Source: an uncultured bacterium (GTDB taxonomy: Bacteria > Verrucomicrobiota > Lentisphaeria > Victivallales > UBA1829). From it: a DNA stretch of 64,000 bases. The notes beneath the pieces were generated by a model that saw only the letters and a list, made by a program, of their open reading frames with translations, searched no databases and was not told where the DNA came from. The translations under genes were made by a program, and so were the position numbers. Positions within the stretch are counted from its first letter, which is position 1, and every line of letters begins with the position of its first letter. The stretch lies in assembly GCA_902762495.1 (NCBI GenBank), contig CACWOL010000004.1:1-64000 (forward strand). The letters are read 5' to 3'. This document shows, in pieces, positions 1 to 64,000 of this stretch.

Positions 1-1
1 C

Positions 2-2146
2 TCCCTTCTGGAGCTCGCGGATCGCAGGAAAACGGCTGAGGGGCCTCTTTCGAAAATTGAACAGGATGCCCGTGCGGCAGCATTGGAAATCGGAAGCCTC
101 AGATCTTCTGTTCTGTCCTATGACCAGGAGGAAGAACGCTTCTGCACTCGGTGGAAGGTGGATCTGAACAGGAACCTGATGGGAGAATACGATTCTGGCT
201 TTTTATCAATTCTGGCGGAGCGTCTGGAAAGTGAGCTGACAGAAGGAATACAGGAACGTGCGGCAAAACGCAGACGCCGGGAGGCTTTAGAAGCGGCTAT
301 CCGGAAACTTGAGGATCTGCTCTCTCGTCAGGAAAAGACTCGTCAGTCCGATTCTGATAAGCTTGTCCGCGCCAAAGAGACATTGGCTGCATATGAAGAA
401 GAACTGCAGATTCGCAGAACCGTGCTTCAGTACCTGGAACTGAAGGAAGACGCACTGTTTGATACAGATCGCATCCTGAGGGCGGCAGACGGCAAGATCG
501 AAGAACTATCGATCTTCTTCTCCCGGGCAGCCGTTGAGGCTGATGATTTGGAGGCAGAGATTCGGAATCTTACCACCGGACAAACAATAGAGCTGACACC
601 GGAGCTTCAGCATATGCTGGAAAGTCTCGATATCCCTGTTGTCTATGGGATGGAATGGCTGAAACGGAATGGGCATACGGAGGAAGCCAATCTTGCGCTG
701 GTGGAGAAAAATCCTTTCCTTCCCTACTCATTACTGATGTCAGAAAAGGAGTTTGAAAGGCTTCACAGTGCGGAGATTCCGGTGTATACCTCCGCGCCGA
801 TTCCCATTGTCACCAGGGAAAGTCTCGCTAATGGCGCCATGGTGACAGAAAATGCCTCCGGCGGTATTCGTTTCTATATGCTCTTTAACTGCAACCTACT
901 GAATGAAGAACGCCTGGAGGTACTGATCGCCCAGAAGAGGCGCGAGCTGGAGCGCAAGCAGGCGGAGATCACGAGGAAGAAAAAAGAACACAGGGAGTAT
1001 CTGGAACGTCGTACAAAAGTTGCTGACCAGAAAGTTACGAAGCTGCTTTACGATGAAGTGAATGATACGATCTCTGCTCTTACAGATCGGATTGAAAAGC
1101 TGCGCCGCGAATATACAGAAACAAAAGGACAGCTGGCTGATGCCCAGGCGGAAAAGCAGCAATTAGAAGGGGAAATCGCAGCCCTGGAGCGGACATTTGA
1201 CGAGAAGACCAGGGAGAAAAAGGACCTGGAAGAACTGACACAGGCATACGAGAGGTATCTATCCAAGAAGGCGGAGCTTCAGAAGGCGGAGAAGAAGCTG
1301 AAAAGCCTGGATGCCGCCAAAGCTGAGCTACAGAACCAGATCGGCAAAATCGCGGATGAGATTCGGCTTCTGGAAGAGCGGCAGTCGGAGTTGAAGGTTC
1401 AAGAATCGGATGCGTCAAAAGAACTTACCGCATATGAGTGGTATCAGGAAGCAGCGGCTCCTGTAGGATTTGACGCTCTTCTTCAGGGAGACTATACAGC
1501 CCTCGCTGCCCGATATCGGGCCATTACGGATACAGTGGCAAGAGAAGAAAAAGAGCTGGAAGCGGCGCGGCAGAAGGCAGCGGACAGGCTTCAGAAAGCT
1601 CAGAAGGAACTGTACCGCCGGGCCCAGAAATATGGGTTTTCCGAAGAAGACTGGAAGAACGTCCGCTTCAGTGTGGCTTCGCAGGACCATGCAGAATCCC
1701 AGATTGGCGCATTGAGGGCGAAAATCCAGGAAAATACGAACAAAAAGCATGCACTTGACATCCAGAAGAACAGACAGGAGGAAGCCCTTCGGGGAATTCT
1801 GGAACGGATGCAGCGCGATTGCGGGGTACAGATACCGCTCTCCCAGGAAGAAGTTCCTGTTACCAATTTTGAAGAACAGAAAAAAGTACTGCTCCACCAG
1901 AAGGGAGAGCACGAAAGAACTGCTGAACTGCTGAATGGAAGGATTTCTATCTATGGATCGAATCTGACATCCCTCTCGGAATATCAGGATGTACCGGTTT
2001 CAGAGTTCGTGCGGTTTAAAGAAGATTTCGGACATTTTTCAGAAACAGAATTCCGGGCATTTACCGGAAGGATCCAGAGGGAGTACCGCTCCTTAGTTGA
2101 GGAAACTTCAGAACAGAAGAACCGCCTGGAAAAGGTGCTCAAACAG
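2..2146 (+). CDS. SMC/Rad50-like coiled-coil protein, internal fragment (5' end off window, 3' end lost at junction)
   Basis: The frame is open from base 2 and no start is visible, so this is the middle of a longer protein. It reads as two long charged coiled-coil arms (roughly residues 40-170 and 290-450, counted from base 83) around a compact non-coiled section (about 180-290) that looks like an SMC hinge. A third coiled coil follows. No Walker motifs fall inside the fragment; in SMC-type ATPases they sit at the two ends, both missing here. Large proteins of this build occur in Wadjet JetC, MukB/MksB-like and related plasmid-defence or condensin systems, but I cannot assign one. The reading frame continues to 2908, yet everything after about 2145 is the antisense of the AraC gene, so the natural gene ends at the junction. 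Codon use (AGA, CTT, ATA, GGA) is unlike the GC-rich neighbours and suggests a Firmicutes-like source. Confidence 0.75.
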
Positions 2147-2875
2147 GTCGTTCAGGTACTGGCAGAACGTCAGCCCCGTCGTCTCCTGGAAATGAACATG
2201 GAACGCGCTCCTGCTCATCCCGGTGATCCGCAGGGCTTCTTCGACCGTGACCGGGCGGACGTACATGCTGTCCAGGTAGAACAGCAGTTCGGAGATGCGG
2301 CGTTCGGGGTCGCCCGAGTCGGGCGAGACGGGGCCGCGTGGCAGTTCGGGCAGGTGGAACCCGATCTCCAGCATGGCACCAAGCAGGGAATTGACTCGCA
2401 GGGCATTGCCGAACGCGGGCTTTTTCTGGAGGTCCATGATGCGGTGCAGGATCTCGCCGCAGGTCTTGCTGTCCGCCTCGGACAATGGCAGCAGATAACC
2501 GTTTTTCTCCACGTAGCGCTTGAGGTGGTCCATCAGGAACGCCGCTTCGGACGAGGCCGTGGTGTCGCCGACGCAATACCGCACGGACTGCATCAGCACG
2601 GCGGTCCGGCAGCCGGATTCCGATGCGCAGAACACGTGCGGTTTTCCGGGCGGGATGAGCAGGAGATCGCCGACTTTCACGCGCTGACGCCACTGGCCGA
2701 CGGCCTGGATGCCGCCGCCTTCGCAGCAGTAGAACCACTCGTATTCATCGGGATGCATGTGCTGGCGGCAGCTCGAAACGTCGCCTTGGAACGGGTGCAG
2801 ATAAACGTCAAGCACATTCGGCATGACACGGATTTTTCGGACTCCGGACGGTGCTTTTTTCATAGGGCGGGCCAC
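2108..2875 (-). pseudogene. AraC-family regulator with N-terminal cupin, C-terminus truncated
   Basis: The N-terminal half is a cupin sensor domain (HMHPDEYEWFYCCEGG around residue 40, then a PPGKPHVF turn near 75), typical of AraC regulators of sugar use. The C-terminal part starts the first helix-turn-helix (ALRITGMSRSAFHVHFQETT, about residues 215-235) and reaches FCQYLNDL, where family members continue into a second helix-turn-helix. Here the next codons are the antisense of the coiled-coil gene and a stop follows after about ten residues. The DNA-binding domain is therefore incomplete and the protein probably does not bind DNA properly, unless the junction is an assembly error. GTG at 2875 or ATG at 2863 could be the start. 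A good sigma70-type promoter lies just upstream. Confidence 0.8.
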
Positions 2876-2908
2876 TTCTCAATTGGGGGTGTGAAGTTGA
2901 GTTTCTGA

Positions 2909-2937
2909 AATATATCCACGATTGTACGCAATATCAA
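2909..2937 (-). promoter_or_regulatory. Promoter of the AraC-family gene
   Basis: On the minus strand TTGATA (2937-2932) and TATATT (2914-2909) are separated by 17 bases, 34 bases before the GTG start. This is a near-consensus sigma70-type promoter. Confidence 0.6.
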
Positions 2938-3078
2938 CCATTTTCCTCGCTTTTTTTTGTGTTTTTTTGTGCCGGAAAAGGAATGAAACGTTACTTACCG
3001 TTGAAAGAATTGATTTTGAGTTCAAGTCTTACGTATTCAAACAATGATGCCTTCTCAGCAGCTGAACTCGGGAAACAA

Positions 3079-3120
3079 CAAAAAAGAACCCGGCAAATCC
3101 TGAATGAAAGGATCGCCGGG
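3079..3120 (-). terminator. Rho-independent terminator of the YjbR-like gene
   Basis: A hairpin with arms CCCGGC and GCCGGG (3089-3120) is followed on the minus strand by a T-run (3085-3079). It is nearly the same sequence as the terminator at 4631-4672, because the whole 3' end is duplicated. Confidence 0.75.
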
Positions 3121-3238
3121 CCCCGTATACTGTTCAAAAGAACGGAAGATTATTTCTGCACGTTCTTCATGGCAGTTTCGTCGTCTTCGGGAGCATAGAA
3201 CTCGATGTTGATGCTCATGCCGCCACCCATGCCACCCA
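3081..3238. repeat. Direct repeat, copy 1: gene 3' end plus terminator
   Basis: This segment matches 4631-4795 with scattered substitutions. It covers the terminator, the stop codon and the last 25 or so codons (ending SINIEFYAPEDDETAMKNVQK region, residues only partly quoted). The two copies sit at the ends of otherwise unrelated genes. Confidence 0.85.
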
Positions 3239-3623
3239 TCTTGGGGTAGTCTCCGATATTGCCGGGGACGCCGCCTGAGGGATGATTGCAGGCAAAAACA
3301 ATAGCCTGATCAAGAAGATTGAATACAATATCGGGCTCCGTACTATGATTAAACGTTACGCCGACCCAATCCGGGCCAAACATCCGGATTGGGAAAGACA
3401 AATATGGCTTTCCAAGTTCAAGGATAGACTGTTGCCCACACCTAATGTCGCATCGCTCAATATCCATGCCAGCTTCCATGTCCCATTGTCGCATCAGTAA
3501 CGCAATCCATTCGTTTGTTCGAGCATTTGAATAAGACAATATATCGCCTCTGAATAAATCATTATGCTTCTCAAGGATATTATATTTCTCTTTTGCATAT
3601 GCTGTAAAATCCGATAGTTTCAT
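3150..3623 (-). CDS. MmcQ/YjbR-like protein with a borrowed Gly-rich C-terminal tail
   Basis: Of 157 residues, the first 115 or so resemble the MmcQ/YjbR (DUF419) fold: an N-terminal helical part, then a strand pattern ending in GPDWVGVTFNHSTEPDIVF and a helix, as in that small cytoplasmic family of uncertain function. The remaining 30 residues (MGGMGGGMSINIEF to the end) are almost identical to the C-terminus of the Gly-rich exported protein 1 kb upstream and are not part of the YjbR family. ATG at 3623 is preferred over the upstream ATG at 3653 because GGAG lies seven bases before it. The gene has its own promoter (3668-3696) inside the end of the Sel1 gene and a duplicated terminator. The family call is moderate; the tail homology is directly visible. 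Confidence 0.7.
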   Translation of the reverse strand: MKLSDFTAYAKEKYNILEKHNDLFRGDILSYSNARTNEWIALLMRQWDMEAGMDIERCDIRCGQQSILELGKPYLSFPIRMFGPDWVGVTFNHSTEPDIVFNLLDQAIVFACNHPSGGVPGNIGDYPKMGGMGGGMSINIEFYAPEDDETAMKNVQK

Positions 3624-3667
3624 TGTTTTTCTCCATTCGTTGGAAATCTTCAATCGAATTCAAATAA

Positions 3668-3696
3668 AATATCTTTCCAACTTTTTTTCTTGTCAA
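3668..3696 (-). promoter_or_regulatory. Promoter of the YjbR-like gene
   Basis: TTGACA (3696-3691) and GATATT (3673-3668) with a 17-base spacer on the minus strand. The -35 box overlaps the last codons of the Sel1-repeat gene. Confidence 0.55.
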
Positions 3697-4490
3697 AAAC
3701 CATTTGGCGCCTTATTCCCGAAATCGTCTCTAAACTTCTGATCTTCTTTCAGGAGGCGCTTGCGGATATCTTTTAGAACTTCAGGAATGCCCTGTGGGAA
3801 ATCGGACGCGACAGGGGCACCCCAGTAATGCATTTTAAGAACCATCGCTTCCAGGCCATCCATGGCCAGTTCATGACCTTGTTCAGCCGCCATTTTAAGC
3901 CACTTGACGGCCTCTTCATAATCTTGCTTGACACCTCTACCTTCCCAACAGCACCCACCAAATGACCATTGCCCGTCGGCATTGCCCTGTTCCGCCGACT
4001 TTCTGTACCACTTGGCGCACTTGATATTGTCCTGTTCGACGCCTTGGTAATACTCATAACACCAGCCAAGTCGCCATTGTGCTTGGGCGTGGTCCTGTTC
4101 CGCAGCCTTATAGAGCCACTTAACAGCCTCATCATATTCTTCTTCTTGATAAAGGTATTCGCCCAGTTGGTATTGAGCCTCGGCATACCCCTTTTCCGCG
4201 GACTTACGAAGAAATTCGAGAGCCTCGTCCCAGTCCATATACTCCTCAAAAGTAGAGAGTTCGTACATAGCCTTTGCACTACCGGCATCTGCTGCAAGCT
4301 TAAACCATTTGAAGGCTTCTTCTTCATCTTGTTCCACCCCATAGCCCAATCGGTAACACATTGCGAGCGTCATCTGGGACTCGATGTGCCCATTTTCGGC
4401 GGCCTTACGAATAGCAGGAAGCATGTGGAGAAGCTGGTTTAAGTCAAACGTATCATCTTTTTTTTTCATTAGGGTGTTGTTCCATGACAA
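3693..4490 (-). CDS. Sel1-like repeat (TPR-type) protein
   Basis: The protein is built of five to six Sel1-like repeats of about 36 residues, each with the pattern A-x(2)-G-x(2)-x-A-x(2)-L-x(2)-Y-x(2)-G-x-G-V-x-Q-D-x(2)-x-A-x-x-W, for example YGVEQDEEEAFKWF, YQGVEQDNIKCAKWY and RGVKQDYEEAVKWL. Such solenoids mediate protein-protein contacts. No signal peptide or membrane segment is evident, so it is probably cytoplasmic. The start is uncertain: TTG at 4490 follows AAGGAAC closely, while the in-frame ATG at 4469 has no clear ribosome site. A strong promoter lies at 4545-4572. Its partner cannot be told from the sequence. Confidence 0.85.
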   Translation of the reverse strand: MSWNNTLMKKKDDTFDLNQLLHMLPAIRKAAENGHIESQMTLAMCYRLGYGVEQDEEEAFKWFKLAADAGSAKAMYELSTFEEYMDWDEALEFLRKSAEKGYAEAQYQLGEYLYQEEEYDEAVKWLYKAAEQDHAQAQWRLGWCYEYYQGVEQDNIKCAKWYRKSAEQGNADGQWSFGGCCWEGRGVKQDYEEAVKWLKMAAEQGHELAMDGLEAMVLKMHYWGAPVASDFPQGIPEVLKDIRKRLLKEDQKFRDDFGNKAPNGF

Positions 4491-4544
4491 GGTTCCTTTT
4501 TGGGGGACTGAGGGGAAACGGGGAATATAACATATAAACGGTTT

Positions 4545-4572
4545 ACTATACCCCCCTTTTTAAGAATGTCAA
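4545..4572 (-). promoter_or_regulatory. Promoter of the Sel1-repeat gene
   Basis: Consensus TTGACA (4572-4567), 16-base spacer, TATAGT (4550-4545) on the minus strand, in an AT-rich gap. Confidence 0.65.
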
Positions 4573-4630
4573 GCTTTTTAGAACGACAAAGGGGTATTAC
4601 TTTATAAATACCTCTCTTTTATCAACGCAC

Positions 4631-4672
4631 AAAAAGGACCCGGAAATCCTAAATGAAAGGATCGCCGGGTCC
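4631..4672 (-). terminator. Rho-independent terminator of the Gly-rich gene
   Basis: Arms GGACCCGG and CCGGGTCC (4636-4672) with an inner AATCCT/AGGAT pairing; the minus strand then runs into TTTTT (4635-4631). Confidence 0.85.
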
Positions 4673-4795
4673 AGTATATCGTTCAGAGGAACGGAGGATT
4701 ATTTCTGCACATTCTTCATGGCAGTCTCGTCATCTTCGGGAGCATAGAACTCAATGTTGATGCTCATGCCCATACCGCCGCCCATGCCGCCGGCA
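4631..4795. repeat. Direct repeat, copy 2: gene 3' end plus terminator
   Basis: This is the likely source of the copy at 3081-3238. Here the repeat is continuous with its own Gly-rich coding region. Confidence 0.85.
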
Positions 4796-5628
4796 GGACG
4801 ATTGCCGCCAGCCGCGGGAGCCGCGCCACCGGCGGGAGCATTACCGGCAGGAGCCGCACCGGGAGCACCGGCAGGAGCACCGCCTCCGAAGCCGGGAAAA
4901 CCGCCCATGCCGCCGCCCATCGGGGGCATACCGCCGCCGAAGCCGCCCATGCCGCCGCCGAAGCCGCCGAATCCGGCAGGAGCGCCGCCGGCAGGAGCGT
5001 TACCCGCGGGAGCCGCACCGGAAGGAGCGCCGGCAGCAGGCGCTGGAGCCCGATTCGGAGCAGGAGCGCCGCCGGGAGCTCCGCCCCCGAAGCCCGGGAA
5101 GCCGCCCATGCCGCCGCCCATCGGGGACATACCGCCGCCAAAGCCGCCCATGCCGCCGCCGAAACCGCCCATAGCGATCCGGGCTTCCCAGTCGGTGGTT
5201 TCGAGCCAGCGGAGTTTCGGATTGTCGGTCAGGACGTACGGCTTGAGCACACCGTTCACCTGGCTGTTGTCGATGAAGATCTTGGTCGGGGTGCCGTCGG
5301 CGTCCTTGCCAACGAGGATGTAACGCGCGGAGATCGAGCCGCTGCGCTGCGTATCGACCGCGCCGGGCTGGATCTCGCCCTTGAAGAACGTGGTGTCGAG
5401 GTCGCCGTGGAAGAGGATCATGTTGGCGCTGCCTTTGCCGCCCTGCACGTTGAACATCTGGTCCAGGACCACGTGTATCTGGAAGACTTTCTTGCGTGCG
5501 ACCTGTTTGGCGGCGGCGTTCGCGCCGGCCGTGGGCCGGGCGTTCTGGGCGCTCACGATCATGGGGACGCCGACCAGGGTTGCGCACACGGCCGTGGCCG
5601 TGGCGGCATACAGGATGCTTTTCTTCAT
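4699..5628 (-). CDS. Exported Gly/Met/Pro-rich protein
   Basis: The protein has 309 residues. A signal peptide (MKKSILYAATATAV...VSAQNA, cleavage after about residue 26) sends it out of the cytoplasm. Residues 30-150 form a small folded domain rich in beta strands. From about 155 to 285 it is low-complexity Gly, Met, Pro and Ala, containing two copies of a roughly 65-residue unit (MGGFGGG, PMGGGMGGFPGFGGG, then an APAGNAPAG stretch). It ends in a charged 22-residue tail (SINIEFYAPEDDET...). ATG at 5628 is chosen because AAGG lies upstream and the signal peptide begins there. The tail is shared with the YjbR-like protein at 3150, and the Gly-rich motif with the giant protein at 45146. No function recognised; perhaps a cell-envelope or matrix component. 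Confidence 0.8.
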   Translation of the reverse strand: MKKSILYAATATAVCATLVGVPMIVSAQNARPTAGANAAAKQVARKKVFQIHVVLDQMFNVQGGKGSANMILFHGDLDTTFFKGEIQPGAVDTQRSGSISARYILVGKDADGTPTKIFIDNSQVNGVLKPYVLTDNPKLRWLETTDWEARIAMGGFGGGMGGFGGGMSPMGGGMGGFPGFGGGAPGGAPAPNRAPAPAAGAPSGAAPAGNAPAGGAPAGFGGFGGGMGGFGGGMPPMGGGMGGFPGFGGGAPAGAPGAAPAGNAPAGGAAPAAGGNRPAGGMGGGMGMSINIEFYAPEDDETAMKNVQK

Positions 5629-5678
5629 TTCTGAAACCTTTCTTCTTAAGGTTAAATGGATTTGCTCCCACCGTCTTT

Positions 5679-6158
5679 TCAGGTGCGGAAGCCGTAAATA
5701 AAAAGATAGAACATGAATTCTAGGACATCGCGCAAATCTTCCGCGCCCTTCACTGCCAGCTCGGGGATGCCGTTGCAGTTGCCGTTCGAGTAGAACTCCG
5801 CGATACGGCCGTTCTGCCGGATCGACCACTTCGGGAAGCCGTTTCCGTTGCCGTTGTCGTAGATGGCGACATAACGGCCTTTGAACTCGAAATAATAGAT
5901 CGGGAAGCCGTTTCCATTGCCGTTCGGGTAAAACTCCGTACCGCGCGAACCGTACTTGAAATACCCGACGGGGATGCCGTTGCAGTTGCCATTCGGGTAA
6001 ACCTCGCAGGCGCGGGACGATTTCTTCATCGACCAGAACGGCATGCCGTTGCAGTTGCCGTTGTCATAGACGACCAGATAGCCGCGCTGGCTGGTCATGG
6101 AGGCGTACGGCATGCCGTTGCAGTTGCCGCTCTTGTAGGCGCAGATCATGGAACTCAT
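5679..6158 (-). CDS. Protein of six 23-residue Y-x-N-G-N-x-N-G-x-P repeats
   Basis: Almost the whole 159-residue protein is six consecutive repeats of exactly 23 residues, each starting Y-x-[NS]-G-N-[CG]-N-G-[MIF]-P and ending in two or three hydrophobic residues (for example YDNGNCNGMPFWSM and YPNGNGNGFPIYYF). The first four G-N-C-N-G units carry a cysteine. The regular strand-turn-strand pattern suggests a beta solenoid or hairpin array, a little like MORN or WG repeats, but it fits neither cleanly. No signal peptide or membrane segment is seen. It is followed at 50 bases by the Gly-rich exported protein on the same strand and may be cotranscribed with it. Function unknown. Confidence 0.75.
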   Translation of the reverse strand: MSSMICAYKSGNCNGMPYASMTSQRGYLVVYDNGNCNGMPFWSMKKSSRACEVYPNGNCNGIPVGYFKYGSRGTEFYPNGNGNGFPIYYFEFKGRYVAIYDNGNGNGFPKWSIRQNGRIAEFYSNGNCNGIPELAVKGAEDLRDVLEFMFYLFIYGFRT

Positions 6159-6260
6159 GGGAACCCCGGGGCGAAGGAAATCGGAGGATTTGCGGGATGC
6201 GGCGGAGCGGCCGGATTCGAATTCGGACCGCCCCGCCCGGAATGGTGAACTGAACTCAGA

Positions 6261-7280
6261 TCAGTCCGCCCACTCGGTGATGGCCGCGACCGCGGCGCAG
6301 TCCACGATGTCGTCCACGGAGCAGCCGCGGGAGACGTCGGTGAACGGGCGGCGGAGGCCCTGGATCAGCGGTCCGATGGCCGTGGCGCCGGCGAGGCGTT
6401 CCGTGGCCTTGTACATGGTGTTGCCGCAGTTCAGGTCGGGGAAGATGAGGACGTTGGCCTGGCCGGCGACCGGGGAGCCCGGCGCTTTCTTCTTGGCGAT
6501 GTCCGGGATGATCGCGGCGTCGAACTGGAGTTCGCCGTCGATGAGCAGGTCGGGGGCGAGCGCCTTGGCCTTGGCTGTGGCTTCGACGACCTTGTCGATG
6601 ATCGGGTCGTGCGCGGAGCCCTTGGAGGAGCAGCTGATCATGGCGACCTTCGGCTCCTGGCCGGTGTACTGGCGGAACGTCTTCGCCGTGGTGACGGCGA
6701 TCTCGGCGAGCTGGTCGGCGTCGGGATTGATGTTCAGGCCGCAGTCGGCGTAGAAGAAGACGCCTTCATAGCCCCACTTCGGATCGGGGAGCTGCATGAT
6801 GAAGAACGCGGAGGCGATGTGGTTGCCTTTGGCGGTCTTGAAGAGCTGGAGCGCGGGCTTCGTCTTCTGGGCGGTGTTGTGCGCGTAGCCGTTCGGATTG
6901 CCGCCGCCGGACACATAGCCGTGGGCGTCTCCGGCGCAAACCATGGCGGCGGAGAAAACGCAGGTGTCCTTCAGCCATTCGCGGGCCTGTTCCGGGGTCA
7001 GCCCCTTGTTCTTGCGGATCTCGACGCAGACGTCGATGTACTTCTGCAGGTTCGGGGTCTTCAGGATGTCCACGACCTCGACGCCGTCGAGGGACACGCC
7101 GTTTTCGGCGGCGAGCTTGCGGATGGCGTCTTCATCGCCGACCAGGACGGGTTTCACATAGCCGAGCTTCGCGAGCTTTTCGGCCGCTTTCAGGTTGCGG
7201 GGGTCGTCGCTTTCGGTCAGGCAGACTTTTCTGCCCAGGGACTTCGCTTTTGCGCGAATGGATTCGAGCACGTTGGCCAT
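6261..7280 (-). CDS. pta: Phosphate acetyltransferase (phosphotransacetylase)
   Basis: The enzyme interconverts acetyl-CoA and acetyl phosphate in the cytoplasm, normally with acetate kinase for ATP generation in fermenters. At 339 residues it is the short form without the N-terminal DRTGG regulatory domain. Family features include the N-terminal CLTESDDPRNLKAAEKL segment, the GYVSGGGNPN loop near residue 125 (ADGxVSGA in most relatives), DGELQFDAA near 250 and VLIFPDLNCGN near 280. No acetate kinase gene is in the window. A sequence with the local TTTGTGA -10 context (7436-7463) lies upstream and may be its promoter. Confidence 0.93.
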   Translation of the reverse strand: MANVLESIRAKAKSLGRKVCLTESDDPRNLKAAEKLAKLGYVKPVLVGDEDAIRKLAAENGVSLDGVEVVDILKTPNLQKYIDVCVEIRKNKGLTPEQAREWLKDTCVFSAAMVCAGDAHGYVSGGGNPNGYAHNTAQKTKPALQLFKTAKGNHIASAFFIMQLPDPKWGYEGVFFYADCGLNINPDADQLAEIAVTTAKTFRQYTGQEPKVAMISCSSKGSAHDPIIDKVVEATAKAKALAPDLLIDGELQFDAAIIPDIAKKKAPGSPVAGQANVLIFPDLNCGNTMYKATERLAGATAIGPLIQGLRRPFTDVSRGCSVDDIVDCAAVAAITEWAD

Positions 7281-7435
7281 TCTAAGGAATCTCCTTGACT
7301 GAGTTTTTTGGATGGTTCAGCGCACGGGGACGCAGTCGACGAACTCATGCGCGTTGTTTGTTTGAACGTGGGGACGCGCGAAAACCGCAGGCGCATATCC
7401 CATGCGTCCGCGAGCCGTGCGCGTTACCTAACCAT

Positions 7436-7463
7436 AATGTATCACAAAAAACGAAAACTGAAA
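7436..7463 (-). promoter_or_regulatory. Possible pta promoter with TTTGTGA context
   Basis: On the minus strand TTTTGTGA runs directly into TACATT (7441-7436). The -35 at 16 bases (TTTCAG) is weak. It is included because the same -10 context recurs at 11359, 18480, 19501 and 38734. Confidence 0.4.
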
Positions 7464-7513
7464 GTGCAAAACACATTTTTTTCGTCTTTTTTTGCCTTTT
7501 TTTCGTTTCATGC

Positions 7514-7542
7514 TTGATTTTTCGCCTCATCGGGTGTAAAGT
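7514..7542 (+). promoter_or_regulatory. Promoter of tRNA-Leu
   Basis: TTGATT (7514-7519), 17-base spacer, TAAAGT (7537-7542), placing transcription start about 20 bases before the tRNA. Confidence 0.55.
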
Positions 7543-7570
7543 ATATTCTGTAATCCAGTTTATTTGGAGT

Positions 7571-7653
7571 GCTCGGGTGGCGGAATTGGCAGACGCGCTA
7601 GCTTGAGGTGCTAGTGGGCAACCGTGGGAGTTCAAATCTCCCCTCGAGCACCA
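7571..7653 (+). tRNA. tRNA-Leu (anticodon GAG)
   Basis: GCTCGGG pairs with CTCGAGC as a seven-base acceptor stem, with discriminator A and an encoded CCA. The D-arm TGGCGGAATTGGCAGACGC is typical of leucine tRNA. The anticodon stem-loop GCTAGC-TTGAGGT-GCTAGT gives GAG. There is a short variable arm and a GTTCAAATC T-loop. A T-run follows directly and can act as terminator. Confidence 0.95.
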
Positions 7654-7706
7654 TTTTTTGTTTTAAAGGGGCGGATCACACATCCTGCGCTTGAGCGGAG
7701 CCAGAC

Positions 7707-7848
7707 ACACCGCAAGCGGTGTTGATTCAGTGCGCGGCTGTGCTCGCGCACATATACCGTCGCGAAGCCTGGCCCGCAGCAGAGAACTTGTCCCATTTCC
7801 TGTGTCCGAGCGAAGCCGGACACTACCGCAGTGGAGGACTTGTCCTCC
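7707..7848. repeat. Cluster of short perfect inverted repeats
   Basis: Four separate palindromes lie here: 7707-7722 (ACACCGC, 2-base loop), 7730-7751 (GTGCGCG, 8-base loop), 7802-7823 (GTGTCCG, 8-base loop) and 7829-7848 (ending in GGAGGAC-TT-GTCCTCC). The arms are perfect but the sequences differ. The last one overlaps the final codons of the gene at 7823-9106 and recurs at 38645-38664. Confidence 0.75.
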
Positions 7849-9106
7849 CTTCCCCCCGATCAACGTCCGACTCTGTCTCATATTCCGACAGATGTCTGTC
7901 GCCCTCCTTCGGGTTCAGGTACATATCGAATTGGATCCTCCAGTAGGACTTCTCGCCGAACGCTTCGGAATCCACGGGTCCGAGCCGGATGTCCGAGAAC
8001 CCGTTAGTGTAATATAAACAGGCTTTCGCATAATGCCCCCTGATTCTGATAAATACTGTTCTGTAAACCCGGAGCGAACACGCCTTGAGCCCGTTGGCGT
8101 CCCAGATGCGGATGACCTCTTCGATGGGGATGGATATCTCCCTGCGCGTGTATCCATCCTCCGGCGCCATCGTCTGTTCCTTCAGGAACCGGGCCGGCGC
8201 ATCGGTCAATTCCTTTCTGAAGAGTTCGCGTTCCTTGTCAAACTCCCTTCCGTTGCCGAACGGCCGGATATTGCCGTCGAAGAGATTCTTTTCCGGCACG
8301 GATTCCCCTTCGCCGACCAAAAGGATCCCGTCGTCCGGATCGTCGGAATGGAGGCGGACGATGAAGACCGCGGGATACTGGATCGGAACGCCCCAGTCGT
8401 CAACGACGTCGGGAAACTCCCTGAAGACGATCTCGCCCCATTCGTCCCGCAGGAAATCAAGTTCGAAATACCTGGCCGCTTCCGGTTTCTTCCCGAAAGG
8501 GACGTAGCGAGAATACACATCAAAGTACCCGGTAAAGGGAGTCACGTAAAACTCGATGAAGTGGTTTCTCCGATTGGCCATTTCGTATATCACGTCCTCG
8601 GTCTCATGATCCAGAGTCCGGACTTTTCTCGGCGGCGGCGGCTTTTTCCGCATCACGACGCGCATGTCGCCCCACTGAGACACTTTTTTCCCGTCCGCCG
8701 TGACCTCGTATTTCTGATCAATGCGGTATTCCTCAGTGTAATACCCCTCCTTGACAAAGTATATGCTTTCTACTTCGCCCCTGCGGAACAGTACTTTGTC
8801 CCGAACACGGAATTCCCCGTCGACGGTCATGCGCCGGGGGATACTCTCAGACTGATTCCAGGATGGTGTGTCCGGCCACCTACTGTAAAAGAGAAGATTG
8901 AAAATCCTCGGATACGGCGGCGGCACATAATAAGTGACCCCGACTGTGACGCCGTCAAGCGGCGCGCCGCTTTCGTCCACGATGGTCCCGCAAATAGTCT
9001 GCGTGGGTACGGTCCTCCCGACTTCGATCAGGACAATCAGGCAGGCAGCCCCCAGAAGGAGGAAAAGGAATAATCGGATCTCACGTTTTCGTTCAGCGTT
9101 CAACAT
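7823..9106 (-). CDS. Membrane-anchored protein with carboxypeptidase-regulatory-like domain
   Basis: The protein has 427 residues. A single N-terminal membrane segment (LFLFLLLGAACLIVLIEV, about 12-30) is followed by a 90-residue region starting TICGTIVDESGAPLDGVTVGV, which matches the start of carboxypeptidase-regulatory-like (Ig-type beta sandwich) domains. The rest is charged and beta-rich with no recognised motif. It is probably anchored in the inner membrane facing the periplasm. The last codons (GRTSPPLR-stop) are made by the 20-base palindrome at 7829-7848, so the C-terminus may have been extended or replaced by repeat insertion. Function unknown. Confidence 0.75.
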   Translation of the reverse strand: MLNAERKREIRLFLFLLLGAACLIVLIEVGRTVPTQTICGTIVDESGAPLDGVTVGVTYYVPPPYPRIFNLLFYSRWPDTPSWNQSESIPRRMTVDGEFRVRDKVLFRRGEVESIYFVKEGYYTEEYRIDQKYEVTADGKKVSQWGDMRVVMRKKPPPPRKVRTLDHETEDVIYEMANRRNHFIEFYVTPFTGYFDVYSRYVPFGKKPEAARYFELDFLRDEWGEIVFREFPDVVDDWGVPIQYPAVFIVRLHSDDPDDGILLVGEGESVPEKNLFDGNIRPFGNGREFDKERELFRKELTDAPARFLKEQTMAPEDGYTRREISIPIEEVIRIWDANGLKACSLRVYRTVFIRIRGHYAKACLYYTNGFSDIRLGPVDSEAFGEKSYWRIQFDMYLNPKEGDRHLSEYETESDVDRGEGRTSPPLR

Positions 9107-9159
9107 GATGGAGCTTTCTCTGTTGTTTCAAAACTGCAAAAGGCATCAACAATGCAGAT

Positions 9160-9188
9160 ACTATACCGCATGTTCATTAAGAAATCAA
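9160..9188 (-). promoter_or_regulatory. Promoter of the carboxypeptidase-regulatory-like gene
   Basis: TTGATT (9188-9183), 17-base spacer, TATAGT (9165-9160) on the minus strand, about 55 bases before the start codon. Confidence 0.6.
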
Positions 9189-9290
9189 ATTGCAAGGGGA
9201 TCGTTCCCCTGACATTTTATCGAAAACCGTCGAAGAGGCGGGTTTTTCTCTTTTCAGCCTGAAAACCTCCGTCTTTTTCGCGTTTTTCCC

Positions 9291-9319
9291 TTGCGGAATC
9301 GGCCTCGGGCGTGTATATT
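9291..9319 (+). promoter_or_regulatory. Promoter of the DUF1015 gene
   Basis: TTGCGG (9291-9296), 17-base spacer, TATATT (9314-9319), 56 bases before ATG 9375. Confidence 0.55.
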
Positions 9320-9374
9320 ATTAGGATAAGAATTTTCAACCGCATTTTTGAACTCAATCCGGAGTACGTTTCCC

Positions 9375-10607
9375 ATGGCTGTTTTCAGACCCTTCCACGC
9401 CCTCATGCCCCGTCCGGCCGAAGTCGCGCAGGTGGCCGCCGTCCCCTACGACGTCGTAAACACCGCCGAAGCGGCGAAGCTCGCCGACGGCAATCCGCTG
9501 ACATTCCTCCGCGTCTCCCGCCCCGAGATCGAACTCCCCGCGGGCACGGACATCCATTCCGACGCCGTGTACGACAAGGCGCTCGCGAACTTCAAACGCC
9601 TCTGCGCGGCGGCCCCCCTCGCCCACGACCCCGAGGCGAACCTCTACGTCTATGCGCTCACCATGGACGGCCGCACGCAGATCGGCATCGCGGGCACCGC
9701 TTCCGCCGCCGAATACGATTCCGGCGTCATCAAGAAGCACGAGACCACGCGCCGCGACAAGGAGGACGACCGCGCCCGCCACGTCATGACGCTCCGTTCG
9801 CAGACCGGCCCGGTCTTCCTGACCTACCGCGACGTCCCGGCAATCGACGCCCTCGTCGCCGACATCATCAAAGAGAAACCGTTCTTCTCGTTCACTGCCG
9901 CGGACGGCATCAGGCACGAACTTTGGAAGGCCGGTGACAAGAGCGTCGCGCTCGCCCGCCTCTTCGCGGACGCCGTGCCGTGCTTCTACATCGCCGACGG
10001 CCACCACCGCGCCGCATCCGCCGCCCGCGCCGCCAGGACCTGCCGCGCCGCGAACCCGGCCCACACCGGCGACGAGGAGTACAACTACTTCCTCGCCGTG
10101 GCGTTCCCCGCCAACCAGCTCCGCATCCTCCCGTACAACCGCGCGGTGAAGGACCTGAACGGCCTCACGGAAGCGGAATTCCTCGCGAAGATCGCCGACG
10201 CAGGCTTCGAAGTTGCGGAAACCGCGACGAAGTCGCCCGACCGCTCCGGCACGTTCCGCATGTACCTCGGCGGGAAATGGTACGCGCTCACGCCGAAGTT
10301 CTCCTTGGACGGGCTCTCCGTGACCGCCTGCCTCGACGTCAGCATCCTGCAGGACCGCGTGCTCGGCCCGATCCTCGGCATCGACGATCCGCGCACAAAC
10401 GCCCGCATCGACTTCATCGGCGGCATCCGCGGCACGGGCGAACTCGAGCGTCTCTGCGCCGAGGGCCTCGCCGCCGTCTGCTTCTCCATGTATCCGACCA
10501 CGCTCGACCAGCTGATGGCGATCGCCGACGCCGGTTCCATCATGCCCCCGAAATCCACCTGGTTCGAACCGAAGCTCCGCGACGGCCTCGTGTCCCACGA
10601 TTTCTGA
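9375..10607 (+). CDS. DUF1015 family protein
   Basis: The protein has 410 residues, the usual length of this widespread but poorly characterised cytoplasmic family. Family signatures are the N-terminal PYDVV, the NPLTFLRVSRPE segment and the strongly conserved FYIADGHHRAASA motif near residue 215. ATG 9375 is preferred over 9348 because the family starts at MAVFRPFHAL and GGAG lies ten bases upstream. It ends 17 bases before kdsB and is probably cotranscribed with it. In other genomes DUF1015 is often linked to serine biosynthesis genes; there is none here. Confidence 0.9.
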   Translation: MAVFRPFHALMPRPAEVAQVAAVPYDVVNTAEAAKLADGNPLTFLRVSRPEIELPAGTDIHSDAVYDKALANFKRLCAAAPLAHDPEANLYVYALTMDGRTQIGIAGTASAAEYDSGVIKKHETTRRDKEDDRARHVMTLRSQTGPVFLTYRDVPAIDALVADIIKEKPFFSFTAADGIRHELWKAGDKSVALARLFADAVPCFYIADGHHRAASAARAARTCRAANPAHTGDEEYNYFLAVAFPANQLRILPYNRAVKDLNGLTEAEFLAKIADAGFEVAETATKSPDRSGTFRMYLGGKWYALTPKFSLDGLSVTACLDVSILQDRVLGPILGIDDPRTNARIDFIGGIRGTGELERLCAEGLAAVCFSMYPTTLDQLMAIADAGSIMPPKSTWFEPKLRDGLVSHDF

Positions 10608-10624
10608 TCCCGGAGAAACGCGAC

Positions 10625-11362
10625 ATGAAGACAGCCGTCATCATCCCCGCCCGAATGGGCTCCATGCGGTTCCCCGGCAAAGTCCTCGCCGAACTCGGCG
10701 GCAAGCCGGTCATCCAGCACGTCTGGGAGAACGCCATGCGTTCGAAGGCCGATTCCGTCACCGTCGCCGCCGACGATCCCCGCGTGGAACAGGCCGTGAA
10801 GTCGTTCGGCGGGCACGTCGTCATGACGAAGCCGTCGCACCCGTCCGGGTCCGACCGCGTGTGGGAAGCCGCCCAGTCGACCGACGCCGGGCTGATCGTG
10901 AACGTCCAGGGCGACGAACCGTTCCTGCCGCACGAGGTCATCGACGACCTGATCGACGCCATGCACGGTCCCGACGCGCCCGCGATGGGCACCGTGGTCC
11001 TGCCGTGCTCCCGCGCCGACATCGCCGCGAACCCGAACCTCCCGAAGGTCGTCCTCACGACCGACGATTACGCGCTGTACTTCAGCCGTTCCATGATCCC
11101 CTACCTGCGCGAAGGCGGCGAGGAAACCGAGGTCTACCGTCACTGGGGCATCTACGCCTACCGCCGCGAGACGCTCGCGAAGTTCGTTTCCCTGCCGGAA
11201 GGCCGCCTCGAACGCTGCGAAAAGCTCGAACAGCTCCGCGCGCTGGAGAACGGCATCCGCATCAAGGTCATCAAAACGTCGTTCGACTCCATCGGGATCG
11301 ACACGCCGGACGATCTCGTGCGTGCGCAGGAATTTCTTGCCCGTAGGGCAAAAAGCATTTGA
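10625..11362 (+). CDS. kdsB: 3-deoxy-manno-octulosonate cytidylyltransferase (CMP-KDO synthetase)
   Basis: The enzyme activates KDO with CTP to CMP-KDO for attachment to lipid A in the cytoplasm. It has 245 residues, normal for the family. The N-terminal IIPARMGSMRFPGKVLAELGGKP is the nucleotide-binding start of KdsB, followed by SGSDRVWEA (about residue 75) and VNVQGDEPFLP (about 95) around the Mg/CTP site. RHWGIYAYRRETL near 175 is also typical. ATG follows GGAG by ten bases. kdsA and kdsC lie just downstream, so the KDO genes form one block. Its 3' end contains the -35 region of the kdsA promoter. Confidence 0.96.
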   Translation: MKTAVIIPARMGSMRFPGKVLAELGGKPVIQHVWENAMRSKADSVTVAADDPRVEQAVKSFGGHVVMTKPSHPSGSDRVWEAAQSTDAGLIVNVQGDEPFLPHEVIDDLIDAMHGPDAPAMGTVVLPCSRADIAANPNLPKVVLTTDDYALYFSRSMIPYLREGGEETEVYRHWGIYAYRRETLAKFVSLPEGRLERCEKLEQLRALENGIRIKVIKTSFDSIGIDTPDDLVRAQEFLARRAKSI

Positions 11363-11386
11363 TTTTTCCCGCTTTTGTGATATTGT
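11359..11386 (+). promoter_or_regulatory. Promoter of the kdsA operon
   Basis: TTGATT (11359-11364), 16-base spacer ending TTTTGTGA, TATTGT (11381-11386). It overlaps the kdsB stop codon and can drive kdsA through lptB independently. Confidence 0.6.
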
Positions 11387-11431
11387 ATTGAAAACCGAAA
11401 TATTTTTTCTGCAAACAGGACGTACGACGCC

Positions 11432-12259
11432 ATGACAGTTTCTCCCGTGAAAACCTCGAACCGGACCATCGGCTGCGGCAAACTCGCCGTGTTCGCCGGA
11501 CCTTGCGTCGCGGAATCCCGCGACCTGTGTCTCCGCGTGGCGGAACACCTGACGAAGGTCTGCGACAAGCTCGGCGTTCAGTATATCTTCAAGGCGTCGT
11601 TCGACAAGGCGAACCGGAGTTCCGGCGAATCGTTCCGCGGCCCCGGCATCGATGCCGGGCTCGCCATGCTCTCCGCCGTGAAGGACCAGTTCGGGCTTCC
11701 GGTCGTCACCGACGTCCACGAATCCGCGCAGGCCGCGCAGGTGGCCACCGTGGCGGATTTCCTTCAGATCCCGGCGTTCCTCTGCCGCCAGACCGACCTC
11801 CTCGCGGCGTGCGCTGCGACCGGCCGTCCGGTCAACGTGAAGAAGGGGCAGTTCCTCGCTCCCGAAGACATGGCAGGCGTGATCGGCAAACTCCGCGCCA
11901 CGGGTTGCAAAGACATCCTGCTGACCGAACGCGGCACCACGTTCGGCTATCACAACCTCGTGGTCGACATGCGGTCGCTGGCGGCGATGCGCGCGCTCGG
12001 CGTGCCGGTGGTATTCGACGCCACGCACTCCGTGCAGCTCCCCGGCGGGCTCGGCAAGGCGTCCGGCGGCCAGCGCCAGTACGTGCCGTATCTGGCGCGC
12101 GCGGCCGCGGCGGTCGGCATCGACGCGCTGTTCCTAGAGGTCCACCCGGATCCCGACCACGCGCTTTCCGACGGCCCGAACTCGTTGAATTTCGAATCCG
12201 CGGCAAAAACCATTGAACAAGTCAAGGCGATCTATGAGCTTACCGGACAATATCTCTGA
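11432..12259 (+). CDS. kdsA: 3-deoxy-8-phosphooctulonate synthase (KDO-8-P synthase)
   Basis: The enzyme condenses arabinose-5-phosphate with phosphoenolpyruvate to KDO-8-phosphate in the cytoplasm. It has 275 residues, a normal length. Signatures are FAGPCVAES (about 20-30), [12 protein letters not shown] (about 55) and PVVTDVHE (about 90). [17 protein letters not shown] near 170 and [12 protein letters not shown] near 195 follow. The substrate-loop residues of the family are present. The gene overlaps kdsC by 26 bases, indicating translational coupling. Arabinose-5-phosphate isomerase (kdsD) is not in the window. Confidence 0.97.
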
Positions 12260-12758
12260 CATCAAGGCGATCGTGCTCGACGTCGACGGCGTCCTCACGG
12301 ACGGCCGCATCGGCTACGGAGCAGGCAGTCCCGACGAGATCAAGTTCTTCGACGTCCGGGACGGCCAGGGCATCCGCCTTGCCATGCGCGCCGGACTGCT
12401 CGTCGGCATCCTCTCCGGTCGCAAGAGCAAGGCAAACGAAACCCGCGCGAAAGAGCTCGGCCTCTCGTTCCTCTACGAAGGCTGCCTCGACAAGCTCTCC
12501 GGCTGGGAGACGCTCCTCACCGAACAGGGCCTGAAACCCTCCGAATGCATGTACATCGGCGACGACGTCGTGGACATGCCCCCCATGCGCCGCGCGGGAT
12601 TCCCCGTGGCGGTCGCCGACGCCGCCCCCGAACTCGACTCCGTGGCGGCCCTCCGCACCAAGCACTCCGGCGGTCGCGGCGCGGTCCGCGAAGCCGTCGA
12701 AATACTTCTGAAAGGACAGGGCAAATGGGACTCCGTGCTCGCAAAATACATGCTCTGA
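12234..12758 (+). CDS. kdsC: 3-deoxy-manno-octulosonate-8-phosphatase
   Basis: This HAD-superfamily phosphatase removes phosphate from KDO-8-P. The DVDGVLTDG motif near residue 15 carries the two catalytic aspartates, LSGRKS near 60 is motif II, and [11 protein letters not shown] near 105 is motif IV. It has 174 residues, typical of this capless tetrameric type. The start at 12234 lies inside kdsA with AAGGCG upstream. The next gene starts inside kdsC (34-base overlap), so the kdsA-kdsC-lptCA unit is tightly packed. Confidence 0.96.
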
Positions 12759-15235
12759 GCCTGCTGTTCCTCCTCGCGGCGGCATTCGGCTCCGGGACGA
12801 TCCTGCTTGCGCAGGACCTCTCGTCGGGCTCCCATACCGTCATCAAACGGTACATCCTGCCCCGGTACAGCAACAGGGGCGATCTCCAGTGCATCATCTA
12901 CGGCACGCAGGCGATCAATGAAGGTTCGCTGATCCGTCTGGCCTTCACTCCGCATCAGGATTCGGGCAAAAACGATGAAGACCAGGTCGCCGTCATGATC
13001 GACTTCGTGGACGGGTCCGCCTACTCGTCCATCAACCAGATCGAGACGGTCAAGCCGAATCAGGTCTATCCGACCCCGTACAAGCTCGGAGCGAAGGAAA
13101 AGACCATTCAGGAATGGTGGACCAGAAACCGTCACAAACACTCCCAGGCATGGATTTTCATTGAAAAGACCAAGCTGAACGCCGCGGAGGGGTCCGTCTC
13201 CGATTCTTCCGTGAAAAAGAGTTCGGATTCTGCGGTCGTCGTCGCGGTGTTCGACAAGTCAACCAATATCCTCACCAGCGATGAGACCGCCTTCTTCCGT
13301 TCCCGCCAGCTCGACGCGGACGGCATCGGATTCGACGCGTTCAGTGAACGCAAGTTCATCCATATCCGGTCCAATGTCCGGGCTATCCTCCATATCAAGG
13401 ACGACAAAAAGCATTCCCCGGATGAACCTTCCGAGGACGAGGAAGAGGAGGGAATCGGCAGCCTGTTCTCGTCGGAAAAGCCTGCCGATGTGTGGGCGGA
13501 TTCGGCGGACATCGACCTCGAAAATAACATCGTCACGCTGATCGGCAATGTAATCGTGGACGACCATAAGAACAAGATCACCTGCGACAAAATGGAGATC
13601 AGCCTGGAAGACGACGCCGCGGATACGCTGATCGGCTCCGCGGAAAAGCCCGCCGATGCCCCCGGCGCGGAAAAGACGGAGGAACCCGAAGTCGAGGAAG
13701 ACGATGATGACGACGATGAAGATACCGGCAGCATCCGCAAGATCGTCTGCATCGGAAATGTGGTATGCAGGATGAAGGACGATTCCGACGGAAACGGGAA
13801 AGACCAGATCGCGCTGTGCGAACAGGCAGAATACGATGTCCGCAAGAGAGTCGTCGTGATGACCGGCGCGCACTCTGCGCCCGCGGACGTGGTCCCGGAA
13901 TCCGTGTACGGCGTCATGGAGCGCCAGATCCGCAGGAACATCCTCGCGAAAAGCCCTGTGATGATACAGGGCGAGGACTGGATGATCGGGGATTCCTTCA
14001 CCATCTTCATCAAGGAAAAGAACCGTCTGCAGGTCAACGAGATCAAGGTCAATTACACCGGCTCCCTCATGTCCATGAAGGAGGAAGACCAAAAAGAATC
14101 TTCCGGTGAACAGACGGACGCCGGCGAAAACCAGGCCACGCTGATCTCCGCCGACAAAGCCGATATCAACATCGAAAACAATTTCATCCTGCTCAGCGGA
14201 AACGTGGACGTCGACGACCAGGCCAGCAAGATCACGTGCCGGGAAATGGAAATCCGTCTGAACGGGGACAAACAGTCCTCCGCCGCGGGCGATGACGCCC
14301 CGGACAAAACCGCGGCACAGGATTCCGGCGAACAGGAAGACTCTTTGCTCGGCAACAAAAGCGTTTCGAAGGTCATCTGCAAAAACGACGTCGTGTACAT
14401 GGAACGCCCGAAAGCGGACGAGCCCGACGGAGAAAGCCGGATCGCCATGTCCGAACGGGCCGAATACGACGCCGTCAAGGAGACCATCCTCATGACGGGC
14501 GCCCCCGTCGTGATGCAGGGCACGAACAAACTGCACGGCGAGACCATCGAAATCCTGACAAAGGAAGACAACCGCGTCAAGGTCAACACGGTCAAGGCGC
14601 ACCTCGCGGGCAGGCTCCTCTCCTCCGACGAGGAGGATTCGTCCGGCATCGGCACGACCACGATCACGGCCAGCACCGCCGACTTCAGGCCGAACGAAAA
14701 GATCACGCTTTCCAGGAACGTCGTCATCGACGACGGTTCCGGCAGGATCACCTGCTCCGAAATGGATATCTTCCTGCAGAAGGATTCCTCGAATTCGTTC
14801 TTCTCCTCCGGGAAACAGACGGCTCGGGACAATGAGGACGGCGACGAGATCAAAAACGACGTCTCGAAGATCGTCTGTTCCGGGAACGTCGTCTATCGCA
14901 GGCAGGCCGACGGACAGGAACAGGTCGTCCTGGCCCGCAAGGCGGACTACGATGCCGTCGACGAGATCATCGTCATGTCCGGCGCGCATACAGCCCCGCA
15001 GGGCGAGGTCTCACAGGAAACTTACGCCGAGATCAAACGCGCGCTCGGAAGCGGGACCACGGCCTCGGGCGCCAGCATTTTCGAGCAGTATTCGATCCTG
15101 ATGCAGGGGGACAACTGGATCGCCGGAAATCCCATCACGATCCATCCCAAGGAAGGGAACCGCCTGAAGGTAACCGACATGAAGGCCGCCCTGAGACGGT
15201 CTTCCCTGACCCAATCCGCAGAGGGGAGGAACTGA
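12725..15235 (+). CDS. LptC-LptA fusion with three tandem OstA-like modules
   Basis: LptC and LptA form the periplasmic bridge that carries LPS from LptB2FG to the outer membrane. This 836-residue protein begins with a signal peptide or anchor ([14 protein letters not shown], about 10-25). An LptC-like region follows (YILPRYSNRGDLQ, IYGTQAINEGSLIRLAF). Three repeats of an LptA/OstA beta-jellyroll module then start near residues 254, 472 and 643. Each module contains A-D-[IF], N-V-x-V-D-D, I-T-C-x-E/K-M-[DE]-I, K-I-V-C-x-G-N-V-V and a closing E-Y-D / V-M-[TS]-G-A block. Acidic low-complexity linkers (for example a D/E run near 325) separate subdomains. Ordinary LptA is about 180 residues with one module, so this is an unusual built-in multimer. 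The start at 12725 (AAGGAC upstream) lies inside kdsC. Confidence 0.85.
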   Translation: MGLRARKIHALSLLFLLAAAFGSGTILLAQDLSSGSHTVIKRYILPRYSNRGDLQCIIYGTQAINEGSLIRLAFTPHQDSGKNDEDQVAVMIDFVDGSAYSSINQIETVKPNQVYPTPYKLGAKEKTIQEWWTRNRHKHSQAWIFIEKTKLNAAEGSVSDSSVKKSSDSAVVVAVFDKSTNILTSDETAFFRSRQLDADGIGFDAFSERKFIHIRSNVRAILHIKDDKKHSPDEPSEDEEEEGIGSLFSSEKPADVWADSADIDLENNIVTLIGNVIVDDHKNKITCDKMEISLEDDAADTLIGSAEKPADAPGAEKTEEPEVEEDDDDDDEDTGSIRKIVCIGNVVCRMKDDSDGNGKDQIALCEQAEYDVRKRVVVMTGAHSAPADVVPESVYGVMERQIRRNILAKSPVMIQGEDWMIGDSFTIFIKEKNRLQVNEIKVNYTGSLMSMKEEDQKESSGEQTDAGENQATLISADKADINIENNFILLSGNVDVDDQASKITCREMEIRLNGDKQSSAAGDDAPDKTAAQDSGEQEDSLLGNKSVSKVICKNDVVYMERPKADEPDGESRIAMSERAEYDAVKETILMTGAPVVMQGTNKLHGETIEILTKEDNRVKVNTVKAHLAGRLLSSDEEDSSGIGTTTITASTADFRPNEKITLSRNVVIDDGSGRITCSEMDIFLQKDSSNSFFSSGKQTARDNEDGDEIKNDVSKIVCSGNVVYRRQADGQEQVVLARKADYDAVDEIIVMSGAHTAPQGEVSQETYAEIKRALGSGTTASGASIFEQYSILMQGDNWIAGNPITIHPKEGNRLKVTDMKAALRRSSLTQSAEGRN

Positions 15236-15237
15236 CG

Positions 15238-15366
15238 ATGAACCGAATCCATGAAAACGTTTTGCGTGCGGAATCCCATCTCCGCAATACGCTTCTCCGC
15301 ACATATCCCGTCCCGGCAATTGATACGGCCGCGGCTCTCACTCCAACCAAAGGAACCAAGCTATGA
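15238..15366 (+). CDS. Possible small protein (42 residues) between the Lpt genes
   Basis: ATG 15238 follows a strong ribosome site (GGGGAGGA, eight bases away) and opens a frame of 42 codons that ends with TGA overlapping the ATG of the next gene (ATGA). The protein (MNRIHENVLRAESHLRNTLL...) has no recognised domain or membrane segment. It may be real, or a leader whose translation couples lptA to the upstream gene. Confidence 0.4.
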   Translation: MNRIHENVLRAESHLRNTLLRTYPVPAIDTAAALTPTKGTKL

Positions 15367-16157
15367 CGTCCATCTTCCGTTCGTTTCTGGTCGCGTCCGG
15401 CATCTTCGCCGCTTTCACAGCTGTTCAGCCCGCGCTCCACGCCCAGGGGTTCGGCGGGGCTTTCTCCTCCTTCTTCGCGGAAGACGAGGACGACGACAAT
15501 TCCCCCGTCGACGTTTCCGCCAACGTCGCGGACATCTACCTCGAGAAAAACATCATCACGCTCCTCGGCAACGTCATCGTGGACAAGAAGGGGACCAAAA
15601 TCACCTGCAACAAGATGGAGATCTTCCTGAAGGACAAGTCGGAAAAGTCCGACGACGAGGAGAAGGAAAAGAAGGCGGAGGAGAAACCCGCCCCCAAGCC
15701 AGCCGCGGTCGCGGTCCCGGCCGGGGAAGCCGCCGCGAAACAGGACGGCAAGGAGAAAAAGGACGACGACGGAATGAACCAGAACATCTCCAAGCTCGTC
15801 TGCACGGGCGACGTCGTGTATCGTCAGCAGAAACCGGAAAACCCGGACGACGATTCCCTCGCGCTGTCGAACAAAGGCGACTACGATGAAAAGACCGGGA
15901 TCATCGTCATGACCGGCGGCCATGCGAATCCGGAGGAAGAGCTTTCCAAGGCCATGTACGACGACATCGTGCGCGTGGTCGGCAAGAACATGGTCAAGGA
16001 ATACCCCATCATGAAACAGGGAACAAACTGGATCCTCGGAGACAGGATCGAAATCTTCGTCAAGGACCGCAACCATATGCGCGTCATCAACCCCAGAGTC
16101 AGCTCGAACAAAGCCCTCTCGACCAGCAACACACAATCCGGGAGCACACGCCGATGA
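15363..16157 (+). CDS. lptA: LptA/OstA-like periplasmic LPS-transport protein
   Basis: The protein has 264 residues with a signal peptide (FLVASGIFAAFTAV...LHAQG, cleavage near residue 28). The single OstA-like module (VSANVADIYLEKN, NVIVDKKGTKITCNKMEIFL) resembles the three in the upstream fusion. It is interrupted by a 45-residue Lys/Glu/Ala/Pro-rich insertion (about 95-140) before KLVCTGDVVYR. It ends four bases into lptB. Having a separate LptA beside a triple LptA fusion is redundant and suggests paralogue specialisation. Confidence 0.85.
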   Translation: MTSIFRSFLVASGIFAAFTAVQPALHAQGFGGAFSSFFAEDEDDDNSPVDVSANVADIYLEKNIITLLGNVIVDKKGTKITCNKMEIFLKDKSEKSDDEEKEKKAEEKPAPKPAAVAVPAGEAAAKQDGKEKKDDDGMNQNISKLVCTGDVVYRQQKPENPDDDSLALSNKGDYDEKTGIIVMTGGHANPEEELSKAMYDDIVRVVGKNMVKEYPIMKQGTNWILGDRIEIFVKDRNHMRVINPRVSSNKALSTSNTQSGSTRR

Positions 16158-17017
16158 TCGATACCAATGAAACCAATTTCCCCGCCGAAGAACGGAACGA
16201 GGCCGGAACACAGCCGGCGGCCGGGACGGCGGAAACATCACACGTCGAACCGGAGTTCGACGCCCTCATGAATCCGGAACAGATGCCGCCGGGCCAGGTC
16301 CTTCTGGAGGCGAAAGGCCTTGTCAAGGCATACCGCGGCAGGAGAGTCGTGAACAACGTCAACCTCACGGTCAAGAGCGGCCAGATCGTCGGCCTCCTCG
16401 GACCGAACGGCGCGGGCAAGACCACGAGCTTCTACATGGTCACCGGCCTCATCAAGCCCAACGAAGGCGAAGTATTCTTCAAGGGCGTGGACGTCTCGCA
16501 TTTCCCGATGTACGTCCGCGCGCGCATGGGCATGGGCTACCTGGCGCAGGAACCCACGATCTTCCGCAAACTCTCCGTCGAGGACAATATCCTTGCCATC
16601 CTCCAGACGCTCGACATCTCCGCCAAGGAACGCAAGGCGCGCCTGAAGGACCTGCTCGCGAAACTCGACCTCACCCACCTCGCGAAACAGAAGGCCATGA
16701 CCCTCTCCGGCGGCGAACGCCGCCGTCTCGAAATCACGCGCGCGCTCGTCACGAATCCGTCGTTCATCATGCTCGACGAACCGTTCAGCGGCGTCGACCC
16801 GATCGTGGTGTACGAGATCCAGAAGATCATCAGGAAGCTCCGCGACATGGGCCTCGGCATCCTCATCACCGACCACAACGTCCGCGAAACGCTCTCCTGC
16901 GTGGACCACGCTTACCTCATGGCCGACGGCAAGGTCTGCCTCGAGGGGTCTTCCGATTTCCTCATCAACAGCGAGGAAGCGCGCAAGATTTACCTCGGTC
17001 CGGCATTCGTGCTCTGA
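16154..17017 (+). CDS. lptB: LPS export ABC transporter ATP-binding protein
   Basis: This is the ATPase of LptB2FG, powering LPS extraction from the inner membrane. Walker A GPNGAGKTT is near residue 82, the signature LSGGERRRLEITRAL near 182, Walker B FIMLDEPFSGVDP near 203 and the switch TDHN near 238. The conserved LptB features LAQEPTIFRKLSVEDN and the C-terminal LGPAF are present. It has 287 residues against the usual 240, because of a 45-residue polar N-terminal extension before the ABC core; a later start is possible, but ATG 16154 overlaps lptA by four bases. LptF and LptG are not in the window. Confidence 0.96.
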   Translation: MIDTNETNFPAEERNEAGTQPAAGTAETSHVEPEFDALMNPEQMPPGQVLLEAKGLVKAYRGRRVVNNVNLTVKSGQIVGLLGPNGAGKTTSFYMVTGLIKPNEGEVFFKGVDVSHFPMYVRARMGMGYLAQEPTIFRKLSVEDNILAILQTLDISAKERKARLKDLLAKLDLTHLAKQKAMTLSGGERRRLEITRALVTNPSFIMLDEPFSGVDPIVVYEIQKIIRKLRDMGLGILITDHNVRETLSCVDHAYLMADGKVCLEGSSDFLINSEEARKIYLGPAFVL

Positions 17018-17045
17018 CCGCTCATTTCAACCCGGAGGCACGCCC

Positions 17046-17414
17046 GTGAAAGCCCGCATCAATCTCGTTCTTCAGGTCGCCGACATCGCGGCGGAACGCA
17101 CTTTCTACCGGGACGTCGTCGGGCTCGGCGAACCCGTCATGAACAGCAACGTCTGGGTCGAGTTCAAGCTCGACGGGGGAACCTCGTTCTGCCTGGAGCA
17201 GGCCGCCCCGAACAAGCCGCCCCTGCCCCCGCACGGCCGTACGGAGTTCCTGTTCATCGTCGATTCGCTCGACGAATTCGAGAAGCGCTACCGTTCGCAC
17301 GGGATCGCAAACGCCCCGGAAGGCGTGCCCTGCGGACAGGTCGGGATCCATGCCGTACAGTACCCGGACCCCGAAGGCAACCTCTTCCGCGTCACCGACA
17401 GACAGCACAGCTGA
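17046..17414 (+). CDS. VOC (glyoxalase/bleomycin-resistance/dioxygenase) family protein
   Basis: This 122-residue protein forms one VOC unit of two beta-alpha-beta-beta-beta modules. It starts INLVLQVADIAAERTFYRDVVGLGE and ends VQYPDPEGNLFRV, which are the two hallmark segments. Such small cytoplasmic proteins are metal-dependent lyases, dioxygenases or drug-binding proteins; the substrate cannot be told. GTG 17046 follows GGAGG by seven bases. It follows lptB by 28 bases and may be cotranscribed. Confidence 0.88.
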   Translation: MKARINLVLQVADIAAERTFYRDVVGLGEPVMNSNVWVEFKLDGGTSFCLEQAAPNKPPLPPHGRTEFLFIVDSLDEFEKRYRSHGIANAPEGVPCGQVGIHAVQYPDPEGNLFRVTDRQHS

Positions 17415-17428
17415 AAGGGGGCAGCCCC

Positions 17429-18400
17429 ATGAAGACGACAGCTTCTTTCCCCTCGAAGGCCGCGCATCTCTGCGTGTGCACGGCCCTGCTCGGACTCGCC
17501 GTCCCGCTGGCCGCGCATCCCGCCGGAGACCACCTGCCCGAAGTCGAGGGAGCCGTCACGCTCCTGACGCCCGATCAGGTCAAAGACGCCCCGTTCCTGC
17601 CGGACGCGAAGAACAATCCGCTGTTCCTCAAGTACGAGGACATGCTCGCCAAACTCGAGGCGAAGCACATCAAATTGAACGTGCGTTCGCTGGCGGTCTT
17701 CGGCGAGGGATTCCTGATGAACTCGTCCGCCTCGCCCGCGACCGTGCGCTACATCCTGAAATACAAGCTCCTCGGCGAAGAATACACCTGGACCGAGACC
17801 GGAGACGCGGATCATCCGGCATTCAATCTGACCGTCCCCGACGGCGGTTCCTTCCGCATCACCTTCCCCGCGAAGGACTGGCTGCTGTGCGCGGCGAACC
17901 GGCCGCCCGAGCCCGCGGACGATCCGTCCGAAGCGAAGCAGCCGGAAAATAAAGAGAAAATGTCCGCCGTTTCCGCCGCGTCCCTGCTCAAATCCCTGCC
18001 GGACGACGTCGCGATGGCGTATGTCTGGCCGGAACCCGGCGCCACGCCGGAATACCCCCTGATGGGCGAGCTCAAAAGCATCTCGTTCCACATCGTCCGC
18101 GACGCGAAGGACAAGCGCCCGGTCCATGCGGAACTCGTCATGCCCGCGAAAACCGCCGACGCCGCGCTGAAGATTCAGCGGGCATGCCAGGACACGTTCG
18201 ATCAGGTCTACGGCGAGGCGGCGAAACTCGGCAAAATCCCGCCCGAACTCGTCAACGCGTTCACGGTCGCGCGCGACGACGACAAAGTCACGATCCGCAT
18301 CGCCCTCCCCGACGACATGGCGAAATACTTCTTCACGACGTTCGCCGCCGCGCTTCAGGAGGAGGTCAAACCGTTCGCCGTCCCGGACAAGCTCAAGTAA
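17429..18400 (+). CDS. Exported protein of unknown function
   Basis: The protein has 323 residues with a signal peptide (HLCVCTALLGLAVPLAAHPAG, cleavage around 28). A compact domain (about 40-155) is followed by a charged Pro/Glu linker (160-180). The second alpha/beta domain (185-323) starts SLLKSLPDDVAMAYVWPEPG. No family recognised; the protein is probably periplasmic. AAGGGGG lies just upstream of the ATG. The last 20 codons (TFAAALQEEVKPFAVPDKLK) are duplicated about 1 kb downstream at 19355, as part of the tandem duplication that created the two membrane-protein genes. Confidence 0.75.
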   Translation: MKTTASFPSKAAHLCVCTALLGLAVPLAAHPAGDHLPEVEGAVTLLTPDQVKDAPFLPDAKNNPLFLKYEDMLAKLEAKHIKLNVRSLAVFGEGFLMNSSASPATVRYILKYKLLGEEYTWTETGDADHPAFNLTVPDGGSFRITFPAKDWLLCAANRPPEPADDPSEAKQPENKEKMSAVSAASLLKSLPDDVAMAYVWPEPGATPEYPLMGELKSISFHIVRDAKDKRPVHAELVMPAKTADAALKIQRACQDTFDQVYGEAAKLGKIPPELVNAFTVARDDDKVTIRIALPDDMAKYFFTTFAAALQEEVKPFAVPDKLK

Positions 18401-18479
18401 TCCCGACGCAGGCGGAATGCCGTGCCATTTATGACGGCCCGTCCGTTTTTCGCAACTCGCTGATTTTTTTTTATTTAGC

Positions 18480-18507
18480 TTGACTTTACCCGTTTTTGTG
18501 ATATAGT
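18480..18507 (+). promoter_or_regulatory. Promoter of the first duplicated membrane gene
   Basis: TTGACT (18480-18485), 16-base spacer ending TTTTGTGA, TATAGT (18502-18507). It is duplicated with the gene (see 19501). Confidence 0.65.
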
Positions 18508-18554
18508 ACAACAAACAAAACAATCGCACAAGGATTTCAGGATCGGATTCGGGC

Positions 18555-19343
18555 ATGAACACAAATGAAACAGTACCGCCGACCATCGGCAAAGTCAGCG
18601 CGGATTATGTGTGCTTCCTATTCCGGTGTGATGTCACACCGGTCATAAAGATGATATGGACCGCGGTGGTGATGCAGATCATCTTTTTCAGTCCGATTTT
18701 GGTGTCGATTCTGGGCGCATTCCAGTTCCCGCAGGTACCGATTCTGCAGAACATATTTTTTCTCATCGCGCCGCCGATCCTGGTCTCACTCGTATTTCCG
18801 TTCATCCCGGGCATCATTGTCCGCAGAAGACTCATGAATGACGTGATCCCCGCGTGCAGGAATTCCTGCTCCGAAAAAGAGATCGTTTCCGGTGCATTTC
18901 AATGCCTGCGGTTCATGTGGGGTCGTTACATCCTGTGTCTGCTGCCCGCCATCCTTGCCATCCTCGGAAGCATAGTCTACCTCTGTGCGGCGTGGCCTTT
19001 TAAAACCCCTTTTATCCTGCTGCTCGTTCCGGTTTTTCTTATCTTTCTGCTGGGGGAATGCGCTCTGGCGGTCTTCCCCGTCGCACGGATATTCAGCAGG
19101 AGAGCCGGCATGGTCGTCATGTTTCCGTTCATCATTCCGGGGCAGATCGTCATGATACTGGATTGCCTCATCGGAGCATCCGGGTTTCTCTATTTCACGG
19201 ACGGAGATGTACCGATACGGGAATATACCAACGCGACCATCATCATCCTTGCGGTCTGCGCCGCGCTGTTCGGCGGCGCACTTGCGTATTTCATCCATGC
19301 CGCGAAAAAAGATTCCGAAGGATGCTGGATGACGGACTTCTAA
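18555..19343 (+). CDS. Multi-pass membrane protein, paralogue A
   Basis: This 262-residue protein has about five to six hydrophobic segments (near 33-55, 65-90, 120-145, 150-170, 190-210, 230-250). Motifs shared with the paralogue at 19570 are IKMIWxAVVxQ, PFIPGIIxRRxxxxDVIPxCxNxC, GECALAVFPVAR and YFIHAAKxD. It belongs to no family I recognise. It has its own promoter, and the passenger fragment of the upstream gene follows directly. Paralogue A lacks a loop of about 30 residues present in paralogue B. Confidence 0.75.
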   Translation: MNTNETVPPTIGKVSADYVCFLFRCDVTPVIKMIWTAVVMQIIFFSPILVSILGAFQFPQVPILQNIFFLIAPPILVSLVFPFIPGIIVRRRLMNDVIPACRNSCSEKEIVSGAFQCLRFMWGRYILCLLPAILAILGSIVYLCAAWPFKTPFILLLVPVFLIFLLGECALAVFPVARIFSRRAGMVVMFPFIIPGQIVMILDCLIGASGFLYFTDGDVPIREYTNATIIILAVCAALFGGALAYFIHAAKKDSEGCWMTDF

Positions 19344-19354
19344 AACGAATTTGT

Positions 19355-19417
19355 ACGTTCGCGACCGCGCTTCAGGAGGAGGTCAGACCGTTCGCCGTCC
19401 CGGACAAGCTCAAATAA
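19355..19417 (+). pseudogene. Duplicated 3' fragment of the exported-protein gene
   Basis: This segment reads TFATALQEEVRPFAVPDKLK-stop and matches the last 21 codons of the gene at 17429-18400 with only a few substitutions. It has no start and is a passenger of the tandem duplication. Confidence 0.85.
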
Positions 19418-19500
19418 CGATCCCGATGCAGGGCGTATCCGCGGGATTCGGGACGATTCCGTCTTTTTTGTTGCAAGTCACTGTTTTTTTTTGATTTAGC

Positions 19501-19529
19501 TTGACTTTGCCCGTTACTTGTGATACTTT
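19501..19529 (+). promoter_or_regulatory. Promoter of the second duplicated membrane gene
   Basis: TTGACT (19501-19506), 17-base spacer ending CTTGTGA, TACTTT (19524-19529). It is clearly homologous to 18480-18507, including the T-run just upstream. Confidence 0.6.
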
Positions 19530-19569
19530 ATAACAAAACATCATAAAGAACAGGGAAAAGGAACTCCGC

Positions 19570-20490
19570 ATGAACACGAATGAAACGAGCGACTCACGGC
19601 AGACCGTCGCTCCGGACTCTTCCGCCGCATCGTCGAAGCCCCCTCTTTATATCGGCTCGGAACATGAGTACGTGTACTCCATTTTCCGGCAGAACGCTCC
19701 GATCTTGAAGATGATCTGGATCGCGGTGGTGATACAGCTCCTCCTGATCCCCATCGTCTGTATCATGCCCTATCCCTGGGCAGGGACCGCAAAAATTGTA
19801 TTCGGGCCCCAGGCAGACAGTTTCGCCAAAGCGTTGAAAGAGCTTCCTCCTAACCTGTATATCCCGCTTGCGCTCGCATCCCCGGTTTCTTTCATCGCCC
19901 TCCTCGCGATCCCGTACGTTCCGGGCATCATCCTGCGCAGGCATTTCAGGGATGCCGTGATCCCGATGTGCGGGAATACCTGTCCCGGAAAGGAGATCGT
20001 CCGCGGCGCGATGCGGAGTCTGCATTACATGCTAGTCCGTTACGTTCCGGTCCTGATTCCCGGGATCCTCGTTTACCTCGTGCCTGTCGTTTTCACGCTG
20101 GTCTTTTTCTTCAATTTTTTTTCCAATGCTCAGAACTCCGACGGCGAGCGTCTGATCATACATGGCAGTTTTTCCGTCATCTTATGGATGTATCTTCTGT
20201 CGCTCCCGGGCTGGCTTCTGAGCGAGTACGCCCTGACAGTCTTCCCCGTCGCGCGGCTGTTCACGCGGCTGTCCGGCGCGGTCCGGCCCGGCATGTTCCT
20301 GATGCTGTCGCTGATCTATCTGGCGCGGATCGTATACGTCCTGAATCCCGTCTTCACGGCGGACAAAACCGCATTCCTTAACATCGCTATCATTGCGGTC
20401 TGCACCGCGCTTTCCGTCGGCGCGATCGTGTATTTCATCCATGCCGCAAAAACCGACGCGGAAAAATGGGGACAGAGAGACGAGGGCTGA
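19570..20490 (+). CDS. Multi-pass membrane protein, paralogue B
   Basis: This 306-residue paralogue of 18555-19343 shares the MNTNET start, IxKMIWIAVVIQ, PYVPGIILRRHFRDAVIPMC, EYALTVFPVARLF and YFIHAAKTDAE. It has a longer N-terminus and an extra loop. It has about six membrane segments. The two copies have diverged widely in protein sequence, while promoter and passenger sequences remain close, so selection on the proteins may differ. Function unknown. Confidence 0.75.
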   Translation: MNTNETSDSRQTVAPDSSAASSKPPLYIGSEHEYVYSIFRQNAPILKMIWIAVVIQLLLIPIVCIMPYPWAGTAKIVFGPQADSFAKALKELPPNLYIPLALASPVSFIALLAIPYVPGIILRRHFRDAVIPMCGNTCPGKEIVRGAMRSLHYMLVRYVPVLIPGILVYLVPVVFTLVFFFNFFSNAQNSDGERLIIHGSFSVILWMYLLSLPGWLLSEYALTVFPVARLFTRLSGAVRPGMFLMLSLIYLARIVYVLNPVFTADKTAFLNIAIIAVCTALSVGAIVYFIHAAKTDAEKWGQRDEG

Positions 20491-20519
20491 AGAGCTGAGC
20501 TTGCGCCGGTTTTTACGTT

Positions 20520-21701
20520 TCAAAACAGGCCGCGCAGAAGCGCTTCGGCCTGTTCGTCGCTCATGGGCTCCGGGTTGTTCTTCATGCTGTTGCTGCGGCA
20601 GTTCGCCACAATGAACGGCAGGTGTTCCTCGGCGAGACCGTAGTCGCGCAGATGGTCCGGCACGCCCAATCCGAGGGAGAGTTCGCGCATGGCGGCGATG
20701 AAGAGCGCGGCGTCGGGACGCGGCTCCTTCGGCAGGAATTCATGGGCGAGTTCGGCGTAGAGACGCCCGCAGGCGTTCATATTGAACTGGAACACGGGTA
20801 GCATCAGGATCGCGCAGGAAACGCCGTGCGGCACGTGCAGGAGTGAACCGACCGGGTGCGCCAGTCCGTGGACCGCGCCGAGTCCGGCATGTGCGAACGC
20901 CATTCCGGCAAGCATGGAGCCTTCGGCCATATCGACGCGGAATCCGGCGTCAGGCGCGGGTTCGTCGCCCGCGTCCTTCCACGATTCGTGCGTGATGCGC
21001 TTCAGCGCGCCGTAAAGCTTGCAGGCGGCGGCCTTCGCCAGCGCCCGCGTGTAGTCCGTCCCCTTCGGCGAAACGAACGCCTCGACCGCCTGCACCAGCG
21101 CGTCCAGTCCGCTCGCGACCGTCACGCCGCGCGGACAGTTCACGGTGAGGTCGGGATCGACCACCGCGAGGTCGGCGGTCATGCCGGGGTGCCGGATGGA
21201 TTTCTTGATCTGCGTCGCGGGGTCGGTGAGCACGGAGTTGTTCGTCATCTCGGCCCCGGTCCCGCTCGTCGTCGGCAGCGCGGCGAAGAACGGACGGTCC
21301 GTCACGACCAGCTCGCGCGTCCCGTTGAAATACTCGATGCAGGATCCGTCCAGACGCGACAGCGCCGCGGCGGCTTTCGCCGTGTCGATCACGCTGCCGC
21401 CGCCGACAGCGACGACCGCGTCGGCGTTCCACGCGCGGATGGCGGCCGTGGCGGTATCGACCGCGCCGGGCGAGGGTTCCGCCATGGTCTCGGCAAAGAT
21501 GCGCGTCTCGCGGCCCGAAGCCGTCAGGGAATCCGCGATCGTTTTCGCCTCGGCGTCCGCGGCATGACGCCCGGAGATCACGAGGACGCGCTTTACGGTC
21601 GCGGGCAGGAATGTGGCGAGGAGCGCGGCCTTTCCGCGCCCGAACACGATGTCGCGCGGGGTATGGATCGCAAACGAGGTGAACTTGACTTCGGATTCCA
21701 T
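20520..21701 (-). CDS. Iron-containing alcohol dehydrogenase
   Basis: This is an NAD(P)-dependent group III dehydrogenase of 393 residues. The Rossmann-like part carries AVGGGSVIDTAKA (about 97-109) and PTTSGTGAEMTNNSV (about 142-156). The metal site is formed by the Asp near 195 and the His residues in FAHAGLGAVHGLAHPVG (about 267-283). It probably acts in alcohol or aldehyde redox balance in the cytoplasm; the substrate is not evident. It starts six bases after rnc and is likely cotranscribed with it. Confidence 0.93.
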   Translation of the reverse strand: MESEVKFTSFAIHTPRDIVFGRGKAALLATFLPATVKRVLVISGRHAADAEAKTIADSLTASGRETRIFAETMAEPSPGAVDTATAAIRAWNADAVVAVGGGSVIDTAKAAAALSRLDGSCIEYFNGTRELVVTDRPFFAALPTTSGTGAEMTNNSVLTDPATQIKKSIRHPGMTADLAVVDPDLTVNCPRGVTVASGLDALVQAVEAFVSPKGTDYTRALAKAAACKLYGALKRITHESWKDAGDEPAPDAGFRVDMAEGSMLAGMAFAHAGLGAVHGLAHPVGSLLHVPHGVSCAILMLPVFQFNMNACGRLYAELAHEFLPKEPRPDAALFIAAMRELSLGLGVPDHLRDYGLAEEHLPFIVANCRSNSMKNNPEPMSDEQAEALLRGLF

Positions 21702-21707
21702 GCTGAC

Positions 21708-22427
21708 TCACTCCTTTTCGCCTGATTTGTCCTTGCCGCCGTCGTGATGAAGCAGGATATGCACCGCCGCGCGGGCGGCTTCGCGTTCGGCGAGCTTGTG
21801 GCTGCTGGCGGTGCCGCGCGCGACGACCTTGTCCTTGATGAGCACTTCGACTTCGTACTGGGGCGCGTGGGCGGGGCCGGTCACGGCCACAACGCGGTAC
21901 TGCGGCACGCCCTGCGCTTTCTGCTGGGTGTATTCCTGAAGGATGCCCTTCGGATTGATCTCCTGAAGGCTTTCCGCCGGGTCGGGATAGTTTTTGAGGA
22001 GGATGGGCAGAAAGAGCTCGGTCGCGGTCTGAAGCCCGAGGTCGAGATAGACCGCCCCGATCAGCGACTCGAACGCGTCGGAGATCGTGGAATCGCGGTC
22101 CTGCCCGTTCAGCTCGAGTTCGCCGCGTCCGAGCAGCAGAAACGACCCGAGCGAGATATCGCGCGCGAACTGGGCGAGCGCGTCCTGGTTGACCATCGCG
22201 GACCGTATCTTCGTGAGATCGCCCTCCTGAAGGTCCCAGTAGCGGCGGTACAGGTAGTCGGTCAGGATGATCTGGACCACGGCGTCGCCGAGAAGTTCCA
22301 GACGCTGGTTGTCGTAGTTGAGCCGATGCTCGGCGGCGAATGACTTGTGGGTCAGCGCCTCCTTGTAGACGGCTTCGTCGCGGAATTTGATCCCGAGGAT
22401 ACGTTCCAGCTTGACTAAATCGCTCAT
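21708..22427 (-). CDS. rnc: Ribonuclease III
   Basis: The enzyme cleaves double-stranded RNA in rRNA and mRNA processing. It has 239 residues. The signature NQRLELLGDAVVQ (about 40-52) holds the metal-binding Glu and Asp, although the usual NER is NQR. SDAFESLIGAVYLDLG near 117 supplies the second metal-ligand cluster. A double-stranded-RNA-binding domain (NPKGILQEYTQQ to REAARAAVHIL, about 160-228) closes the protein. Only GAG is seen as a ribosome site. Confidence 0.95.
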   Translation of the reverse strand: MSDLVKLERILGIKFRDEAVYKEALTHKSFAAEHRLNYDNQRLELLGDAVVQIILTDYLYRRYWDLQEGDLTKIRSAMVNQDALAQFARDISLGSFLLLGRGELELNGQDRDSTISDAFESLIGAVYLDLGLQTATELFLPILLKNYPDPAESLQEINPKGILQEYTQQKAQGVPQYRVVAVTGPAHAPQYEVEVLIKDKVVARGTASSHKLAEREAARAAVHILLHHDGGKDKSGEKE

Positions 22428-22529
22428 ATCATCTCAAAAAACGTTGCAAACATAGAAAGGGGGCACAGAGTCCCGGCCCCGGACGGTCATACCGCCGGAG
22501 CGAACCGCGCCCTTTCGTTTTGAAAGTTA

Positions 22530-24215
22530 TTATTCGGCCGCGGGAGCCGCCGGGGCTTCCTTCGCGGGCTGTTCCTTGTCCTTCATCTCACCGAGGTACT
22601 TCGGCAGGTCGATGCCCGCCATGGCGGCGACGTCGTGGATCGGGGGCAGGCTCTGCATCATGCCGCTGAGGAAACCGGCAGTGGAGGACTTGCCGTCGGC
22701 GCGTCCGTTCGGGGAATCCCAGACGGTGACCTTGTCGATCTTGATGTTGCTGATGGCTTCGGTCTGGAGCTTGACGATCTCCTCGAGTTTTTCGACGAGG
22801 AGCATCTTTGCGGCGGCATTGGCGTCGTTGCCGCAGGATTCGATGATCTTGCGGTAGCCGTCGCCCTTCGCCTTCAGGACTTCGAAGTTACCTTTCGCTT
22901 CGGCGTCGTACTTGGCGAAGATCGCGGCGGCCTGGCCTTTCGCCTCGGTCTCGATCTTGGCGGCCTCGGCCTCGGCTTCGATGATGCGCTGTTCTTTGTC
23001 GATCTTCGCTGCGACGATCGTTTCGGCGCGCTGCTTTTCCTCTTCCATCTTGGCGCGTGCGGCCTGCGCCTGCTGTTCCGCCTCGAAGTCGGCCTTGCGG
23101 ATCATGGCCTCGGCGACGCGTTTCGCGGCTTCGGCGGCCTGGTACGCGGCGGCTTCCTGTTCGGCGCGGACGGCGTTGGACTTGGCGATGTTGATGGCGG
23201 AGATGTTTTCGCCCTCGATCGCGGTCGCCTCGGCCTGTTTCACGGCGATACGGCGTTCCTTGTCGGCTTCGGCTTCGCCCGCCTGCGCGGCGGCTTCGGC
23301 CTGCTTCACGGCCACGCGGCGTTCGCGGTCGGCGTTCGCTTCGCCGGTCAGTGCGGCGGCTTCTGCCTGTTTCACGGCGATGCGGCGTTCCTTGTCGGCT
23401 TCGGCTTCGCCCGCCTGCGCGGCGGCTTCTGCCTGCTTCACGGCCACACGCCGTTCGCGGTCGGCGTTGGCTTCACCGGTCTGCGCCTGCGCTTCGGCTT
23501 CGGACACAGCGATACGCTGGACCTTGCGGGCTTCGGCTTCGCCGATTCCGCCCTTCCGCTCTTCTTCGGCGACGTCGACGCGGGCCTTGTTGATGGCTTC
23601 CGCGGCGGCGCGCTTTCCGATGGCGTCGATGTATCCGCTCTCGTCGGTGATGTCGGTGATATTGACGTTCAGGAGGTGCAGGCCGATCTTGTTGAGTTCG
23701 TCTGCCACGTTCTCCTCGACGTTGCGGAGGAACGTCTCGCGGTCGGCGTTGATCTGCTCGATGGTCATGGACGCGATCACCAGACGCAGCTGGCCGAGGA
23801 TGATGTCCTTCGCGAGGTCGGCGATGGATTCCTGGCGCAGGCCGAGCAGGCGGTTCGCCGCGTTGCCCATCAGGGACTCGTCCGTGCTGATGCCGACCGT
23901 GAACACGCTCGGCACGTTGATGCGGATGTTCTGGCGGCACAGGGCGTTCTGCAGGTTCACGTCCAGCTGCATCGGGCGCAGGGAGACGAACCCGTAGTCC
24001 TGGATCACCGGCCAGATGAACGCCGCGCCGCCGTGGATGCAGCGACTGGCGCGCTGTTTGCCGGTCTTGCCGTACACGACCATGATCTGGTCCGGCGGGC
24101 ATTTCTTGTAGCGGGAAATGAACGTGATGACCAGGATGAACAGGATGACGAGCAGCGCCGCGATCAGCATGGCGACGCCTCCGGGATTGGCTGCTGCGAA
24201 AATCGGGTTGATCAT
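22530..24215 (-). CDS. Flotillin-like SPFH/Band 7 membrane protein
   Basis: This is a membrane-scaffold protein of 561 residues. One N-terminal membrane segment (MLIAALLVILFILVITFI, about 16-34) is followed by the SPFH/Band 7 domain (about 40-210, with GLRQESIADLAKDIILGQLR) and a long Ala/Glu/Lys coiled coil (215-470). The coiled coil holds two near-identical tandem copies of a 44-residue unit (ANADRERRVAVKQAEA then GEAEADKERRIAVKQAEA), corresponding to DNA near 23225-23475. ATG 24215 is preferred because the membrane segment follows and GGG lies upstream. It is probably a bacterial flotillin oligomer. A 14-base match to the palindrome at 38645 (CAAGTCCTCCACTG) lies in its coding region near 22680. 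Confidence 0.9.
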   Translation of the reverse strand: MINPIFAAANPGGVAMLIAALLVILFILVITFISRYKKCPPDQIMVVYGKTGKQRASRCIHGGAAFIWPVIQDYGFVSLRPMQLDVNLQNALCRQNIRINVPSVFTVGISTDESLMGNAANRLLGLRQESIADLAKDIILGQLRLVIASMTIEQINADRETFLRNVEENVADELNKIGLHLLNVNITDITDESGYIDAIGKRAAAEAINKARVDVAEEERKGGIGEAEARKVQRIAVSEAEAQAQTGEANADRERRVAVKQAEAAAQAGEAEADKERRIAVKQAEAAALTGEANADRERRVAVKQAEAAAQAGEAEADKERRIAVKQAEATAIEGENISAINIAKSNAVRAEQEAAAYQAAEAAKRVAEAMIRKADFEAEQQAQAARAKMEEEKQRAETIVAAKIDKEQRIIEAEAEAAKIETEAKGQAAAIFAKYDAEAKGNFEVLKAKGDGYRKIIESCGNDANAAAKMLLVEKLEEIVKLQTEAISNIKIDKVTVWDSPNGRADGKSSTAGFLSGMMQSLPPIHDVAAMAGIDLPKYLGEMKDKEQPAKEAPAAPAAE

Positions 24216-24307
24216 CGTAGGAACCCTTTCTTGGTTGATTATGATTGTATCGTTTGAGGAAAAGCGAGTTCGCGCCCGCACAGGCGGACGATTCGACATT
24301 CGGAGTA

Positions 24308-24335
24308 AATATAGCGTCCCCGCGCGGAAATGCAA
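24308..24335 (-). promoter_or_regulatory. Promoter of the flotillin-like gene
   Basis: TTGCAT (24335-24330), 16-base spacer, TATATT (24313-24308) on the minus strand. Confidence 0.55.
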
Positions 24336-24395
24336 ACCTTATTTGAGGTTTTTACGAAAAAAACCTGAAAGTGCTGAAAAAAAGCCGTCGGAAGA

Positions 24396-24424
24396 TTGAA
24401 AAAAACGGTCACACGTACTATATT
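24396..24424 (+). promoter_or_regulatory. Promoter of the cyclophilin gene
   Basis: TTGAAA (24396-24401), 17-base spacer, TATATT (24419-24424), 46 bases before the ATG. Confidence 0.6.
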
Positions 24425-24470
24425 TAAGGCAAGTTGCCTTTTTCACACTCATTAACCCAAAGGATTCACC

Positions 24471-24989
24471 ATGTCTGAAAACACGAAAGTCCTGATCGAA
24501 ACCTCCCTCGGCAACATCACCGTCGAGCTCTTCGAGAAGGAAGCGCCTGTCACCGTCGCGAATTTCCTCGCCTACGTCGACGACAATTTCTACGCGGGGA
24601 CCATCTTTCACCGCGTCATCAAAGGATTCATGATCCAGGGCGGCGGCCTCGACGCCGATCTCCGCGACGTCCCGTCCAAGCGCGCCCCGATCAAGAACGA
24701 AGCCGGAAACGGCCTCTCGAACAAGGTCGGCACCATCGCCATGGCGCGCACCGCCGTGGTCGACAGCGCCACCAGCCAGTTCTTCATCAACACCGCCCCG
24801 AACACCTTCCTCGACCATCAGGACGAGACCCCGCGCGGCTTCGGCTACTGCGTCTTCGGCCAGGTCACGGACGGCATGGACGTGGTCCGCGCGATCGAGG
24901 CCGTCCCGACGACCTCCGTGCGCTACTACGACGACGTCCCGTCCGCCCCGATCACCATCTTCCGCGTCTCCCGGATCGCCGCGAAGTAA
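24471..24989 (+). CDS. Cyclophilin-type peptidyl-prolyl cis-trans isomerase
   Basis: This is a cytoplasmic protein-folding helper of 172 residues with no signal peptide. The cyclophilin core is clear: TIFHRVIKGFMIQGGG (about 44-60, catalytic Arg in FHR), MARTAVVDSATSQFFIN (about 90-107) and FGYCVFGQVTDGMDVV (about 124-140). It resembles PpiB. It precedes the rnf operon by 57 bases, possibly with readthrough. Confidence 0.95.
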   Translation: MSENTKVLIETSLGNITVELFEKEAPVTVANFLAYVDDNFYAGTIFHRVIKGFMIQGGGLDADLRDVPSKRAPIKNEAGNGLSNKVGTIAMARTAVVDSATSQFFINTAPNTFLDHQDETPRGFGYCVFGQVTDGMDVVRAIEAVPTTSVRYYDDVPSAPITIFRVSRIAAK

Positions 24990-25045
24990 GCCCGCTTTCG
25001 AGCTCAACTCAAGTTCAACTTTCCCAATAGAAACAGGTACAAGCA

Positions 25046-25654
25046 ATGGATACCAACGAAATCCTGGTGCTGACCGTGGGGGCGATCCTCGTGAACAACG
25101 TGGTGCTCTCGCGCATCCTCGGCATCTGTCCGTTCCTCGGCGTCTCCAAGCGCATCGAAACCGCGCTCGGCATGTCCGGGGCCGTCATCTTCGTGATGAC
25201 GCTCGCATCGTTTGTCACCGCGCTGTTCAACAGGTTCCTGGTCACGCAGACCTTCACGATCAACGGCCAGACCGTCGACCTGTCGTTCACGCGCATCCTG
25301 CTCTTCATCGTGGTCATCGCGGCGCTCGTCCAGATCGTCGAGATCCTGCTGAAGAAGTTCAGCCCGTCCCTCTACGTCTCGCTCGGCATCTATCTGCCGC
25401 TCATCACGACCAACTGCGCCGTGCTGGGCGCGGCGGAACTGAACGCCGACGCGTCGCGCGGGCTCATCTCCTCGACCGTGTTCGGGTTCAGCACCGGCGT
25501 CGGCTTCGGCCTCGCGCTCCTGCTCTTCGCCAGCATCCGCGAACGTCTCGCCATCGCCCGCATCCCGAAGGCCATGGAAGGCACCGCGATCGCGCTCGTG
25601 ACCGCCGGCATCCTCGCAATGGCGTTCATGGGCTTCTCGGGCCTGGTCAAGTAA
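25046..25654 (+). CDS. rnfA: Rnf complex subunit A
   Basis: This is an integral membrane subunit of the ferredoxin:NAD+ oxidoreductase, which couples electron transfer to Na+ or H+ export. It has 202 residues with six membrane segments. The family markers NNVVLSRILGICPFLGVSKR (about 17-36) and LPLITTNCAVLGAA (about 117-130) carry the cysteines that hold the intramembrane iron-sulfur site with RnfE. It is first of six genes in the order A-B-C-D-G-E, as in Proteobacteria and unlike the C-D-G-E-A-B order of Clostridia. Confidence 0.97.
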   Translation: MDTNEILVLTVGAILVNNVVLSRILGICPFLGVSKRIETALGMSGAVIFVMTLASFVTALFNRFLVTQTFTINGQTVDLSFTRILLFIVVIAALVQIVEILLKKFSPSLYVSLGIYLPLITTNCAVLGAAELNADASRGLISSTVFGFSTGVGFGLALLLFASIRERLAIARIPKAMEGTAIALVTAGILAMAFMGFSGLVK

Positions 25655-25673
25655 GGGGAGGCGCGACGAAATC

Positions 25674-26552
25674 ATGTTGACAACGATCCTTGTTTCGGCC
25701 GGTGTGGTCGCCGCCGTCGGGCTCATCCTCGGCGCGCTGATCGGCTTCACTGCCAAGAAATTCGAAGTCCAGACCGACCCGAAGATCGAGGCGGTCCAGG
25801 AACTCCTCCCCGGCGCGAACTGCGGCGGCTGCGGTTATGCCGGATGCGCCGACTTCGCCAGCGCCATCGTCACGAAGGACGCCGATCCCTCCGGCTGCTC
25901 CGCCTGCTCCGACGCCATGCTCGCGAAGATCGCCGAAGTCACCGGCAAGGCCGCCGGCAAGAAGGAAAAGATGACCGCGGTCGTCTTCTGCTCCGGCAGC
26001 TTCTCGCGTTCCACGCGCGCCGCCGACTACAACGGCATCCTCGACTGCCGGTCCGCCTCCATCGTGGCGGGCGGCGGCGGAAAAGCCTGCCGGTTCGGCT
26101 GCCTCGGCTACGGATCCTGCGCCCGTGCGTGCCCGTTCGGCGCGATCGAGATCCGCGACGGTCTGGCGGTCGTCCATCCCGAGCTCTGCCGCGCCTGCGG
26201 CAAGTGCGTGAACGTCTGCCCGCGCAAGCTGATCCGCCTGGTCCCGGCCTCCGCACCGATCCACGTCTACTGCAACTCGCTGGAAAAGCCCGCGAAACGC
26301 CGCAAATTCTGCAAGAACCCGTGCCTGGCCTGCAAGAAATGCATCCGCACCGACGAGAACCACATGCAGATGCAGGGCGGCCTCGTCCGCGTGAACTACT
26401 CCAACCCGCCCGAAGCATCCTTCGTCGAGCAGGTCAAATGCCCCACCGGCGCGCTCCAGGTCGAAGAGATCCACCGCAAGATCGCGGCGCTCAAGCCGGC
26501 TGAACCCGCGCCGAAAGCCGCGTCCGCACCGAAAAAGGAGGAGTCCAAATGA
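25674..26552 (+). CDS. rnfB: Rnf complex subunit B (ferredoxin-like)
   Basis: RnfB takes electrons from reduced ferredoxin at the cytoplasmic face. The 292-residue protein has an N-terminal membrane anchor (about 3-26) and the C-x2-C-x4-C motif GANCGGCGYAGCADF (about 48-62). Two 4Fe-4S motifs follow (CLGYGSCARACP, about 143; CRACGKCVNVCP, about 176). A further Cys group (NPCLACKKC, about 217) and a Lys/Ala/Pro tail end the protein. It overlaps rnfC by four bases. Confidence 0.96.
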   Translation: MLTTILVSAGVVAAVGLILGALIGFTAKKFEVQTDPKIEAVQELLPGANCGGCGYAGCADFASAIVTKDADPSGCSACSDAMLAKIAEVTGKAAGKKEKMTAVVFCSGSFSRSTRAADYNGILDCRSASIVAGGGGKACRFGCLGYGSCARACPFGAIEIRDGLAVVHPELCRACGKCVNVCPRKLIRLVPASAPIHVYCNSLEKPAKRRKFCKNPCLACKKCIRTDENHMQMQGGLVRVNYSNPPEASFVEQVKCPTGALQVEEIHRKIAALKPAEPAPKAASAPKKEESK

Positions 26553-27895
26553 ACATCCCGATCAAGACATGGCGTTTCCACGGCGGCGTGCATCCCGCCG
26601 ACGGCAAAGCCCTTTCCAACTCCGTTCCCGCGCAGCGCGCCCCGCTCCTCGAACGCTACACGGTCGCCATCCAGCAGAACATCGGCGCGCCGCCGAAACC
26701 CGTCGTCGCGAAGGGCGACACGGTGAAGAAGGGCCAGCTCATCGCCGAGCCCGGCGGATTCGTCTCCGCCCCGGTCCACGCGCCCACCAGCGGCACGGTC
26801 GGCGACATCGTCGAAGTCCCCGGCGCCAACGGCGGCGCGATCCCGGCCATCGAGATCATTTCCGACGGCAAGGACGAATGGGGCTCCGGCCTCGACCCGA
26901 TCCCGAACTGGAAGAACACCGACCGCGAAATCCTGAAGAAGCGCATCGCGGACGCCGGCATCGTCGGCATGGGCGGCGCGGCGTTCCCGACCCACGTGAA
27001 GCTCTCGCCCCCGCCCGAAAAGGTCATCGACACGCTCGTCCTGAACGGCGCGGAATGCGAACCCTACCTTACCGCCGACCATCGCCTCATGCTCGAACGC
27101 ACCGAAGCGGTCCTCGAGGGCGCGGCCATCGCAGCGAAGATCCTCCGCGTCGACCGCGTGTTCCTCGGCATCGAGGAGAACAAGCCGGACGCCATCGCCG
27201 CGCTCAACGAAAAGGCAAAAGATTACGGCGTGACCATCGTGCCGCTCCACGTCCGCTATCCGCAGGGCGGCGAGAAACAGCTCATCTACGCCCTCACCGG
27301 ACGCTCCGTCGCCACCGGCGGCCTCCCCATGGACGTCGGCTGCGTGGTGCAGAACGTCGGTTCCTGCGCCGCCATCCGCGACGCCGTGGTCGAGGGGCAT
27401 CCGCTGATCGAACGCTACACCACGGTCACCGGCACCCCGGTCGCCAATCCCGGCACCTGGATCCTCCGCCTCGGCACGACCGTCGAACAGGCCCTGACAT
27501 TCGCGGGCGGCGTGAAAGCCCGTACGGCGAAAGTCATCATGGGCGGCCCGATGATGGGATTCACCCAGACCTCGCTCGGCGTCACGGTCACCAAGAACTC
27601 GTCCGGCATCCTGCTGCTCCAGTGGCAGGAGACCGCCGAGTACACCTCCAATCCGTGCATCCGCTGCGGACGCTGCGTCCGCGCCTGCCCCATGAAACTC
27701 CTCCCAGGCCCCGTCAGCGTCATGGTCGAAAGCGAGAACTACGACGAAGCCGAAAAGAACTACGTCATGGACTGCATGGAGTGCGGCGTCTGCACCTACG
27801 TCTGCCCGGCGAAACGCCCCCTCGTCCAGCATTTCCGCAGGGCGAAGGCGGAGATCAACGCCAAACGCCGCGCCGCGAAAGCAAAACAAGCCTAA
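26549..27895 (+). CDS. rnfC: Rnf complex subunit C (NADH/FMN and 4Fe-4S)
   Basis: RnfC is the peripheral subunit that reacts with NAD. The 448-residue protein contains the N-terminal barrel-sandwich part (FHGGVHPADGKALS), the Rossmann-like FMN/NADH region (GMGGAAFPTHVKL, about 143-155; NGAECEPYL, about 167-175) and SLBB-like sequence. Two C-terminal 4Fe-4S motifs follow (CIRCGRCVRACPMKL near 370, CMECGVCTYVCPAKRP near 409). It lacks the long Ala/Lys-rich C-terminal extension of gamma-proteobacterial RnfC. Confidence 0.97.
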   Translation: MNIPIKTWRFHGGVHPADGKALSNSVPAQRAPLLERYTVAIQQNIGAPPKPVVAKGDTVKKGQLIAEPGGFVSAPVHAPTSGTVGDIVEVPGANGGAIPAIEIISDGKDEWGSGLDPIPNWKNTDREILKKRIADAGIVGMGGAAFPTHVKLSPPPEKVIDTLVLNGAECEPYLTADHRLMLERTEAVLEGAAIAAKILRVDRVFLGIEENKPDAIAALNEKAKDYGVTIVPLHVRYPQGGEKQLIYALTGRSVATGGLPMDVGCVVQNVGSCAAIRDAVVEGHPLIERYTTVTGTPVANPGTWILRLGTTVEQALTFAGGVKARTAKVIMGGPMMGFTQTSLGVTVTKNSSGILLLQWQETAEYTSNPCIRCGRCVRACPMKLLPGPVSVMVESENYDEAEKNYVMDCMECGVCTYVCPAKRPLVQHFRRAKAEINAKRRAAKAKQA

Positions 27896-27916
27896 TCACG
27901 GAGCTGTTCCCCTACT

Positions 27917-28969
27917 ATGAGTGAAGAAATCGAAAAAAACAACGTCGCTCTCCCCGAGCCCGGTTCGCTCGTGCTGAGCACTTCGCCTCACGTTCAGGAC
28001 GGCGACAGCATCACGAAGATCATGGCCAAGGTGCTGATCTGCCTCCTCCCCGCCGTTGCGGCGTCCATCTGGTTCTTCCGCTTCGACGCCATCCGCATCC
28101 TCGTCTACTGCGCCGCCTTCAGCATCTTCGCCGAATACGGCTGGACGCTCGCCACCCGGCAGCAAGCAACGGTCGGCGACTGCAGCGCGCTCGTCACGGG
28201 CGTGATCCTGGCGCTGAACCTCCCGCCCGGAGCCCCGTGGTGGCTCTGCCTCGTCGGCAGCGTCTTCGCGATCATCGTCGTGAAGGAGCTCTTCGGCGGC
28301 CTCGGACAGAACCCGTTCAACCCCGCCGCCGCGGCCCGCGTGGCCCTGCTGGTCGGTTTCGCCGGCCCGATGACCCAGTGGGCAGCCCCGGCAACCGGAA
28401 GCCTGATCTCCGGCGCGACCCCGCTCGGCGCGATCCAGGCGGCGAAAGGCTCCGCCGAAGCCATCGCGCAGCTCGGCTCGCACGACAACCTGATGAATCT
28501 GTTCCTCGGCAATGTCGGCGGCTCCATCGGCGAGACCTCCGCGCTCGCCATCCTGATCGGCGGTGTCGGCCTCATGTGCTTCCGCCTCATCAAATGGCAG
28601 ATACCGCTCGCCATGCTCGCCACGATCTACGTCTTCTCCGGCATCGTGCACCTGGCGGCCCCCGGCCTGACCCCGAGCCCGCTCTACCACATCCTCAGCG
28701 GCGGCGTCATGATCGGCGCGTTCTTCATGGCCACCGACATGGTGACCTCGCCCATGACTCCGCTCGGGGCGCTCGTCTTCGGCGTCGTCATCGGCGTCCT
28801 GACCTGCATCATCCGCATCTGGGGCGCGTATCCGGAGGGCGTGAGCTTCTCCATCGTGATCGCGAACGCCCTGGTCCCGCTGATCGACCGCATGTGCTAC
28901 ATCCGTCCCTTCGGCTGGCACTCCCACAGCGTTTCCGCGCTCAATATCAGAAGGGGTGAGATCAAATGA
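27917..28969 (+). CDS. rnfD: Rnf complex subunit D
   Basis: This is a membrane subunit of 350 residues with eight or more hydrophobic segments, related to NqrB. It carries FMN covalently on the Thr of the SGAT motif (LISGATPLGA, about 173-182). The conserved GGLGQNPFNPAAAARVAL (about 127-145) and MATDMVTSPMTP (about 270-282) are present. It overlaps rnfG by four bases. Confidence 0.96.
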   Translation: MSEEIEKNNVALPEPGSLVLSTSPHVQDGDSITKIMAKVLICLLPAVAASIWFFRFDAIRILVYCAAFSIFAEYGWTLATRQQATVGDCSALVTGVILALNLPPGAPWWLCLVGSVFAIIVVKELFGGLGQNPFNPAAAARVALLVGFAGPMTQWAAPATGSLISGATPLGAIQAAKGSAEAIAQLGSHDNLMNLFLGNVGGSIGETSALAILIGGVGLMCFRLIKWQIPLAMLATIYVFSGIVHLAAPGLTPSPLYHILSGGVMIGAFFMATDMVTSPMTPLGALVFGVVIGVLTCIIRIWGAYPEGVSFSIVIANALVPLIDRMCYIRPFGWHSHSVSALNIRRGEIK

Positions 28970-29631
28970 AAGACATGACAAAAGCATCCAATCCGTTCTA
29001 TCTGGCGTTCTTCCTCCTCGTCGTCTGCGGCGTCTCCACGCTCGTCATGGCCGTGACCGCCGTCAAGACCGACGCCCCGATCAAGGCCGCTCAGGCGAAA
29101 GAGACCGCCGACAGCCTGAAAATGATCCTCCCGCCGTTCGACAACGACCCGGCGGCCGAAGCGATCGACATCACCTCGCCCGACGGCGTGCCCGTCAAAC
29201 TTTACACAGCCAAGAACGGCGGCCTCGTGGTCGGCTACGCGGCCGAAGCCGCGGCCTCCGGGTTCGGCGGCAAAGTCGCCGGCATCGTCAGCTTCAAGCC
29301 GGACGGAACCATCGATACCGTGATCGTGAAGTCCGGCCACGCCGAGACCCCCGGCATCGGCACGAAAGTGACCGACCGTTCCGTCAAACGCACCATCTCC
29401 GACGTCGTCAAGGGCGTGAAGCCAGACACCTCGAAGCTCCCGCCGAACGCCGCGCTGGATTCCTACTCCGGCGTGAAGCCCGGCGACGCAAAATGGACCA
29501 AGGAAAAGGACGGCGTCCACTTCGTTTCCGGCGCGACTTATTCCTCGAACGCCGTCTGCGATCTCGTCTGGTACGCCGCGACCGCAGTCCGCGCGCACCT
29601 CGCGTCCGCTGAAAAGAAGGAGGCTAAGTAA
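28966..29631 (+). CDS. rnfG: Rnf complex subunit G (FMN-binding)
   Basis: This 221-residue protein has a single N-terminal membrane segment (FYLAFFLLVVCGVSTLVMAV, about 10-30) and a periplasmic FMN-binding domain. The flavinylation motif SGATYSS lies near residue 190 (Thr carries the covalent FMN). GHAETPGIGTKV near 125 is also conserved. An ApbE-type flavin transferase, needed to attach the FMN, is not in the window. Confidence 0.96.
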   Translation: MKDMTKASNPFYLAFFLLVVCGVSTLVMAVTAVKTDAPIKAAQAKETADSLKMILPPFDNDPAAEAIDITSPDGVPVKLYTAKNGGLVVGYAAEAAASGFGGKVAGIVSFKPDGTIDTVIVKSGHAETPGIGTKVTDRSVKRTISDVVKGVKPDTSKLPPNAALDSYSGVKPGDAKWTKEKDGVHFVSGATYSSNAVCDLVWYAATAVRAHLASAEKKEAK

Positions 29632-29633
29632 TC

Positions 29634-30320
29634 ATGAGCATCTTCAAGGAATTTACCAAAGGATTCTGGAAAGAAAACCCGGTCCTCGTCCTCGTCCTGG
29701 GCATGTGCCCCACGCTCGCCACGTCCTCCGACGCGGTGAAGGGACTCGCCATGGGACTCGCCACCACGTTCGTGCTGATGGGCAGCAACCTGGTGATCTC
29801 GGTCATCCGCAAGCTCGTCCCCGGCAAGATCCGCATCCCGTGCTACATCGTGGTCATCGCCACGTTCGTGACTGTCGTGAAGCTCCTCATGCAGGCGTTC
29901 GCGCCCGAAGCGTACCAGACGCTCGGCATCTTCCTGCCGCTGATCGTCGTGAACTGCATCGTGCTCGGCCGCGCCGAGGCGTTCGCATCGAAGAACGGCC
30001 TGCTGGCGTCCGCCGCCGACGGCCTCGGCATGGGACTCGGCTTCACGCTCGTGCTCGTCTGCCTCGGCTGCATCCGCGAATTCCTCGCCGCCGGAACCCT
30101 CTTCGGCATCAGCATGCAGTGCTGGGACAACGGGTTCGCGATCATGGGTCAGGCCCCCGGCGGATTCATCCTCCTCGGCCTCATCCTCGCCGGCATGAAC
30201 CTCCTGAACATGCACAAGGCGAAAAAGGCCGGTGTCAAGTACGAGCCGCCCGCCGAGTTCGACTGCCGCCACTGCTCCATCTGCAAGCTCAGCACCGAAG
30301 AACCTGCCAAAACGAAATAA
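29634..30320 (+). CDS. rnfE: Rnf complex subunit E with a Cys-rich C-terminal tail
   Basis: This is the RnfA-like membrane partner, 228 residues, six membrane segments. It has GMCPTLATSSDAVKGLAMG (about 22-40) and LPLIVVNCIVLGRAEAFA (about 102-119), which carry the paired cysteines of the intramembrane iron-sulfur centre. The C-terminal 25 residues contain C-x2-C-x2-C (CRHCSICK), not part of the membrane core. Similar cysteine tails occur in some anaerobe RnfE proteins, so this is lineage-specific rather than unique. Confidence 0.95.
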   Translation: MSIFKEFTKGFWKENPVLVLVLGMCPTLATSSDAVKGLAMGLATTFVLMGSNLVISVIRKLVPGKIRIPCYIVVIATFVTVVKLLMQAFAPEAYQTLGIFLPLIVVNCIVLGRAEAFASKNGLLASAADGLGMGLGFTLVLVCLGCIREFLAAGTLFGISMQCWDNGFAIMGQAPGGFILLGLILAGMNLLNMHKAKKAGVKYEPPAEFDCRHCSICKLSTEEPAKTK

Positions 30321-30326
30321 CCCTCC

Positions 30327-32357
30327 GTGATTCTCCCGGTCGTCGATCATGAACTGAAAGAGGTCGCTCTTTCGGACGCTCTCCCGCGCACCGCCGCCTT
30401 CTTCTCCGAGGACACCCCTCTGAAGCGGGCGGAGGAGTACGGCGGCCGCCCGTACGAACGCCGCGAACAGCAGACGGAGATGGCGTGCGCCGTCGCCGAG
30501 GCGTTCCAGAACGGGCGCAACCTGCTGGTCGAAGCCCCGACCGGAGTCGGCAAGAGTTTCGCGTACCTCGTCCCCGCGATCTACCACGCCAAGGCTATGC
30601 ACCAGTGCGTGCTGATCACCACCGAGACCATCAACCTCCAGGAACAGCTCGCGAAGAAGGACCTGCCGCTTCTGCAGGACCTCCTCGACGTCGAGTTCAC
30701 GTTCGCCATCGCCAAGGGGCGCAGCAACTATCTCTGCAAACGCCGCCTCGCGCTCGCCGCGGGCAGCCACCGCGACGAGATCCTCCCCGCGGACGCCCCG
30801 GTCAACGAGCTCCAGAACCTCATGGACTGGGCCCGCACCACCCACGACGGCACGCTCTCCGACATCCCGTTCCGCGTGAATCCCCACCTATGGACCAGCG
30901 TCTGCTGCGAAACCAGCACCTGCCTCGGCCCGAAGTGCCTGAACTTCCATTCCTGCTTCTACTGGCGCGCGCGACATTCGTGGGACAAGGCCGACCTGCT
31001 CATCACGAACCACGCGCTCTTCTTCACCAACCTGAAGATCAGCCGCATTGAGGAGCAGGAGAACTGCCCCCTGCCCGAACACTGCGCCGTCGTGTTCGAC
31101 GAGGCGCACACGCTGGAAGACAACGCCGCGAACCACCTCGGTCTCCACATTTACTCCTCCGCCGTCCGCGGCACCCTGAACCGGCTGTTCAATCCGGTCA
31201 GCGGGCGCGGCCTGCTGATGAAGCCCGGCGAGGACTCCATGCAGGTCCGAAACAGCATCGCGAACGCGCACGAGGCGCTGACCGACTTCTTCGCGCAGTT
31301 CGACGAAACGCTCGACAAGTCCCCGGAGCAGACCTTCCGCCTCTCCCAGCCGGGGAGATTCCGCGACCTCGTTTCCGACAACATCCTGGACGTCGAGACC
31401 ATCGCGCGGACCTACGCGGACAATCAGGACGACGCCGGATTCCGACTCGAACTGGAGGCCCAGCTCGAACACTGCATGAGCTACCGCGAGGAGCTGGACC
31501 AGTTTTTAAACATGTCCCTGCCCGAACAGGTCTACTGGGTCGAGGGCCACAAATCCGGATTCAGCCGCATGCGCCAGACCGAACTCGCCTCCGCCCCGCT
31601 CAACGTCTCCGAGCTCCTCCATGACCTGCTTTTCGACTCCGGCAAGCCGATCATCCTCACCAGCGCCACGCTCGCCGTGCACGGGTCCCTCACCTACTAC
31701 GCCCGCCGGGTCGGGTTCCACGGCGGTGAAGGGCTCATCCTCGACTCGCCGTTCGACTACGGCAAACAGGTCCGGCTGTATCTCACGAAGGACATGCCGC
31801 AGCCGGGCGAACGCGAGTTCAACGACGCGGCGGCGGAAAAGATCAGGATGTTCGTGGAGAAGACCAACGGCAGCGCGTTCGTGCTGTTCACGAGCTACAA
31901 TATGCTCAAATACTGTTCGGACAGGCTCTCGCGCGGCTTCCTCTCGAAAGGCATCAACCTGCTGGTCCACGGCGAATCGCTCTCCCGGTCCGCCATGATC
32001 TCCGAGTTCAAAAAGGTCAAGTCCTCGGTCATCTTCGGCGCGACCAGCTTCTGGACCGGCGTCGACGTCCCCGGCGACGCCCTCAGCAACGTCATCATCA
32101 CCAAGCTCCCGTTCGCCGTCCCCACGCATCCGCTCATCCAGGCGCGCTGCGAACGCATCCAGCGCCTCGGCGGCAACCCGTTCGGCGACTACTCGATCCC
32201 GGACGCCGTCCTGAAGTTCCGGCAGGGCATCGGCCGCCTCATCCGCAGCAAGACCGACACCGGCATCATCGTGGTGCTCGACCCGCGCATCATGACGAAG
32301 AGTTACGGCCGGTCCTTCCTCGAATCCATCCCCTCGTGCCCCATCGAACACTTCTAA
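30327..32357 (+). CDS. DinG/XPD-like superfamily 2 DNA helicase
   Basis: This is a 676-residue 5'-3' helicase of the DinG/XPD type. Walker A is VEAPTGVGKSFAYLVPA (about 67-83) and the DEAH box is VVFDEAHTLEDN (near 257). Four cysteines between them (CCETSTCLGPKCLNFHSC, about 193-210) fit the 4Fe-4S cluster of this family. Motif III-type LTSATL is near 445, and the C-terminal helicase motifs FGATSFWTGVDVPGD (near 570) and RQGIGRLIRSKTD (near 632) complete it. GTG 30327 is used, six bases after rnfE. It acts in DNA repair or replication-conflict removal. Confidence 0.92.
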   Translation: MILPVVDHELKEVALSDALPRTAAFFSEDTPLKRAEEYGGRPYERREQQTEMACAVAEAFQNGRNLLVEAPTGVGKSFAYLVPAIYHAKAMHQCVLITTETINLQEQLAKKDLPLLQDLLDVEFTFAIAKGRSNYLCKRRLALAAGSHRDEILPADAPVNELQNLMDWARTTHDGTLSDIPFRVNPHLWTSVCCETSTCLGPKCLNFHSCFYWRARHSWDKADLLITNHALFFTNLKISRIEEQENCPLPEHCAVVFDEAHTLEDNAANHLGLHIYSSAVRGTLNRLFNPVSGRGLLMKPGEDSMQVRNSIANAHEALTDFFAQFDETLDKSPEQTFRLSQPGRFRDLVSDNILDVETIARTYADNQDDAGFRLELEAQLEHCMSYREELDQFLNMSLPEQVYWVEGHKSGFSRMRQTELASAPLNVSELLHDLLFDSGKPIILTSATLAVHGSLTYYARRVGFHGGEGLILDSPFDYGKQVRLYLTKDMPQPGEREFNDAAAEKIRMFVEKTNGSAFVLFTSYNMLKYCSDRLSRGFLSKGINLLVHGESLSRSAMISEFKKVKSSVIFGATSFWTGVDVPGDALSNVIITKLPFAVPTHPLIQARCERIQRLGGNPFGDYSIPDAVLKFRQGIGRLIRSKTDTGIIVVLDPRIMTKSYGRSFLESIPSCPIEHF

Positions 32358-32380
32358 TTCCGTTTTTTCAGTGCATTCAT

Positions 32381-32409
32381 TTGCCACATGCGCGTTTCCG
32401 CGTTATATT
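32381..32409 (+). promoter_or_regulatory. Promoter of the GH35 gene
   Basis: TTGCCA (32381-32386), 17-base spacer, TATATT (32404-32409), 45 bases before ATG 32455. Confidence 0.6.
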
Positions 32410-32454
32410 ATGCGGAAAAAACGCATTCTTTTCCGTACAAAACAGGAGCAACCC

Positions 32455-34629
32455 ATGAAACCCCACCTGACAGGAGCGCTTCTTATGACCGCCGCAGTCT
32501 TCTCCGCCGCCGATTTTGGACTTTCCGCCCAGTCCGACGCCCCCGCGGACGCCCCCGCGACGATCCGGTGCACGTTCCAGCCGTACGTCAAGCCCGAAAT
32601 CCTCACGGACCACCTCAATCTCGGCGGAAAGAATCCGTCCGGCGGCGAGATCGGCATCAACAGCCTGTACCTCACGCGCGACGGCAAACCGTGGATCCCG
32701 GTCATGGGCGAACTGCATTTCTCCCGCGTCCCGCGCGACCAGTGGCCCGCCGAGCTCGCAAAACTGAAAGCGGGCGGCGTCACGGTCGTCTCGACCTATC
32801 TTTTCTGGATTCACCACGAAGAAGTCGAGGGCGAACTCAGTTTCTCCGGCAATCTCTCCATCCGCGATTTCGTGCTGGAGGCGCAGAAACAGGGCCTCGA
32901 GGTCGTCGTGCGTCCCGGCCCCTGGGCGCACGGCGAATGTCGCAACGGCGGCTTCCCTGACTGGCTCATGAAGAAGCCGTTCCGGCTCCGCACGAACAAC
33001 GACGGTTATCTGGCCGAGGTACGCCGCTGGTATGGCGCCATCGGAAAAGAGCTCAAGGGCCTCTTCTACGGCGATGGCGGACCGATCATCGGACTCCAGC
33101 TTGAAAATGAGCTCACGGGCAACGCCGCTCACCTCGAAACGCTCCGCACCATCGCCATCGAATCCGGCATGAACCCGCCGCTCTTCACCGCCACAGGCTG
33201 GAACGCCGCGGAGGGCGCGCGCATCCCGCTCACCGGTGTGCTGCCGGTCTTCGGCGGCTACTGCGACGCTCCGTGGAACAACGGCACTCGGCCGCTCCCG
33301 CCCTCGCCTCACTTCTTCTTCAACCGGATGCGGAATGACACCGCCATCGGCGCGGACCTGATGCCGACCACCCGCACCGGACGCGACGGCTGGCGGCTGC
33401 CCTACGAACGCTATCCTTTCGCGACCTGCGAGATCGGCGGCGGCCTCGAAAGCACGCACCACCGCCGCTACATCATCCAGCCGTTCGACGTCTACGCGCC
33501 CGCGCTCATCAAAGTCGGAAGCGGCTGCAACCTGCCCGGCTACTACATGTACCACGGCGGAACGAACCCCGTCGGCAGGCTCTCGACGTTCCAGGAATCG
33601 AAGGCGTCCGGCTACCCGAACGACGTCCCGATGCTGTCCTACGACTTCCAGACGCCCGTCTCGGAGTACGGCGAGATACGCCCCTCCTACCGCCTCCTGA
33701 ACATGATGCACCTCTTCCTGGAGGACTTCGGCGACAGGCTCGCCCCGATGCCCGCGTTCGACTCCACGATCCCCGTGAAGCGCGACGACACGACGACCAT
33801 ACGCGCGGGCCTCCGTACCGACGGGAAATCCGGCTTCGTCTTCGTGAACCACTACCAGCGCCGCTCGAAACTCGCCGACCTGGAGAACGTCGTGTTCGAC
33901 ACCGGTTCGGTCGTATTCCCCGCCATCGACGTCGTGGGCGACATCGCGTTCTTCCTGCCGTTCAACATGGACCTCAACGGCGAGATGCTGGAATACGCCA
34001 CGGCGCAGCCCGTCTGCCGCATGGGCGACACGTTCTTCTTCGCGGCCATCCCCGGCGTCATGACCGAATACAAGTTCGCGGACGGCACATGGGAGGCCGG
34101 ACCAATCTTCAAGCATGGGAAGATTCGGATTCAAACGCTCCCATGGAAAGATGCGCTGGGGCTCCGGCGGCTCGGCGGCGAGCTGTATTTCTCGCGCGAC
34201 TGCGACCTGATCCGCGTGGAAGGCGACAACCCGGACGTGCGCCCCGTCCAGACCGGCGCGTACGACGCCAGGAAATGGAACGGCGAGAAATTCACGGACC
34301 TCCGGGTCGGCGTCCGCACGATCCGCCCCGTGCTGAAGATCACCGATCTGGACAAAGCCCCGTTCGAGCTCCCGGAGATGTTCGCGCCCGAACTCAAACT
34401 GGGCGGGGAGCGTCCGTTGATCTGGAAGAAACTTGACGTGAAGGGCACGAGCGGCTTCGTCGAACTTGATTTCAAGTACGACGTCGCGCAGATCTACGCC
34501 GACGGCAAGCTCGTGGCGGACCAGTACGACTGCGGATTCCCGTGGCGCATCCCGGCCTCGCTCCTGAACGGAAAAGAATGCTATCTGGTCATGTCGCCGC
34601 GTTACGACCGCGTCTATAGGGAAGACTGA
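32455..34629 (+). CDS. Secreted GH35 family beta-galactosidase-like glycosidase
   Basis: This is a 724-residue secreted retaining glycosidase with a signal peptide (LTGALLMTAAVFSAADFGLSA). The N-terminal TIM barrel starts DGKPWIPVMGELHFSRVPRDQW. It contains YLFWIHHEEVEGELSFSG, VVRPGPWAHGECRNGG and the GH35 signature GGPIIGLQLENEL (acid/base Glu near 217). The likely nucleophile lies in CEIGGGLESTHH (near 326). C-terminal beta-sandwich domains follow. ATG 32455 is chosen because GGAG precedes it and the signal peptide begins there. The usual substrate is beta-galactosides from plant or host glycans. Confidence 0.9.
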   Translation: MKPHLTGALLMTAAVFSAADFGLSAQSDAPADAPATIRCTFQPYVKPEILTDHLNLGGKNPSGGEIGINSLYLTRDGKPWIPVMGELHFSRVPRDQWPAELAKLKAGGVTVVSTYLFWIHHEEVEGELSFSGNLSIRDFVLEAQKQGLEVVVRPGPWAHGECRNGGFPDWLMKKPFRLRTNNDGYLAEVRRWYGAIGKELKGLFYGDGGPIIGLQLENELTGNAAHLETLRTIAIESGMNPPLFTATGWNAAEGARIPLTGVLPVFGGYCDAPWNNGTRPLPPSPHFFFNRMRNDTAIGADLMPTTRTGRDGWRLPYERYPFATCEIGGGLESTHHRRYIIQPFDVYAPALIKVGSGCNLPGYYMYHGGTNPVGRLSTFQESKASGYPNDVPMLSYDFQTPVSEYGEIRPSYRLLNMMHLFLEDFGDRLAPMPAFDSTIPVKRDDTTTIRAGLRTDGKSGFVFVNHYQRRSKLADLENVVFDTGSVVFPAIDVVGDIAFFLPFNMDLNGEMLEYATAQPVCRMGDTFFFAAIPGVMTEYKFADGTWEAGPIFKHGKIRIQTLPWKDALGLRRLGGELYFSRDCDLIRVEGDNPDVRPVQTGAYDARKWNGEKFTDLRVGVRTIRPVLKITDLDKAPFELPEMFAPELKLGGERPLIWKKLDVKGTSGFVELDFKYDVAQIYADGKLVADQYDCGFPWRIPASLLNGKECYLVMSPRYDRVYRED

Positions 34630-34652
34630 ACTCGCCCCCTGCCCCGGCAGAT

Positions 34653-35231
34653 TCAGCGGGCGGCCTTGTCCGTGCGCTCGATCTGAAGAAAATTCGCCGC
34701 GCCGAGCTGACGGATCCCTGTGAGCTTCCACGGGCCGGACGGCGGACGCAGGGCGCACTGGAAATCGGGCAGTTCCCAGTAGAAGACTGCGCCGCGCGTC
34801 CAGTCGTTGAACGTCCCGTCCGAGGTCAGCGCCGCCAGCATCTCCATGGACTTGGCGTAGGGCGGATCGGCGAACACGATGTCCGGGCACGGCGGCAGGA
34901 TCCGCACTTTCAGCGAGGCGGGCAGCGTGCCCGGCACGACCTGAAGTCGCGCGGGCGATTTCGTATGCTCGAACCGGGCGATGTTGTGCCGGATGAGCGC
35001 AAGCGCGTCGGGCGACTCCTCGGCGAAGACCACCGTGGATGCGCCGCGGCTGGCGGCCTCCAGCCCCATGCAGCCGGACCCGGCGAAGAGGTCGGCGAAC
35101 GTCTTCCCCCCGATGGAGCCGATGCTGTCGAAGAACGCCCGGCGGGCGCGCACCGAGGTCGGACGCACACCGCGTCCTTCGGGCAGTTCGCCCAGTTTCA
35201 GTCCCAGCGCGGTCCCGGCGGTGATTTCCAT
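34653..35231 (-). CDS. rsmD: 16S rRNA (guanine966-N2)-methyltransferase
   Basis: This 192-residue class I methyltransferase modifies G966 of 16S rRNA. It has the family start GRGVRPTSVRARRAFFDSIG (about 19-38), SAM motif DLFAGSGCMGLEAASRG (about 46-62) and catalytic motif IVFADPPYAKS (about 117-127). ATG 35231 is chosen because AGGAG lies seven bases upstream. The promoter at 35305-35333 faces away from the RAM gene promoter. Confidence 0.93.
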   Translation of the reverse strand: MEITAGTALGLKLGELPEGRGVRPTSVRARRAFFDSIGSIGGKTFADLFAGSGCMGLEAASRGASTVVFAEESPDALALIRHNIARFEHTKSPARLQVVPGTLPASLKVRILPPCPDIVFADPPYAKSMEMLAALTSDGTFNDWTRGAVFYWELPDFQCALRPPSGPWKLTGIRQLGAANFLQIERTDKAAR

Positions 35232-35304
35232 GGTTTCGGCTCCTGTTTTTTCATGATGGCGGCGGACGGAATCGCCGGAGCGAAGTATCGCCTCCGGCAT
35301 ACTT

Positions 35305-35333
35305 AATATGCCCCGTTTTGACGGAAAATGCAA
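35305..35333 (-). promoter_or_regulatory. Promoter of rsmD
   Basis: TTGCAT (35333-35328), 17-base spacer, CATATT (35310-35305) on the minus strand. A hairpin (GCCGGAG, 11-base loop, CTCCGGC; 35274-35298) lies in the untranslated leader. Confidence 0.5.
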
Positions 35334-35373
35334 TCTTTCCACGAAAAAAAACGCATTTTTCGTGCTTTCGGGC

Positions 35374-35401
35374 TTGCATTTCCCGAACAATGGGCTATCT
35401 T
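35374..35401 (+). promoter_or_regulatory. Promoter of the RAM-domain gene
   Basis: TTGCAT (35374-35379), 16-base spacer, TATCTT (35396-35401), divergent from the rsmD promoter. Confidence 0.55.
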
Positions 35402-35495
35402 AGCGGGTATAAGAGTTTCCGGCGCATCCGCGCCCGTTATTCGACAACATCAGACATTCATCATAACACACAAACCTGAAAAGGAACCCCGAACC

Positions 35496-35771
35496 ATGAT
35501 CACCGCAATCATTCTGGTCAACGTCGAACGTCAGAGCCTCGCAGCCGTCACGAAAGAAATCCTCGCCGTCGACGGCATCGTCGAAGTCCACGCAGTCGTC
35601 GGTGAATACGACCTCGCCGCCATCGCCCGCGTGAAAGATCAGCAGCAGCTCTCCGCAATCATCGCCGACAAGATGTGCAACCAGATCCCCGGCATCACCC
35701 ATACGAAGACCCTCCTCTCCCTCAACGCGCAGTACAACTACGACGCCGCGAAGGCCTACGGGATGGAATAA
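35496..35771 (+). CDS. Stand-alone Lrp/AsnC ligand-binding (RAM) domain protein
   Basis: This 91-residue protein consists only of the alpha/beta RAM domain that binds amino acids in Lrp/AsnC regulators: AIILVNVERQSLAAVTKEIL, then IVEVHAVVGEYDLAAIARV and the closing ITHTKTLLSLNAQYNYD. There is no helix-turn-helix. Such domains form ring-shaped oligomers and may sense amino acids for another protein. The ATG follows AAGGAACC. The gene is monocistronic, with its own promoter and a strong terminator at 35804. Confidence 0.88.
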   Translation: MITAIILVNVERQSLAAVTKEILAVDGIVEVHAVVGEYDLAAIARVKDQQQLSAIIADKMCNQIPGITHTKTLLSLNAQYNYDAAKAYGME

Positions 35772-35803
35772 AAACTGCCCGCACCGCGGGTGATGCACTG
35801 CAT

Positions 35804-35835
35804 GGACGGCGCCGTCATGACGCCGTCCCATTTTT
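35804..35835 (+). terminator. Rho-independent terminator of the RAM-domain gene
   Basis: GGACGGCG (35804-35811) pairs with CGCCGTCC (35821-35828), followed by ATTTTT. Confidence 0.85.
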
Positions 35836-36005
35836 CGGCCTTTTTCATGTTTCCGGCCTGTTTTTTCGCGTTTTCTTTAGAAAGTCGCGTTTTTTTCTAA
35901 AAAAAAGACACGTTTTTTTCCGGTTCGGATTTGAAATTCCGGCAAACAGGATGTAGTGTACATATTGTATCAGATAATTTTCACGCAATTACAGGAGTCC
36001 CGGTA

Positions 36006-37472
36006 ATGAGCAAAGCCAGCAAGGTCATCAATATTTTTATTTTCGTCTTTGCGATCGTCGTGGTCGTCTTCGGCGTGCTTCTCTTCCAGAAGAGGGAGCA
36101 GATCACCCAGGCGCGGTCGGACATCGCCCGCACGGTGGAAAAGGTCTCCGGCAAGATCGATCCGTCCGCGGCCATCCCCGCCGACGACCTCAAGATCAGC
36201 AAGACCCCGGCCGAGGTCAAGGAAGCCATGGTCAAGCTGGAATCCGCGGTCGAAAAGATCGTCAAGCAGCGCAACGCCATCGCCGAGAACCTCACCGACG
36301 TGACCAACGCCGTGCTTGAAAAGGCGTTCTACGGCGAAGGCGACGAGCCGTTCATCGTCGAGTCCGGCAGCCTGACCAACTACAAGACCACCGACGGCAC
36401 CCTCGCCGAGATCAAGACCCATATCGGCGAACGCATGGAATACTTCAACGTCCGCGACAAGCACCTCTCCGAGTTCATGTCCAAGGACGGCGCCAACCTC
36501 GGCATGCCCGCCAGAAACTACGCGTTCTCCGCGGACAACGCCAAGCTCGCGAACGCCCTCAACGAACTCCTCGCGAAGACGAACGACACCGTCGAACGCA
36601 TGAAAGCCTTCCGCGGCCACATCGTCACCATCTCCGGCCAGATCTCTCCCGACTCCAAGGAGCTCGATCTGAACTCCCAGGAATACAACCGCCTCCTCCG
36701 CGAAAACGTCACCACGATCGAAGAGTTCGTCAACCGGCACAACCAGCTGATCAAGGACAACGAAGAACTCCGCATCCGCGTGGAACGTGCGGAGGTCAGC
36801 CTCGGAACGGCGGACGAAAACACCGCCAATTTCAAGCGCGTCGCCGAGGAGCTTTCCCAGAAGCTCGCCGAAGCGGAAAAAGAAATCATCCGCCTCAGAA
36901 AGATCATCGACCCGACCGGTTCCGGCGAGGAAAATGCCATCAACATCGACTTCGCTGTCCTGAAGGACCTCGTCGGCAAAGTCGTTTACGTGAATGAGCA
37001 GTACGGCTACATCACCGTCGATATCGGTTCCGAAAGCAACGTGATCCGTTCCAACGGTGAACGTCTCCGCGCCGCCGTTCCGGAAGGCGCCGTCCTGACC
37101 ATCGCGACCAGCCTTGAACCCGAGACCGCCAAGTTCATCTGCAAAGCGCAGGTCATCCGTCTCCGCGCCAATGCCTCCGTCGCCACCATCCTCGCTTCCC
37201 CCGGCGGTTCCTTCACCTATCCGAGCGTCGGCGACGTGGTCTACTTCTCGCAGGCTGACATCGCGACCATGAAGTCCGCATACGCAGAAAAACTGCGCAA
37301 GGAAGCCGAAGACCGCGCCGCCCTCGAACAGGCGCAGTCCATGCAGGACTTCAACGACATCATGACCGGCGAAGACGAATCCGACGATACCGGCATCGAC
37401 ACGGGCGACGACTTCCTCAACGAAGAAGACGACCTCGGCCTCGACGACGACGGCTTCGGCGAGGAAGAATAA
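36006..37472 (+). CDS. Single-pass membrane protein with long coiled coil and acidic tail
   Basis: The protein has 488 residues. An N-terminal membrane segment (VINIFIFVFAIVVVVFGVLLF, about 7-27) is followed by mostly helical, coiled-coil-forming sequence (30-310). A compact beta-rich domain comes next (LVGKVVYVNEQYGYITVDIGSE, about 318-430), then a strongly acidic tail of Asp, Glu and Gly. The bulk is probably outside the cytoplasm. The start is the ATG after CCCGGTA at 36006; a later start would cut the membrane segment. The tiny membrane gene at 37503 follows in 30 bases and may be a partner. No family recognised. Confidence 0.8.
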   Translation: MSKASKVINIFIFVFAIVVVVFGVLLFQKREQITQARSDIARTVEKVSGKIDPSAAIPADDLKISKTPAEVKEAMVKLESAVEKIVKQRNAIAENLTDVTNAVLEKAFYGEGDEPFIVESGSLTNYKTTDGTLAEIKTHIGERMEYFNVRDKHLSEFMSKDGANLGMPARNYAFSADNAKLANALNELLAKTNDTVERMKAFRGHIVTISGQISPDSKELDLNSQEYNRLLRENVTTIEEFVNRHNQLIKDNEELRIRVERAEVSLGTADENTANFKRVAEELSQKLAEAEKEIIRLRKIIDPTGSGEENAINIDFAVLKDLVGKVVYVNEQYGYITVDIGSESNVIRSNGERLRAAVPEGAVLTIATSLEPETAKFICKAQVIRLRANASVATILASPGGSFTYPSVGDVVYFSQADIATMKSAYAEKLRKEAEDRAALEQAQSMQDFNDIMTGEDESDDTGIDTGDDFLNEEDDLGLDDDGFGEEE

Positions 37473-37502
37473 TCTCCGACCTCAAACAGGAAAGGCACTC
37501 AC

Positions 37503-37610
37503 ATGTTCAGATCCAAGTTCTTTCTTGCAGTCGCGGCGATTACGCTCCTCGTCCTCATCGCCACGGTCGTCATGCAGGTCATGGAAATGCGCGAGTACAT
37601 GATGTTCTGA
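37503..37610 (+). CDS. Small single-pass membrane protein (35 residues)
   Basis: ATG 37503 follows a strong ribosome site (AGGAAAGG, eight bases). The 35-residue product is almost one membrane helix (FFLAVAAITLLVLIATVVMQV) with a short polar tail (MEMREYMMF). It lies between the coiled-coil protein and a 53-residue putative lipoprotein, all close together, suggesting a small complex. Confidence 0.65.
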   Translation: MFRSKFFLAVAAITLLVLIATVVMQVMEMREYMMF

Positions 37611-37614
37611 CGCC

Positions 37615-37776
37615 ATGATGCTCCGTTATCTCATCCTCAGCATTCTCGCGGCGGCGCTTTTTCTGAGCGCCGCCGCTTGTTCTACCCCGCAGGAGCGCTC
37701 CGGCCGCAATCCGAAGCCGTTCAACTCCCCCGCCGCTTGGGAGACCAATCCCTACGGCGACGTGTTCCGCAACTGA
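37615..37776 (+). CDS. Small putative lipoprotein (53 residues)
   Basis: The 53-residue product has a hydrophobic signal (LRYLILSILAAALFLSAAA) ending at a Cys at position 21. The lipobox (SAAAC) lacks the usual Leu at -3. A short polar Pro/Asn-rich tail follows. It starts four bases after the previous gene and ends 34 bases before aroE. Comparable to tiny outer-membrane lipoproteins such as LptM only in size and layout. Confidence 0.55.
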   Translation: MMLRYLILSILAAALFLSAAACSTPQERSGRNPKPFNSPAAWETNPYGDVFRN

Positions 37777-37810
37777 TTTTCCGCACCACCTTTCCACGCG
37801 AGGTCCCGTC

Positions 37811-38665
37811 ATGTCCTCCGCCTCCACGCTTCATTTCGACGTCATCGGCGACCCCATTGGCCATTCCAAGTCCCCGCTCATGCACAACGCCGCGTTCCGC
37901 GCGCTCGGCATCGACGCCGACTACACGGCGGTCCACGTTACGCGCGAGGGTCTGCCCGCTTTCCTCGAATCCGCCCGGACCACGCTCAGCGGATTCAACA
38001 TCACCGTCCCCCACAAAAACGCCGTGATCCCGTTCCTCGACGGCATCACCCCGCGCGCCGCGCTCGCGGGCAGCGTCAATACGGTCTCCGTCCGCGACGG
38101 CAAGCTCTTCGGCGACACGACCGACGCGACCGGGCTGGAACGTGCCGTGCAGGAGGTCTTCGGGCTTCGGCTGAAGGGCGCGAACGTCTGCATCCTCGGC
38201 TGCGGCGGCGTGGTCCGTGCGCTGGCGTTCCATCTGGCGGACGCCAGTTGCGCCCGCCTCTGCATCCTGAACCGCACGGCGGAAAAAGCCGCGCTGCTCA
38301 CGGACGAGATTCTGAAGCACGCCCCTGTGTTCGACTGCAGATTCGCCGCGCTCGACGATCTTCCGTCCGTAAAGAAGGCGCTCGACGGCACAGGTCTGGT
38401 CATCCAGTGCACCAGCCTCGGACTCCGCGATGGCGACGGCTCGCCGATCGACCCGGATTTGATCCCCTCCTCCGCCTGCCTCTTCGACACCATCTACCGC
38501 GAAACGGACATTCTGGTCCGCTGCCGCAAACGCGGACTCCGCGTCTCCGGCGGTCTGCCGATGCTCGTGCATCAGGGCGCGGAATCGTTCCGCATCTGGA
38601 CCGGCCGGGAGGCTCCGGTGGACGTCATGCGCGCCGCCGCTGAAGGAGGACAAGTCCTCCACTGA
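37811..38665 (+). CDS. aroE: Shikimate dehydrogenase
   Basis: The enzyme reduces 3-dehydroshikimate to shikimate with NADPH (aromatic amino acid route). It has 284 residues, normal length. Substrate site IGDPIGHSKSPLMHNAAF (about 12-29), catalytic Lys in NITVPHKN (about 63-70), NTVSVRDGKLFGDTTDATG (about 89-107) and the nucleotide loop ILGCGGVVRALAFHL (about 128-142) are all present. The usual GAGG is GCGG here. The last codons (EGGQVLH-stop) are provided by the 20-base palindrome at 38645-38664. Confidence 0.95.
   Translation: MSSASTLHFDVIGDPIGHSKSPLMHNAAFRALGIDADYTAVHVTREGLPAFLESARTTLSGFNITVPHKNAVIPFLDGITPRAALAGSVNTVSVRDGKLFGDTTDATGLERAVQEVFGLRLKGANVCILGCGGVVRALAFHLADASCARLCILNRTAEKAALLTDEILKHAPVFDCRFAALDDLPSVKKALDGTGLVIQCTSLGLRDGDGSPIDPDLIPSSACLFDTIYRETDILVRCRKRGLRVSGGLPMLVHQGAESFRIWTGREAPVDVMRAAAEGGQVLH
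38645..38664 (+). repeat. 20-base palindromic repeat at the end of aroE
   Basis: GGAGGACAAGTCCTCCACTG is identical to the reverse complement of 7829-7848. It contains the perfect palindrome GGAGGAC-AA-GTCCTCC and forms the end of the coding sequence in both places. Confidence 0.85.
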
Positions 38666-38733
38666 AGTAATACGCTGCTTCGCTCGCGCACGAAAATTAT
38701 GCGTGTTTTCCGCCACAAAAACACGCTTTGGAT

Positions 38734-38761
38734 TTGCATTCCGCCGATTTTGTGATATATT
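38734..38761 (+). promoter_or_regulatory. Promoter of rpmF-plsX
   Basis: TTGCAT (38734-38739), 16-base spacer ending TTTTGTGA, TATATT (38756-38761), about 58 bases before rpmF. Confidence 0.65.
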
Positions 38762-38819
38762 ATTTAATTCAAGATGTTGATTCATACCATATCATAACTG
38801 CTAACCAAGGAGTCTTATC

Positions 38820-38999
38820 ATGGCAGTCCCGAAACGCAAAGTCTCGAAAATGAAACGCCGCCAGCGCCAGGCCGCGAACCGTTACGAAGGCGTTCAGGCT
38901 TCGTTCTGCAAGGAATGCGGCAAGCCCGTCGCTCCGCACTCCGTCTGCACCGCCTGCGGCATGTACAAAGGCCGCCAGGTCCTGACCGTCGCCGAGTAA
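38820..38999 (+). CDS. rpmF: 50S ribosomal protein L32
   Basis: This 59-residue protein starts AVPKRKVSKMKRRQRQA, typical of L32. A zinc ribbon of two Cys pairs (FCKECG near 31, VCTACG near 46) is intact, so this is the zinc-binding form. AAGGAG lies about eight bases upstream. rpmF next to plsX is a very common bacterial arrangement. Confidence 0.97.
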   Translation: MAVPKRKVSKMKRRQRQAANRYEGVQASFCKECGKPVAPHSVCTACGMYKGRQVLTVAE

Positions 39000-39044
39000 T
39001 TTCCCGAGCAATATTCCCCCTCAAATCCAACCGGAGTCGTTTCG

Positions 39045-40109
39045 ATGAGGATCGCGGTTGATGCAATGGGCGGCGATTACGCGCCCGCCGTCGTGGTCGA
39101 AGCCGTCGCCGACGCCCTGCGGATGATCCCTGATGTGGAGATCCTGCTCGTCGGTCACCTGGAAAAACTCGCCTATTACCTTCAGAAAGAACACCTGAAG
39201 GAAGGTCCGCGTCTCCAGCTCGTCCACGCCGAGGAAGTCGTCGAAATGGGCGAACCCTCGACCACCTCGATCCGCGCAAAGAAACACTCCTCCATCACGG
39301 TCTGCGCCACGCTTGCCGCCGAAGGCAAGGCCGACGCGGTCATCTCCGCCGGACACACCGGCGCGGCCGTGGCGGCGTCCAAGGTCAAGATGCGCATCCT
39401 GAAGGGCGTCGACCGCCCCGCCATCGCGACCTTCATGCCCGCGGTCGGCGGCAGGTTCATCCTGGTCGACGCCGGCGCGAACACCGACTGCACGCCGCTG
39501 AACCTCGCGCAGTTCGCCATCTTCGGCGAGGTCTACGCGCAGATGTTCCAGAACATCGAAAAGCCGCGCATCGGCCTGATCTCCGTCGGCGGCGAGGACA
39601 TCAAGGGCAACGAACTCACCAAGGAAGCGTTCAAGATCCTCTCGAACATGCCCATCAACTTCGTGGGCAACGTCGAGGGGCACGACATGTTCTTCCACAG
39701 CGCCGACGTCGTCGTCTGCGACGGCTTCTCCGGCAACCTCGTCCTGAAGACCGCCGAAAGCATCGCCTCCGCCATCCGGCACTGGCTGAAGGAAAGCATC
39801 ATGAAGAATGCCATCCGGAAGACTGGCGCTCTGCTCGCGCAACAGGCGTTCGCCGATGTGAAGGCCATCAGCAATTTCGAAGAGTACGGCGGAGCCCCGC
39901 TCCTCGGACTCAACGGCGTCTGCATCATCGGACACGGCGCGTCCACGCCGAAGGCCGTCCGCAACGCCATCAAGGTCGCGAACGATTTCGCGAAGCGCGG
40001 CCTCCCGAGCCGCATTTCCGAGCGCATCACCGAGTGCGGCATCGAATTCGCGCCGCCTCAGCACCGCACGCCCCCGCCCGATCAGCCGCCGCTGACCACG
40101 CATCTCTGA
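39045..40109 (+). CDS. plsX: Phosphate acyltransferase PlsX
   Basis: The enzyme makes acyl-phosphate from acyl-ACP for phospholipid synthesis. The start MRIAVDAMGGDYAP is diagnostic. VISAGHTGAAVAASKVKM (about 103-120), PAIATFMPAV, LVDAGANTDCTP (about 144-155) and GFSGNLVLKTAE (about 228-239) follow. It has 354 residues with a Pro-rich C-terminal tail after the catalytic core. It is cotranscribed with rpmF. Confidence 0.97.
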   Translation: MRIAVDAMGGDYAPAVVVEAVADALRMIPDVEILLVGHLEKLAYYLQKEHLKEGPRLQLVHAEEVVEMGEPSTTSIRAKKHSSITVCATLAAEGKADAVISAGHTGAAVAASKVKMRILKGVDRPAIATFMPAVGGRFILVDAGANTDCTPLNLAQFAIFGEVYAQMFQNIEKPRIGLISVGGEDIKGNELTKEAFKILSNMPINFVGNVEGHDMFFHSADVVVCDGFSGNLVLKTAESIASAIRHWLKESIMKNAIRKTGALLAQQAFADVKAISNFEEYGGAPLLGLNGVCIIGHGASTPKAVRNAIKVANDFAKRGLPSRISERITECGIEFAPPQHRTPPPDQPPLTTHL

Positions 40110-40134
40110 TGCCCGCCGAGGGAGAGGCCCGGAC

Positions 40135-40737
40135 ATGACCGCAATTCAGGCTCGCACTCTCATCCTCGCTGGCGTTCTCGCCTCATCCGCATGTATCCCG
40201 TGCGCCGCCGTGCTGTGCGCGCAGGAAGTCACCGAAGTCCCCGTTTCCTCCGCAGCCTCCGCGTCCACGAAGGACAAGGTCGTCAACGCCATTGAAGGCA
40301 TCAAGTCCGGCGACATCTCCGCCGCGAAGGAAGCCGTCGCGTTCGACCGTCTCCTCAGCTACACACTCATCCGCATTTCCGACTGCTGGACCCTCTGCAA
40401 ACAGGAAATGATCCTCGCGAAGGAATGCGCCCGCCAGGAGGCCGTCCAGACGGCCAAGGACATCTTCACCAAGGGCAAGGACGCCGCCATGGGACAAGGC
40501 CGCGAAGCCATCCTGGATGCGCTCCCTCTGCTCACCATTTCCGGCAAGGACGAGCTTCTGGACGATCCGGCGTCCGCATCCGCGCCCGCTTCTTCCGCCG
40601 CCGCGCCGGGCAGCAGCAACGACCCGGCGAAGATCCGCGAGTCCATTCAGAACCAGCTGAGCAATCCTGCCACCTCCGGCAGCACCGATCCCGCTCAGAC
40701 CCGCGAAGCCGTCCAGAGCAATATCCGCAAAAACTGA
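40135..40737 (+). CDS. Small exported protein, unknown function
   Basis: The protein has 200 residues. An N-terminal hydrophobic stretch (TLILAGVLASSACIPCAAVLCAQ) acts as signal peptide. Residues 45-130 are helical with three cysteines (CWTLC, ECARQ). The C-terminus is low-complexity Ala/Ser/Pro. GGGAGAGG precedes the ATG. It follows plsX by 25 bases, so it may be part of that operon. No family recognised. Confidence 0.7.
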   Translation: MTAIQARTLILAGVLASSACIPCAAVLCAQEVTEVPVSSAASASTKDKVVNAIEGIKSGDISAAKEAVAFDRLLSYTLIRISDCWTLCKQEMILAKECARQEAVQTAKDIFTKGKDAAMGQGREAILDALPLLTISGKDELLDDPASASAPASSAAAPGSSNDPAKIRESIQNQLSNPATSGSTDPAQTREAVQSNIRKN

Positions 40738-40812
40738 TCCCCGGTCCCGTTCCGCATCCGTCCGCGCAAACAGCGATTTTTTATCAAAAAGAGTTAAATA
40801 TAGGATTCATGT

Positions 40813-40840
40813 TTGACTTTTTCCTGCACGCGGATATATT
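40813..40840 (+). promoter_or_regulatory. Promoter of the 40907-41997 gene pair
   Basis: TTGACT (40813-40818), 16-base spacer, TATATT (40835-40840). Its start point falls at about 40847, which argues against the ATG at 40844 as start of the next gene. Confidence 0.65.
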
Positions 40841-40906
40841 ATCATGAAAACAGCGGACTCAAAAAAAGCTGTTTCCACATCAAAACATCGCAGGGGAATA
40901 CACCGA

Positions 40907-41479
40907 ATGACATCCGGCGGGACATATGACGGGCAGGCGGAACAGCATCCGCCGGCGCGCGTCTTCATCATTGCGAAACGCGTCCTCTTCATCTGCATGC
41001 TCCTGTTTCCCGTTGTCGTCCTCGGATGCTTCGGCATCACGCAGTGGATTTACAACATCCGGCATCCCTCGGAGATGAACGATACCCAAAGCCCCCTGCC
41101 CGGCGCATCGGCACCGGAACTGTCTGTTTTGAACGGCATCGAACCCGAAATCGCCGGAAAATACGACCTGACCGATTTTGAGTTCAAATACCGGGACGGC
41201 GCACTCCGCATCAAAATCAAGACCGCCGCAAGGGATGCGCGTCGCGTCCGCGCCGGGCAGGCGTTCGCGATCATGGAGGACATCCGCAAATTGCGCGGGA
41301 CGATGCCGGGGATGCCGTCGTATGCATGGGTGCTGGAGATCGACCACGACGCGCCGGACGGCGGCATGACGTTCGTGCTGCCGGACACGGTCCGCGGTTA
41401 CGAAGAGGAACATCGATGGCACAATGCCGCGCTGTACGAGGACTCGCCCGCGCAGACGGGGAAGGAGGCGCGGCCGTGA
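40907..41479 (+). CDS. Small membrane-anchored protein, paralogue 1
   Basis: The protein has 190 residues with one membrane segment (VLFICMLLFPVVVLGCFGI, about 28-46) and an extracytoplasmic domain. ATG 40907 is preferred over 40844 because GGGGA lies nine bases upstream and the promoter at 40813-40840 would place 40844 at or before the transcription start. The domain pattern E-I-x-x-K-Y, F-x-x-K-x-R, ITEDI/MEDIRKLR, YxLEFDH is shared with the next gene, so the two are paralogues. The stop overlaps the GTG of the next gene (GTGA). Confidence 0.75.
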   Translation: MTSGGTYDGQAEQHPPARVFIIAKRVLFICMLLFPVVVLGCFGITQWIYNIRHPSEMNDTQSPLPGASAPELSVLNGIEPEIAGKYDLTDFEFKYRDGALRIKIKTAARDARRVRAGQAFAIMEDIRKLRGTMPGMPSYAWVLEIDHDAPDGGMTFVLPDTVRGYEEEHRWHNAALYEDSPAQTGKEARP

Positions 41480-41997
41480 AGAAACTGACCTTCTGGGAAA
41501 AGATCGACGGCGTTTTCGGCGTCGGGACGTTCCTGCTGCTGTTGCTGCTGGACCTGCCGTTTCTGCTCGTGCCGCTCATGCTGATCCGCTACGACAACCA
41601 CCGGAAAGACGGGATCGCACTGCACGAGCGCGCCTCGGACCGCCTCATCAACAAATTCATCCGGCCCGAGATCGAAACGAAGTACAAAACCAAGGCTTTC
41701 CGCGTGAAGAGCCGCTTCAACAACGCCGCCATCCGGATCGAAACTGACGGCGCGGGGCAGTACGCCGGGATCACGGAGGACATCCTCCGGCTCGCGCGGG
41801 AGCCCGATATCCCGGCAAAACAGACACCGGAGGAACGGGGCACGGTTCAGGATCTCCGGAAGAGTTATATTCTTGAGTTCGACCACACTTCGGAGGACAG
41901 GGGCGTCACCGTCTTCTGCGCGAACGGGCACGGACATCCCTTCTACAGCACACCGTGGCACACGTCTGAGTTCTGGCCGGAAAAGAACGTCAAGTAG
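41476..41997 (+). CDS. Small membrane-anchored protein, paralogue 2
   Basis: The protein has 173 residues with a membrane segment (FLLLLLLDLPFLLVPLML, about 18-35). A soluble domain follows with PEIETKYKTKAFRVKSRF, ITEDILRLAREPD and SYILEFDHTSEDRGVTVFCANG, each with a counterpart in the preceding gene. GTG 41476 follows AAGGAGG by seven bases and overlaps the previous stop by four bases. Function unknown. Confidence 0.75.
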   Translation: MKKLTFWEKIDGVFGVGTFLLLLLLDLPFLLVPLMLIRYDNHRKDGIALHERASDRLINKFIRPEIETKYKTKAFRVKSRFNNAAIRIETDGAGQYAGITEDILRLAREPDIPAKQTPEERGTVQDLRKSYILEFDHTSEDRGVTVFCANGHGHPFYSTPWHTSEFWPEKNVK

Positions 41998-42072
41998 AGT
42001 TAAGACTCACGTTATTAACGCTTCCGCCTGCATTTTTTCCGCGTTTTTTACCGTGATGCGCCTCTTTTCCCG

Positions 42073-42101
42073 TTGAAAAACACTCTTCGGGCATTTATTG
42101 T
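42073..42101 (+). promoter_or_regulatory. Promoter of the GH31 gene
   Basis: TTGAAA (42073-42078), 17-base spacer, TATTGT (42096-42101), 79 bases before the ATG. Confidence 0.5.
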
Positions 42102-42180
42102 ATAGGCGTGTCCGCAAACGCGAACCGTTTTTTCGAACCGTTTCATCACTCCACAATCAAGTTCCCAAGGAGATTGTAAC

Positions 42181-44856
42181 ATGACATTCATCCCCCACAG
42201 AAAAACGCTGCTGCGCGCGTTCTCCGTGGCAGCGGTACTCTCCGCGGCGGCGTTCGTCCCGTCCTGTCTTCAGTCGGCTTACACCGCCGATGCGGAGGTA
42301 AATCCCCTGAGTCCGGTATCGTTCACGTACCACGCAAAAGACGGTACGCTGATCGAGCTGACCGCGCTGACGGACAACTCCGTCCGTGTCCGCAGCACGA
42401 AAAACAAAGCATTCTCGAACAAACCGGAATTCATCCTTACCGGCGCCAAGCCGCGGGCATTTACGAAAGTCAGGCAGAATGCCGACGGCTTTACCTGCAC
42501 GATCGACGATCTTTCCGTCCGCTATCAGGGCAGCACCCTGTCTTTTTCCGACGCCAAACACCCGTCCTCCAATCTTCAGGAGAACGTCGGAGCCCGGAAA
42601 TTCGGGAAATCTCCGTCAAGGGACGCCGCCGCCGATTCCTACTGCGTCGAATCGACATTCGTATCTCCCGGCGCGGAATTCCAGTTCGGCCTCGGCCAGT
42701 TCCAGGACAGCGTCCTGAACATCAAGAACCAGCCCCGCCAGCTCATCCAGGTCAACACGCAGGCGTCCGTGCCGTTCCTCTACTCCACCGCCGGATACGG
42801 CCTGCTCTGGCACAACTACAGCCGCACGGAGTTCAACCCCGCCGACACGCCCATTGAACTGAAGAAAGTCGCCGAAGGACAGGGCCAGACCGTCGAGGTC
42901 ACCACGGCGACCGGCGGACGACGCGAATTCCGCCGCGACAACACCCTCTCCGGCGAGTTCACGGCGGACGCGGACGGCCTCTACGCATTCGAACTTGACT
43001 GCGGTCAGACCATGGCGCGCCGCCATGTCGTCCTCATCGACGACAAGCTTATCGTGGAACAGCGCAACACCTGGCTACCCCCGGTCATCGGATTCCAGGC
43101 GAATCTCACAAAAGGCAAACACACCATAACCGTCCAGAACGAGGCGAGAGACCGTACATCGCTCAAGGTCCGTCCGCTCAAGGGCAACCTCAATTTCACG
43201 ACGTTCCGTTCCGACGACGCGAAGGAGATCGACTACGTCTACATCTCCGGCGACGCCGAGAAGACCATGAAGACCTACCGCGAACTCTGCGGCAAGACCC
43301 CCATGCTCCCGAAATACGCGTTCGGCTACTGGCACTGCCGCGAACGCTACGTCTCGCAGGACGACCTGCTCTCCAATCTCCGTGAATTCCGCAACCGCAA
43401 GATCCCGGTCGACATCATCGTGCAGGACTGGCAGTGGTGGGATTCCGGCAAGTGGAACTCCATGCACTTCGACTCGCAGCGTTTCGGGAACCCGAAGGGC
43501 ATGAACGACGAAGTCCACAAGCTGAACGCGCATTCCATGCTCTCCGTGTGGTCGAAGGCCAGCAAGGACAACCCGTTCGCCGAAAAGATGGTCGCCCTCG
43601 ACGGCTACATCCGCGGCACCGACTGGATCGACTTCACCAAGCCCGAAGCCGCCAAGCTCTACTGGGACACCATCGTCTCCGACATCCTCTCCACCGGCAT
43701 CGACAGCTGGTGGTTTGACGCCACTGAACCTGAAAACGACGATCTGCACAACCGCAACATCACGCTCGGACGCGGCAACGAGTACCGCAACGTCTACCCG
43801 CTCATTGTTAACACGACAGCCTATGACCGCCTGCGCCAGGCGCAGCCCGAACGCCGCGCCCTCATCCTGACCCGCTGCGCATTCGCGGGACAGAGCCGCC
43901 AGCCCAGCGTGATCTGGTCCGGCGACGTCGGCAGCAACTGGAGCGATTTCCGCACGCAGATCATCTCCGGCCTCGGCATGATGATGAGCGGCATCCCGTA
44001 CTGGACCACCGACACCGGCGGATTCTTCCGTCCCGGTGACCAGTACAGAAACAAGGAATACATCGAGCGTATGCTCCGCTGGTTCGAGTACAGCACGTTC
44101 TCGCCCATCCTGCGCGTCCACGGCTACACCAGCCAGACCGAACTCTGGCGTTACGGCGAGGAGGCGGAAAAGGTCTTCCGCAAGTATCTCGACATCCGTT
44201 ATCATCTGCTGCCCTACGTCTACACCGCCGCGGCCGACGCCGCGCTCGAAGGCGGCATCATCATGCGTCCGTGGATGGCCGACTTCCCCGGCGGCACTCT
44301 GACCGCGCAGAACGAAACAGAATATATGCTCGGCCCCTCCCTGCTCGTCGCGCCCGTCACGTCCCAGGACAAAACGGCGGAAGTCTATCTGCCGGCCAAC
44401 AAGAAAGGCTGGTACGATCTCTGGACCGGGAAACAGTATAAGGAAAACAGTGTCGCAAAAGTCGACGCCCCGCTGGACCGCATCCCGGTGTTCGTGAAGG
44501 CGGGCGCGATCCTGCCCTGGGGTGAGACCATGCAGTACGTCGACGAGAAACTGCCCGAGACGCTCGAAATCCGTGTGTATCCCGGCGCGGACGGCTCCTA
44601 CTCCCTGTACGAAGACAACGGCAAGGACTATTCCTACGAACAGGGCAAGTTCACGCGCATCAAATTCGAGTGGAACGACGCGAAGGGCGAACTCACGATC
44701 GGAGACCGCAAGGGTGAGTACGACGGCATGCTGAAGAACCGCACGTTCCGCGTCTGCCTCATGAACGAGAAGAACGCCGGCGCGGACAATGTCGCGAAAG
44801 CCGACGCCGAAGTCAAATACTCCGGCAAAAAAGTGACCGTGAAACTGAGCAAGTAA
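42181..44856 (+). CDS. Secreted GH31 glycosidase (alpha-xylosidase or alpha-glucosidase type)
   Basis: This 891-residue exported protein has a signal peptide or lipoprotein signal (AAVLSAAAFVPSCLQSA, Cys near 29). An N-terminal beta sandwich contains FGLGQFQDSVLNIKNQP. An inserted PA14-like domain (about 235-340, SGEFTADADGLYAFELDCG) follows. The GH31 barrel has VDIIVQDWQWWDSGKW (near 415-430), the nucleophile in WWFDATEPE (Asp near 512) and acid/base in WSGDVGSNW (Asp near 582). C-terminal beta domains close it. The DATEPE form of the nucleophile motif and the PA14 insertion are seen in bacterial alpha-xylosidases acting on xyloglucan. The substrate is not proven. Confidence 0.9.
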   Translation: MTFIPHRKTLLRAFSVAAVLSAAAFVPSCLQSAYTADAEVNPLSPVSFTYHAKDGTLIELTALTDNSVRVRSTKNKAFSNKPEFILTGAKPRAFTKVRQNADGFTCTIDDLSVRYQGSTLSFSDAKHPSSNLQENVGARKFGKSPSRDAAADSYCVESTFVSPGAEFQFGLGQFQDSVLNIKNQPRQLIQVNTQASVPFLYSTAGYGLLWHNYSRTEFNPADTPIELKKVAEGQGQTVEVTTATGGRREFRRDNTLSGEFTADADGLYAFELDCGQTMARRHVVLIDDKLIVEQRNTWLPPVIGFQANLTKGKHTITVQNEARDRTSLKVRPLKGNLNFTTFRSDDAKEIDYVYISGDAEKTMKTYRELCGKTPMLPKYAFGYWHCRERYVSQDDLLSNLREFRNRKIPVDIIVQDWQWWDSGKWNSMHFDSQRFGNPKGMNDEVHKLNAHSMLSVWSKASKDNPFAEKMVALDGYIRGTDWIDFTKPEAAKLYWDTIVSDILSTGIDSWWFDATEPENDDLHNRNITLGRGNEYRNVYPLIVNTTAYDRLRQAQPERRALILTRCAFAGQSRQPSVIWSGDVGSNWSDFRTQIISGLGMMMSGIPYWTTDTGGFFRPGDQYRNKEYIERMLRWFEYSTFSPILRVHGYTSQTELWRYGEEAEKVFRKYLDIRYHLLPYVYTAAADAALEGGIIMRPWMADFPGGTLTAQNETEYMLGPSLLVAPVTSQDKTAEVYLPANKKGWYDLWTGKQYKENSVAKVDAPLDRIPVFVKAGAILPWGETMQYVDEKLPETLEIRVYPGADGSYSLYEDNGKDYSYEQGKFTRIKFEWNDAKGELTIGDRKGEYDGMLKNRTFRVCLMNEKNAGADNVAKADAEVKYSGKKVTVKLSK

Positions 44857-44889
44857 TCATCCGGCGCATCGGCGCCGAACTCAAAAGCA

Positions 44890-44925
44890 GAAGCCGCATC
44901 CGAAATTCGGGTGCGGCTTCTTTTT
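44890..44925 (+). terminator. Rho-independent terminator of the GH31 gene
   Basis: GAAGCCGCA pairs with TGCGGCTTC (44890-44920) around an inner CCG/CGG, followed by TTTTT. Confidence 0.9.
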
Positions 44926-45071
44926 GTTGCCCGGTTCCCCCGACACAGGCGCATCCCCGGACGCAAAGCATCCTCAATATAAGTCCTTTAAGATCTATAT
45001 GACCTATCTGGAAGACTTTTGCCGGATCAGGCGTTCTCCGACTGAGGCGGATCCCTCCGCAAGCGCACAAG

Positions 45072-45104
45072 AAAAAACGCGGGCCGGAATGAAGCCGGTC
45101 CGCG
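45072..45104 (-). terminator. Rho-independent terminator of the VIT/vWA gene
   Basis: A ten-base stem (CGCGGACCGG/CCGGCCCGCG with one mismatch, 45078-45104) is followed on the minus strand by TTTTTT (45077-45072). Confidence 0.8.
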
Positions 45105-45145
45105 GTACCGATGGCAGTGCGCAACTGACGCACGCACATGCGGTG

Positions 45146-48100
45146 TTAACGATTTCTGGGCGGAAGCGTGATGATGGAGCCGGTAACGGGCTGACCGTCA
45201 CGGAGCTTGTCGGCGTTCTCGCGGGCAATCTCCTGCGCGCGGGAACGGTCCCCGAGCTGGGATTCCGCGATGTCCTCCAGCGTCTCGTTTGCGCGCACCT
45301 GATACATGCGGGAAACGTCGGGGGCCGCGCCGCCTCCAAAACCGCCGACCGGACGGTCATCGACCACGGGGTTCTTCGGCGGATAACGCCGTTCAGGTTC
45401 CTTCGGAGTGACCTTGGAGCCCTTCGTGGTCACGGTAGCGACGTCAACCATCTCGTCGCGGGTGGCGAGGCGGAACATCAGGGTCTCGCTCTTTTCCTCG
45501 GGACGCCCGAAGTCGGTCACGATCTCGGCGTAGAGGGTCACGGGGCCGATCATCTTCTGCGCGCGCTGCCCGTAGTAATGCGTCTTGATCCTGTAGTCGC
45601 CGTTCATCGCGTTGCGGACCATGAACTCCTCGGGGCCGTAGCCCTGCGTGATATCGAACGAGTTGCGGCCGCCGTTGGTGGTCAGGCGGTGCTGGTAGAA
45701 GCACTCCTCGCCGGTCGGGTCGATCGTGTGCAGGTCCATGTCGGACATGTCGGTGTCCCAGCCGATGGTCACGCGGAGGTCCATTTCGAGCGGATGCACG
45801 AGGCGGGAATCGATGTCCTTCAGCTCAATCCCGGCGCGTTTCGCCTTCACGATGAAGTTGTTCAGCTCGGTGATGGCGATCAACTCCACGTCGCGGAACC
45901 GTCCGTCCGGCTTCTTCACGATCGCGTTCAGCATCATGTCGGCGGCCTCCTGCCAGCGTCCCGCGTCGGCGAACACGAGCGCGAGGTCGCGGTAGGACTG
46001 CGGCTCCTCGGGAGCGAGTTCCAGCACCTTGCGGAACACGGTTTCGGCGGCATCGAGTTCGCCGAGGTATTTCAGGTTGTAGCCGAGCACGCGCAGGAGC
46101 ATGCGATTTTCGAGCTGCATTTCGGCGAGGTTGGAGACCACGCGGATCGCGAACTCACGCTGGCCGTTGCGGGCGAAATAGTCCGCGCAGTCCACGAAGA
46201 ATCCGAGATTGTCGGCGTTCTCCTTCTTCGCGCGGAGTTCGAGATAGCGTTCCTGCGCCTTGTCCTTCGCGTCTTCGAGTTCCTTCAGGTAGGACGCGCC
46301 GGAAGTCCACTGGTTCAGCTTGATGGACTTGGATGCGCCGTTCGACGAGGAATCGGATTTCTTCGCGGAGGGGGCGCGCTCGAACGAGGCGTCGGCTTCC
46401 ACCGCCATTTCCATCACGGGCATGGCGTCCATGGCCATGCCGTCTTCCATGTCGCGGCTGGCACGTTCCCTGCGTGCGGCGCCTCCTCCGAACCCGCCGC
46501 CGAAGCCGCCTATGCCGGGAGCAGCACCGCCGGCCGCGCCGCCGAAACCGCCCATGCCGCCGGCCGCGTTCATCGGACGGATGCCGCCGCCACCGCCGAA
46601 GCCGCACTTGAAGACGGGATCCGGTCGTTTCTTGCCGTCGTACCAGTCGATGATCTCGCTCTGATAGCGTTTCGCAAGCTGGTCGATGCGTTTATCCTGT
46701 TCGGTCGCGGCATCGGCTTTCTCCTTTGCCTTGTCCTTGGCGATCTGCGCCTGGCGTTCGTCGTACTGGGCGCGCCATTCGGGCAGCGTCTCGGGCGGAC
46801 GGATGCTGTATTCGAGGTACTGGGAGAGGCTTTCGAGCACGAGCATGGAGGTGCCGGGCGTCACGAGGCCGTACGTCTGGCCGAGCGTGAGGAATTCGGA
46901 CGGCGTGGTCTTCGGGTTGCGTTTCGCCTTTTCGAGTTTCAGCATGCCGTAGAGCGTGCGGATCATCCTGCCGTCGACCGCGGCGGCGGAATCCAGGTCG
47001 AACGCCATCGCGGGCAGTCCGGCGATCTTCACTTCAAGTTTGTGCTTGCCGTCGGGGAACGTCCCGGCGATCCTGACCGCTTCCCCGGAACGCGACACTT
47101 CGTAATCTGCGTCCGCGCCGTCGATCTTTACGGATTCGAGCGCGGCAGGATTCCCGGCGAGGAAACTTGCGAGCGCCGCCGCGGGCGTCATGCGCGCCAG
47201 ATTCAGGTACAGGGCGTTCGCGCCGGACGCGTCGGCGAGGTATTCGAGGTAGGACGTCTCGGAGGTCGTGGAGACGGAGACGAACGCGGTGCGGCCCTTC
47301 GCGGCGGGGATGTTCTCCGCGCCCTTGCCGAAGGTCTGGATGCCGTCTGTGAAGACGAACGCGCAGGCATCGGCGGGGACCGCGGCGAGGAACTTCTCCA
47401 GCCCGAGGAAGTCGGTACCGCCGTCGCATGCGGTCTTCTTCAGGAAGTCGAGCAGCGCGGACGCGTCACCGTTCTTCACTGTGAACGTCTTCGCGGGCTC
47501 CAGCGTGTTGCGGAGCACGGACACATTGACGTCGACCGTCGCGCCTTTCATCTTGTCCGACGCGAAGAACTGTTTCAGCAGTTCCAGTTCGGGCGCGTGG
47601 TCGTTCGAGGCGCGGGACCCCGAGGCGTCCCACAGAACGGAGACGGATTTCGGCGTCTTGAAATCGGCGGCGTTCGTGGCGGCGGAAATGGTCGCGGAAA
47701 CGAGGAAGAAGTTTTCGCCGCCGAAACGCTCGGTCTGCACGGGCGCGGGCTTGTCCGCCACGGTGATGCGGAGGTCTTCCGGCAGGGCGATGTTCTCAAG
47801 CGTGCGTTCGCCGAGCAGGGCGTTTTCCCATCGCTCGAAATTCAGGTTCGCGAACGGCGCGGACTCGACCTGCGGCGCGGCGGCGGGATCCATGACCTCG
47901 ACGCGGATGGACGCTTTTTCAAGCTCGTTCTCAAAGCGCATCGGCAGCGTGAAGATCGGCGTGCCGTCCACGCGGTCTACCTCGGAGATGAACGTGATGC
48001 GGATGCGGCGGCTGCCGCGTGCCGGAATCGGATAGATGCGCGTGCGGTAGCTGTTGCCTCCGACGGACTCAATGAGCGCAGGGTCCGCGCCCTTGCGTTC

Positions 48101-49516
48101 GATGGCCTCGAAGACCTCCTGCGCGCGCTTCTTTTCCACGATGGCGGCATCGATCATCTTGCCGTTGATGTCCAGCGCCGCGCCGGTCACGGTGGCTCCT
48201 GCGGGCAGAGGCAGCGTGAATTCGCCTTCCAGCGCGAGCGGGTTCGGATTGCTCACGACCGCCTCGAACTCCGTGCTGGCGATCTCGCCGCGGATGCGGA
48301 CTTTCGCCGAGACCTCGGACACGACGACCGGGACCAGTTTCGGGTCGGCCGGACGCGGCGGAGGCAGGATGCGGATCGGGGGCAGGATCACGCGCGGTTC
48401 GACGAACGGACGCGGACGGAGATACAGGTCTTGCGTTTCATTCATGGTTCTTGCTCCTTTTGTTCCTCCCGCGGCCGCAAGTGCCTGCGTCGCGGCAATT
48501 TTCATCTGGGGTGCGGATTCTTCCTTTGCAGCTGCACCCGGTTCGGAATTCGTATCGGCAACGGCATTTTCCGGCTGAATCGTTCTGGCACGCGCATCAC
48601 GAGCGGGAGCAGCGCCACCGCCGAAACCGCCGCCGAAGCCGCCAGCGGGAGCAGCACCGCCACCGAAACCGCCACCGAAACCACCGAAGCCACCGGCAGG
48701 ACGATTACCTCTAGCAACACCGCCACCAAAGCCGCCGAAGCCGCCAGCGGGAGCAGCACCGCCACCGAAACCACCGAAGCCACCGGCAGGACGATTACCT
48801 CCAGCAGCACCGCCGCCCATCGGAGGCAGACCGCCGCCGAAGCCGCCCATACCGCCGGCAGGACGATTGTCTCCGGCAGGAGCAGCATCGCCTGCGGGAG
48901 CGGCACCGGCAACAGCCCCGCCGTCGGCAGGAACAACACCCCCGACGAAGGCATCAGCAGCAGGAGCAGCGGCCTCGTCAGGTTCGGGATCGACAACGGC
49001 CATTCGGCGCGCATTCACTGCGGGCGCGACATTATCTTCGCGCGCCAAAGCCATAGAAGCGGCGACCATCCCGCCGTCAAGCGATGCGCTTGCCTCCGCA
49101 GATTCCCTGTTATCCAGCATGGACATAAGGACCACCGATTCCGGCTCATTTTCTGTCGCTTTCGCTTTCATCAGGTTCGCGCCGTATGCGGCAGGAGTCT
49201 GCGCTTCAACGACCGTGTCGACGCCCGGCATGCCGTAGTTGTCGCTGCGGATCGCGGACGAATCGTCCTTCAGCGTGGTGAGCACGAGCTGGAAGGCCAG
49301 GAGGCAGACCGCGACGCCTGCCGCGGCCTTCCAGATCATGGGGAAATGAGGGCGTTCCTGCGCCTTCGCCGCCGCGAAGAAACGGTGTGTGAATTCGTCT
49401 TCCGGTGTGTAGATGCCGGACTGTTCGCGGACGTCGTGGCGCTCCTTCAGCTTCTGGAGCAGAGCGTCCAGGTCGCGCGCGCCGTTTTCGTTGCTGTCGG
49501 TGTTATGCTTCTTCAT
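45146..49516 (-). CDS. Giant membrane VIT/vWA protein with TPR, DUF2135 and LysM; probable anti-sigma module at N-terminus
   Basis: The protein has 1456 residues. A polar N-terminus (1-58) and a membrane segment (about 61-81, AAAGVAVCLLAFQLVLTTL) resemble a zinc-less anti-sigma factor. A Gly/Met/Pro-rich repeat follows (205-312). The VIT domain (395-512) precedes a vWA domain (about 615-790) with an intact MIDAS (LWDASGSRA). A second Gly-rich stretch (970-1012), TPR-like helices (1114-1202), a DUF2135 domain (1243-1358, VTIGWDTDMSDMDLH) and a C-terminal LysM-like domain (1404-1456, YQVRANETLEDIAESQLGD) complete it. ATG 49516 is supported by GGGAGG at eight bases and lies 14 bases inside the sigma gene, so the two are coupled. 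The extracytoplasmic part could sense or bind peptidoglycan or a metal-dependent partner and release the sigma factor. Confidence 0.88.
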   Translation of the reverse strand: MKKHNTDSNENGARDLDALLQKLKERHDVREQSGIYTPEDEFTHRFFAAAKAQERPHFPMIWKAAAGVAVCLLAFQLVLTTLKDDSSAIRSDNYGMPGVDTVVEAQTPAAYGANLMKAKATENEPESVVLMSMLDNRESAEASASLDGGMVAASMALAREDNVAPAVNARRMAVVDPEPDEAAAPAADAFVGGVVPADGGAVAGAAPAGDAAPAGDNRPAGGMGGFGGGLPPMGGGAAGGNRPAGGFGGFGGGAAPAGGFGGFGGGVARGNRPAGGFGGFGGGFGGGAAPAGGFGGGFGGGAAPARDARARTIQPENAVADTNSEPGAAAKEESAPQMKIAATQALAAAGGTKGARTMNETQDLYLRPRPFVEPRVILPPIRILPPPRPADPKLVPVVVSEVSAKVRIRGEIASTEFEAVVSNPNPLALEGEFTLPLPAGATVTGAALDINGKMIDAAIVEKKRAQEVFEAIERKGADPALIESVGGNSYRTRIYPIPARGSRRIRITFISEVDRVDGTPIFTLPMRFENELEKASIRVEVMDPAAAPQVESAPFANLNFERWENALLGERTLENIALPEDLRITVADKPAPVQTERFGGENFFLVSATISAATNAADFKTPKSVSVLWDASGSRASNDHAPELELLKQFFASDKMKGATVDVNVSVLRNTLEPAKTFTVKNGDASALLDFLKKTACDGGTDFLGLEKFLAAVPADACAFVFTDGIQTFGKGAENIPAAKGRTAFVSVSTTSETSYLEYLADASGANALYLNLARMTPAAALASFLAGNPAALESVKIDGADADYEVSRSGEAVRIAGTFPDGKHKLEVKIAGLPAMAFDLDSAAAVDGRMIRTLYGMLKLEKAKRNPKTTPSEFLTLGQTYGLVTPGTSMLVLESLSQYLEYSIRPPETLPEWRAQYDERQAQIAKDKAKEKADAATEQDKRIDQLAKRYQSEIIDWYDGKKRPDPVFKCGFGGGGGIRPMNAAGGMGGFGGAAGGAAPGIGGFGGGFGGGAARRERASRDMEDGMAMDAMPVMEMAVEADASFERAPSAKKSDSSSNGASKSIKLNQWTSGASYLKELEDAKDKAQERYLELRAKKENADNLGFFVDCADYFARNGQREFAIRVVSNLAEMQLENRMLLRVLGYNLKYLGELDAAETVFRKVLELAPEEPQSYRDLALVFADAGRWQEAADMMLNAIVKKPDGRFRDVELIAITELNNFIVKAKRAGIELKDIDSRLVHPLEMDLRVTIGWDTDMSDMDLHTIDPTGEECFYQHRLTTNGGRNSFDITQGYGPEEFMVRNAMNGDYRIKTHYYGQRAQKMIGPVTLYAEIVTDFGRPEEKSETLMFRLATRDEMVDVATVTTKGSKVTPKEPERRYPPKNPVVDDRPVGGFGGGAAPDVSRMYQVRANETLEDIAESQLGDRSRAQEIARENADKLRDGQPVTGSIITLPPRNR

Positions 49517-50009
49517 AAGATACCTCCCGGATGGATTGGGCCAGTAATTGTTTCGCTTTGTGGATCCTCTGGTACAACGTGTTGCGAGTACAGCCCAGCA
49601 TCGCGGCGGCCTCGTCCGGAGCGTATCCGGAAAGAACCCCGACCGACAACGATTCCCGGTAGAGTCTGGGGAGGCGGGCAACGGCTGCATCCAGCCGGTC
49701 CAGCAGGCTCGCTTCCTCGGCTGCCTCGCCGGACGCTGCGCCCGATTCCCCGTAATCCGCCAGGACTTCGTGTTCCCGGGCACGATCACGCACCATGTCG
49801 TAGCACACGTTGATCAGGATTCTGGTCACCCAGGTCGCGAACTCCGACTGACCGTGGAACCCGGCGTACTTCCGCCAGGCGGTCATCAAAGCCTCCTGAA
49901 CGGCGTCGTCAACGTCCGCCGGGCTGCCGAGGATCCGCATCGCGGTCCCACGGAGCAGTCCGAGCTTCTCTCTGATCAGCTGTTCGAAGACCTGTTCTCT
50001 GGTTTCCAT
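49503..50009 (-). CDS. ECF-type RNA polymerase sigma factor
   Basis: This 168-residue sigma-70 ECF protein has region 2 (DVDDAVQEALMTAWRKYAGFHGQSEFATWVTRI, partly quoted; about 32-65) and region 4 (LPRLYRESLSVGVLSGYAPDEAAAMLGCT, helix-turn-helix about 110-150). The two are joined by an Ala/Glu/Ser-rich linker. It directs transcription of an envelope-related regulon. It is coupled by a 14-base overlap to the giant VIT/vWA membrane protein, which therefore is its likely anti-sigma or sensor. No clear -35/-10 is seen upstream. Confidence 0.93.
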   Translation of the reverse strand: METREQVFEQLIREKLGLLRGTAMRILGSPADVDDAVQEALMTAWRKYAGFHGQSEFATWVTRILINVCYDMVRDRAREHEVLADYGESGAASGEAAEEASLLDRLDAAVARLPRLYRESLSVGVLSGYAPDEAAAMLGCTRNTLYQRIHKAKQLLAQSIREVSYEEA

Positions 50010-50112
50010 AAATCCCTTTCAACACGTTTCTGACAATTAGACCCCCAAGACCGGGTAAATCTTAGCGTGTTTTCGGAAAAAAATCAAAAAAAACAAAAAA
50101 AAGTTCGAAAAA

Positions 50113-50892
50113 TCATTCCCCGGCGCCGTAATAGACCTCCAATATCAGTAAAAACACCGAAATCAGATTGAATCCGGCATGGATCAGCATCGACGGAATG
50201 ATGGATTTGCTCTTTTCGTATTGCCACTGCAGGAAAAGCGCCAGGATAAACAGCGGGACCACCGGCATCACGAGCATTTCCCACGGGAACGGCTTCGTCT
50301 GGATCATCGTCGGCAGCGACACATGGAACAGCGCGAACACCAGCGAGATCACGACGGCCGCCTCTTTTCTATAAAGGAATACGCGAACGAACCGGTAGAA
50401 GATATGACGGAAGGCAAGTTCCTCGGTGATCGGCGCGGCGATCACGGAGATCAGCGCGAACCCGAAGAACGCCAGCGGCTTCAGCGTCCGGAAGAACTCC
50501 ACGACGGACTGCTCCTTCGGTTCGTGTCCGACCGCCTTCAGCAGATACGTCAGCCCGGTCTGCGCGCCGAGCGTGGCGAGGACTGCCAGCACGAACACGG
50601 GGAACAGGAAGCGCAGGGAAAACTCGGGGGCCATGCTCAGGCCCATTTTATCTTTCAGCGAGTATTTCTGTTCCGTGCAAAGCGCGGCGGCCAGCACGGA
50701 CAACACGACCAGGCCATCCTGGATCAGGAATTGCGCCGCCACCAGCATGTTCTTGCCCATGTGCGGCGACAGGGCTTTCACGATCTGCGCCGAGAACACG
50801 GCGTACGCGGCCCAGGTCAGCAGGATCAGCACGAACGCCGTGCAGACGAATGCGCTGCGGCGTCCGGTAAAGGTATCGTAGTTCAGTCTCAT
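50113..50892 (-). CDS. CPBP-family intramembrane metalloprotease
   Basis: This 259-residue polytopic membrane protein has about seven hydrophobic segments. The CPBP (Abi/CAAX protease) motif 1 TEELAFRHIFYRF is near 163, motif 2 FALFHVS near 195, and a C-terminal motif with HAGFNLIS near 240. Such proteins cleave prenylated or bacteriocin-like substrates; the substrate here is unknown. The start overlaps the M32 stop by four bases (ATGA). Confidence 0.92.
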   Translation of the reverse strand: MRLNYDTFTGRRSAFVCTAFVLILLTWAAYAVFSAQIVKALSPHMGKNMLVAAQFLIQDGLVVLSVLAAALCTEQKYSLKDKMGLSMAPEFSLRFLFPVFVLAVLATLGAQTGLTYLLKAVGHEPKEQSVVEFFRTLKPLAFFGFALISVIAAPITEELAFRHIFYRFVRVFLYRKEAAVVISLVFALFHVSLPTMIQTKPFPWEMLVMPVVPLFILALFLQWQYEKSKSIIPSMLIHAGFNLISVFLLILEVYYGAGE

Positions 50893-52388
50893 TTCGCTTC
50901 TCCAAGATGTTTTTCACGCAGATAACGCAGGAACGGCGCGGGATCCGGGACGGCGCTCCCGGTCAGGCGGCGCAGGAAATCGGACGGGGCGTACTTCGCG
51001 CCGAACCGGTAGATACGGTCGCGGAGCACGGACAGCGCATCGTGCGGCGTTTCCGGCAGGCCGTCGGCGAAAAGACGCTCCTTCAGCATCGCGCCGATCA
51101 GGTTGCCCAGCATGTACGTCGGGAAATACCCCACGCCGCCGCTGTACCAGTGGACGTCCTGCAGCACGCCTTCGCGGTCGTTCGCGGGACGGATCCCGAA
51201 ATACCGCTCGAACGTGTCGTTCCAGACCGCCGGAAGGTCGTCCACGGATATTTTATCCTCGATGAGGGCCTGTTCCAGCTCCACGCGCAGGATGATGTGC
51301 AGGTTGTACGTCACCTCGTCGGACTCCGTGCGGATGAACGACGGCTGAACGAGGTTCACGGCCTTCAGGAAGGCTTCGAGCGGGACGTTCTTCAGGTTCG
51401 CGGGGAACGTGCGGACGAGGTCCGGGTAGAAATTGCGCCAGAATTCGGGCGAGCGCCCGAGGATGTTCTCCCAGAACCGCGACTGCGATTCGTGGAACGC
51501 CAGCGATGCGCCGTCGGAAAGCGGGGTCCCGGCGTATTTCCGCGCGATCCCCTGCTGGTACATCGCGTGGCCGCATTCGTGGATGCAGCTGAAAATGCAG
51601 TTCGCGGGCTCGTTGCGGCGCACGCGGGTCGTGATGCGGACGTCGTCCAGCCCGAAATCCGTGGTGAAGGGATGCGTGGAGAGGTCGAGGCGGCCGTGGG
51701 TGTAGTCGAACCCCATCGCTTCGGTCAGACGGCGGCAGAACGCCAGCTGGGCGTCCGCGTCGTAGTCGAGATGCAGGAACGAATCGTCGGGCGCGGGCTT
51801 CGCCATGATCTCGGCGAGGAGAGTTTCAAGGCCCTGTTTGAGCGGCGGGACGATCTTGTCGAGCGTTTCGGACGTGAGCCCTTCCTCGTAGTCGTCGAGC
51901 ATGGCGTCGTATCGGCTCCCCGCCTCGGGGAAACAGTCGGCGTATTCGCGCTGGAGCGCCAGCAGTTTTTTCAGGGAATCGGCGCAGAGACGGAAATCCG
52001 ACGCGGCGTAGGCCGCCTCCCACGCCGCCTGCGTCTCGCCGTTCTGGCGCGCGAGGCGTCCGGCAAGCTCGGCGGGGACCGCCTGTTTCTTGCGGAGATC
52101 GCGTTCGAGGCGGCGGACCAGCGCGGCTTCGTCGCTGTCCGGTTCGAAATCCATCGCGGCGGCCTCGCGGACCAGATCGGCGTAGGCCGGATCGGTCGAT
52201 TTCCCGTGCACGATCACGGTCAGCGTTTCGAGCTGCTGCGCGCGCCCTGCCGCCGCGCCGGACGGCATGTAGACCTGCTGGTCCCAGCCGAGCACAGCGA
52301 GCGCCGCGTTCAGGTCGCGGATCTCGGCGCAGCGTTTCAGCAGCGGGGCCAGCCGGGGGTCCCAGGGCTGTTTCCGGCAGTCGGTCAT
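50889..52388 (-). CDS. M32 family metallocarboxypeptidase (carboxypeptidase Taq)
   Basis: This cytoplasmic zinc carboxypeptidase has 499 residues. The active site [11 protein letters not shown] (near 271) gives the HExxH motif, and the third zinc ligand lies in [10 protein letters not shown] (near 300). [21 protein letters not shown] near the N-terminus and [18 protein letters not shown] are typical of the family. It overlaps purB and CPBP by four bases on each side. Confidence 0.95.
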
Positions 52389-53824
52389 ACCCGGACTTCC
52401 TCCTCGGAGGATTTGCGGTCGGCGGCGTGCGCCTCAAGGGCGGGCTTCACGACGGTCGCGAGGTAGTCGGCGACCTGCTGGGACGCCATGCCGGTGAACG
52501 CCTCCGGCTTCAGGATTTCGTCGAAGCGGTCCGCCACGGAGGCGAAGAGCGGATCGGTCTTGAGGCGGGCGATCAGGTCGTTTTCGCCGCCGCCCTCCTT
52601 CACGGTGCGCGCGGCCTCCATGGAGTGCATGCGGATGTGCTCGTGGAGTTCCTGGCGGTCGCCGCCGGCCTTCACGGCCTCCATGATGATGTTTTCGGTG
52701 GCCATGAACGGCAGTTCGGCGCGGATGTGGGCGGCGATGACCTTCGGCCACACCTGAAGCCCGTTCGTGATGTTCGTGAGCAGCGACAGGATCACGTCCG
52801 CGGTCAGGAACGCCTCGCCGATCACGATGCGGCGGTTCGCCGAATCGTCCAGCGTGCGCTCGAACCACTGCACGGACTCCGTGAGCGCGCAGTTCAGCGG
52901 CAGGCCGATCAGGTAGCGCGCCAGCGAGCAGACGCGTTCGCTGCGCATCGGGTTGCGCTTGTACGCCATCGCGCTGGAGCCGACCTGTTTCTTGCCGAAC
53001 GGCTCCTCGATCTCCTTCATGTGCGCGAGCAACCGGATGTCGTTCGCCATCTTGGACGCGCTCTGGGCGATGCCGGAGAGGACCGCCAGCACGCCGTAGT
53101 CGATCTTGCGCGTGTACGTCTGGCCGCTCAGGCACACCGGATGCTCGAATCCCATCTTCGCGGAGACCATGCGGTCGAGCTCGCGCACCTTGTCGCAGTC
53201 GCCGCCGAAAAGGTCCAGGTAGCTCGCCTGCGTCCCGGTGGTGCCCTTCGCGCCGCGGAACGGCAGTTCGTCGATGGCGCGGTCAAGCGCGGTCAGGTCG
53301 AACATGAAGTCCTGGATGTAGAGGGAGAAGCGCTTGCCGAGCGTGGTGAGCTGGGCGGGCTGGAAATGCGTGAAACCGAGCATCGGCATGGATTTGTGTT
53401 CGGCGGCGAACTTCGCGAGGTTGTCGATCAGGTCCAGCAGCTTCGAGCGCAGGATCTTCATGCCGTCGCGCATCTGGATCAGCTCGGTGTTGTCCGTCAC
53501 GAAGCAGCTCGTCGCGCCCAGGTGGATGATGCCTTTCGCCTTCGGGCAGACCTCGCCGAACGTGCGGATGTGGCTCATCACGTCGTGCCGCACCTCCGCC
53601 TCGATCCGCTCCGCTTCCTCGAAGTCGATATCGTCGAGGTGCGCGCGCATTTCGTTCAGCTGCTCGTCGGTGATCGCCAGTCCAAGCGCCTGTTCGCTCT
53701 CGGCGAGCGCGAGCCAGAGACGCCGCCAGGTGGAGTGCTTCCGCTGGGGCGAGAAATTGTAGCTCATTTCCTTGCTTGCGTAACGTCCGGTCAGGGGGTT
53801 CTGATAGGTCGTGTAATCCTTCAT
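52385..53824 (-). CDS. purB: Adenylosuccinate lyase
   Basis: The enzyme cleaves SAICAR and adenylosuccinate in purine synthesis. It has 479 residues. [14 protein letters not shown] (about 98-111) holds active-site residues. [16 protein letters not shown] (about 149-164) provides the His of the TxxHxQxAQ motif, and the fumarase/aspartase signature [11 protein letters not shown] is near 285. The length and C-terminus fit the vertebrate-like or Legionella-like subgroup rather than the Bacillus type. It is first gene of a three-gene unit with M32 and CPBP. Confidence 0.96.
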
Positions 53825-53960
53825 TCTGCGAACCTTTCGTGGGGGATGCCCGTTATTTTATAATTATGGAATTGAATTTTCACAGCATTGAATATACACC
53901 ATTTTTCCCGTTCTTCAACCGCGCGCGCCATTTTTCCTCAAATTTCCCCCGTTTTCTCCC

Positions 53961-53999
53961 AAAAAGGAAGCGCCGGACCCGGTTTCATTCGGATCCGGC
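53961..53999 (-). terminator. Rho-independent terminator of the AIDA/RTX gene
   Basis: GCCGGACCCG (from 53972) pairs with CGGATCCGGC (to 53999); the minus strand then reads CTTCCTTTTT (to 53961). The hairpin resembles those at 59248 and 4631. Confidence 0.7.
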
Positions 54000-54044
54000 A
54001 CATTTGATGTCCTCTGTGGATGGGTGTCAACAAAACACCGTTTT

Positions 54045-56816
54045 TCACACGATGTGCGATCCCTCGAAGATGCGTTCCGAGGTAAAGTCGAGGAAGGCTC
54101 CGATAGAGGACAGTGCGGCGAATTGGGCGGAACCGTCGTCGCCGAATTTGAGCGTGATCTGTTCTGCCGCGACGCCGGAGACCTTGACGCTGTTGTCGCC
54201 GTCCATATAGGTCAGCGTTTCTGCATTCCAGTTCGCTTCACTGCCGGATGCGAACCACAGCGTGACGGTGCCTGACACGAGCTGTTCCACATTATCCACG
54301 CCCCAATTATCGCAGAAGGTGAAGACATCCTCACCACCGCCACCGTGCAAGCGGTCATTTCCAATGCCACCGGCGATCACATCATTGCCGGATGCACCGA
54401 CAATGCGGTCGTTTCCAGCATCACCGAACAGGAAATTGTCGCCCTTGTTTGCCCAGATGGTATCGTTGCCTTCACCACCTCGAATCGTCAGACCTTCGCC
54501 GATGTACTCGAACCGTTGACTGGTCATGTCTACGATGTCGGCACCTGCACCAGCTCTGATTTCGTCAATTTGAGCGATACGCGACTGTTTCTCTGCAACA
54601 TTCCCTGGAGACGCCGTGTAAATATCGTCCACGAATAACGTATCGCCGTTGTCATCATCCGTCATGAGCAGGATGTTCGCATCGGTCGAGCCTTCGATGA
54701 TGTCCGCAAGCTTGTTCTTGCCGGAAACAGAGGCATACTCGTTCGTTCCAGCCCAATCGTTGATAGATCCGACGTGCTGCGCCAGATAACCAGATTCCCA
54801 AGTGCCGACAGCATTGGCGAAGAATACATCCGCATTACCGTCTGCATCGGACTTGATGAGTTGCGGTTTAATGTCGCTCTCGGGAGCAACGATTGGATCG
54901 CCAGTCATCCATTCACTGCTGCCATCCTGCTTAACGCGCATTTGATATGTGCCAGTCGGCATACGGAAGGCATCAAGCGAGGGTGTCGTGACCGCGAATG
55001 TGATTACATGCTCGAAGTTGTCCGGACTGTATTCGACAGTGTACGGCTTGAAGCCAGAGACAGTAAACGCATCTCCAGTTGTCACTGCGGATTCATTGCC
55101 TGCGAAGTCCACCGCCTGCACACTCCAGCTGTAGGATCCGAAGTCAGCGTTGTTCAGCACATAATTCGTGTTGCTCGTCCTGACGGAGAACACCAGATCA
55201 TTGATCAAATAGGTCACGACGTACTCCTTGACTCCGGACTGATTGTCCGTGCTTCCATTCCAGAGCAACGCGACATCCTGTCCTTCGACAAACGCCCTAA
55301 CACCTGCCGGATCACTTGGGGCGACCTTGTCAATATTGGAAACTGTGTAGCTGACGACCTCGGATTCATTCCCAGATGTATCTACAGCCTTGAAATAGAC
55401 GGTTCCGTTTTCCCTCACGGTCACACCATCCACATATGCGGACCACTCGCCAGCCTCGCCGAGCTTGAACAGGGATTGTGCCAGTTCAACGTCATCGGCG
55501 AAATCCGCCGTCAGCACGACATCCTGATTCGTCAGTGTGGTTGTGCTCGCTTGAACATTCGACACTGTCGGAGCTGTAGTATCCGGCGGTATGGGCCCTG
55601 CGACACTCAAAAAGAGGGTTTCATCGCAAATCTGCAACGTGTAAGTGTCTTCGCCTACTTCAAACGATTCCCCGACTTTGAGCGTACCAAGGGATTTCCC
55701 CGTTGTATTCTTTACCGTAATCGTACCGTCGAATTCAGACGCTGCATCTGCAAGCCTGTAGATGCCCGTTTCCTGATTGTCTTTGACTGCAATCGTGTAG
55801 TCCGGTGTCCCCTGAATCAGCGACCAGTCACTCAACAACGCTTTTTTTTCTTCATCACTCTGTGTTAAGTCAAAAACAATAAGCGCCCCATCTTCGACCG
55901 TACATAAAGCTCCATTTTCGATATTAATCTTTCCTGTAATTATTCCACCAGCAAAGATTTTTACAGTGCCACCAATGGATACAACGAGATTATTAAGCAA
56001 ACCTCCAGAAGAAACAAAAACTTGTCCACTATGTTTTATCTTAGTTTCATTCGCTACTCCACCACTAAAAACATATATGTTTCCACCGGAGTTTGCAGTT
56101 ATATCATTCCCTGTTGTTGAGGAGTGAATAGTTGTAATAGCATCAGAGATGGATAAATCAGAAAAAGTATTAGAGAGAAAAGAACATGTTCCTCCTTCTT
56201 GGATATCAACAGCTCCACCATTTTCGACAAAAGATTCCCCTTTTCCCCTTTTATTTATCCTAATACGGCCACCAGCATTGACAAGGACATGATTCGCAAC
56301 GCCATCATTTATCCACATGCTTCCGCCATTGTTTATTACAGTATTATTTGCTGTTCCCAACTCAATTTGAACGCTCCCACCGGAGTTAACTATGGTACTA
56401 TCTGCTATTCCACCCCAGATATCAAACAAACCATTTTTATATATTTCTGTGTTAGTAGCAGTTCCACCGGAATAAACGTGAAATCCGCCCTTACTGTTGA
56501 TAATTGTACTATCCGCAACTCCCCCAGAAATGCCAACCCAACCACTACTGTTGAGAATAGTTCGAGTCAACTGCCCACCAAAAACATGAATAGAACCAGA
56601 GTTAGCTATGGTATTATTTACAACACCACCAGAAGAAATAAGCATACGGCCTTTTGAAAGCGTAGTGCTATTCACAGCACCTCCGGAAGAGACAAACATA
56701 TCACCACTTTTGATTGTAGTAGACAGGGCTATTCCTCCGTCAAGAACAGTCATTGTATCATTTTCAAGAATAATTCCGCTACTGACTTCGCCATTGGGAA
56801 CAATGTATTCAGCCAT
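54045..56816 (-). CDS. AIDA-repeat and RTX-repeat surface protein
   Basis: The protein has 923 residues. Residues 1-330 are about fifteen AIDA-like repeats of 19-22 residues, pattern [VI]-x-S-G-G-x-[AV]-x-x-T-x-[IV]-x-x-G-G (for example VSSGGAVNSTTLSKG), predicted to form a beta helix. Two fibronectin/Ig-like domains follow (about 420-640, starting TAPTVSNVQASTTTL). Four RTX nonapeptides (GGEGNDTIW, AGNDRIVGA, SGNDVIAGG, IGNDRLHGG; near 800-840) bind calcium and usually accompany a C-terminal type I secretion signal. There is no N-terminal signal peptide. The 5' half is AT-rich while the 3' half is near the genome norm, so it is mosaic. It is probably a secreted surface or adhesin-like protein. 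No exporter is in the window. Confidence 0.85.
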   Translation of the reverse strand: MAEYIVPNGEVSSGIILENDTMTVLDGGIALSTTIKSGDMFVSSGGAVNSTTLSKGRMLISSGGVVNNTIANSGSIHVFGGQLTRTILNSSGWVGISGGVADSTIINSKGGFHVYSGGTATNTEIYKNGLFDIWGGIADSTIVNSGGSVQIELGTANNTVINNGGSMWINDGVANHVLVNAGGRIRINKRGKGESFVENGGAVDIQEGGTCSFLSNTFSDLSISDAITTIHSSTTGNDITANSGGNIYVFSGGVANETKIKHSGQVFVSSGGLLNNLVVSIGGTVKIFAGGIITGKINIENGALCTVEDGALIVFDLTQSDEEKKALLSDWSLIQGTPDYTIAVKDNQETGIYRLADAASEFDGTITVKNTTGKSLGTLKVGESFEVGEDTYTLQICDETLFLSVAGPIPPDTTAPTVSNVQASTTTLTNQDVVLTADFADDVELAQSLFKLGEAGEWSAYVDGVTVRENGTVYFKAVDTSGNESEVVSYTVSNIDKVAPSDPAGVRAFVEGQDVALLWNGSTDNQSGVKEYVVTYLINDLVFSVRTSNTNYVLNNADFGSYSWSVQAVDFAGNESAVTTGDAFTVSGFKPYTVEYSPDNFEHVITFAVTTPSLDAFRMPTGTYQMRVKQDGSSEWMTGDPIVAPESDIKPQLIKSDADGNADVFFANAVGTWESGYLAQHVGSINDWAGTNEYASVSGKNKLADIIEGSTDANILLMTDDDNGDTLFVDDIYTASPGNVAEKQSRIAQIDEIRAGAGADIVDMTSQRFEYIGEGLTIRGGEGNDTIWANKGDNFLFGDAGNDRIVGASGNDVIAGGIGNDRLHGGGGEDVFTFCDNWGVDNVEQLVSGTVTLWFASGSEANWNAETLTYMDGDNSVKVSGVAAEQITLKFGDDGSAQFAALSSIGAFLDFTSERIFEGSHIV

Positions 56817-56885
56817 TTTGAATTCACCATTTGTTATCTGTTATTGTTCATTTGAATTCGGAAAGAATTCGTCGTTTGCAAGTCC

Positions 56886-57494
56886 TTATCGAATCAAATC
56901 ACATAACGACAAATGTTCCCCATCTGTCGTCTTTCTTATAAAAGCCTGTTCTGGAGTTATATTGCTTACTGGTCGTGTATAAGGAATATCTTCTGAAATT
57001 GGCGGCATAACCGCATCGTGTAAAACAACAAAGTATCTTCTATAATCGTTGCCTAAAATATAACATCGATGGAAACGAGCAAGAATTGCATGAAGAAAAT
57101 CCAACAAACAGGAACTGCTTCTTAGCTGTGATACATAGTCTTCATAATTGTCCCCCTCCATTTGCGGAGTTGTTGCTACCGCTGATTGAGAATGTACAGA
57201 GGATTTTAGTTCAACAAAAACAGCAACCTTGTTGCCTTCAAATTCCGATAATAGGATATAGTCGCACTGCACGCCCCCATATCCACTAGTAAAGTATTTC
57301 ATTTTTGTTTTATCCGGTTTTAGTGCCAGATAATTTGGTGTCAAATCAGAAACAAATACCCTTCTTAAAGTCGCATGTTCTCCTCGCTCTTCCAAAACAA
57401 AAGAATCAGAAGAATAATTTCTTTTTACACTATCCAAAAGGACTTTATTCAGCAAAGATATTTCTTTTGCTGTTGGCTTGATATTACTCGCCAT
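56886..57494 (-). CDS. PD-(D/E)xK nuclease-like protein paired with an AAA15-type ATPase
   Basis: The protein has 202 residues. The central pattern GGVQCDYILLSEFEG then VAVFVELKSS (Asp78, Glu95-x-Lys97) fits the D-(E)xK core of PD-(D/E)xK nucleases, on adjacent beta strands. The remainder is helical with no recognised motif. ATG 57494 is preferred (AAAGGAGG seven bases upstream) over 57563. The gene starts 11 bases inside the ATPase gene, so the two are translationally coupled. AAAGGA-GGA-TCCTTT around the ribosome site could form a small hairpin and limit translation. Context suggests an effector of an ATPase-controlled defence system. The nuclease call rests on the motif alone. Confidence 0.65.
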   Translation of the reverse strand: MASNIKPTAKEISLLNKVLLDSVKRNYSSDSFVLEERGEHATLRRVFVSDLTPNYLALKPDKTKMKYFTSGYGGVQCDYILLSEFEGNKVAVFVELKSSVHSQSAVATTPQMEGDNYEDYVSQLRSSSCLLDFLHAILARFHRCYILGNDYRRYFVVLHDAVMPPISEDIPYTRPVSNITPEQAFIRKTTDGEHLSLCDLIR

Positions 57495-58836
57495 AAAGGA
57501 TCCTCCTTTGAAGCGCGTTGACCTCGCGAATAGATTCGTCAAAACTAGTAACTTCAATGCCATATTTTTGATTGATATCCATTTGCTTTACTGTACCATC
57601 TTCAGCGATATAGCATTTGACTTTTTTGGGGGATAGCAGACAATTAAGATGTTTTTTATCATAGCCCAGTTCTTTTACAATATTCTTTAACCGGGGCGAT
57701 TTGGCATTGTTTAACATGATCAAAGTGTTAAGTTCGCGGATAATATAATCGCTATGAGTTGTAACAGCGACATAAATATCTGCATTCACCAGCATTGCTA
57801 GCAGTCGTGCGATTTTTCTTTGATTTTCAGGATGCAAATTCAGCTCAGGCTCGTCAATGACTAAGCATTGGGCATATTTGGATTTGTGTTTCAAATAAAA
57901 GTTAAGTTCCATTAAAGAACGTACCGAACTAGAACTTTCCAACATTGTCAATCCTGTATTTGTACCAAATGGAACAAATGTTACAATGTTGGGTTCTACT
58001 AGACGATACTCGCCTCCAACAATACTAGCAAAATATTCTAATATTTCTGGGTGTTTTTTTGCTATATACCCTTTTTCTTGAATTGCTTCATCAAAGCGGC
58101 ATACGAATTCCAAATCCTTGTTCATTGGGCGGGGATGTCCGCGAAAGTCCATTTTTTGATACAATTCTTCTATTTTCTGATCAACATTTTCCTGTTTTGA
58201 AGAAACAGATCTTGAAACAACAAAATCAGTGCGAAACGCCGCTGCACCCGTCCGTTCACAGGTTATAATAAACAATTCAGGAATTGCAGTTTTCAAAACA
58301 GCAATCAAAGAGTTCGTTAAAACTTGTGTTATTACATCTTGATTCGGCAATTCATGAGCGTTGTTGTACAATGAAACATCTAAGTATTTTTTTTCTTTTT
58401 CCTTAATAACATTTATTGTACAATCCTTTAATGCAGGAATATTCCAATTGAAATGGACATATTTCATGACAGCATTTTGGCGTTTCTTTTCGACATGCAA
58501 AGAAAGCTTTGTGTTTTTGTATAAATCTTCATGAGCCGCCATTTGTCTTGCCATTTCATTTTTTATCCAAGGCGCCATAGATGATTCAATGTATTGATTA
58601 ATATTGCTTAAAAATGGCTCAAGGGGGATGCTAATCTTCCCTTTTTCCAGAAGCTGTTCCGCATATTGATTATCCATGGGAACTTTCAAGTAGTAATGAA
58701 TAGCATCAATATAGTTAAACGCATTATAGGTTATATATGTTTTTCCTGTATTGTTTTTTCCGCACAAAATAGTCAAATCACCGAATTCTAATTCGGCATT
58801 TTTGATTAAACCGGCATTTTGAATTGTAAATTTCAT
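57484..58836 (-). CDS. AAA15/OLD-like ABC-type ATPase
   Basis: This 450-residue protein is an ABC/SMC-like ATPase. Walker A GKNNTGKT spans residues 26-33. An insertion domain of helices covers about 45-270. The ABC-like signature SSSSVRSLMEL is near 300, Walker B CLVIDEPELNLHP near 325 and the switch TTHSDYI near 360. The C-terminus has no TOPRIM-type acidic cluster that I can see, so it is not a classic OLD nuclease. ATG 58836 follows AAGGAG by eight bases. Such ATPases act as sensors or motors in PARIS, Septu, retron and related defence systems, with the effector in the next gene, as here. A 12-base inverted repeat (TTGTG-TG-CACAA, 58875-58886) lies upstream and could be an operator. Confidence 0.85.
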   Translation of the reverse strand: MKFTIQNAGLIKNAELEFGDLTILCGKNNTGKTYITYNAFNYIDAIHYYLKVPMDNQYAEQLLEKGKISIPLEPFLSNINQYIESSMAPWIKNEMARQMAAHEDLYKNTKLSLHVEKKRQNAVMKYVHFNWNIPALKDCTINVIKEKEKKYLDVSLYNNAHELPNQDVITQVLTNSLIAVLKTAIPELFIITCERTGAAAFRTDFVVSRSVSSKQENVDQKIEELYQKMDFRGHPRPMNKDLEFVCRFDEAIQEKGYIAKKHPEILEYFASIVGGEYRLVEPNIVTFVPFGTNTGLTMLESSSSVRSLMELNFYLKHKSKYAQCLVIDEPELNLHPENQRKIARLLAMLVNADIYVAVTTHSDYIIRELNTLIMLNNAKSPRLKNIVKELGYDKKHLNCLLSPKKVKCYIAEDGTVKQMDINQKYGIEVTSFDESIREVNALQRRILYGE

Positions 58837-59153
58837 ATAAAAAACTCCTTGGTATATCAAAAAGAAATCAGGCGTTGTGTGCACAATTTTTTAAATAAAA
58901 CGGCAAAAATGAACTTGGCATGAGGAAACATGAAGGATAAATATGGTCCCAGTCGCTAATATACCCCCCTTCCCAGGAAAAATCAAATGGTTTTTCTGTT
59001 TTTTTAATCTTTTTCAGCTTTTTATAGTGGGAAAGGACGCGATGCGTCCCCGCTTCGCCGGGGGCGGCTTTGCCGCCTCGGTAGCCTCGCTTACGCTCGG
59101 CGACTTTTTTAGATTACTGCTGAGGCGCGAGAGGCGGAGCCTCCGCTGCGGAA

Positions 59154-59175
59154 GTGTTCTGCTATGCGAGAACAC
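59154..59175. repeat. 22-base hairpin, 7-8-7 layout
   Basis: GTGTTCT, an eight-base loop, AGAACAC. It has the same arm and loop lengths and the same outer GTGT/ACAC as 7802-7823, but the inner bases differ in a compensated way. Confidence 0.75.
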
Positions 59176-59247
59176 GAAGACCGCGGAGCGGATTATGCAA
59201 TCAGGGCAGGCGCAGGCAGACGGTCTGGCGGAGGCAGAATCCGAGCA

Positions 59248-59281
59248 GAAAACGCCGGACCCGAGTTTTGTCGGATCCGGC
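59248..59281 (-). terminator. Rho-independent terminator of the GH43 gene
   Basis: GCCGGACCCGA (from 59254) pairs with TCGGATCCGGC (to 59281); the minus strand continues GTTTTC. It is a close relative of the hairpin at 53972-53999. Confidence 0.7.
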
Positions 59282-59310
59282 GCGATTGATCATGTCGTCA
59301 GGTATGGAGA

Positions 59311-61431
59311 TCAATCCTTCGGCAGGTTGGTGCCCCATTTTTTCATCAGGGCGTCGTACTCGGTCTGGCCGAGCGTGATGACGCCGCCGTGACGGAACCG
59401 GTACGGGAACTCCAGCCCGCGTTCGGACGGGGCGAAATCGCCCTTCGAGAGGTCGTCGCAGAAGAACGCCTTGTAGCCCTGGCCGCGCGAATAGTAGTCG
59501 ATGATCATGCACCAGCGGCCGTCGGCCATGCGGAAGCATTCCGGCCCCTCGTAGCCGACGAAGTTCTTCACGGGGAATCCGGGCACGGGCTTCCATTCGC
59601 CCTCGAGCGAATCGGAGACCTCCAGGATGATGGATTTCTGCGTCTCGTCCTTGGAGAACCGGTAGAGCTTGCCGCCCTCGGACACGATGTCGGTGTCGAT
59701 GATGTCGTTCGGCTTCTCGATGTAGAGTTTCGCCGGGGTGAACGTCTTGAAGTCCTTCGTGCGGGCGGAGTAGATGCGCTGGCGGTTCGAGCCGTTCAGC
59801 GTTTCGCGCGACGCCCAGAAGACGAAGAACTCTTTCTTATCGGCGTCCCAGAACGCCTCCGGGGCCCACGTGCAGCCCGCGTTCGGCACGGCGACCTCCA
59901 CGCGGCGCGGCTCGCTCCAGTTCACCATGTCCTTGGACTCCCACACGATGATCGCCTTGCTGCCCGCGCGCTGGGCGCGTCCCCAGTCGCCATTGCGCCC
60001 GATGCACAGGTCGGTCGCGATGAGGTAGATCATGCCGTTGTCGGGATTGCGGACGATATACGGATCGCGCACGCCGCCTTCGCCGAGGTTGCTCTGAAGC
60101 ACGGACTTCCCGCCGTTCAGCGGCTGCCACTTCGCGCCGTCCTTGCTGATGGCGAAGAAGATCTGTTCCCATTCGTTCGAGCGTTCGCCGCGGAAGTGGG
60201 CGAAGAGATAGCCCGCGGTCTTGCCGTCTCCGGCGGGCTTCGCGGCGTCATTTTTCGAGGCGGCGGCGGGGGCCGGTGCGAGCTGCGCGGGCAGTTTCCA
60301 GGTCTTCTGGTACTTCGCGACCGGCTTTTCGCCCTCCCATTCGAGCGGGAGCCAGATGTACTGGCTGGTCATCAGGTTCTGCGGCTTCCAGCTGTCCAGC
60401 ATCACCACACGTTCTTCCTTGCCGTCCTTGCCCGGCACGGTGAAGCTGTGCGCCGTCTGCCCCTCGTAGGTGCGGTCAGCGCCCTGCCCGACCGCGAAAT
60501 TGCCGAGTTCGCGCCACGGCCCGGTGATCTTGTCGGCGACCGCGGTACGCCCGGGGTTCGGATTCCAGCCGGTGCAGTGCGAACCGAGCAGGTAATACTT
60601 GCCGTCGTGACGGAACACGACCGGCGCTTCGTAGGATTTCCCCTCGAGGATGCGCCACCAGCGGCCGGTGAATCCGGTGTACTCGTCATTCAGCTCCACG
60701 ATGTGCATGGTCTGGTTGTTCTCCGACGCGCAGAAGAGATACGCCTTGCCGTCGTCGTCCACGAACACCGTCATGTCGCGGCTTTCCTGACCGGGCTGGT
60801 AATTCTCCACGAGGCGCGCGAACTGCCGGTCGTAGGTCTGCGATTTCCCCTCGGCGTAATCCTTCAGTCCGGCGGGCAGATTGACCGGCCAGGTGCCCGG
60901 CGCGGTGCGGCCGCTGTAGAGGTGCTTGAACGGTCCGGTCGGCGAGTCGGCGATGCCGCAGCCCACGAACGCGGAGTTGTAGTTGCCGCCGGATTCCTGA
61001 TGGAACCACAGCACATACTTTTTCGTTTTCGCGTTGTAGACCACCTTCGGACGCTCGATGTTCGCCCCGAACGAGAATCCGAACCCGCGGCGTCCGCCGG
61101 GCTGCTGTCCCTGCGTCTGCATGGTCGCGGAATCAAACACCAGCCCTTCGTCTTTCCAGTTGTAAAGGTCTTTCGAGCTGTACGCGTGCACCCCGGTCTT
61201 CCGGTCGCGCGTGCGGTGTTCGCCGTACCAGTAGTAGGTGTCGCCGACTTTCAGCATGCAGCCGCCGTGCGCGCTGATGTGCGCGCCGTTGTTGTCCGGC
61301 CAGACTGTGGCATGGTTCGTGAATTCGCTCAGCTTGGGGACGCTGTTCTGTGCGGACGCGGTGAACGCCGCGGCGCAGAGCATGACGGCGGCCGCGACCG
61401 CCGGACGGATGAGATTCGTGCGGAAAAACAT
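59311..61431 (-). CDS. Secreted protein with two GH43-like beta-propellers
   Basis: The protein has 706 residues with a signal peptide (AVAAAVMLCAAAFTASAQN, cleavage near 28). The first five-bladed propeller (about 40-380) starts NNGAHISAHGGCMLKVGDTYYWYGE, as in GH43 subfamily 24-like exo-beta-1,3-galactanases, which lack the usual Asp base at this place. An Ala/Pro linker (395-420) leads to the second propeller (about 425-700). That one has YLFAHFRGERSNEWEQIFFA and GGVRDPYIVRN, as in GH43 arabinofuranosidase/xylosidase-like proteins, with EAFWDADKKEFFVFWAS in the middle. ATG 61431 (AAGGAG at eight bases) is preferred over 61467. It probably attacks arabinogalactan-type side chains; activity of each propeller needs testing. 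Confidence 0.82.
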   Translation of the reverse strand: MFFRTNLIRPAVAAAVMLCAAAFTASAQNSVPKLSEFTNHATVWPDNNGAHISAHGGCMLKVGDTYYWYGEHRTRDRKTGVHAYSSKDLYNWKDEGLVFDSATMQTQGQQPGGRRGFGFSFGANIERPKVVYNAKTKKYVLWFHQESGGNYNSAFVGCGIADSPTGPFKHLYSGRTAPGTWPVNLPAGLKDYAEGKSQTYDRQFARLVENYQPGQESRDMTVFVDDDGKAYLFCASENNQTMHIVELNDEYTGFTGRWWRILEGKSYEAPVVFRHDGKYYLLGSHCTGWNPNPGRTAVADKITGPWRELGNFAVGQGADRTYEGQTAHSFTVPGKDGKEERVVMLDSWKPQNLMTSQYIWLPLEWEGEKPVAKYQKTWKLPAQLAPAPAAASKNDAAKPAGDGKTAGYLFAHFRGERSNEWEQIFFAISKDGAKWQPLNGGKSVLQSNLGEGGVRDPYIVRNPDNGMIYLIATDLCIGRNGDWGRAQRAGSKAIIVWESKDMVNWSEPRRVEVAVPNAGCTWAPEAFWDADKKEFFVFWASRETLNGSNRQRIYSARTKDFKTFTPAKLYIEKPNDIIDTDIVSEGGKLYRFSKDETQKSIILEVSDSLEGEWKPVPGFPVKNFVGYEGPECFRMADGRWCMIIDYYSRGQGYKAFFCDDLSKGDFAPSERGLEFPYRFRHGGVITLGQTEYDALMKKWGTNLPKD

Positions 61432-61554
61432 GGAAAAAACTCCTTGTTGAAGGGGTGAAACATTCATTTTCTGAATAATAGCATAACTTACATTCCATCC
61501 GGCAAAAAAACAAGCTGGATTCTTATCTTTTTAGAAAAAAGATTTCCGAAACCC

Positions 61555-61583
61555 TTGTTTTTTTACATTTGAAGCGTTACTGT
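61555..61583 (+). promoter_or_regulatory. Possible promoter of the 61623 gene
   Basis: TTGTTT (61555-61560), 17-base spacer, TACTGT (61578-61583). The match is modest. Confidence 0.35.
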
Positions 61584-61622
61584 AAATGCACGATCATTTC
61601 ATCCGATGAAAGGACAAGGTGA

Positions 61623-62501
61623 ATGATGACAAAACGAAACATCATGCTGTTTCTCGCGTTCCTTGCCGTCTGTCTGGGCGGAACGGGATGCATGGCATGT
61701 TCGAAAGCTTCGATGAAATGGACCGGCAGAAAAGAGGTCCGGTTCAAGGACATCGAGTACGAGCTGTCTCCGGACAAGCAGGAACTCATCCTGACCTACG
61801 AACGCGAAAGAAAATGGTACGTTATCCCGCTGACATGGATATGCTTTGAGATCATGCGGGACGTGCCGCCGGCCATGACTTCCGTTCAGACATTCGAAAA
61901 ACACATTTCCCTCGACCCTATGCCGGACGAACTGGCAAAGAAGTATGTGGACGTTACGGTCGATCCAGCCGCGCCGAAGAAACGTTATCACTCCCGCTGG
62001 ACGGATATGCCGTATTTCGACTACCATTTTCTGCACTATGTCGTGAGGCCGAACGATCCCTTCAAAGATTTCAAGACTTATGAAGAGTTTCTGAAGGTCT
62101 ATCCGCAGTTTTTATATGCGGCGACGGTTCACCCGGACGAGTTTCCGGACCTGTCCGAACCCTGGGTCCAGTCCGGCCCCAGCCCAATGATCTTCTATGG
62201 CCGCGACGGAGACCGGTATATTTACATTTCACCGGTGAGGAGCGGATGGTACGGAGTCGATTTTCCGCCCAGAGAAGACTACTCCGGATATGACAGGAAG
62301 GAGTATCTGGTCATGAAAGCCGATTCCTTCGACTGGTGCTGGAAAGTGATCTGGGCGCCGGTCGGACTCGTCGCGGACGTGGTGCTGCTGCCTGTGTCAA
62401 TTCCGCTCTATTGTCTCGGGCGCATGCTTGATGGGGCTTACGGTTCGCATAGGACCAGAGTTTGGCAGGATATGCAATTCTGGGATGATATCTACCGCTG
62501 A
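61623..62501 (+). CDS. Putative lipoprotein or exported protein, unknown function
   Basis: The protein has 292 residues. The N-terminal signal (IMLFLAFLAVCLGGTGCMAC) ends at Cys23 or Cys26, a possible but poor lipobox. The middle is charged and rich in Tyr, Trp and Phe. Near 250 a hydrophobic segment (APVGLVADVVLLPVSIPLY) resembles the short C-terminal motif of YceK-like lipoproteins. AAGGTG precedes the ATG. A terminator follows at 62545, so it is a single-gene unit. Confidence 0.7.
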   Translation: MMTKRNIMLFLAFLAVCLGGTGCMACSKASMKWTGRKEVRFKDIEYELSPDKQELILTYERERKWYVIPLTWICFEIMRDVPPAMTSVQTFEKHISLDPMPDELAKKYVDVTVDPAAPKKRYHSRWTDMPYFDYHFLHYVVRPNDPFKDFKTYEEFLKVYPQFLYAATVHPDEFPDLSEPWVQSGPSPMIFYGRDGDRYIYISPVRSGWYGVDFPPREDYSGYDRKEYLVMKADSFDWCWKVIWAPVGLVADVVLLPVSIPLYCLGRMLDGAYGSHRTRVWQDMQFWDDIYR

Positions 62502-62544
62502 CGGACCGCCGGCACCCGGCGGCTTGAAACGACGATCAAAAGAT

Positions 62545-62578
62545 GCCTGTCCCGGCGCGGAACCGGAACAGGCTTTTT
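62545..62578 (+). terminator. Rho-independent terminator after the 61623 gene
   Basis: GCCTGT and ACAGGC with inner CCGG/CCGG pairing (62545-62573), then TTTTT. Confidence 0.88.
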
Positions 62579-62696
62579 ATTCTGATTTCAAAGCATCGGA
62601 TTCATCCGTCGAGCCTTTGCCGCAAAAAGGCAATAAGAACTCCAGCTCAACGGATTATAATTTTGGACTCACTGAGTCCAAAATCCTGATGCCGCC

Positions 62697-64000
62697 TCAC
62701 TTGATTTCGTTCTGCATGGCAACGAGCTTGTCGGCGCCGTACATCTTGCGGAGTTTCGGCTTTTCGATCTTTCCGGTCGGGTTGCGCGGGACCTCGGCGA
62801 AGATGATCTTGCGCGGACGCTGGTAGCGCGGCAGGTCGAGGCAGAAATCGTTGACCTGTTCCTCGGTGAGCGTGAAGTCCGGCTTGACCTCGATGATCGC
62901 GGCGGCGATTTCGCCGAGGCGCGGATCGGGGAGACCGATGACGGCGACGTCCTTGATGGCGTTGTTGCGGCGGAGGAAGTCCTCGATCTGGACGGGATAG
63001 AGGTTTTCGCCGCCGGTGATGATGACGTCCTTCTTGCGGTCGACGAGGTAGATGAAGCCGTCCTCCTCCTTCGCCATGTCGCCGGTGTAGAGCCAGCCCT
63101 CGTCGTCGAGGACCTCCTTCGTGGCCTTTTCGTCCTTGTAATAGCAGCGCATCACGCCGTCGCCCTTCACCGCGAGCTCGCCGACCTTGCCGGGCTCGAC
63201 GGGGTTGTGCTTCTCGTCGACGATTTTGGTCTGCCAGCCGTAGCCCGCCACGCCGATCGCGCCCACGTGGTCGATGTTCTCGATTCCGAGGTGCACGGCA
63301 CCCGGTCCGATGGATTCGCTGAGGCCGTAGTTGGTGTCGTAGTCGTGCTTCGGGAAGACGGTCTTCCAGCGCTTGATGAGGCTGGGCGGGACCGGCTGCG
63401 CGCCGATGTGCATCAGACGCCACTGGTCGAGCTTGTAGTCCTCCAGCTTGATGTCGCCGCGGTCAATGGCGTCCAGGATGTCCTGCGCCCACGGCACGAG
63501 CAGCCAGACGACCGTGCAGTGTTCCTCGGAGACCGCGCTGATGATCCATTCAGGCTTGATGCCGCGCAGGAGCACGGCCTTGCCGCCGACCAGGAAACTG
63601 CCGAACCAGTGCATCTTCGCGCCGGTGTGGTACAGCGGCGGGATGCAGAGGAACGTGTCCTCGCGGGTCTGGCCGTGGTGCTTCTGCTCCACGATGCAGG
63701 CGTGCATGAGGCTGCGGTGTCGGTGTACGATGGCCTTCGGGAATCCGGTGGTGCCGGAGGAGAAGTAGATCGCGGCGTCCTCGTCGTCGGAGAGCGGGAT
63801 CGCCGGGGACTTGCTGGAGCAGTAGGAAACGAGGTTGTAGTACGGCTCGGCGAACGACGGGCAGTCCTCGCCGACGTAGACCAGCGCCTTCACGCGCGGG
63901 ATGCGTTCGCAGATGGACTCCACGCGGCCGATGAACGACGGTCCGAAGATGAGCACGTCGATGTCGGCGAGCTCGATGCAGTATTTGATCTCCTCGGCGG
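62697..64000 (-). CDS. Acyl-CoA synthetase / AMP-dependent ligase, 5' end off window
   Basis: The enzyme activates a carboxylic acid through an acyl-AMP to an acyl-CoA. The frame is open to the right edge, so the N-terminus is missing (434 residues visible). Motifs present: YFSSGTTGFPKAIVHRH (P-loop, A3), YGLSESIGPGAVH (A5), GWLYTGDMAKEEDGFIYLVDRKKDVIITGGENLYPVQIED (A7-A8, partly quoted) and the catalytic Lys in NPTGKIEKPKLR (A10). The sequence resembles medium- or long-chain fatty acid or benzoate-type ligases; the substrate is not evident. Confidence 0.92.
   Translation of the reverse strand, partial: AEEIKYCIELADIDVLIFGPSFIGRVESICERIPRVKALVYVGEDCPSFAEPYYNLVSYCSSKSPAIPLSDDEDAAIYFSSGTTGFPKAIVHRHRSLMHACIVEQKHHGQTREDTFLCIPPLYHTGAKMHWFGSFLVGGKAVLLRGIKPEWIISAVSEEHCTVVWLLVPWAQDILDAIDRGDIKLEDYKLDQWRLMHIGAQPVPPSLIKRWKTVFPKHDYDTNYGLSESIGPGAVHLGIENIDHVGAIGVAGYGWQTKIVDEKHNPVEPGKVGELAVKGDGVMRCYYKDEKATKEVLDDEGWLYTGDMAKEEDGFIYLVDRKKDVIITGGENLYPVQIEDFLRRNNAIKDVAVIGLPDPRLGEIAAAIIEVKPDFTLTEEQVNDFCLDLPRYQRPRKIIFAEVPRNPTGKIEKPKLRKMYGADKLVAMQNEIK

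What the first reader, a model, noticed from the sequence alone, without database searches (positions are those of the whole stretch)
45146..50009. ECF sigma factor coupled to a 1456-residue VIT/vWA/TPR/DUF2135/LysM membrane protein
The sigma gene overlaps the giant gene by 14 bases. The latter begins with about 60 cytoplasmic residues and one membrane helix, like an anti-sigma factor, but carries an outer part with an intact MIDAS (DASGS), DUF2135 and a LysM-like end. Known anti-sigma factors are much smaller. Inference: a direct envelope sensor in which metal- or peptidoglycan-binding domains control the sigma factor.
Basis: partly seen in the sequence, partly recalled or inferred. Interest (0 to 1): 0.6.

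Follow-up and report, generated by a model that had tools for sequence, protein, structure and literature searches.

The report
Giant anti-sigma controlling protease inhibitors
A group of rumen bacteria carries a gene switch (a sigma factor) coupled to a very large membrane protein whose outer part looks like a human protease-inhibitor blood protein, and the switch's own promoter sequence also sits in front of the bacterium's protease-inhibitor genes, so it probably detects attack by proteases and turns on the defence.

Summary
A 168-aa ECF sigma gene overlaps, by 14 bp, a 1456-aa gene coding for about 58 cytoplasmic residues, one membrane helix, a Gly-rich tether, then VIT, vWA (complete MIDAS), TPR, DUF2135 and a LysM fold. 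The pair is conserved across the genus (rumen Lentisphaeria).

The anti-sigma reading is well supported. Homologous sigmas in other genera are followed, at -11 to +6 bp, by proteins with the same N-terminal domain, carrying either a short unknown outer domain or a YfbK-type vWA. The VIT/vWA/TPR/DUF2135 part is elsewhere an ordinary secreted protein, without a membrane anchor or tightly linked sigma; only this genus carries it on the anti-sigma.

New here: the sigma's upstream motif, CTAAGATTT-N13/14-GWCTAA, occurs at 72 sites in 12 genomes (reversed control 0). Outside the sigma itself, 27 of 61 sites lie before protease inhibitors: serpins, triple chagasins and alpha-2-macroglobulin. The outer half best matches inter-alpha-inhibitor heavy chain 1 (Foldseek E 8e-22).

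Best explanation: an envelope anti-sigma that reports protease attack and switches on a protease-inhibitor regulon. The regulon is a strong prediction. The signal and the release step are inferred; sigma-anti-sigma contact was not tested.

The parts
50037..50065 (-). Predicted autoregulatory ECF promoter CTAAGATTT-N14-GTCTAA
   Evidence: Two conserved blocks at constant spacing with variable spacer in 11 genus genomes; exact copies at other sites, reversed control 0; only match in the window
49503..50009 (-). ECF sigma factor, 168 aa
   Evidence: Pfam Sigma70_r2 1.2e-17 and Sigma70_r4_2 3.7e-8; 81-89% identical orthologs in genus, 52% in G006
49523..49528 (-). Shine-Dalgarno GGGAGG of the giant gene, inside the sigma gene
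   Evidence: Sequence; kept in relatives
45146..49516 (-). Giant anti-sigma factor, 1456 aa
   Evidence: 14-bp overlap with the sigma conserved in core genus
49358..49480 (-). Cytoplasmic anti-sigma domain, residues 13-53 (two predicted helices, F42 and F46 invariant)
   Evidence: Homologous N-termini after homologous sigmas; AF2 helices 13-32 and 39-53, low confidence; dN/dS 0.21
49274..49336 (-). Single transmembrane helix, residues about 61-81
   Evidence: Hydrophobic stretch in sequence; 92% identical in genus; AF2 helix 59-78
48407..49270 (-). Gly/Ala/Pro-rich tether, residues 83-370, length-variable
   Evidence: 61% identity, 22% gaps, dN/dS 0.47
47990..48319 (-). VIT domain, residues 400-509
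   Evidence: Pfam PF08487 5e-23
47147..47656 (-). vWA domain with MIDAS (D630, S632, S634, T701, D724)
   Evidence: Alignment; Foldseek to ITIH1 and vWA structures
45872..46336 (-). TPR region, residues about 1061-1215
   Evidence: Pfam TPR models 4e-6 and weaker; helical repeats in model
45467..45604 (-). DUF2135 core, residues 1305-1350
   Evidence: Pfam PF09906 1.3e-11; only copy in the genome
45161..45304 (-). LysM-like end, residues 1405-1452
   Evidence: Pfam E 0.18; homolog 4.6e-11; fold in model

Best explanation
An ECF sigma factor is held at the membrane by the short N-terminal domain of a giant single-pass anti-sigma factor. The outer part is a captured inter-alpha-inhibitor-like (VIT-vWA) protein with TPR, DUF2135 and LysM modules. 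When proteases attack the envelope, either by cutting the exposed tether or by engaging a partner inhibitor such as alpha-2-macroglobulin on the vWA domain, the anti-sigma is inactivated (probably by stepwise proteolysis with the M50 site-2 protease encoded in the genome). The freed sigma then transcribes its own operon and a set of protease inhibitors: two serpin types, a triple chagasin (I42) and alpha-2-macroglobulin. Shown by computation: gene anatomy, conservation, homologous anti-sigma domain beside homologous sigmas, the shared promoter motif and its targets, the ITIH-like fold. Inferred: that this sigma reads the motif, physical sigma binding, that proteases are the signal, the release route.
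For: Anti-sigma identity: homologous sigmas in the order are followed at -11 to +6 bp by proteins with the same N-terminal domain (F42 and F46 invariant in 22 sequences) and mostly one TM helix; purifying selection on it. Regulon: motif upstream of the sigma in 11 genomes; CTAAGATTTN{13,14}GWCTAA gives 72 sites in 12 core genomes, 0 in the reversed control, about 0.24 expected; 0 sites in G006, whose sigma has diverged to 52% and which has no serpin. Of 61 non-self sites, 27 precede protease inhibitors: 18 serpins, 6 triple I42, 3 A2M (2 read, 1 by position). In the window's own genome 4 of 6 non-self sites do, p about 1e-9, or 5e-7 for 3 of 6 without the A2M not read through. Of the 7 sigma70-region-2 loci in the genome only this one has the motif. 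Structure: top PDB match is inter-alpha-inhibitor heavy chain 1, E 8e-22 over 588 columns; human HC1 binds complement C3, an A2M-superfamily protein, through its MIDAS (PMC7170535; C3 family membership from general knowledge). In G024 the homologous secreted protein lies right next to an A2M gene. M50 protease present.
Against: No expression data. 21 of 72 sites have unread or unassigned targets, and two recurring targets (a TM Pro-rich protein, a repeat-domain protein) have unknown function. Some inhibitors (serpin3, single-domain I42) lack the motif. The A2M homologs lack the C-x-E-Q thioester motif in what was read. Orthologous sites are not independent.
Confidence: 0.6

Rival explanations
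1. Same anti-sigma and same regulon, but the signal is mechanical or cell-wall related: LysM (peptidoglycan) and vWA (metal, adhesion) sense envelope strain, and inhibitors are induced as part of a general envelope response.
For: LysM-like end and intact MIDAS; the closest sigma relatives pair the same domain with another vWA protein (YfbK type), so vWA rather than ITIH ancestry may be the common sensor.
Against: The read regulon contains protease inhibitors and no recognisable cell-wall enzymes; short anti-sigmas in relatives have neither vWA nor LysM.
Confidence: 0.2
2. The giant is the anti-sigma, but the CTAAGATTT-GWCTAA promoters are read by another sigma (housekeeping or another ECF), which also transcribes this operon.
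For: TAAGAT resembles a -10 box and TTGAGA lies 17 bp upstream of it in several genomes (sequence); the genome has 7 sigma70-region-2 loci.
Against: Conservation is concentrated in two blocks separated by a variable 13/14-nt spacer, ECF-like; the motif is absent beside the other six sigma genes and vanishes in G006 together with divergence of this sigma.
Confidence: 0.15
3. The giant protein is an envelope protein merely co-transcribed with the sigma; the 58 residues are only a signal anchor.
For: In all outgroups with a readable N-terminus the VIT/vWA/TPR/DUF2135 protein is secreted and has no tightly linked sigma.
Against: The N-terminal domain is homologous to N-termini of otherwise unrelated proteins beside homologous sigmas, some of which have no TM at all (L276, L278), so it is not just an anchor.
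Confidence: 0.05

Closest known systems
ECF sigma / membrane anti-sigma pairs with class II anti-sigma domain (CnrH-CnrY of Cupriavidus)
   Same: Adjacent overlapping genes, short cytoplasmic domain with two predicted helices, one TM helix; CnrY's two helices bind sigma4 and sigma2 (PMC7406223)
   Different: CnrY is small and works with a separate sensor CnrX (own knowledge); here the sensor is a fused ectodomain of about 1370 residues. Homology to CnrY itself was not tested.
RseA/RpoE-type envelope stress systems
   Same: Single-pass anti-sigma, likely released by proteolysis; autoregulated sigma
   Different: Different anti-sigma domain, outer part and regulon (protease inhibitors rather than porin and LPS quality control)
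ASD-YfbK (vWF_A-VWA-YfbK_C) proteins after ECF sigmas in Verrucomicrobiota
   Same: ASD, usually TM, then a vWA ectodomain in one protein directly after an ECF; some share this very ASD and sigma family
   Different: YfbK-type vWA, 520-920 aa; no VIT, TPR, DUF2135 or LysM; no description found in the paper library
Secreted VIT-vWA-TPR-DUF2135 proteins (Capnocytophaga, Lysobacter, Victivallales and others)
   Same: Whole outer part, 26-47% identity
   Different: Signal peptide, no ASD, no tight ECF
Inter-alpha-trypsin inhibitor heavy chains (ITIH1)
   Same: VIT plus MIDAS vWA plus hybrid-type fold (PMC7170535)
   Different: Eukaryotic serum protein; no TPR, DUF2135 or LysM, no signalling role; 12-14% identity

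Membership tests
ECF sigma factor | Sigma region 2 and region 4 without regions 1 and 3 | tested here: met
   Pfam r2 and r4_2 only, 168 aa; TIGR02937 1.2e-22 above cut-off
ECF anti-sigma factor | Gene directly coupled to its sigma gene, conserved in relatives | tested here: met
   Overlap conserved; homologs at -11 to +6 bp
ECF anti-sigma factor | Cytoplasmic domain that binds the sigma | not testable with these tools
Class I (zinc, HxxxCxxC) anti-sigma domain | HxxxCxxC motif | tested here: not met
   Absent in sequence and in the 22-row alignment; the class also contains zinc-less members (PMC7406223)
Class II (CnrY-like) anti-sigma domain | Two helices instead of a three-helix bundle plus fourth helix | tested here: inconclusive
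   AF2 gives helices 13-32 and 39-53 but pLDDT 66, pTM 0.29
VIT-vWA (inter-alpha-inhibitor heavy-chain-like) | VIT domain followed by vWA with complete MIDAS | tested here: met
Inter-alpha-inhibitor heavy chain | Covalent transfer to hyaluronan / bikunin | not testable with these tools
   Not expected in a bacterium; resemblance of fold only
Secreted VIT-vWA-TPR-DUF2135 family | Signal peptide, free periplasmic or secreted protein | tested here: not met
   Replaced by ASD plus TM in this genus
LysM | Pfam LysM score over cut-off | tested here: inconclusive
   12.2 against 20.9 bits here; homolog 42.9 bits; fold kept
YfbK family | PF12450 and PF12034 | tested here: not met
   No hits in the window protein; none in the window's genome

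The most novel reading that the evidence does not exclude
A dedicated bacterial anti-protease response: an ITIH-like ectodomain fused to an anti-sigma domain monitors the state of its former operon partner alpha-2-macroglobulin (as human ITIH1 binds C3 through the MIDAS) or is itself the protease bait, and controls a regulon of three unrelated classes of protease inhibitor.
Probability: 0.4. Interest if true: 0.85.

Novelty: new variant of a known kind. Interest (0 to 1): 0.72.

Why it matters
Bacterial serpins, chagasins and alpha-2-macroglobulins are widespread, but I know of no dedicated signalling system that controls them together, and the paper searches found none. Here one sigma promoter motif ties all three to an anti-sigma whose sensor looks like a vertebrate protease-inhibitor protein, which makes the question of how bacteria notice protease attack directly testable. 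It also shows an anti-sigma family whose outer sensor has been swapped (short domain, YfbK vWA, ITIH-like giant) while the sigma-binding end stayed the same.

Tried and rejected
A read-through alignment of two relatives in which sigma and anti-sigma are in one frame was made but not folded, because the linker is two residues and no contact output is given. Adding anti-sigma-only rows to the fusion alignment misaligned them. The CPBP intramembrane protease gene just upstream (50892-50113, motifs EExxxR, FxxxH and HxxxN) was considered as the release protease: it is conserved in the core genus but overlaps an M32 peptidase gene, and no match to it was found beside the sigma in G006 or other genera, so the link is weak. 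Unique giant: rejected, other giants exist in the phylum. Chance motif: rejected by the reversed control. FecR and zinc-finger anti-sigma types: not present in the window protein.

Full report
Observation. The sigma gene (50009-49503, minus strand, 168 aa) and the large gene (49516-45146, 1456 aa) overlap by 14 bp, and the second has a good ribosome-binding site inside the first. Pfam finds sigma regions 2 and 4 in the first; VIT, TPR and DUF2135 in the second, with LysM below threshold. The MIDAS residues D630, S632, S634, T701 and D724 are all present, though no Pfam vWA model reached E 1. A model of residues 379-1456 is good (pLDDT 82, pTM 0.79) and shows a LysM-type beta-alpha-alpha-beta end.

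Conservation. In the genus (rumen metagenome-assembled genomes labelled Lentisphaeria or Victivallales) the pair is present in every genome whose contigs allow reading, with the same 14-bp overlap; the divergent genome G006 has both genes about 75 bp apart. Two genomes are cut at this locus and one (G012) shows a frame break in the Gly-rich part, so not every giant gene was read whole. The N-terminal 60 residues are under purifying selection (dN/dS 0.21), the TM helix more so (0.09), the tether much less (0.47, with many gaps).

Where the outer part comes from. A scan of species-representative genomes found 77 loci encoding relatives of the outer part in Bacteroidota, Pseudomonadota, Acidobacteriota, KSB1, Campylobacterota, spirochaetes and other Lentisphaeria. 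Those with a readable start have a signal-peptide-like N-terminus and none has an ECF gene tightly upstream. In G024, of the same family, the homologous gene (46%, same domain order including LysM) has a signal peptide, no sigma, and lies 46 bp after a 2001-aa alpha-2-macroglobulin gene. So the genus carries a fusion of an anti-sigma head onto this secreted protein.

Where the head comes from. Homologs of the sigma (37-53% identity) occur in other genera of the order. In nearly all, the next gene starts between -11 and +6 bp from the sigma stop and encodes the same head: a first helix with LDxLL, then EFxxxFF; F42 and F46 are invariant in 22 aligned sequences. Behind the head lie three kinds of outer part: short (190-226 aa, no Pfam hit), YfbK-type vWA (vWF_A-VWA-YfbK_C, about 580-650 aa), or this giant. 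On the sigma tree the giant-bearing genus forms one branch only weakly (78/17; one origin in 76% of bootstraps) and is sister (95/92) to three YfbK-type members. A phylum-wide look at YfbK proteins shows an ECF directly upstream of a head-YfbK fusion in 17 of 20 loci, mostly with other, classical heads, and FecR-type heads fused to VIT-containing proteins of about 3000 aa in two genomes, with a third cut by its contig. Anti-sigma factors with a vWA outer part are therefore a recurring type here, not a single oddity.

Regulon. The region upstream of the sigma has two blocks conserved in 11 genomes, CTAAGATTT and GTCTAA, at constant spacing with a variable spacer. Searching the genus for that pattern gave exact copies at other sites while the reversed control gave none. 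Many inhibitor genes turned out to have the same blocks with a 13-nt spacer or GACTAA, so the pattern was widened to N13-14 and GWCTAA: 72 sites in 12 genomes, none in G006, none in the reversed control of any genome, 0.24 expected. The widening was made after seeing targets, so the strict first search is the cleaner test; it already included serpins in five genomes. Targets read: sigma itself (11), serpin type 1 (11), serpin type 2 (7), triple chagasin I42 (6, plus 4 genomes with one or two mismatches), A2M (2 read directly, 1 by position in the window's genome), a TM Pro-rich protein (9), a repeat-domain protein (4), 21 unread or unassigned. In the window's own genome 4 of 6 non-self sites precede inhibitor genes out of 8 such genes known, p about 1e-9; leaving out the A2M that was not read through, 5e-7 (the gene total of about 2300 is assumed). 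Of the seven loci with sigma region 2 only this one has the motif. Autoregulation plus absence in the genome with the diverged sigma make this sigma the likely reader, but that step is inference.

Fold. The best PDB match of the outer part is inter-alpha-inhibitor heavy chain 1 (E 8e-22, 588 columns, 14% identity). Human HC1 uses its MIDAS to bind complement C3 and inhibit its cleavage (PMC7170535); C3 belongs to the A2M superfamily (general knowledge). Together with the A2M neighbour in G024 and A2M in the regulon, this suggests, but does not show, that the ectodomain reads the state of A2M. The alternative is that the long exposed tether is itself the protease bait.

Mechanism. Shown by computation: anatomy, conservation, head homology, motif and targets, fold. 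Inferred: sigma binding, promoter recognition, protease as the signal, and release by stepwise proteolysis (an M50 protease gene is present). The head alone is predicted as two helices plus the TM helix at low confidence, compatible with a CnrY-like class II domain but not proof.

Literature. Reviews describe class I-III anti-sigma domains and proteolytic release (PMC7406223, PMC8103513). Searches for VIT, YfbK or DUF3520 with sigma factors, and for anti-sigma with serpin or macroglobulin, found no such system, in a library that lacks most subscription papers and the main 2021 ECF classification.

Verdict. Real, conserved, and more interesting than stated: a new variant of ECF/anti-sigma signalling with an ITIH-like sensor and a predicted protease-inhibitor regulon.

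Noticed in passing
L101 (G138), L109 (G077), L034 (G046): FecR-type anti-sigma heads fused to VIT-containing proteins of 3014, 3155 and 984+ aa directly after an ECF gene: a separate lineage of giant VIT anti-sigmas.
   Followed up: partly
L274, L276, L278: Head-YfbK anti-sigmas with no clear TM helix, so the vWA part might be cytoplasmic.
   Followed up: no
L323-L342: ECF followed at once by an anti-sigma-head/YfbK vWA fusion in 17 of 20 Verrucomicrobiota loci; no description found in the paper library.
   Followed up: partly
L379, L381, L388, L390, L392 and others: Recurring regulon target of unknown function: 150-210 aa, N-terminal TM, Pro-rich, motif ATPYxPGTVPGDSGV.
   Followed up: no
L373, L375 C-terminus, L376, L387 C-terminus, L389, L462: Repeat of roughly 95 aa (VNGKPWxDLxKPFELGFTPD) in large regulon proteins and behind serpin type 2; almost no Pfam match.
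   Followed up: no
L382, L385, L464: Proteins with three chagasin (I42) domains each, unusual for bacteria as far as I know.
   Followed up: partly
window 50113-50892: CPBP intramembrane protease gene just upstream of the sigma, conserved in the core genus.
   Followed up: partly
L216, L218, L219, L220: In Duganella and Pseudoduganella an ECF gene lies convergent, about 0.7 kb downstream of the VIT/DUF2135 gene.
   Followed up: no
L010 / L159 (G012): Frame break in the Gly-rich part of the giant gene; assembly error or real not decided.
   Followed up: no

Follow-up and report, generated by a model that had tools for sequence, protein, structure and literature searches.

The two overlapping genes examined here very probably constitute a divergent member of the PD-T4-4/PDC-M47 (WonAB-like) two-gene anti-phage family, in which gene A would act as the sensor and gene B as the nuclease. 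Both genes matched PADLOC models and are therefore homologues of named or candidate systems, not components of an undescribed one. The window, i.e., the whole stretch of DNA that was analysed, comprises the first 64,000 bases of a 75,209-base contig from a 2.76-Mb draft genome.

Organization of the gene pair

Gene A (57,484–58,836, minus strand) encodes a 450-aa OLD/ABC-type ATPase, and gene B (56,886–57,494, minus strand) encodes a 202-aa PD-(D/E)xK-like protein. The translations confirmed that the two open reading frames (ORFs) are adjacent on the same strand, A first, with an 11-base overlap (57,484–57,494, minus strand), and that the residues named in the first-pass annotation are all present, i.e., Walker A (GKNNTGKT), Walker B (IDEPELNLHP), and the TTHSD switch in gene A, and D78, E95, and K97 in gene B. 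The ribosome sites reported there could also be read directly from the sequence, with AAGGAG upstream of the gene A start and AAGGAGG upstream of the gene B start, the latter inside the 3′ end of gene A; the two genes may be translationally coupled. Both genes are AT-rich, as had been described: the G+C ratio was 0.34–0.39 in the three 1-kb steps from 56,001 to 59,000, versus 0.45–0.69 in the rest of the window, and the AT-rich stretch extended into the start of the next downstream gene as well.

Similarity to known anti-phage systems

Gene A matched Pfam AAA_15 (E-value 1.1e-22), and its best PADLOC model was PDC-M47A (3.4e-119 over residues 1–450), followed by PD-T4-4_A (2.3e-111 over residues 1–449). 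The best model for gene B was PDC-M47B (6.4e-9 over residues 27–160, at a low score of 33.8 bits), and the weak match to PD-T4-4_B (6.5e-6 over residues 30–200) was the only other PADLOC match at E-values up to 1; nothing was found for gene B in Pfam, NCBIfam, or PHROGs. The PD-T4-4_A models were matched by all 13 aligned A sequences, in which K32, R195, D328, E329, and H361 are invariant, and the PD-T4-4_B model PDLC04034 by 11 of the 14 aligned B sequences, the window proteins being included in each case. A profile of 79 B relatives, built without the window protein, gave window B 62.1 bits, compared with 4.6 bits for the best of 500 shuffles, so its kinship to the family exceeds chance; the reversed sequence fell below the rows listed.

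Weaker PADLOC matches of gene A were those to AriA of PARIS (4e-25), Old (3.5e-15), PtuA of Septu (1.9e-12), and GajA of Gabija (7e-11), which share its OLD-like ATPase class but score far lower. The effectors of these systems differ (TOPRIM, HNH). PARIS was rejected because the TOPRIM effector AriB is absent beside the ATPase, and Septu and the PtuAB of retron Ec78 because the HNH nuclease is absent, gene B having only the two PADLOC matches given above and none in Pfam.

The first-pass annotation had read the two genes as an AAA15/OLD-like ATPase plus a PD-(D/E)xK-like protein, which agrees with the AAA_15 match and with the motifs and model of gene B. It had also called the pair undescribed, with no named system corresponding to it, and had listed a direct match of both genes to such a system as grounds for giving up this proposal; that match is what PADLOC returned. 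In addition, the literature already contains the pairing, as PD-T4-4 (PMC9519451, PMC10952713) and as WonAB (PMC12137116).

PD-T4-4 is described as an Escherichia coli anti-phage system obtained by functional selection and located in an ICE-like element (PMC9519451), and is given in a review as PF13175 plus a PD(D/E)XK nuclease domain, with its tested function entered as N/A (PMC10952713). The window pair likewise joins an OLD/AAA_15 ATPase gene to a gene for a PD-(D/E)xK-like protein, and the PD-T4-4 models match both, but A and B of the relative on an E. coli plasmid (L009) are just 27% and 18% identical, respectively, to those of the window, and window B has an extra stretch of approximately 14 residues. 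PDC-M47, where PDC presumably stands for phage defence candidate, provides the best model for both window genes; its name was not found in the literature searched, and as far as we saw it is a candidate only.

WonAB, an operon of an OLD-ABC ATPase and a PD-(D/E)xK nuclease in the WASA-1 prophage of Vibrio cholerae, is reported to be similar to PD-T4-4, to act by abortive infection through inhibition of translation, and to require K34, R182, E300, and H333 of WonA and K71 of WonB (PMC12137116). A second paper gives the same account and refers to a survey of ABC ATPases by Krishnan et al. (PMC12409358). The invariant K32, R195, E329, and H361 of window A and K97 of window B may correspond to these essential residues. 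The two effectors differ in that WonB is given as 16.1 kDa (PMC12137116), whereas window B has 202 residues.

Relatives and conserved linkage

Relatives of the pair occur on plasmids and in Vibrio phages. An A relative was present in 35 plasmid records, all below 60% identity and 21 of them covering at least 80% of A, and in three phage records, all from Vibrio; a small hypothetical gene follows A in eight of nine annotated plasmid and phage loci. On an Enterococcus faecium plasmid (L014), the A-like ATPase is followed by an IS256 transposase, with no B gene there, and an aminoglycoside resistance gene lies nearby. Searches with gene B recovered only window B itself from the genomes of 100 relatives, and tblastn yielded no match among plasmids.

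A scan of genome contigs retrieved no relative when the single A protein was the query; the 13-sequence A alignment did find relatives, of which 80 genome loci (the best 80 of at least 301) and 27 viral loci were fetched. Counting as B-like those ORFs with E < 0.001 against a profile of 14 B proteins, we found one after A in 77 of these best 80 genome loci (the exceptions being L033, L081, and L093) and in all 20 viral loci examined, seven of the 27 having been excluded beforehand for short or partial matches. The total of 97 out of the 100 related loci examined bears out the conserved two-gene unit anticipated in the first-pass annotation. Ten of the viral B-like ORFs (L098–L104, L111, L112, and L114) scored just 19.8–29.5 bits, and L113, included in the count, is apparently the same phage as L011, included in the B profile, so that its row is not independent.

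Regarding the distribution within the phylum, the PD-T4-4_A model at 1e-40 detected 6 of 288 genomes, including that of the window, and none of 14 control genomes. Gene A was present in one of the 13 genomes of the genus, namely, the window's own.

Predicted fold and target of gene B

Among the 14 aligned B proteins, E36, D78, K97, and Q123 are invariant and D61 is nearly so. In the larger alignment of 80 proteins, D78 and Q123 are retained in all 80, position 95 is always acidic (76 E and 4 D), K97 is found in 71 and replaced in nine (7 Q, 1 C, and 1 S), and E36 is found in 70 and replaced in ten. The AlphaFold model of gene B, computed from 80 sequences (pLDDT 81.5, pTM 0.82), places D78 directly before strand 79–85, E95 and K97 in the last residues of strand 88–97, and Q123 in helix 115–142, so that this check, recommended in the first-pass annotation, set the named residues on the expected hairpin and helix. 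An aspartate followed by (D/E)xK on a β-hairpin and then a helix is the PD-(D/E)xK arrangement, and gene B displays it in the 80-protein alignment and in the model.

Structural comparison of the model with VIA-align reached a best Z of 4.9, and most of the 50 rows shown were Can2/Cdn1/Card1, XisH, BsmI, Bse634I, Shedu, HamA, FokI, and Bax1, which we take to be PD-(D/E)xK enzymes; unrelated folds came within 1 Z of the best, acetyl-CoA carboxylase at Z 4.2 being tied by VIA's own rule. Foldseek returned no match at E ≤ 0.001 against either solved structures or viral predicted structures, and we do not read a new fold into the lack of a strong match among solved structures. Pfam matches over the 80 B proteins were scattered and weak, the commonest being HSDR_N_2 (13 of 80, best 0.0086). 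A single PDB sequence match at E 1.5 was taken as chance, the B family profile finding none. Motif and model thus provide good support for the predicted PD-(D/E)xK fold class of gene B and fold comparison weak support, which makes for moderate support overall.

The VIA-align neighbours listed above include many DNA nucleases. They favour a possible reading, though one to which we give less than even odds, that the pair belongs to the same family but B cleaves DNA, either the phage genome or both genomes, like classical PD-(D/E)xK restriction nucleases, and the nuclease domain in the review entry for PD-T4-4 points the same way (PMC10952713). Against DNA cleavage stand two observations on WonAB, namely, that overproduction of WonB left genomic DNA intact while translation was inhibited, and that phage DNA replication continued under WonAB with a 2.7-fold defect (PMC12137116). 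Targets may nevertheless differ within the family, because some operons similar to WonAB carry a distinct nuclease, according to the same paper (PMC12137116).

A subclade with a modified gene B

The phylogeny of 38 A proteins nests window A within the family, where it groups with L006 and L007, from two other genomes of the phylum, at a local support of 0.96; support falls to 0.69 one node up. The spacing between K97 and Q123 of gene B is 25–26 residues in these three, 9–12 in the other 11 of the 14 rows, and 9–14 in the other 79 of the 80 rows. A stretch of approximately 14 additional residues, lying after the catalytic strand and before the Q helix, is therefore confined to the window, L006, and L007 among 93 B proteins (the 14-row and 80-row alignments combined, the window protein being in both). 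A third genome (L005), from the genus of L006 and L007, falls outside the group and has a spacing of 11. This insertion is the sole distinctive feature that we found, and novelty is limited to this small subclade.

Together with the mere 34 bits that gene B scores on the best known model, the extra residues are what would speak for a truly separate, undescribed defence system. We consider this extremely unlikely: the full-length matches of A to PDC-M47A and PD-T4-4_A at E < 1e-110, the nesting of window A within the family, and the B proteins of L006 and L007, which bear the same motifs as window B, argue against it, and the PADLOC matches of the window pair and of the aligned A and B relatives largely refute it.

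Insertion and genomic neighbourhood

Comparison with same-genus genomes delimited an insertion of approximately 5.3 kb (approximate extent 53,986–59,321). Its flanks lie 0–180 bp apart in six of the nine same-genus loci compared (L125–L128, L130, and L131), and the left side was unmatched in the other three (L129, L132, and L133). As the left (~54.0 kb) and right (~59.3 kb) flanks adjoin in these six, the pair is located inside the insertion. A flanking glycosyl hydrolase gene is found in 11 of the 13 genomes of the genus, including that of the window. At the edges of the insertion are the two plus-strand copies of an imperfect 44-nt direct repeat that appears hairpin-like by eye, a left copy (53,965–54,008) and a right copy 77% identical to it (59,247–59,290).

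The insertion also carries a passenger gene (54,045–56,816, minus strand), whose 923-aa product is of surface type and contains AIDA and RTX calcium-binding repeats according to Pfam. We dropped this gene as a possible third component, given that it had no PADLOC match and that its relatives occur in all 13 genomes of the genus, at 3 to 47 matching places each, versus gene A in one. An AIDA/RTX-type annotation was likewise absent from the nine plasmid and phage loci, a weak test in that many genes there are merely labelled hypothetical.

No defence island was seen around the window pair among the six other window proteins scanned, five of which had no defence match in PADLOC, the sixth being a partial Wadjet JetC approximately 54 kb away. 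Of the five other copies in the phylum, two are surrounded by restriction, Abi, or SIR2 genes; the wider neighbourhood was viewed in G192, G220, and G286 of these five, which also include G266 and G245. In G192 (L137, 2,182–11,794), the pair has a DrmD-like SNF2 helicase on one side and a type III methyltransferase on the other; AbiD/Abi_2 and a GmrSD-like gene come next, and all of these genes share one strand. The G220 locus (L138) contains a SIR2-domain gene, a DUF3990 gene, and a 238-aa gene that matched nothing; in the G286 locus (L139), a DUF3990 gene is accompanied by a 354-aa gene for which Pfam gave no match. The DUF3990 genes in these two same-phylum genomes are upstream of the pair (1,995–2,498 in L138 and 8,150–8,644 in L139).

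The JetC match concerns the ORF at 83–2,908, whose residues 2–691 correspond to positions 473–1,165 of the 1,471-position JetC3 profile (6.9e-159). The remainder overlaps an opposite-strand ORF (2,108–2,875) that is AraC-like by eye. The ORF is a partial jetC, truncated by the contig start and without the C-terminal part.

Proposed mechanism and implications

By analogy with WonAB, the window pair would function in phage defence as follows. Gene A, as an OLD-type ABC ATPase dimerising on ATP, would sense infection, and gene B would be a PD-(D/E)xK-fold nuclease bound by A and dependent on it. Infection would alter the A dimer in an ATP-dependent manner and so activate the bound B, which would then cleave nucleic acid; if WonB is a guide, RNA belonging to the translation machinery is a likelier substrate than the chromosome. 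Growth arrest and loss of phage yield would follow. For WonB, rRNA or tRNA is suggested by the authors as a possible target (PMC12137116).

The 11-base overlap, which couples a small gene of nuclease type to a larger one, would also suit a toxin-antitoxin system in which A, as the antitoxin, simply sequesters B. We regard this as very unlikely, since overproduced WonB was non-toxic when WonA was missing or ATPase-dead, which argues against simple sequestration in WonAB (PMC12137116). Returning to the sensor-nuclease reading, a bolder and rather doubtful extension would be that the family-wide effector is an ATPase-gated ribonuclease that halts translation, and that the approximately 14-residue insertion of the subclade alters the RNA target or the docking on the ATPase.

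The pair founds no new system. It places PD-T4-4/PDC-M47 in the genus of the window, in one of 13 genomes, and reveals a subclade with a modified effector; as a divergent member, it is a useful comparison point for how these ATPases sense phages and for what the nuclease targets.
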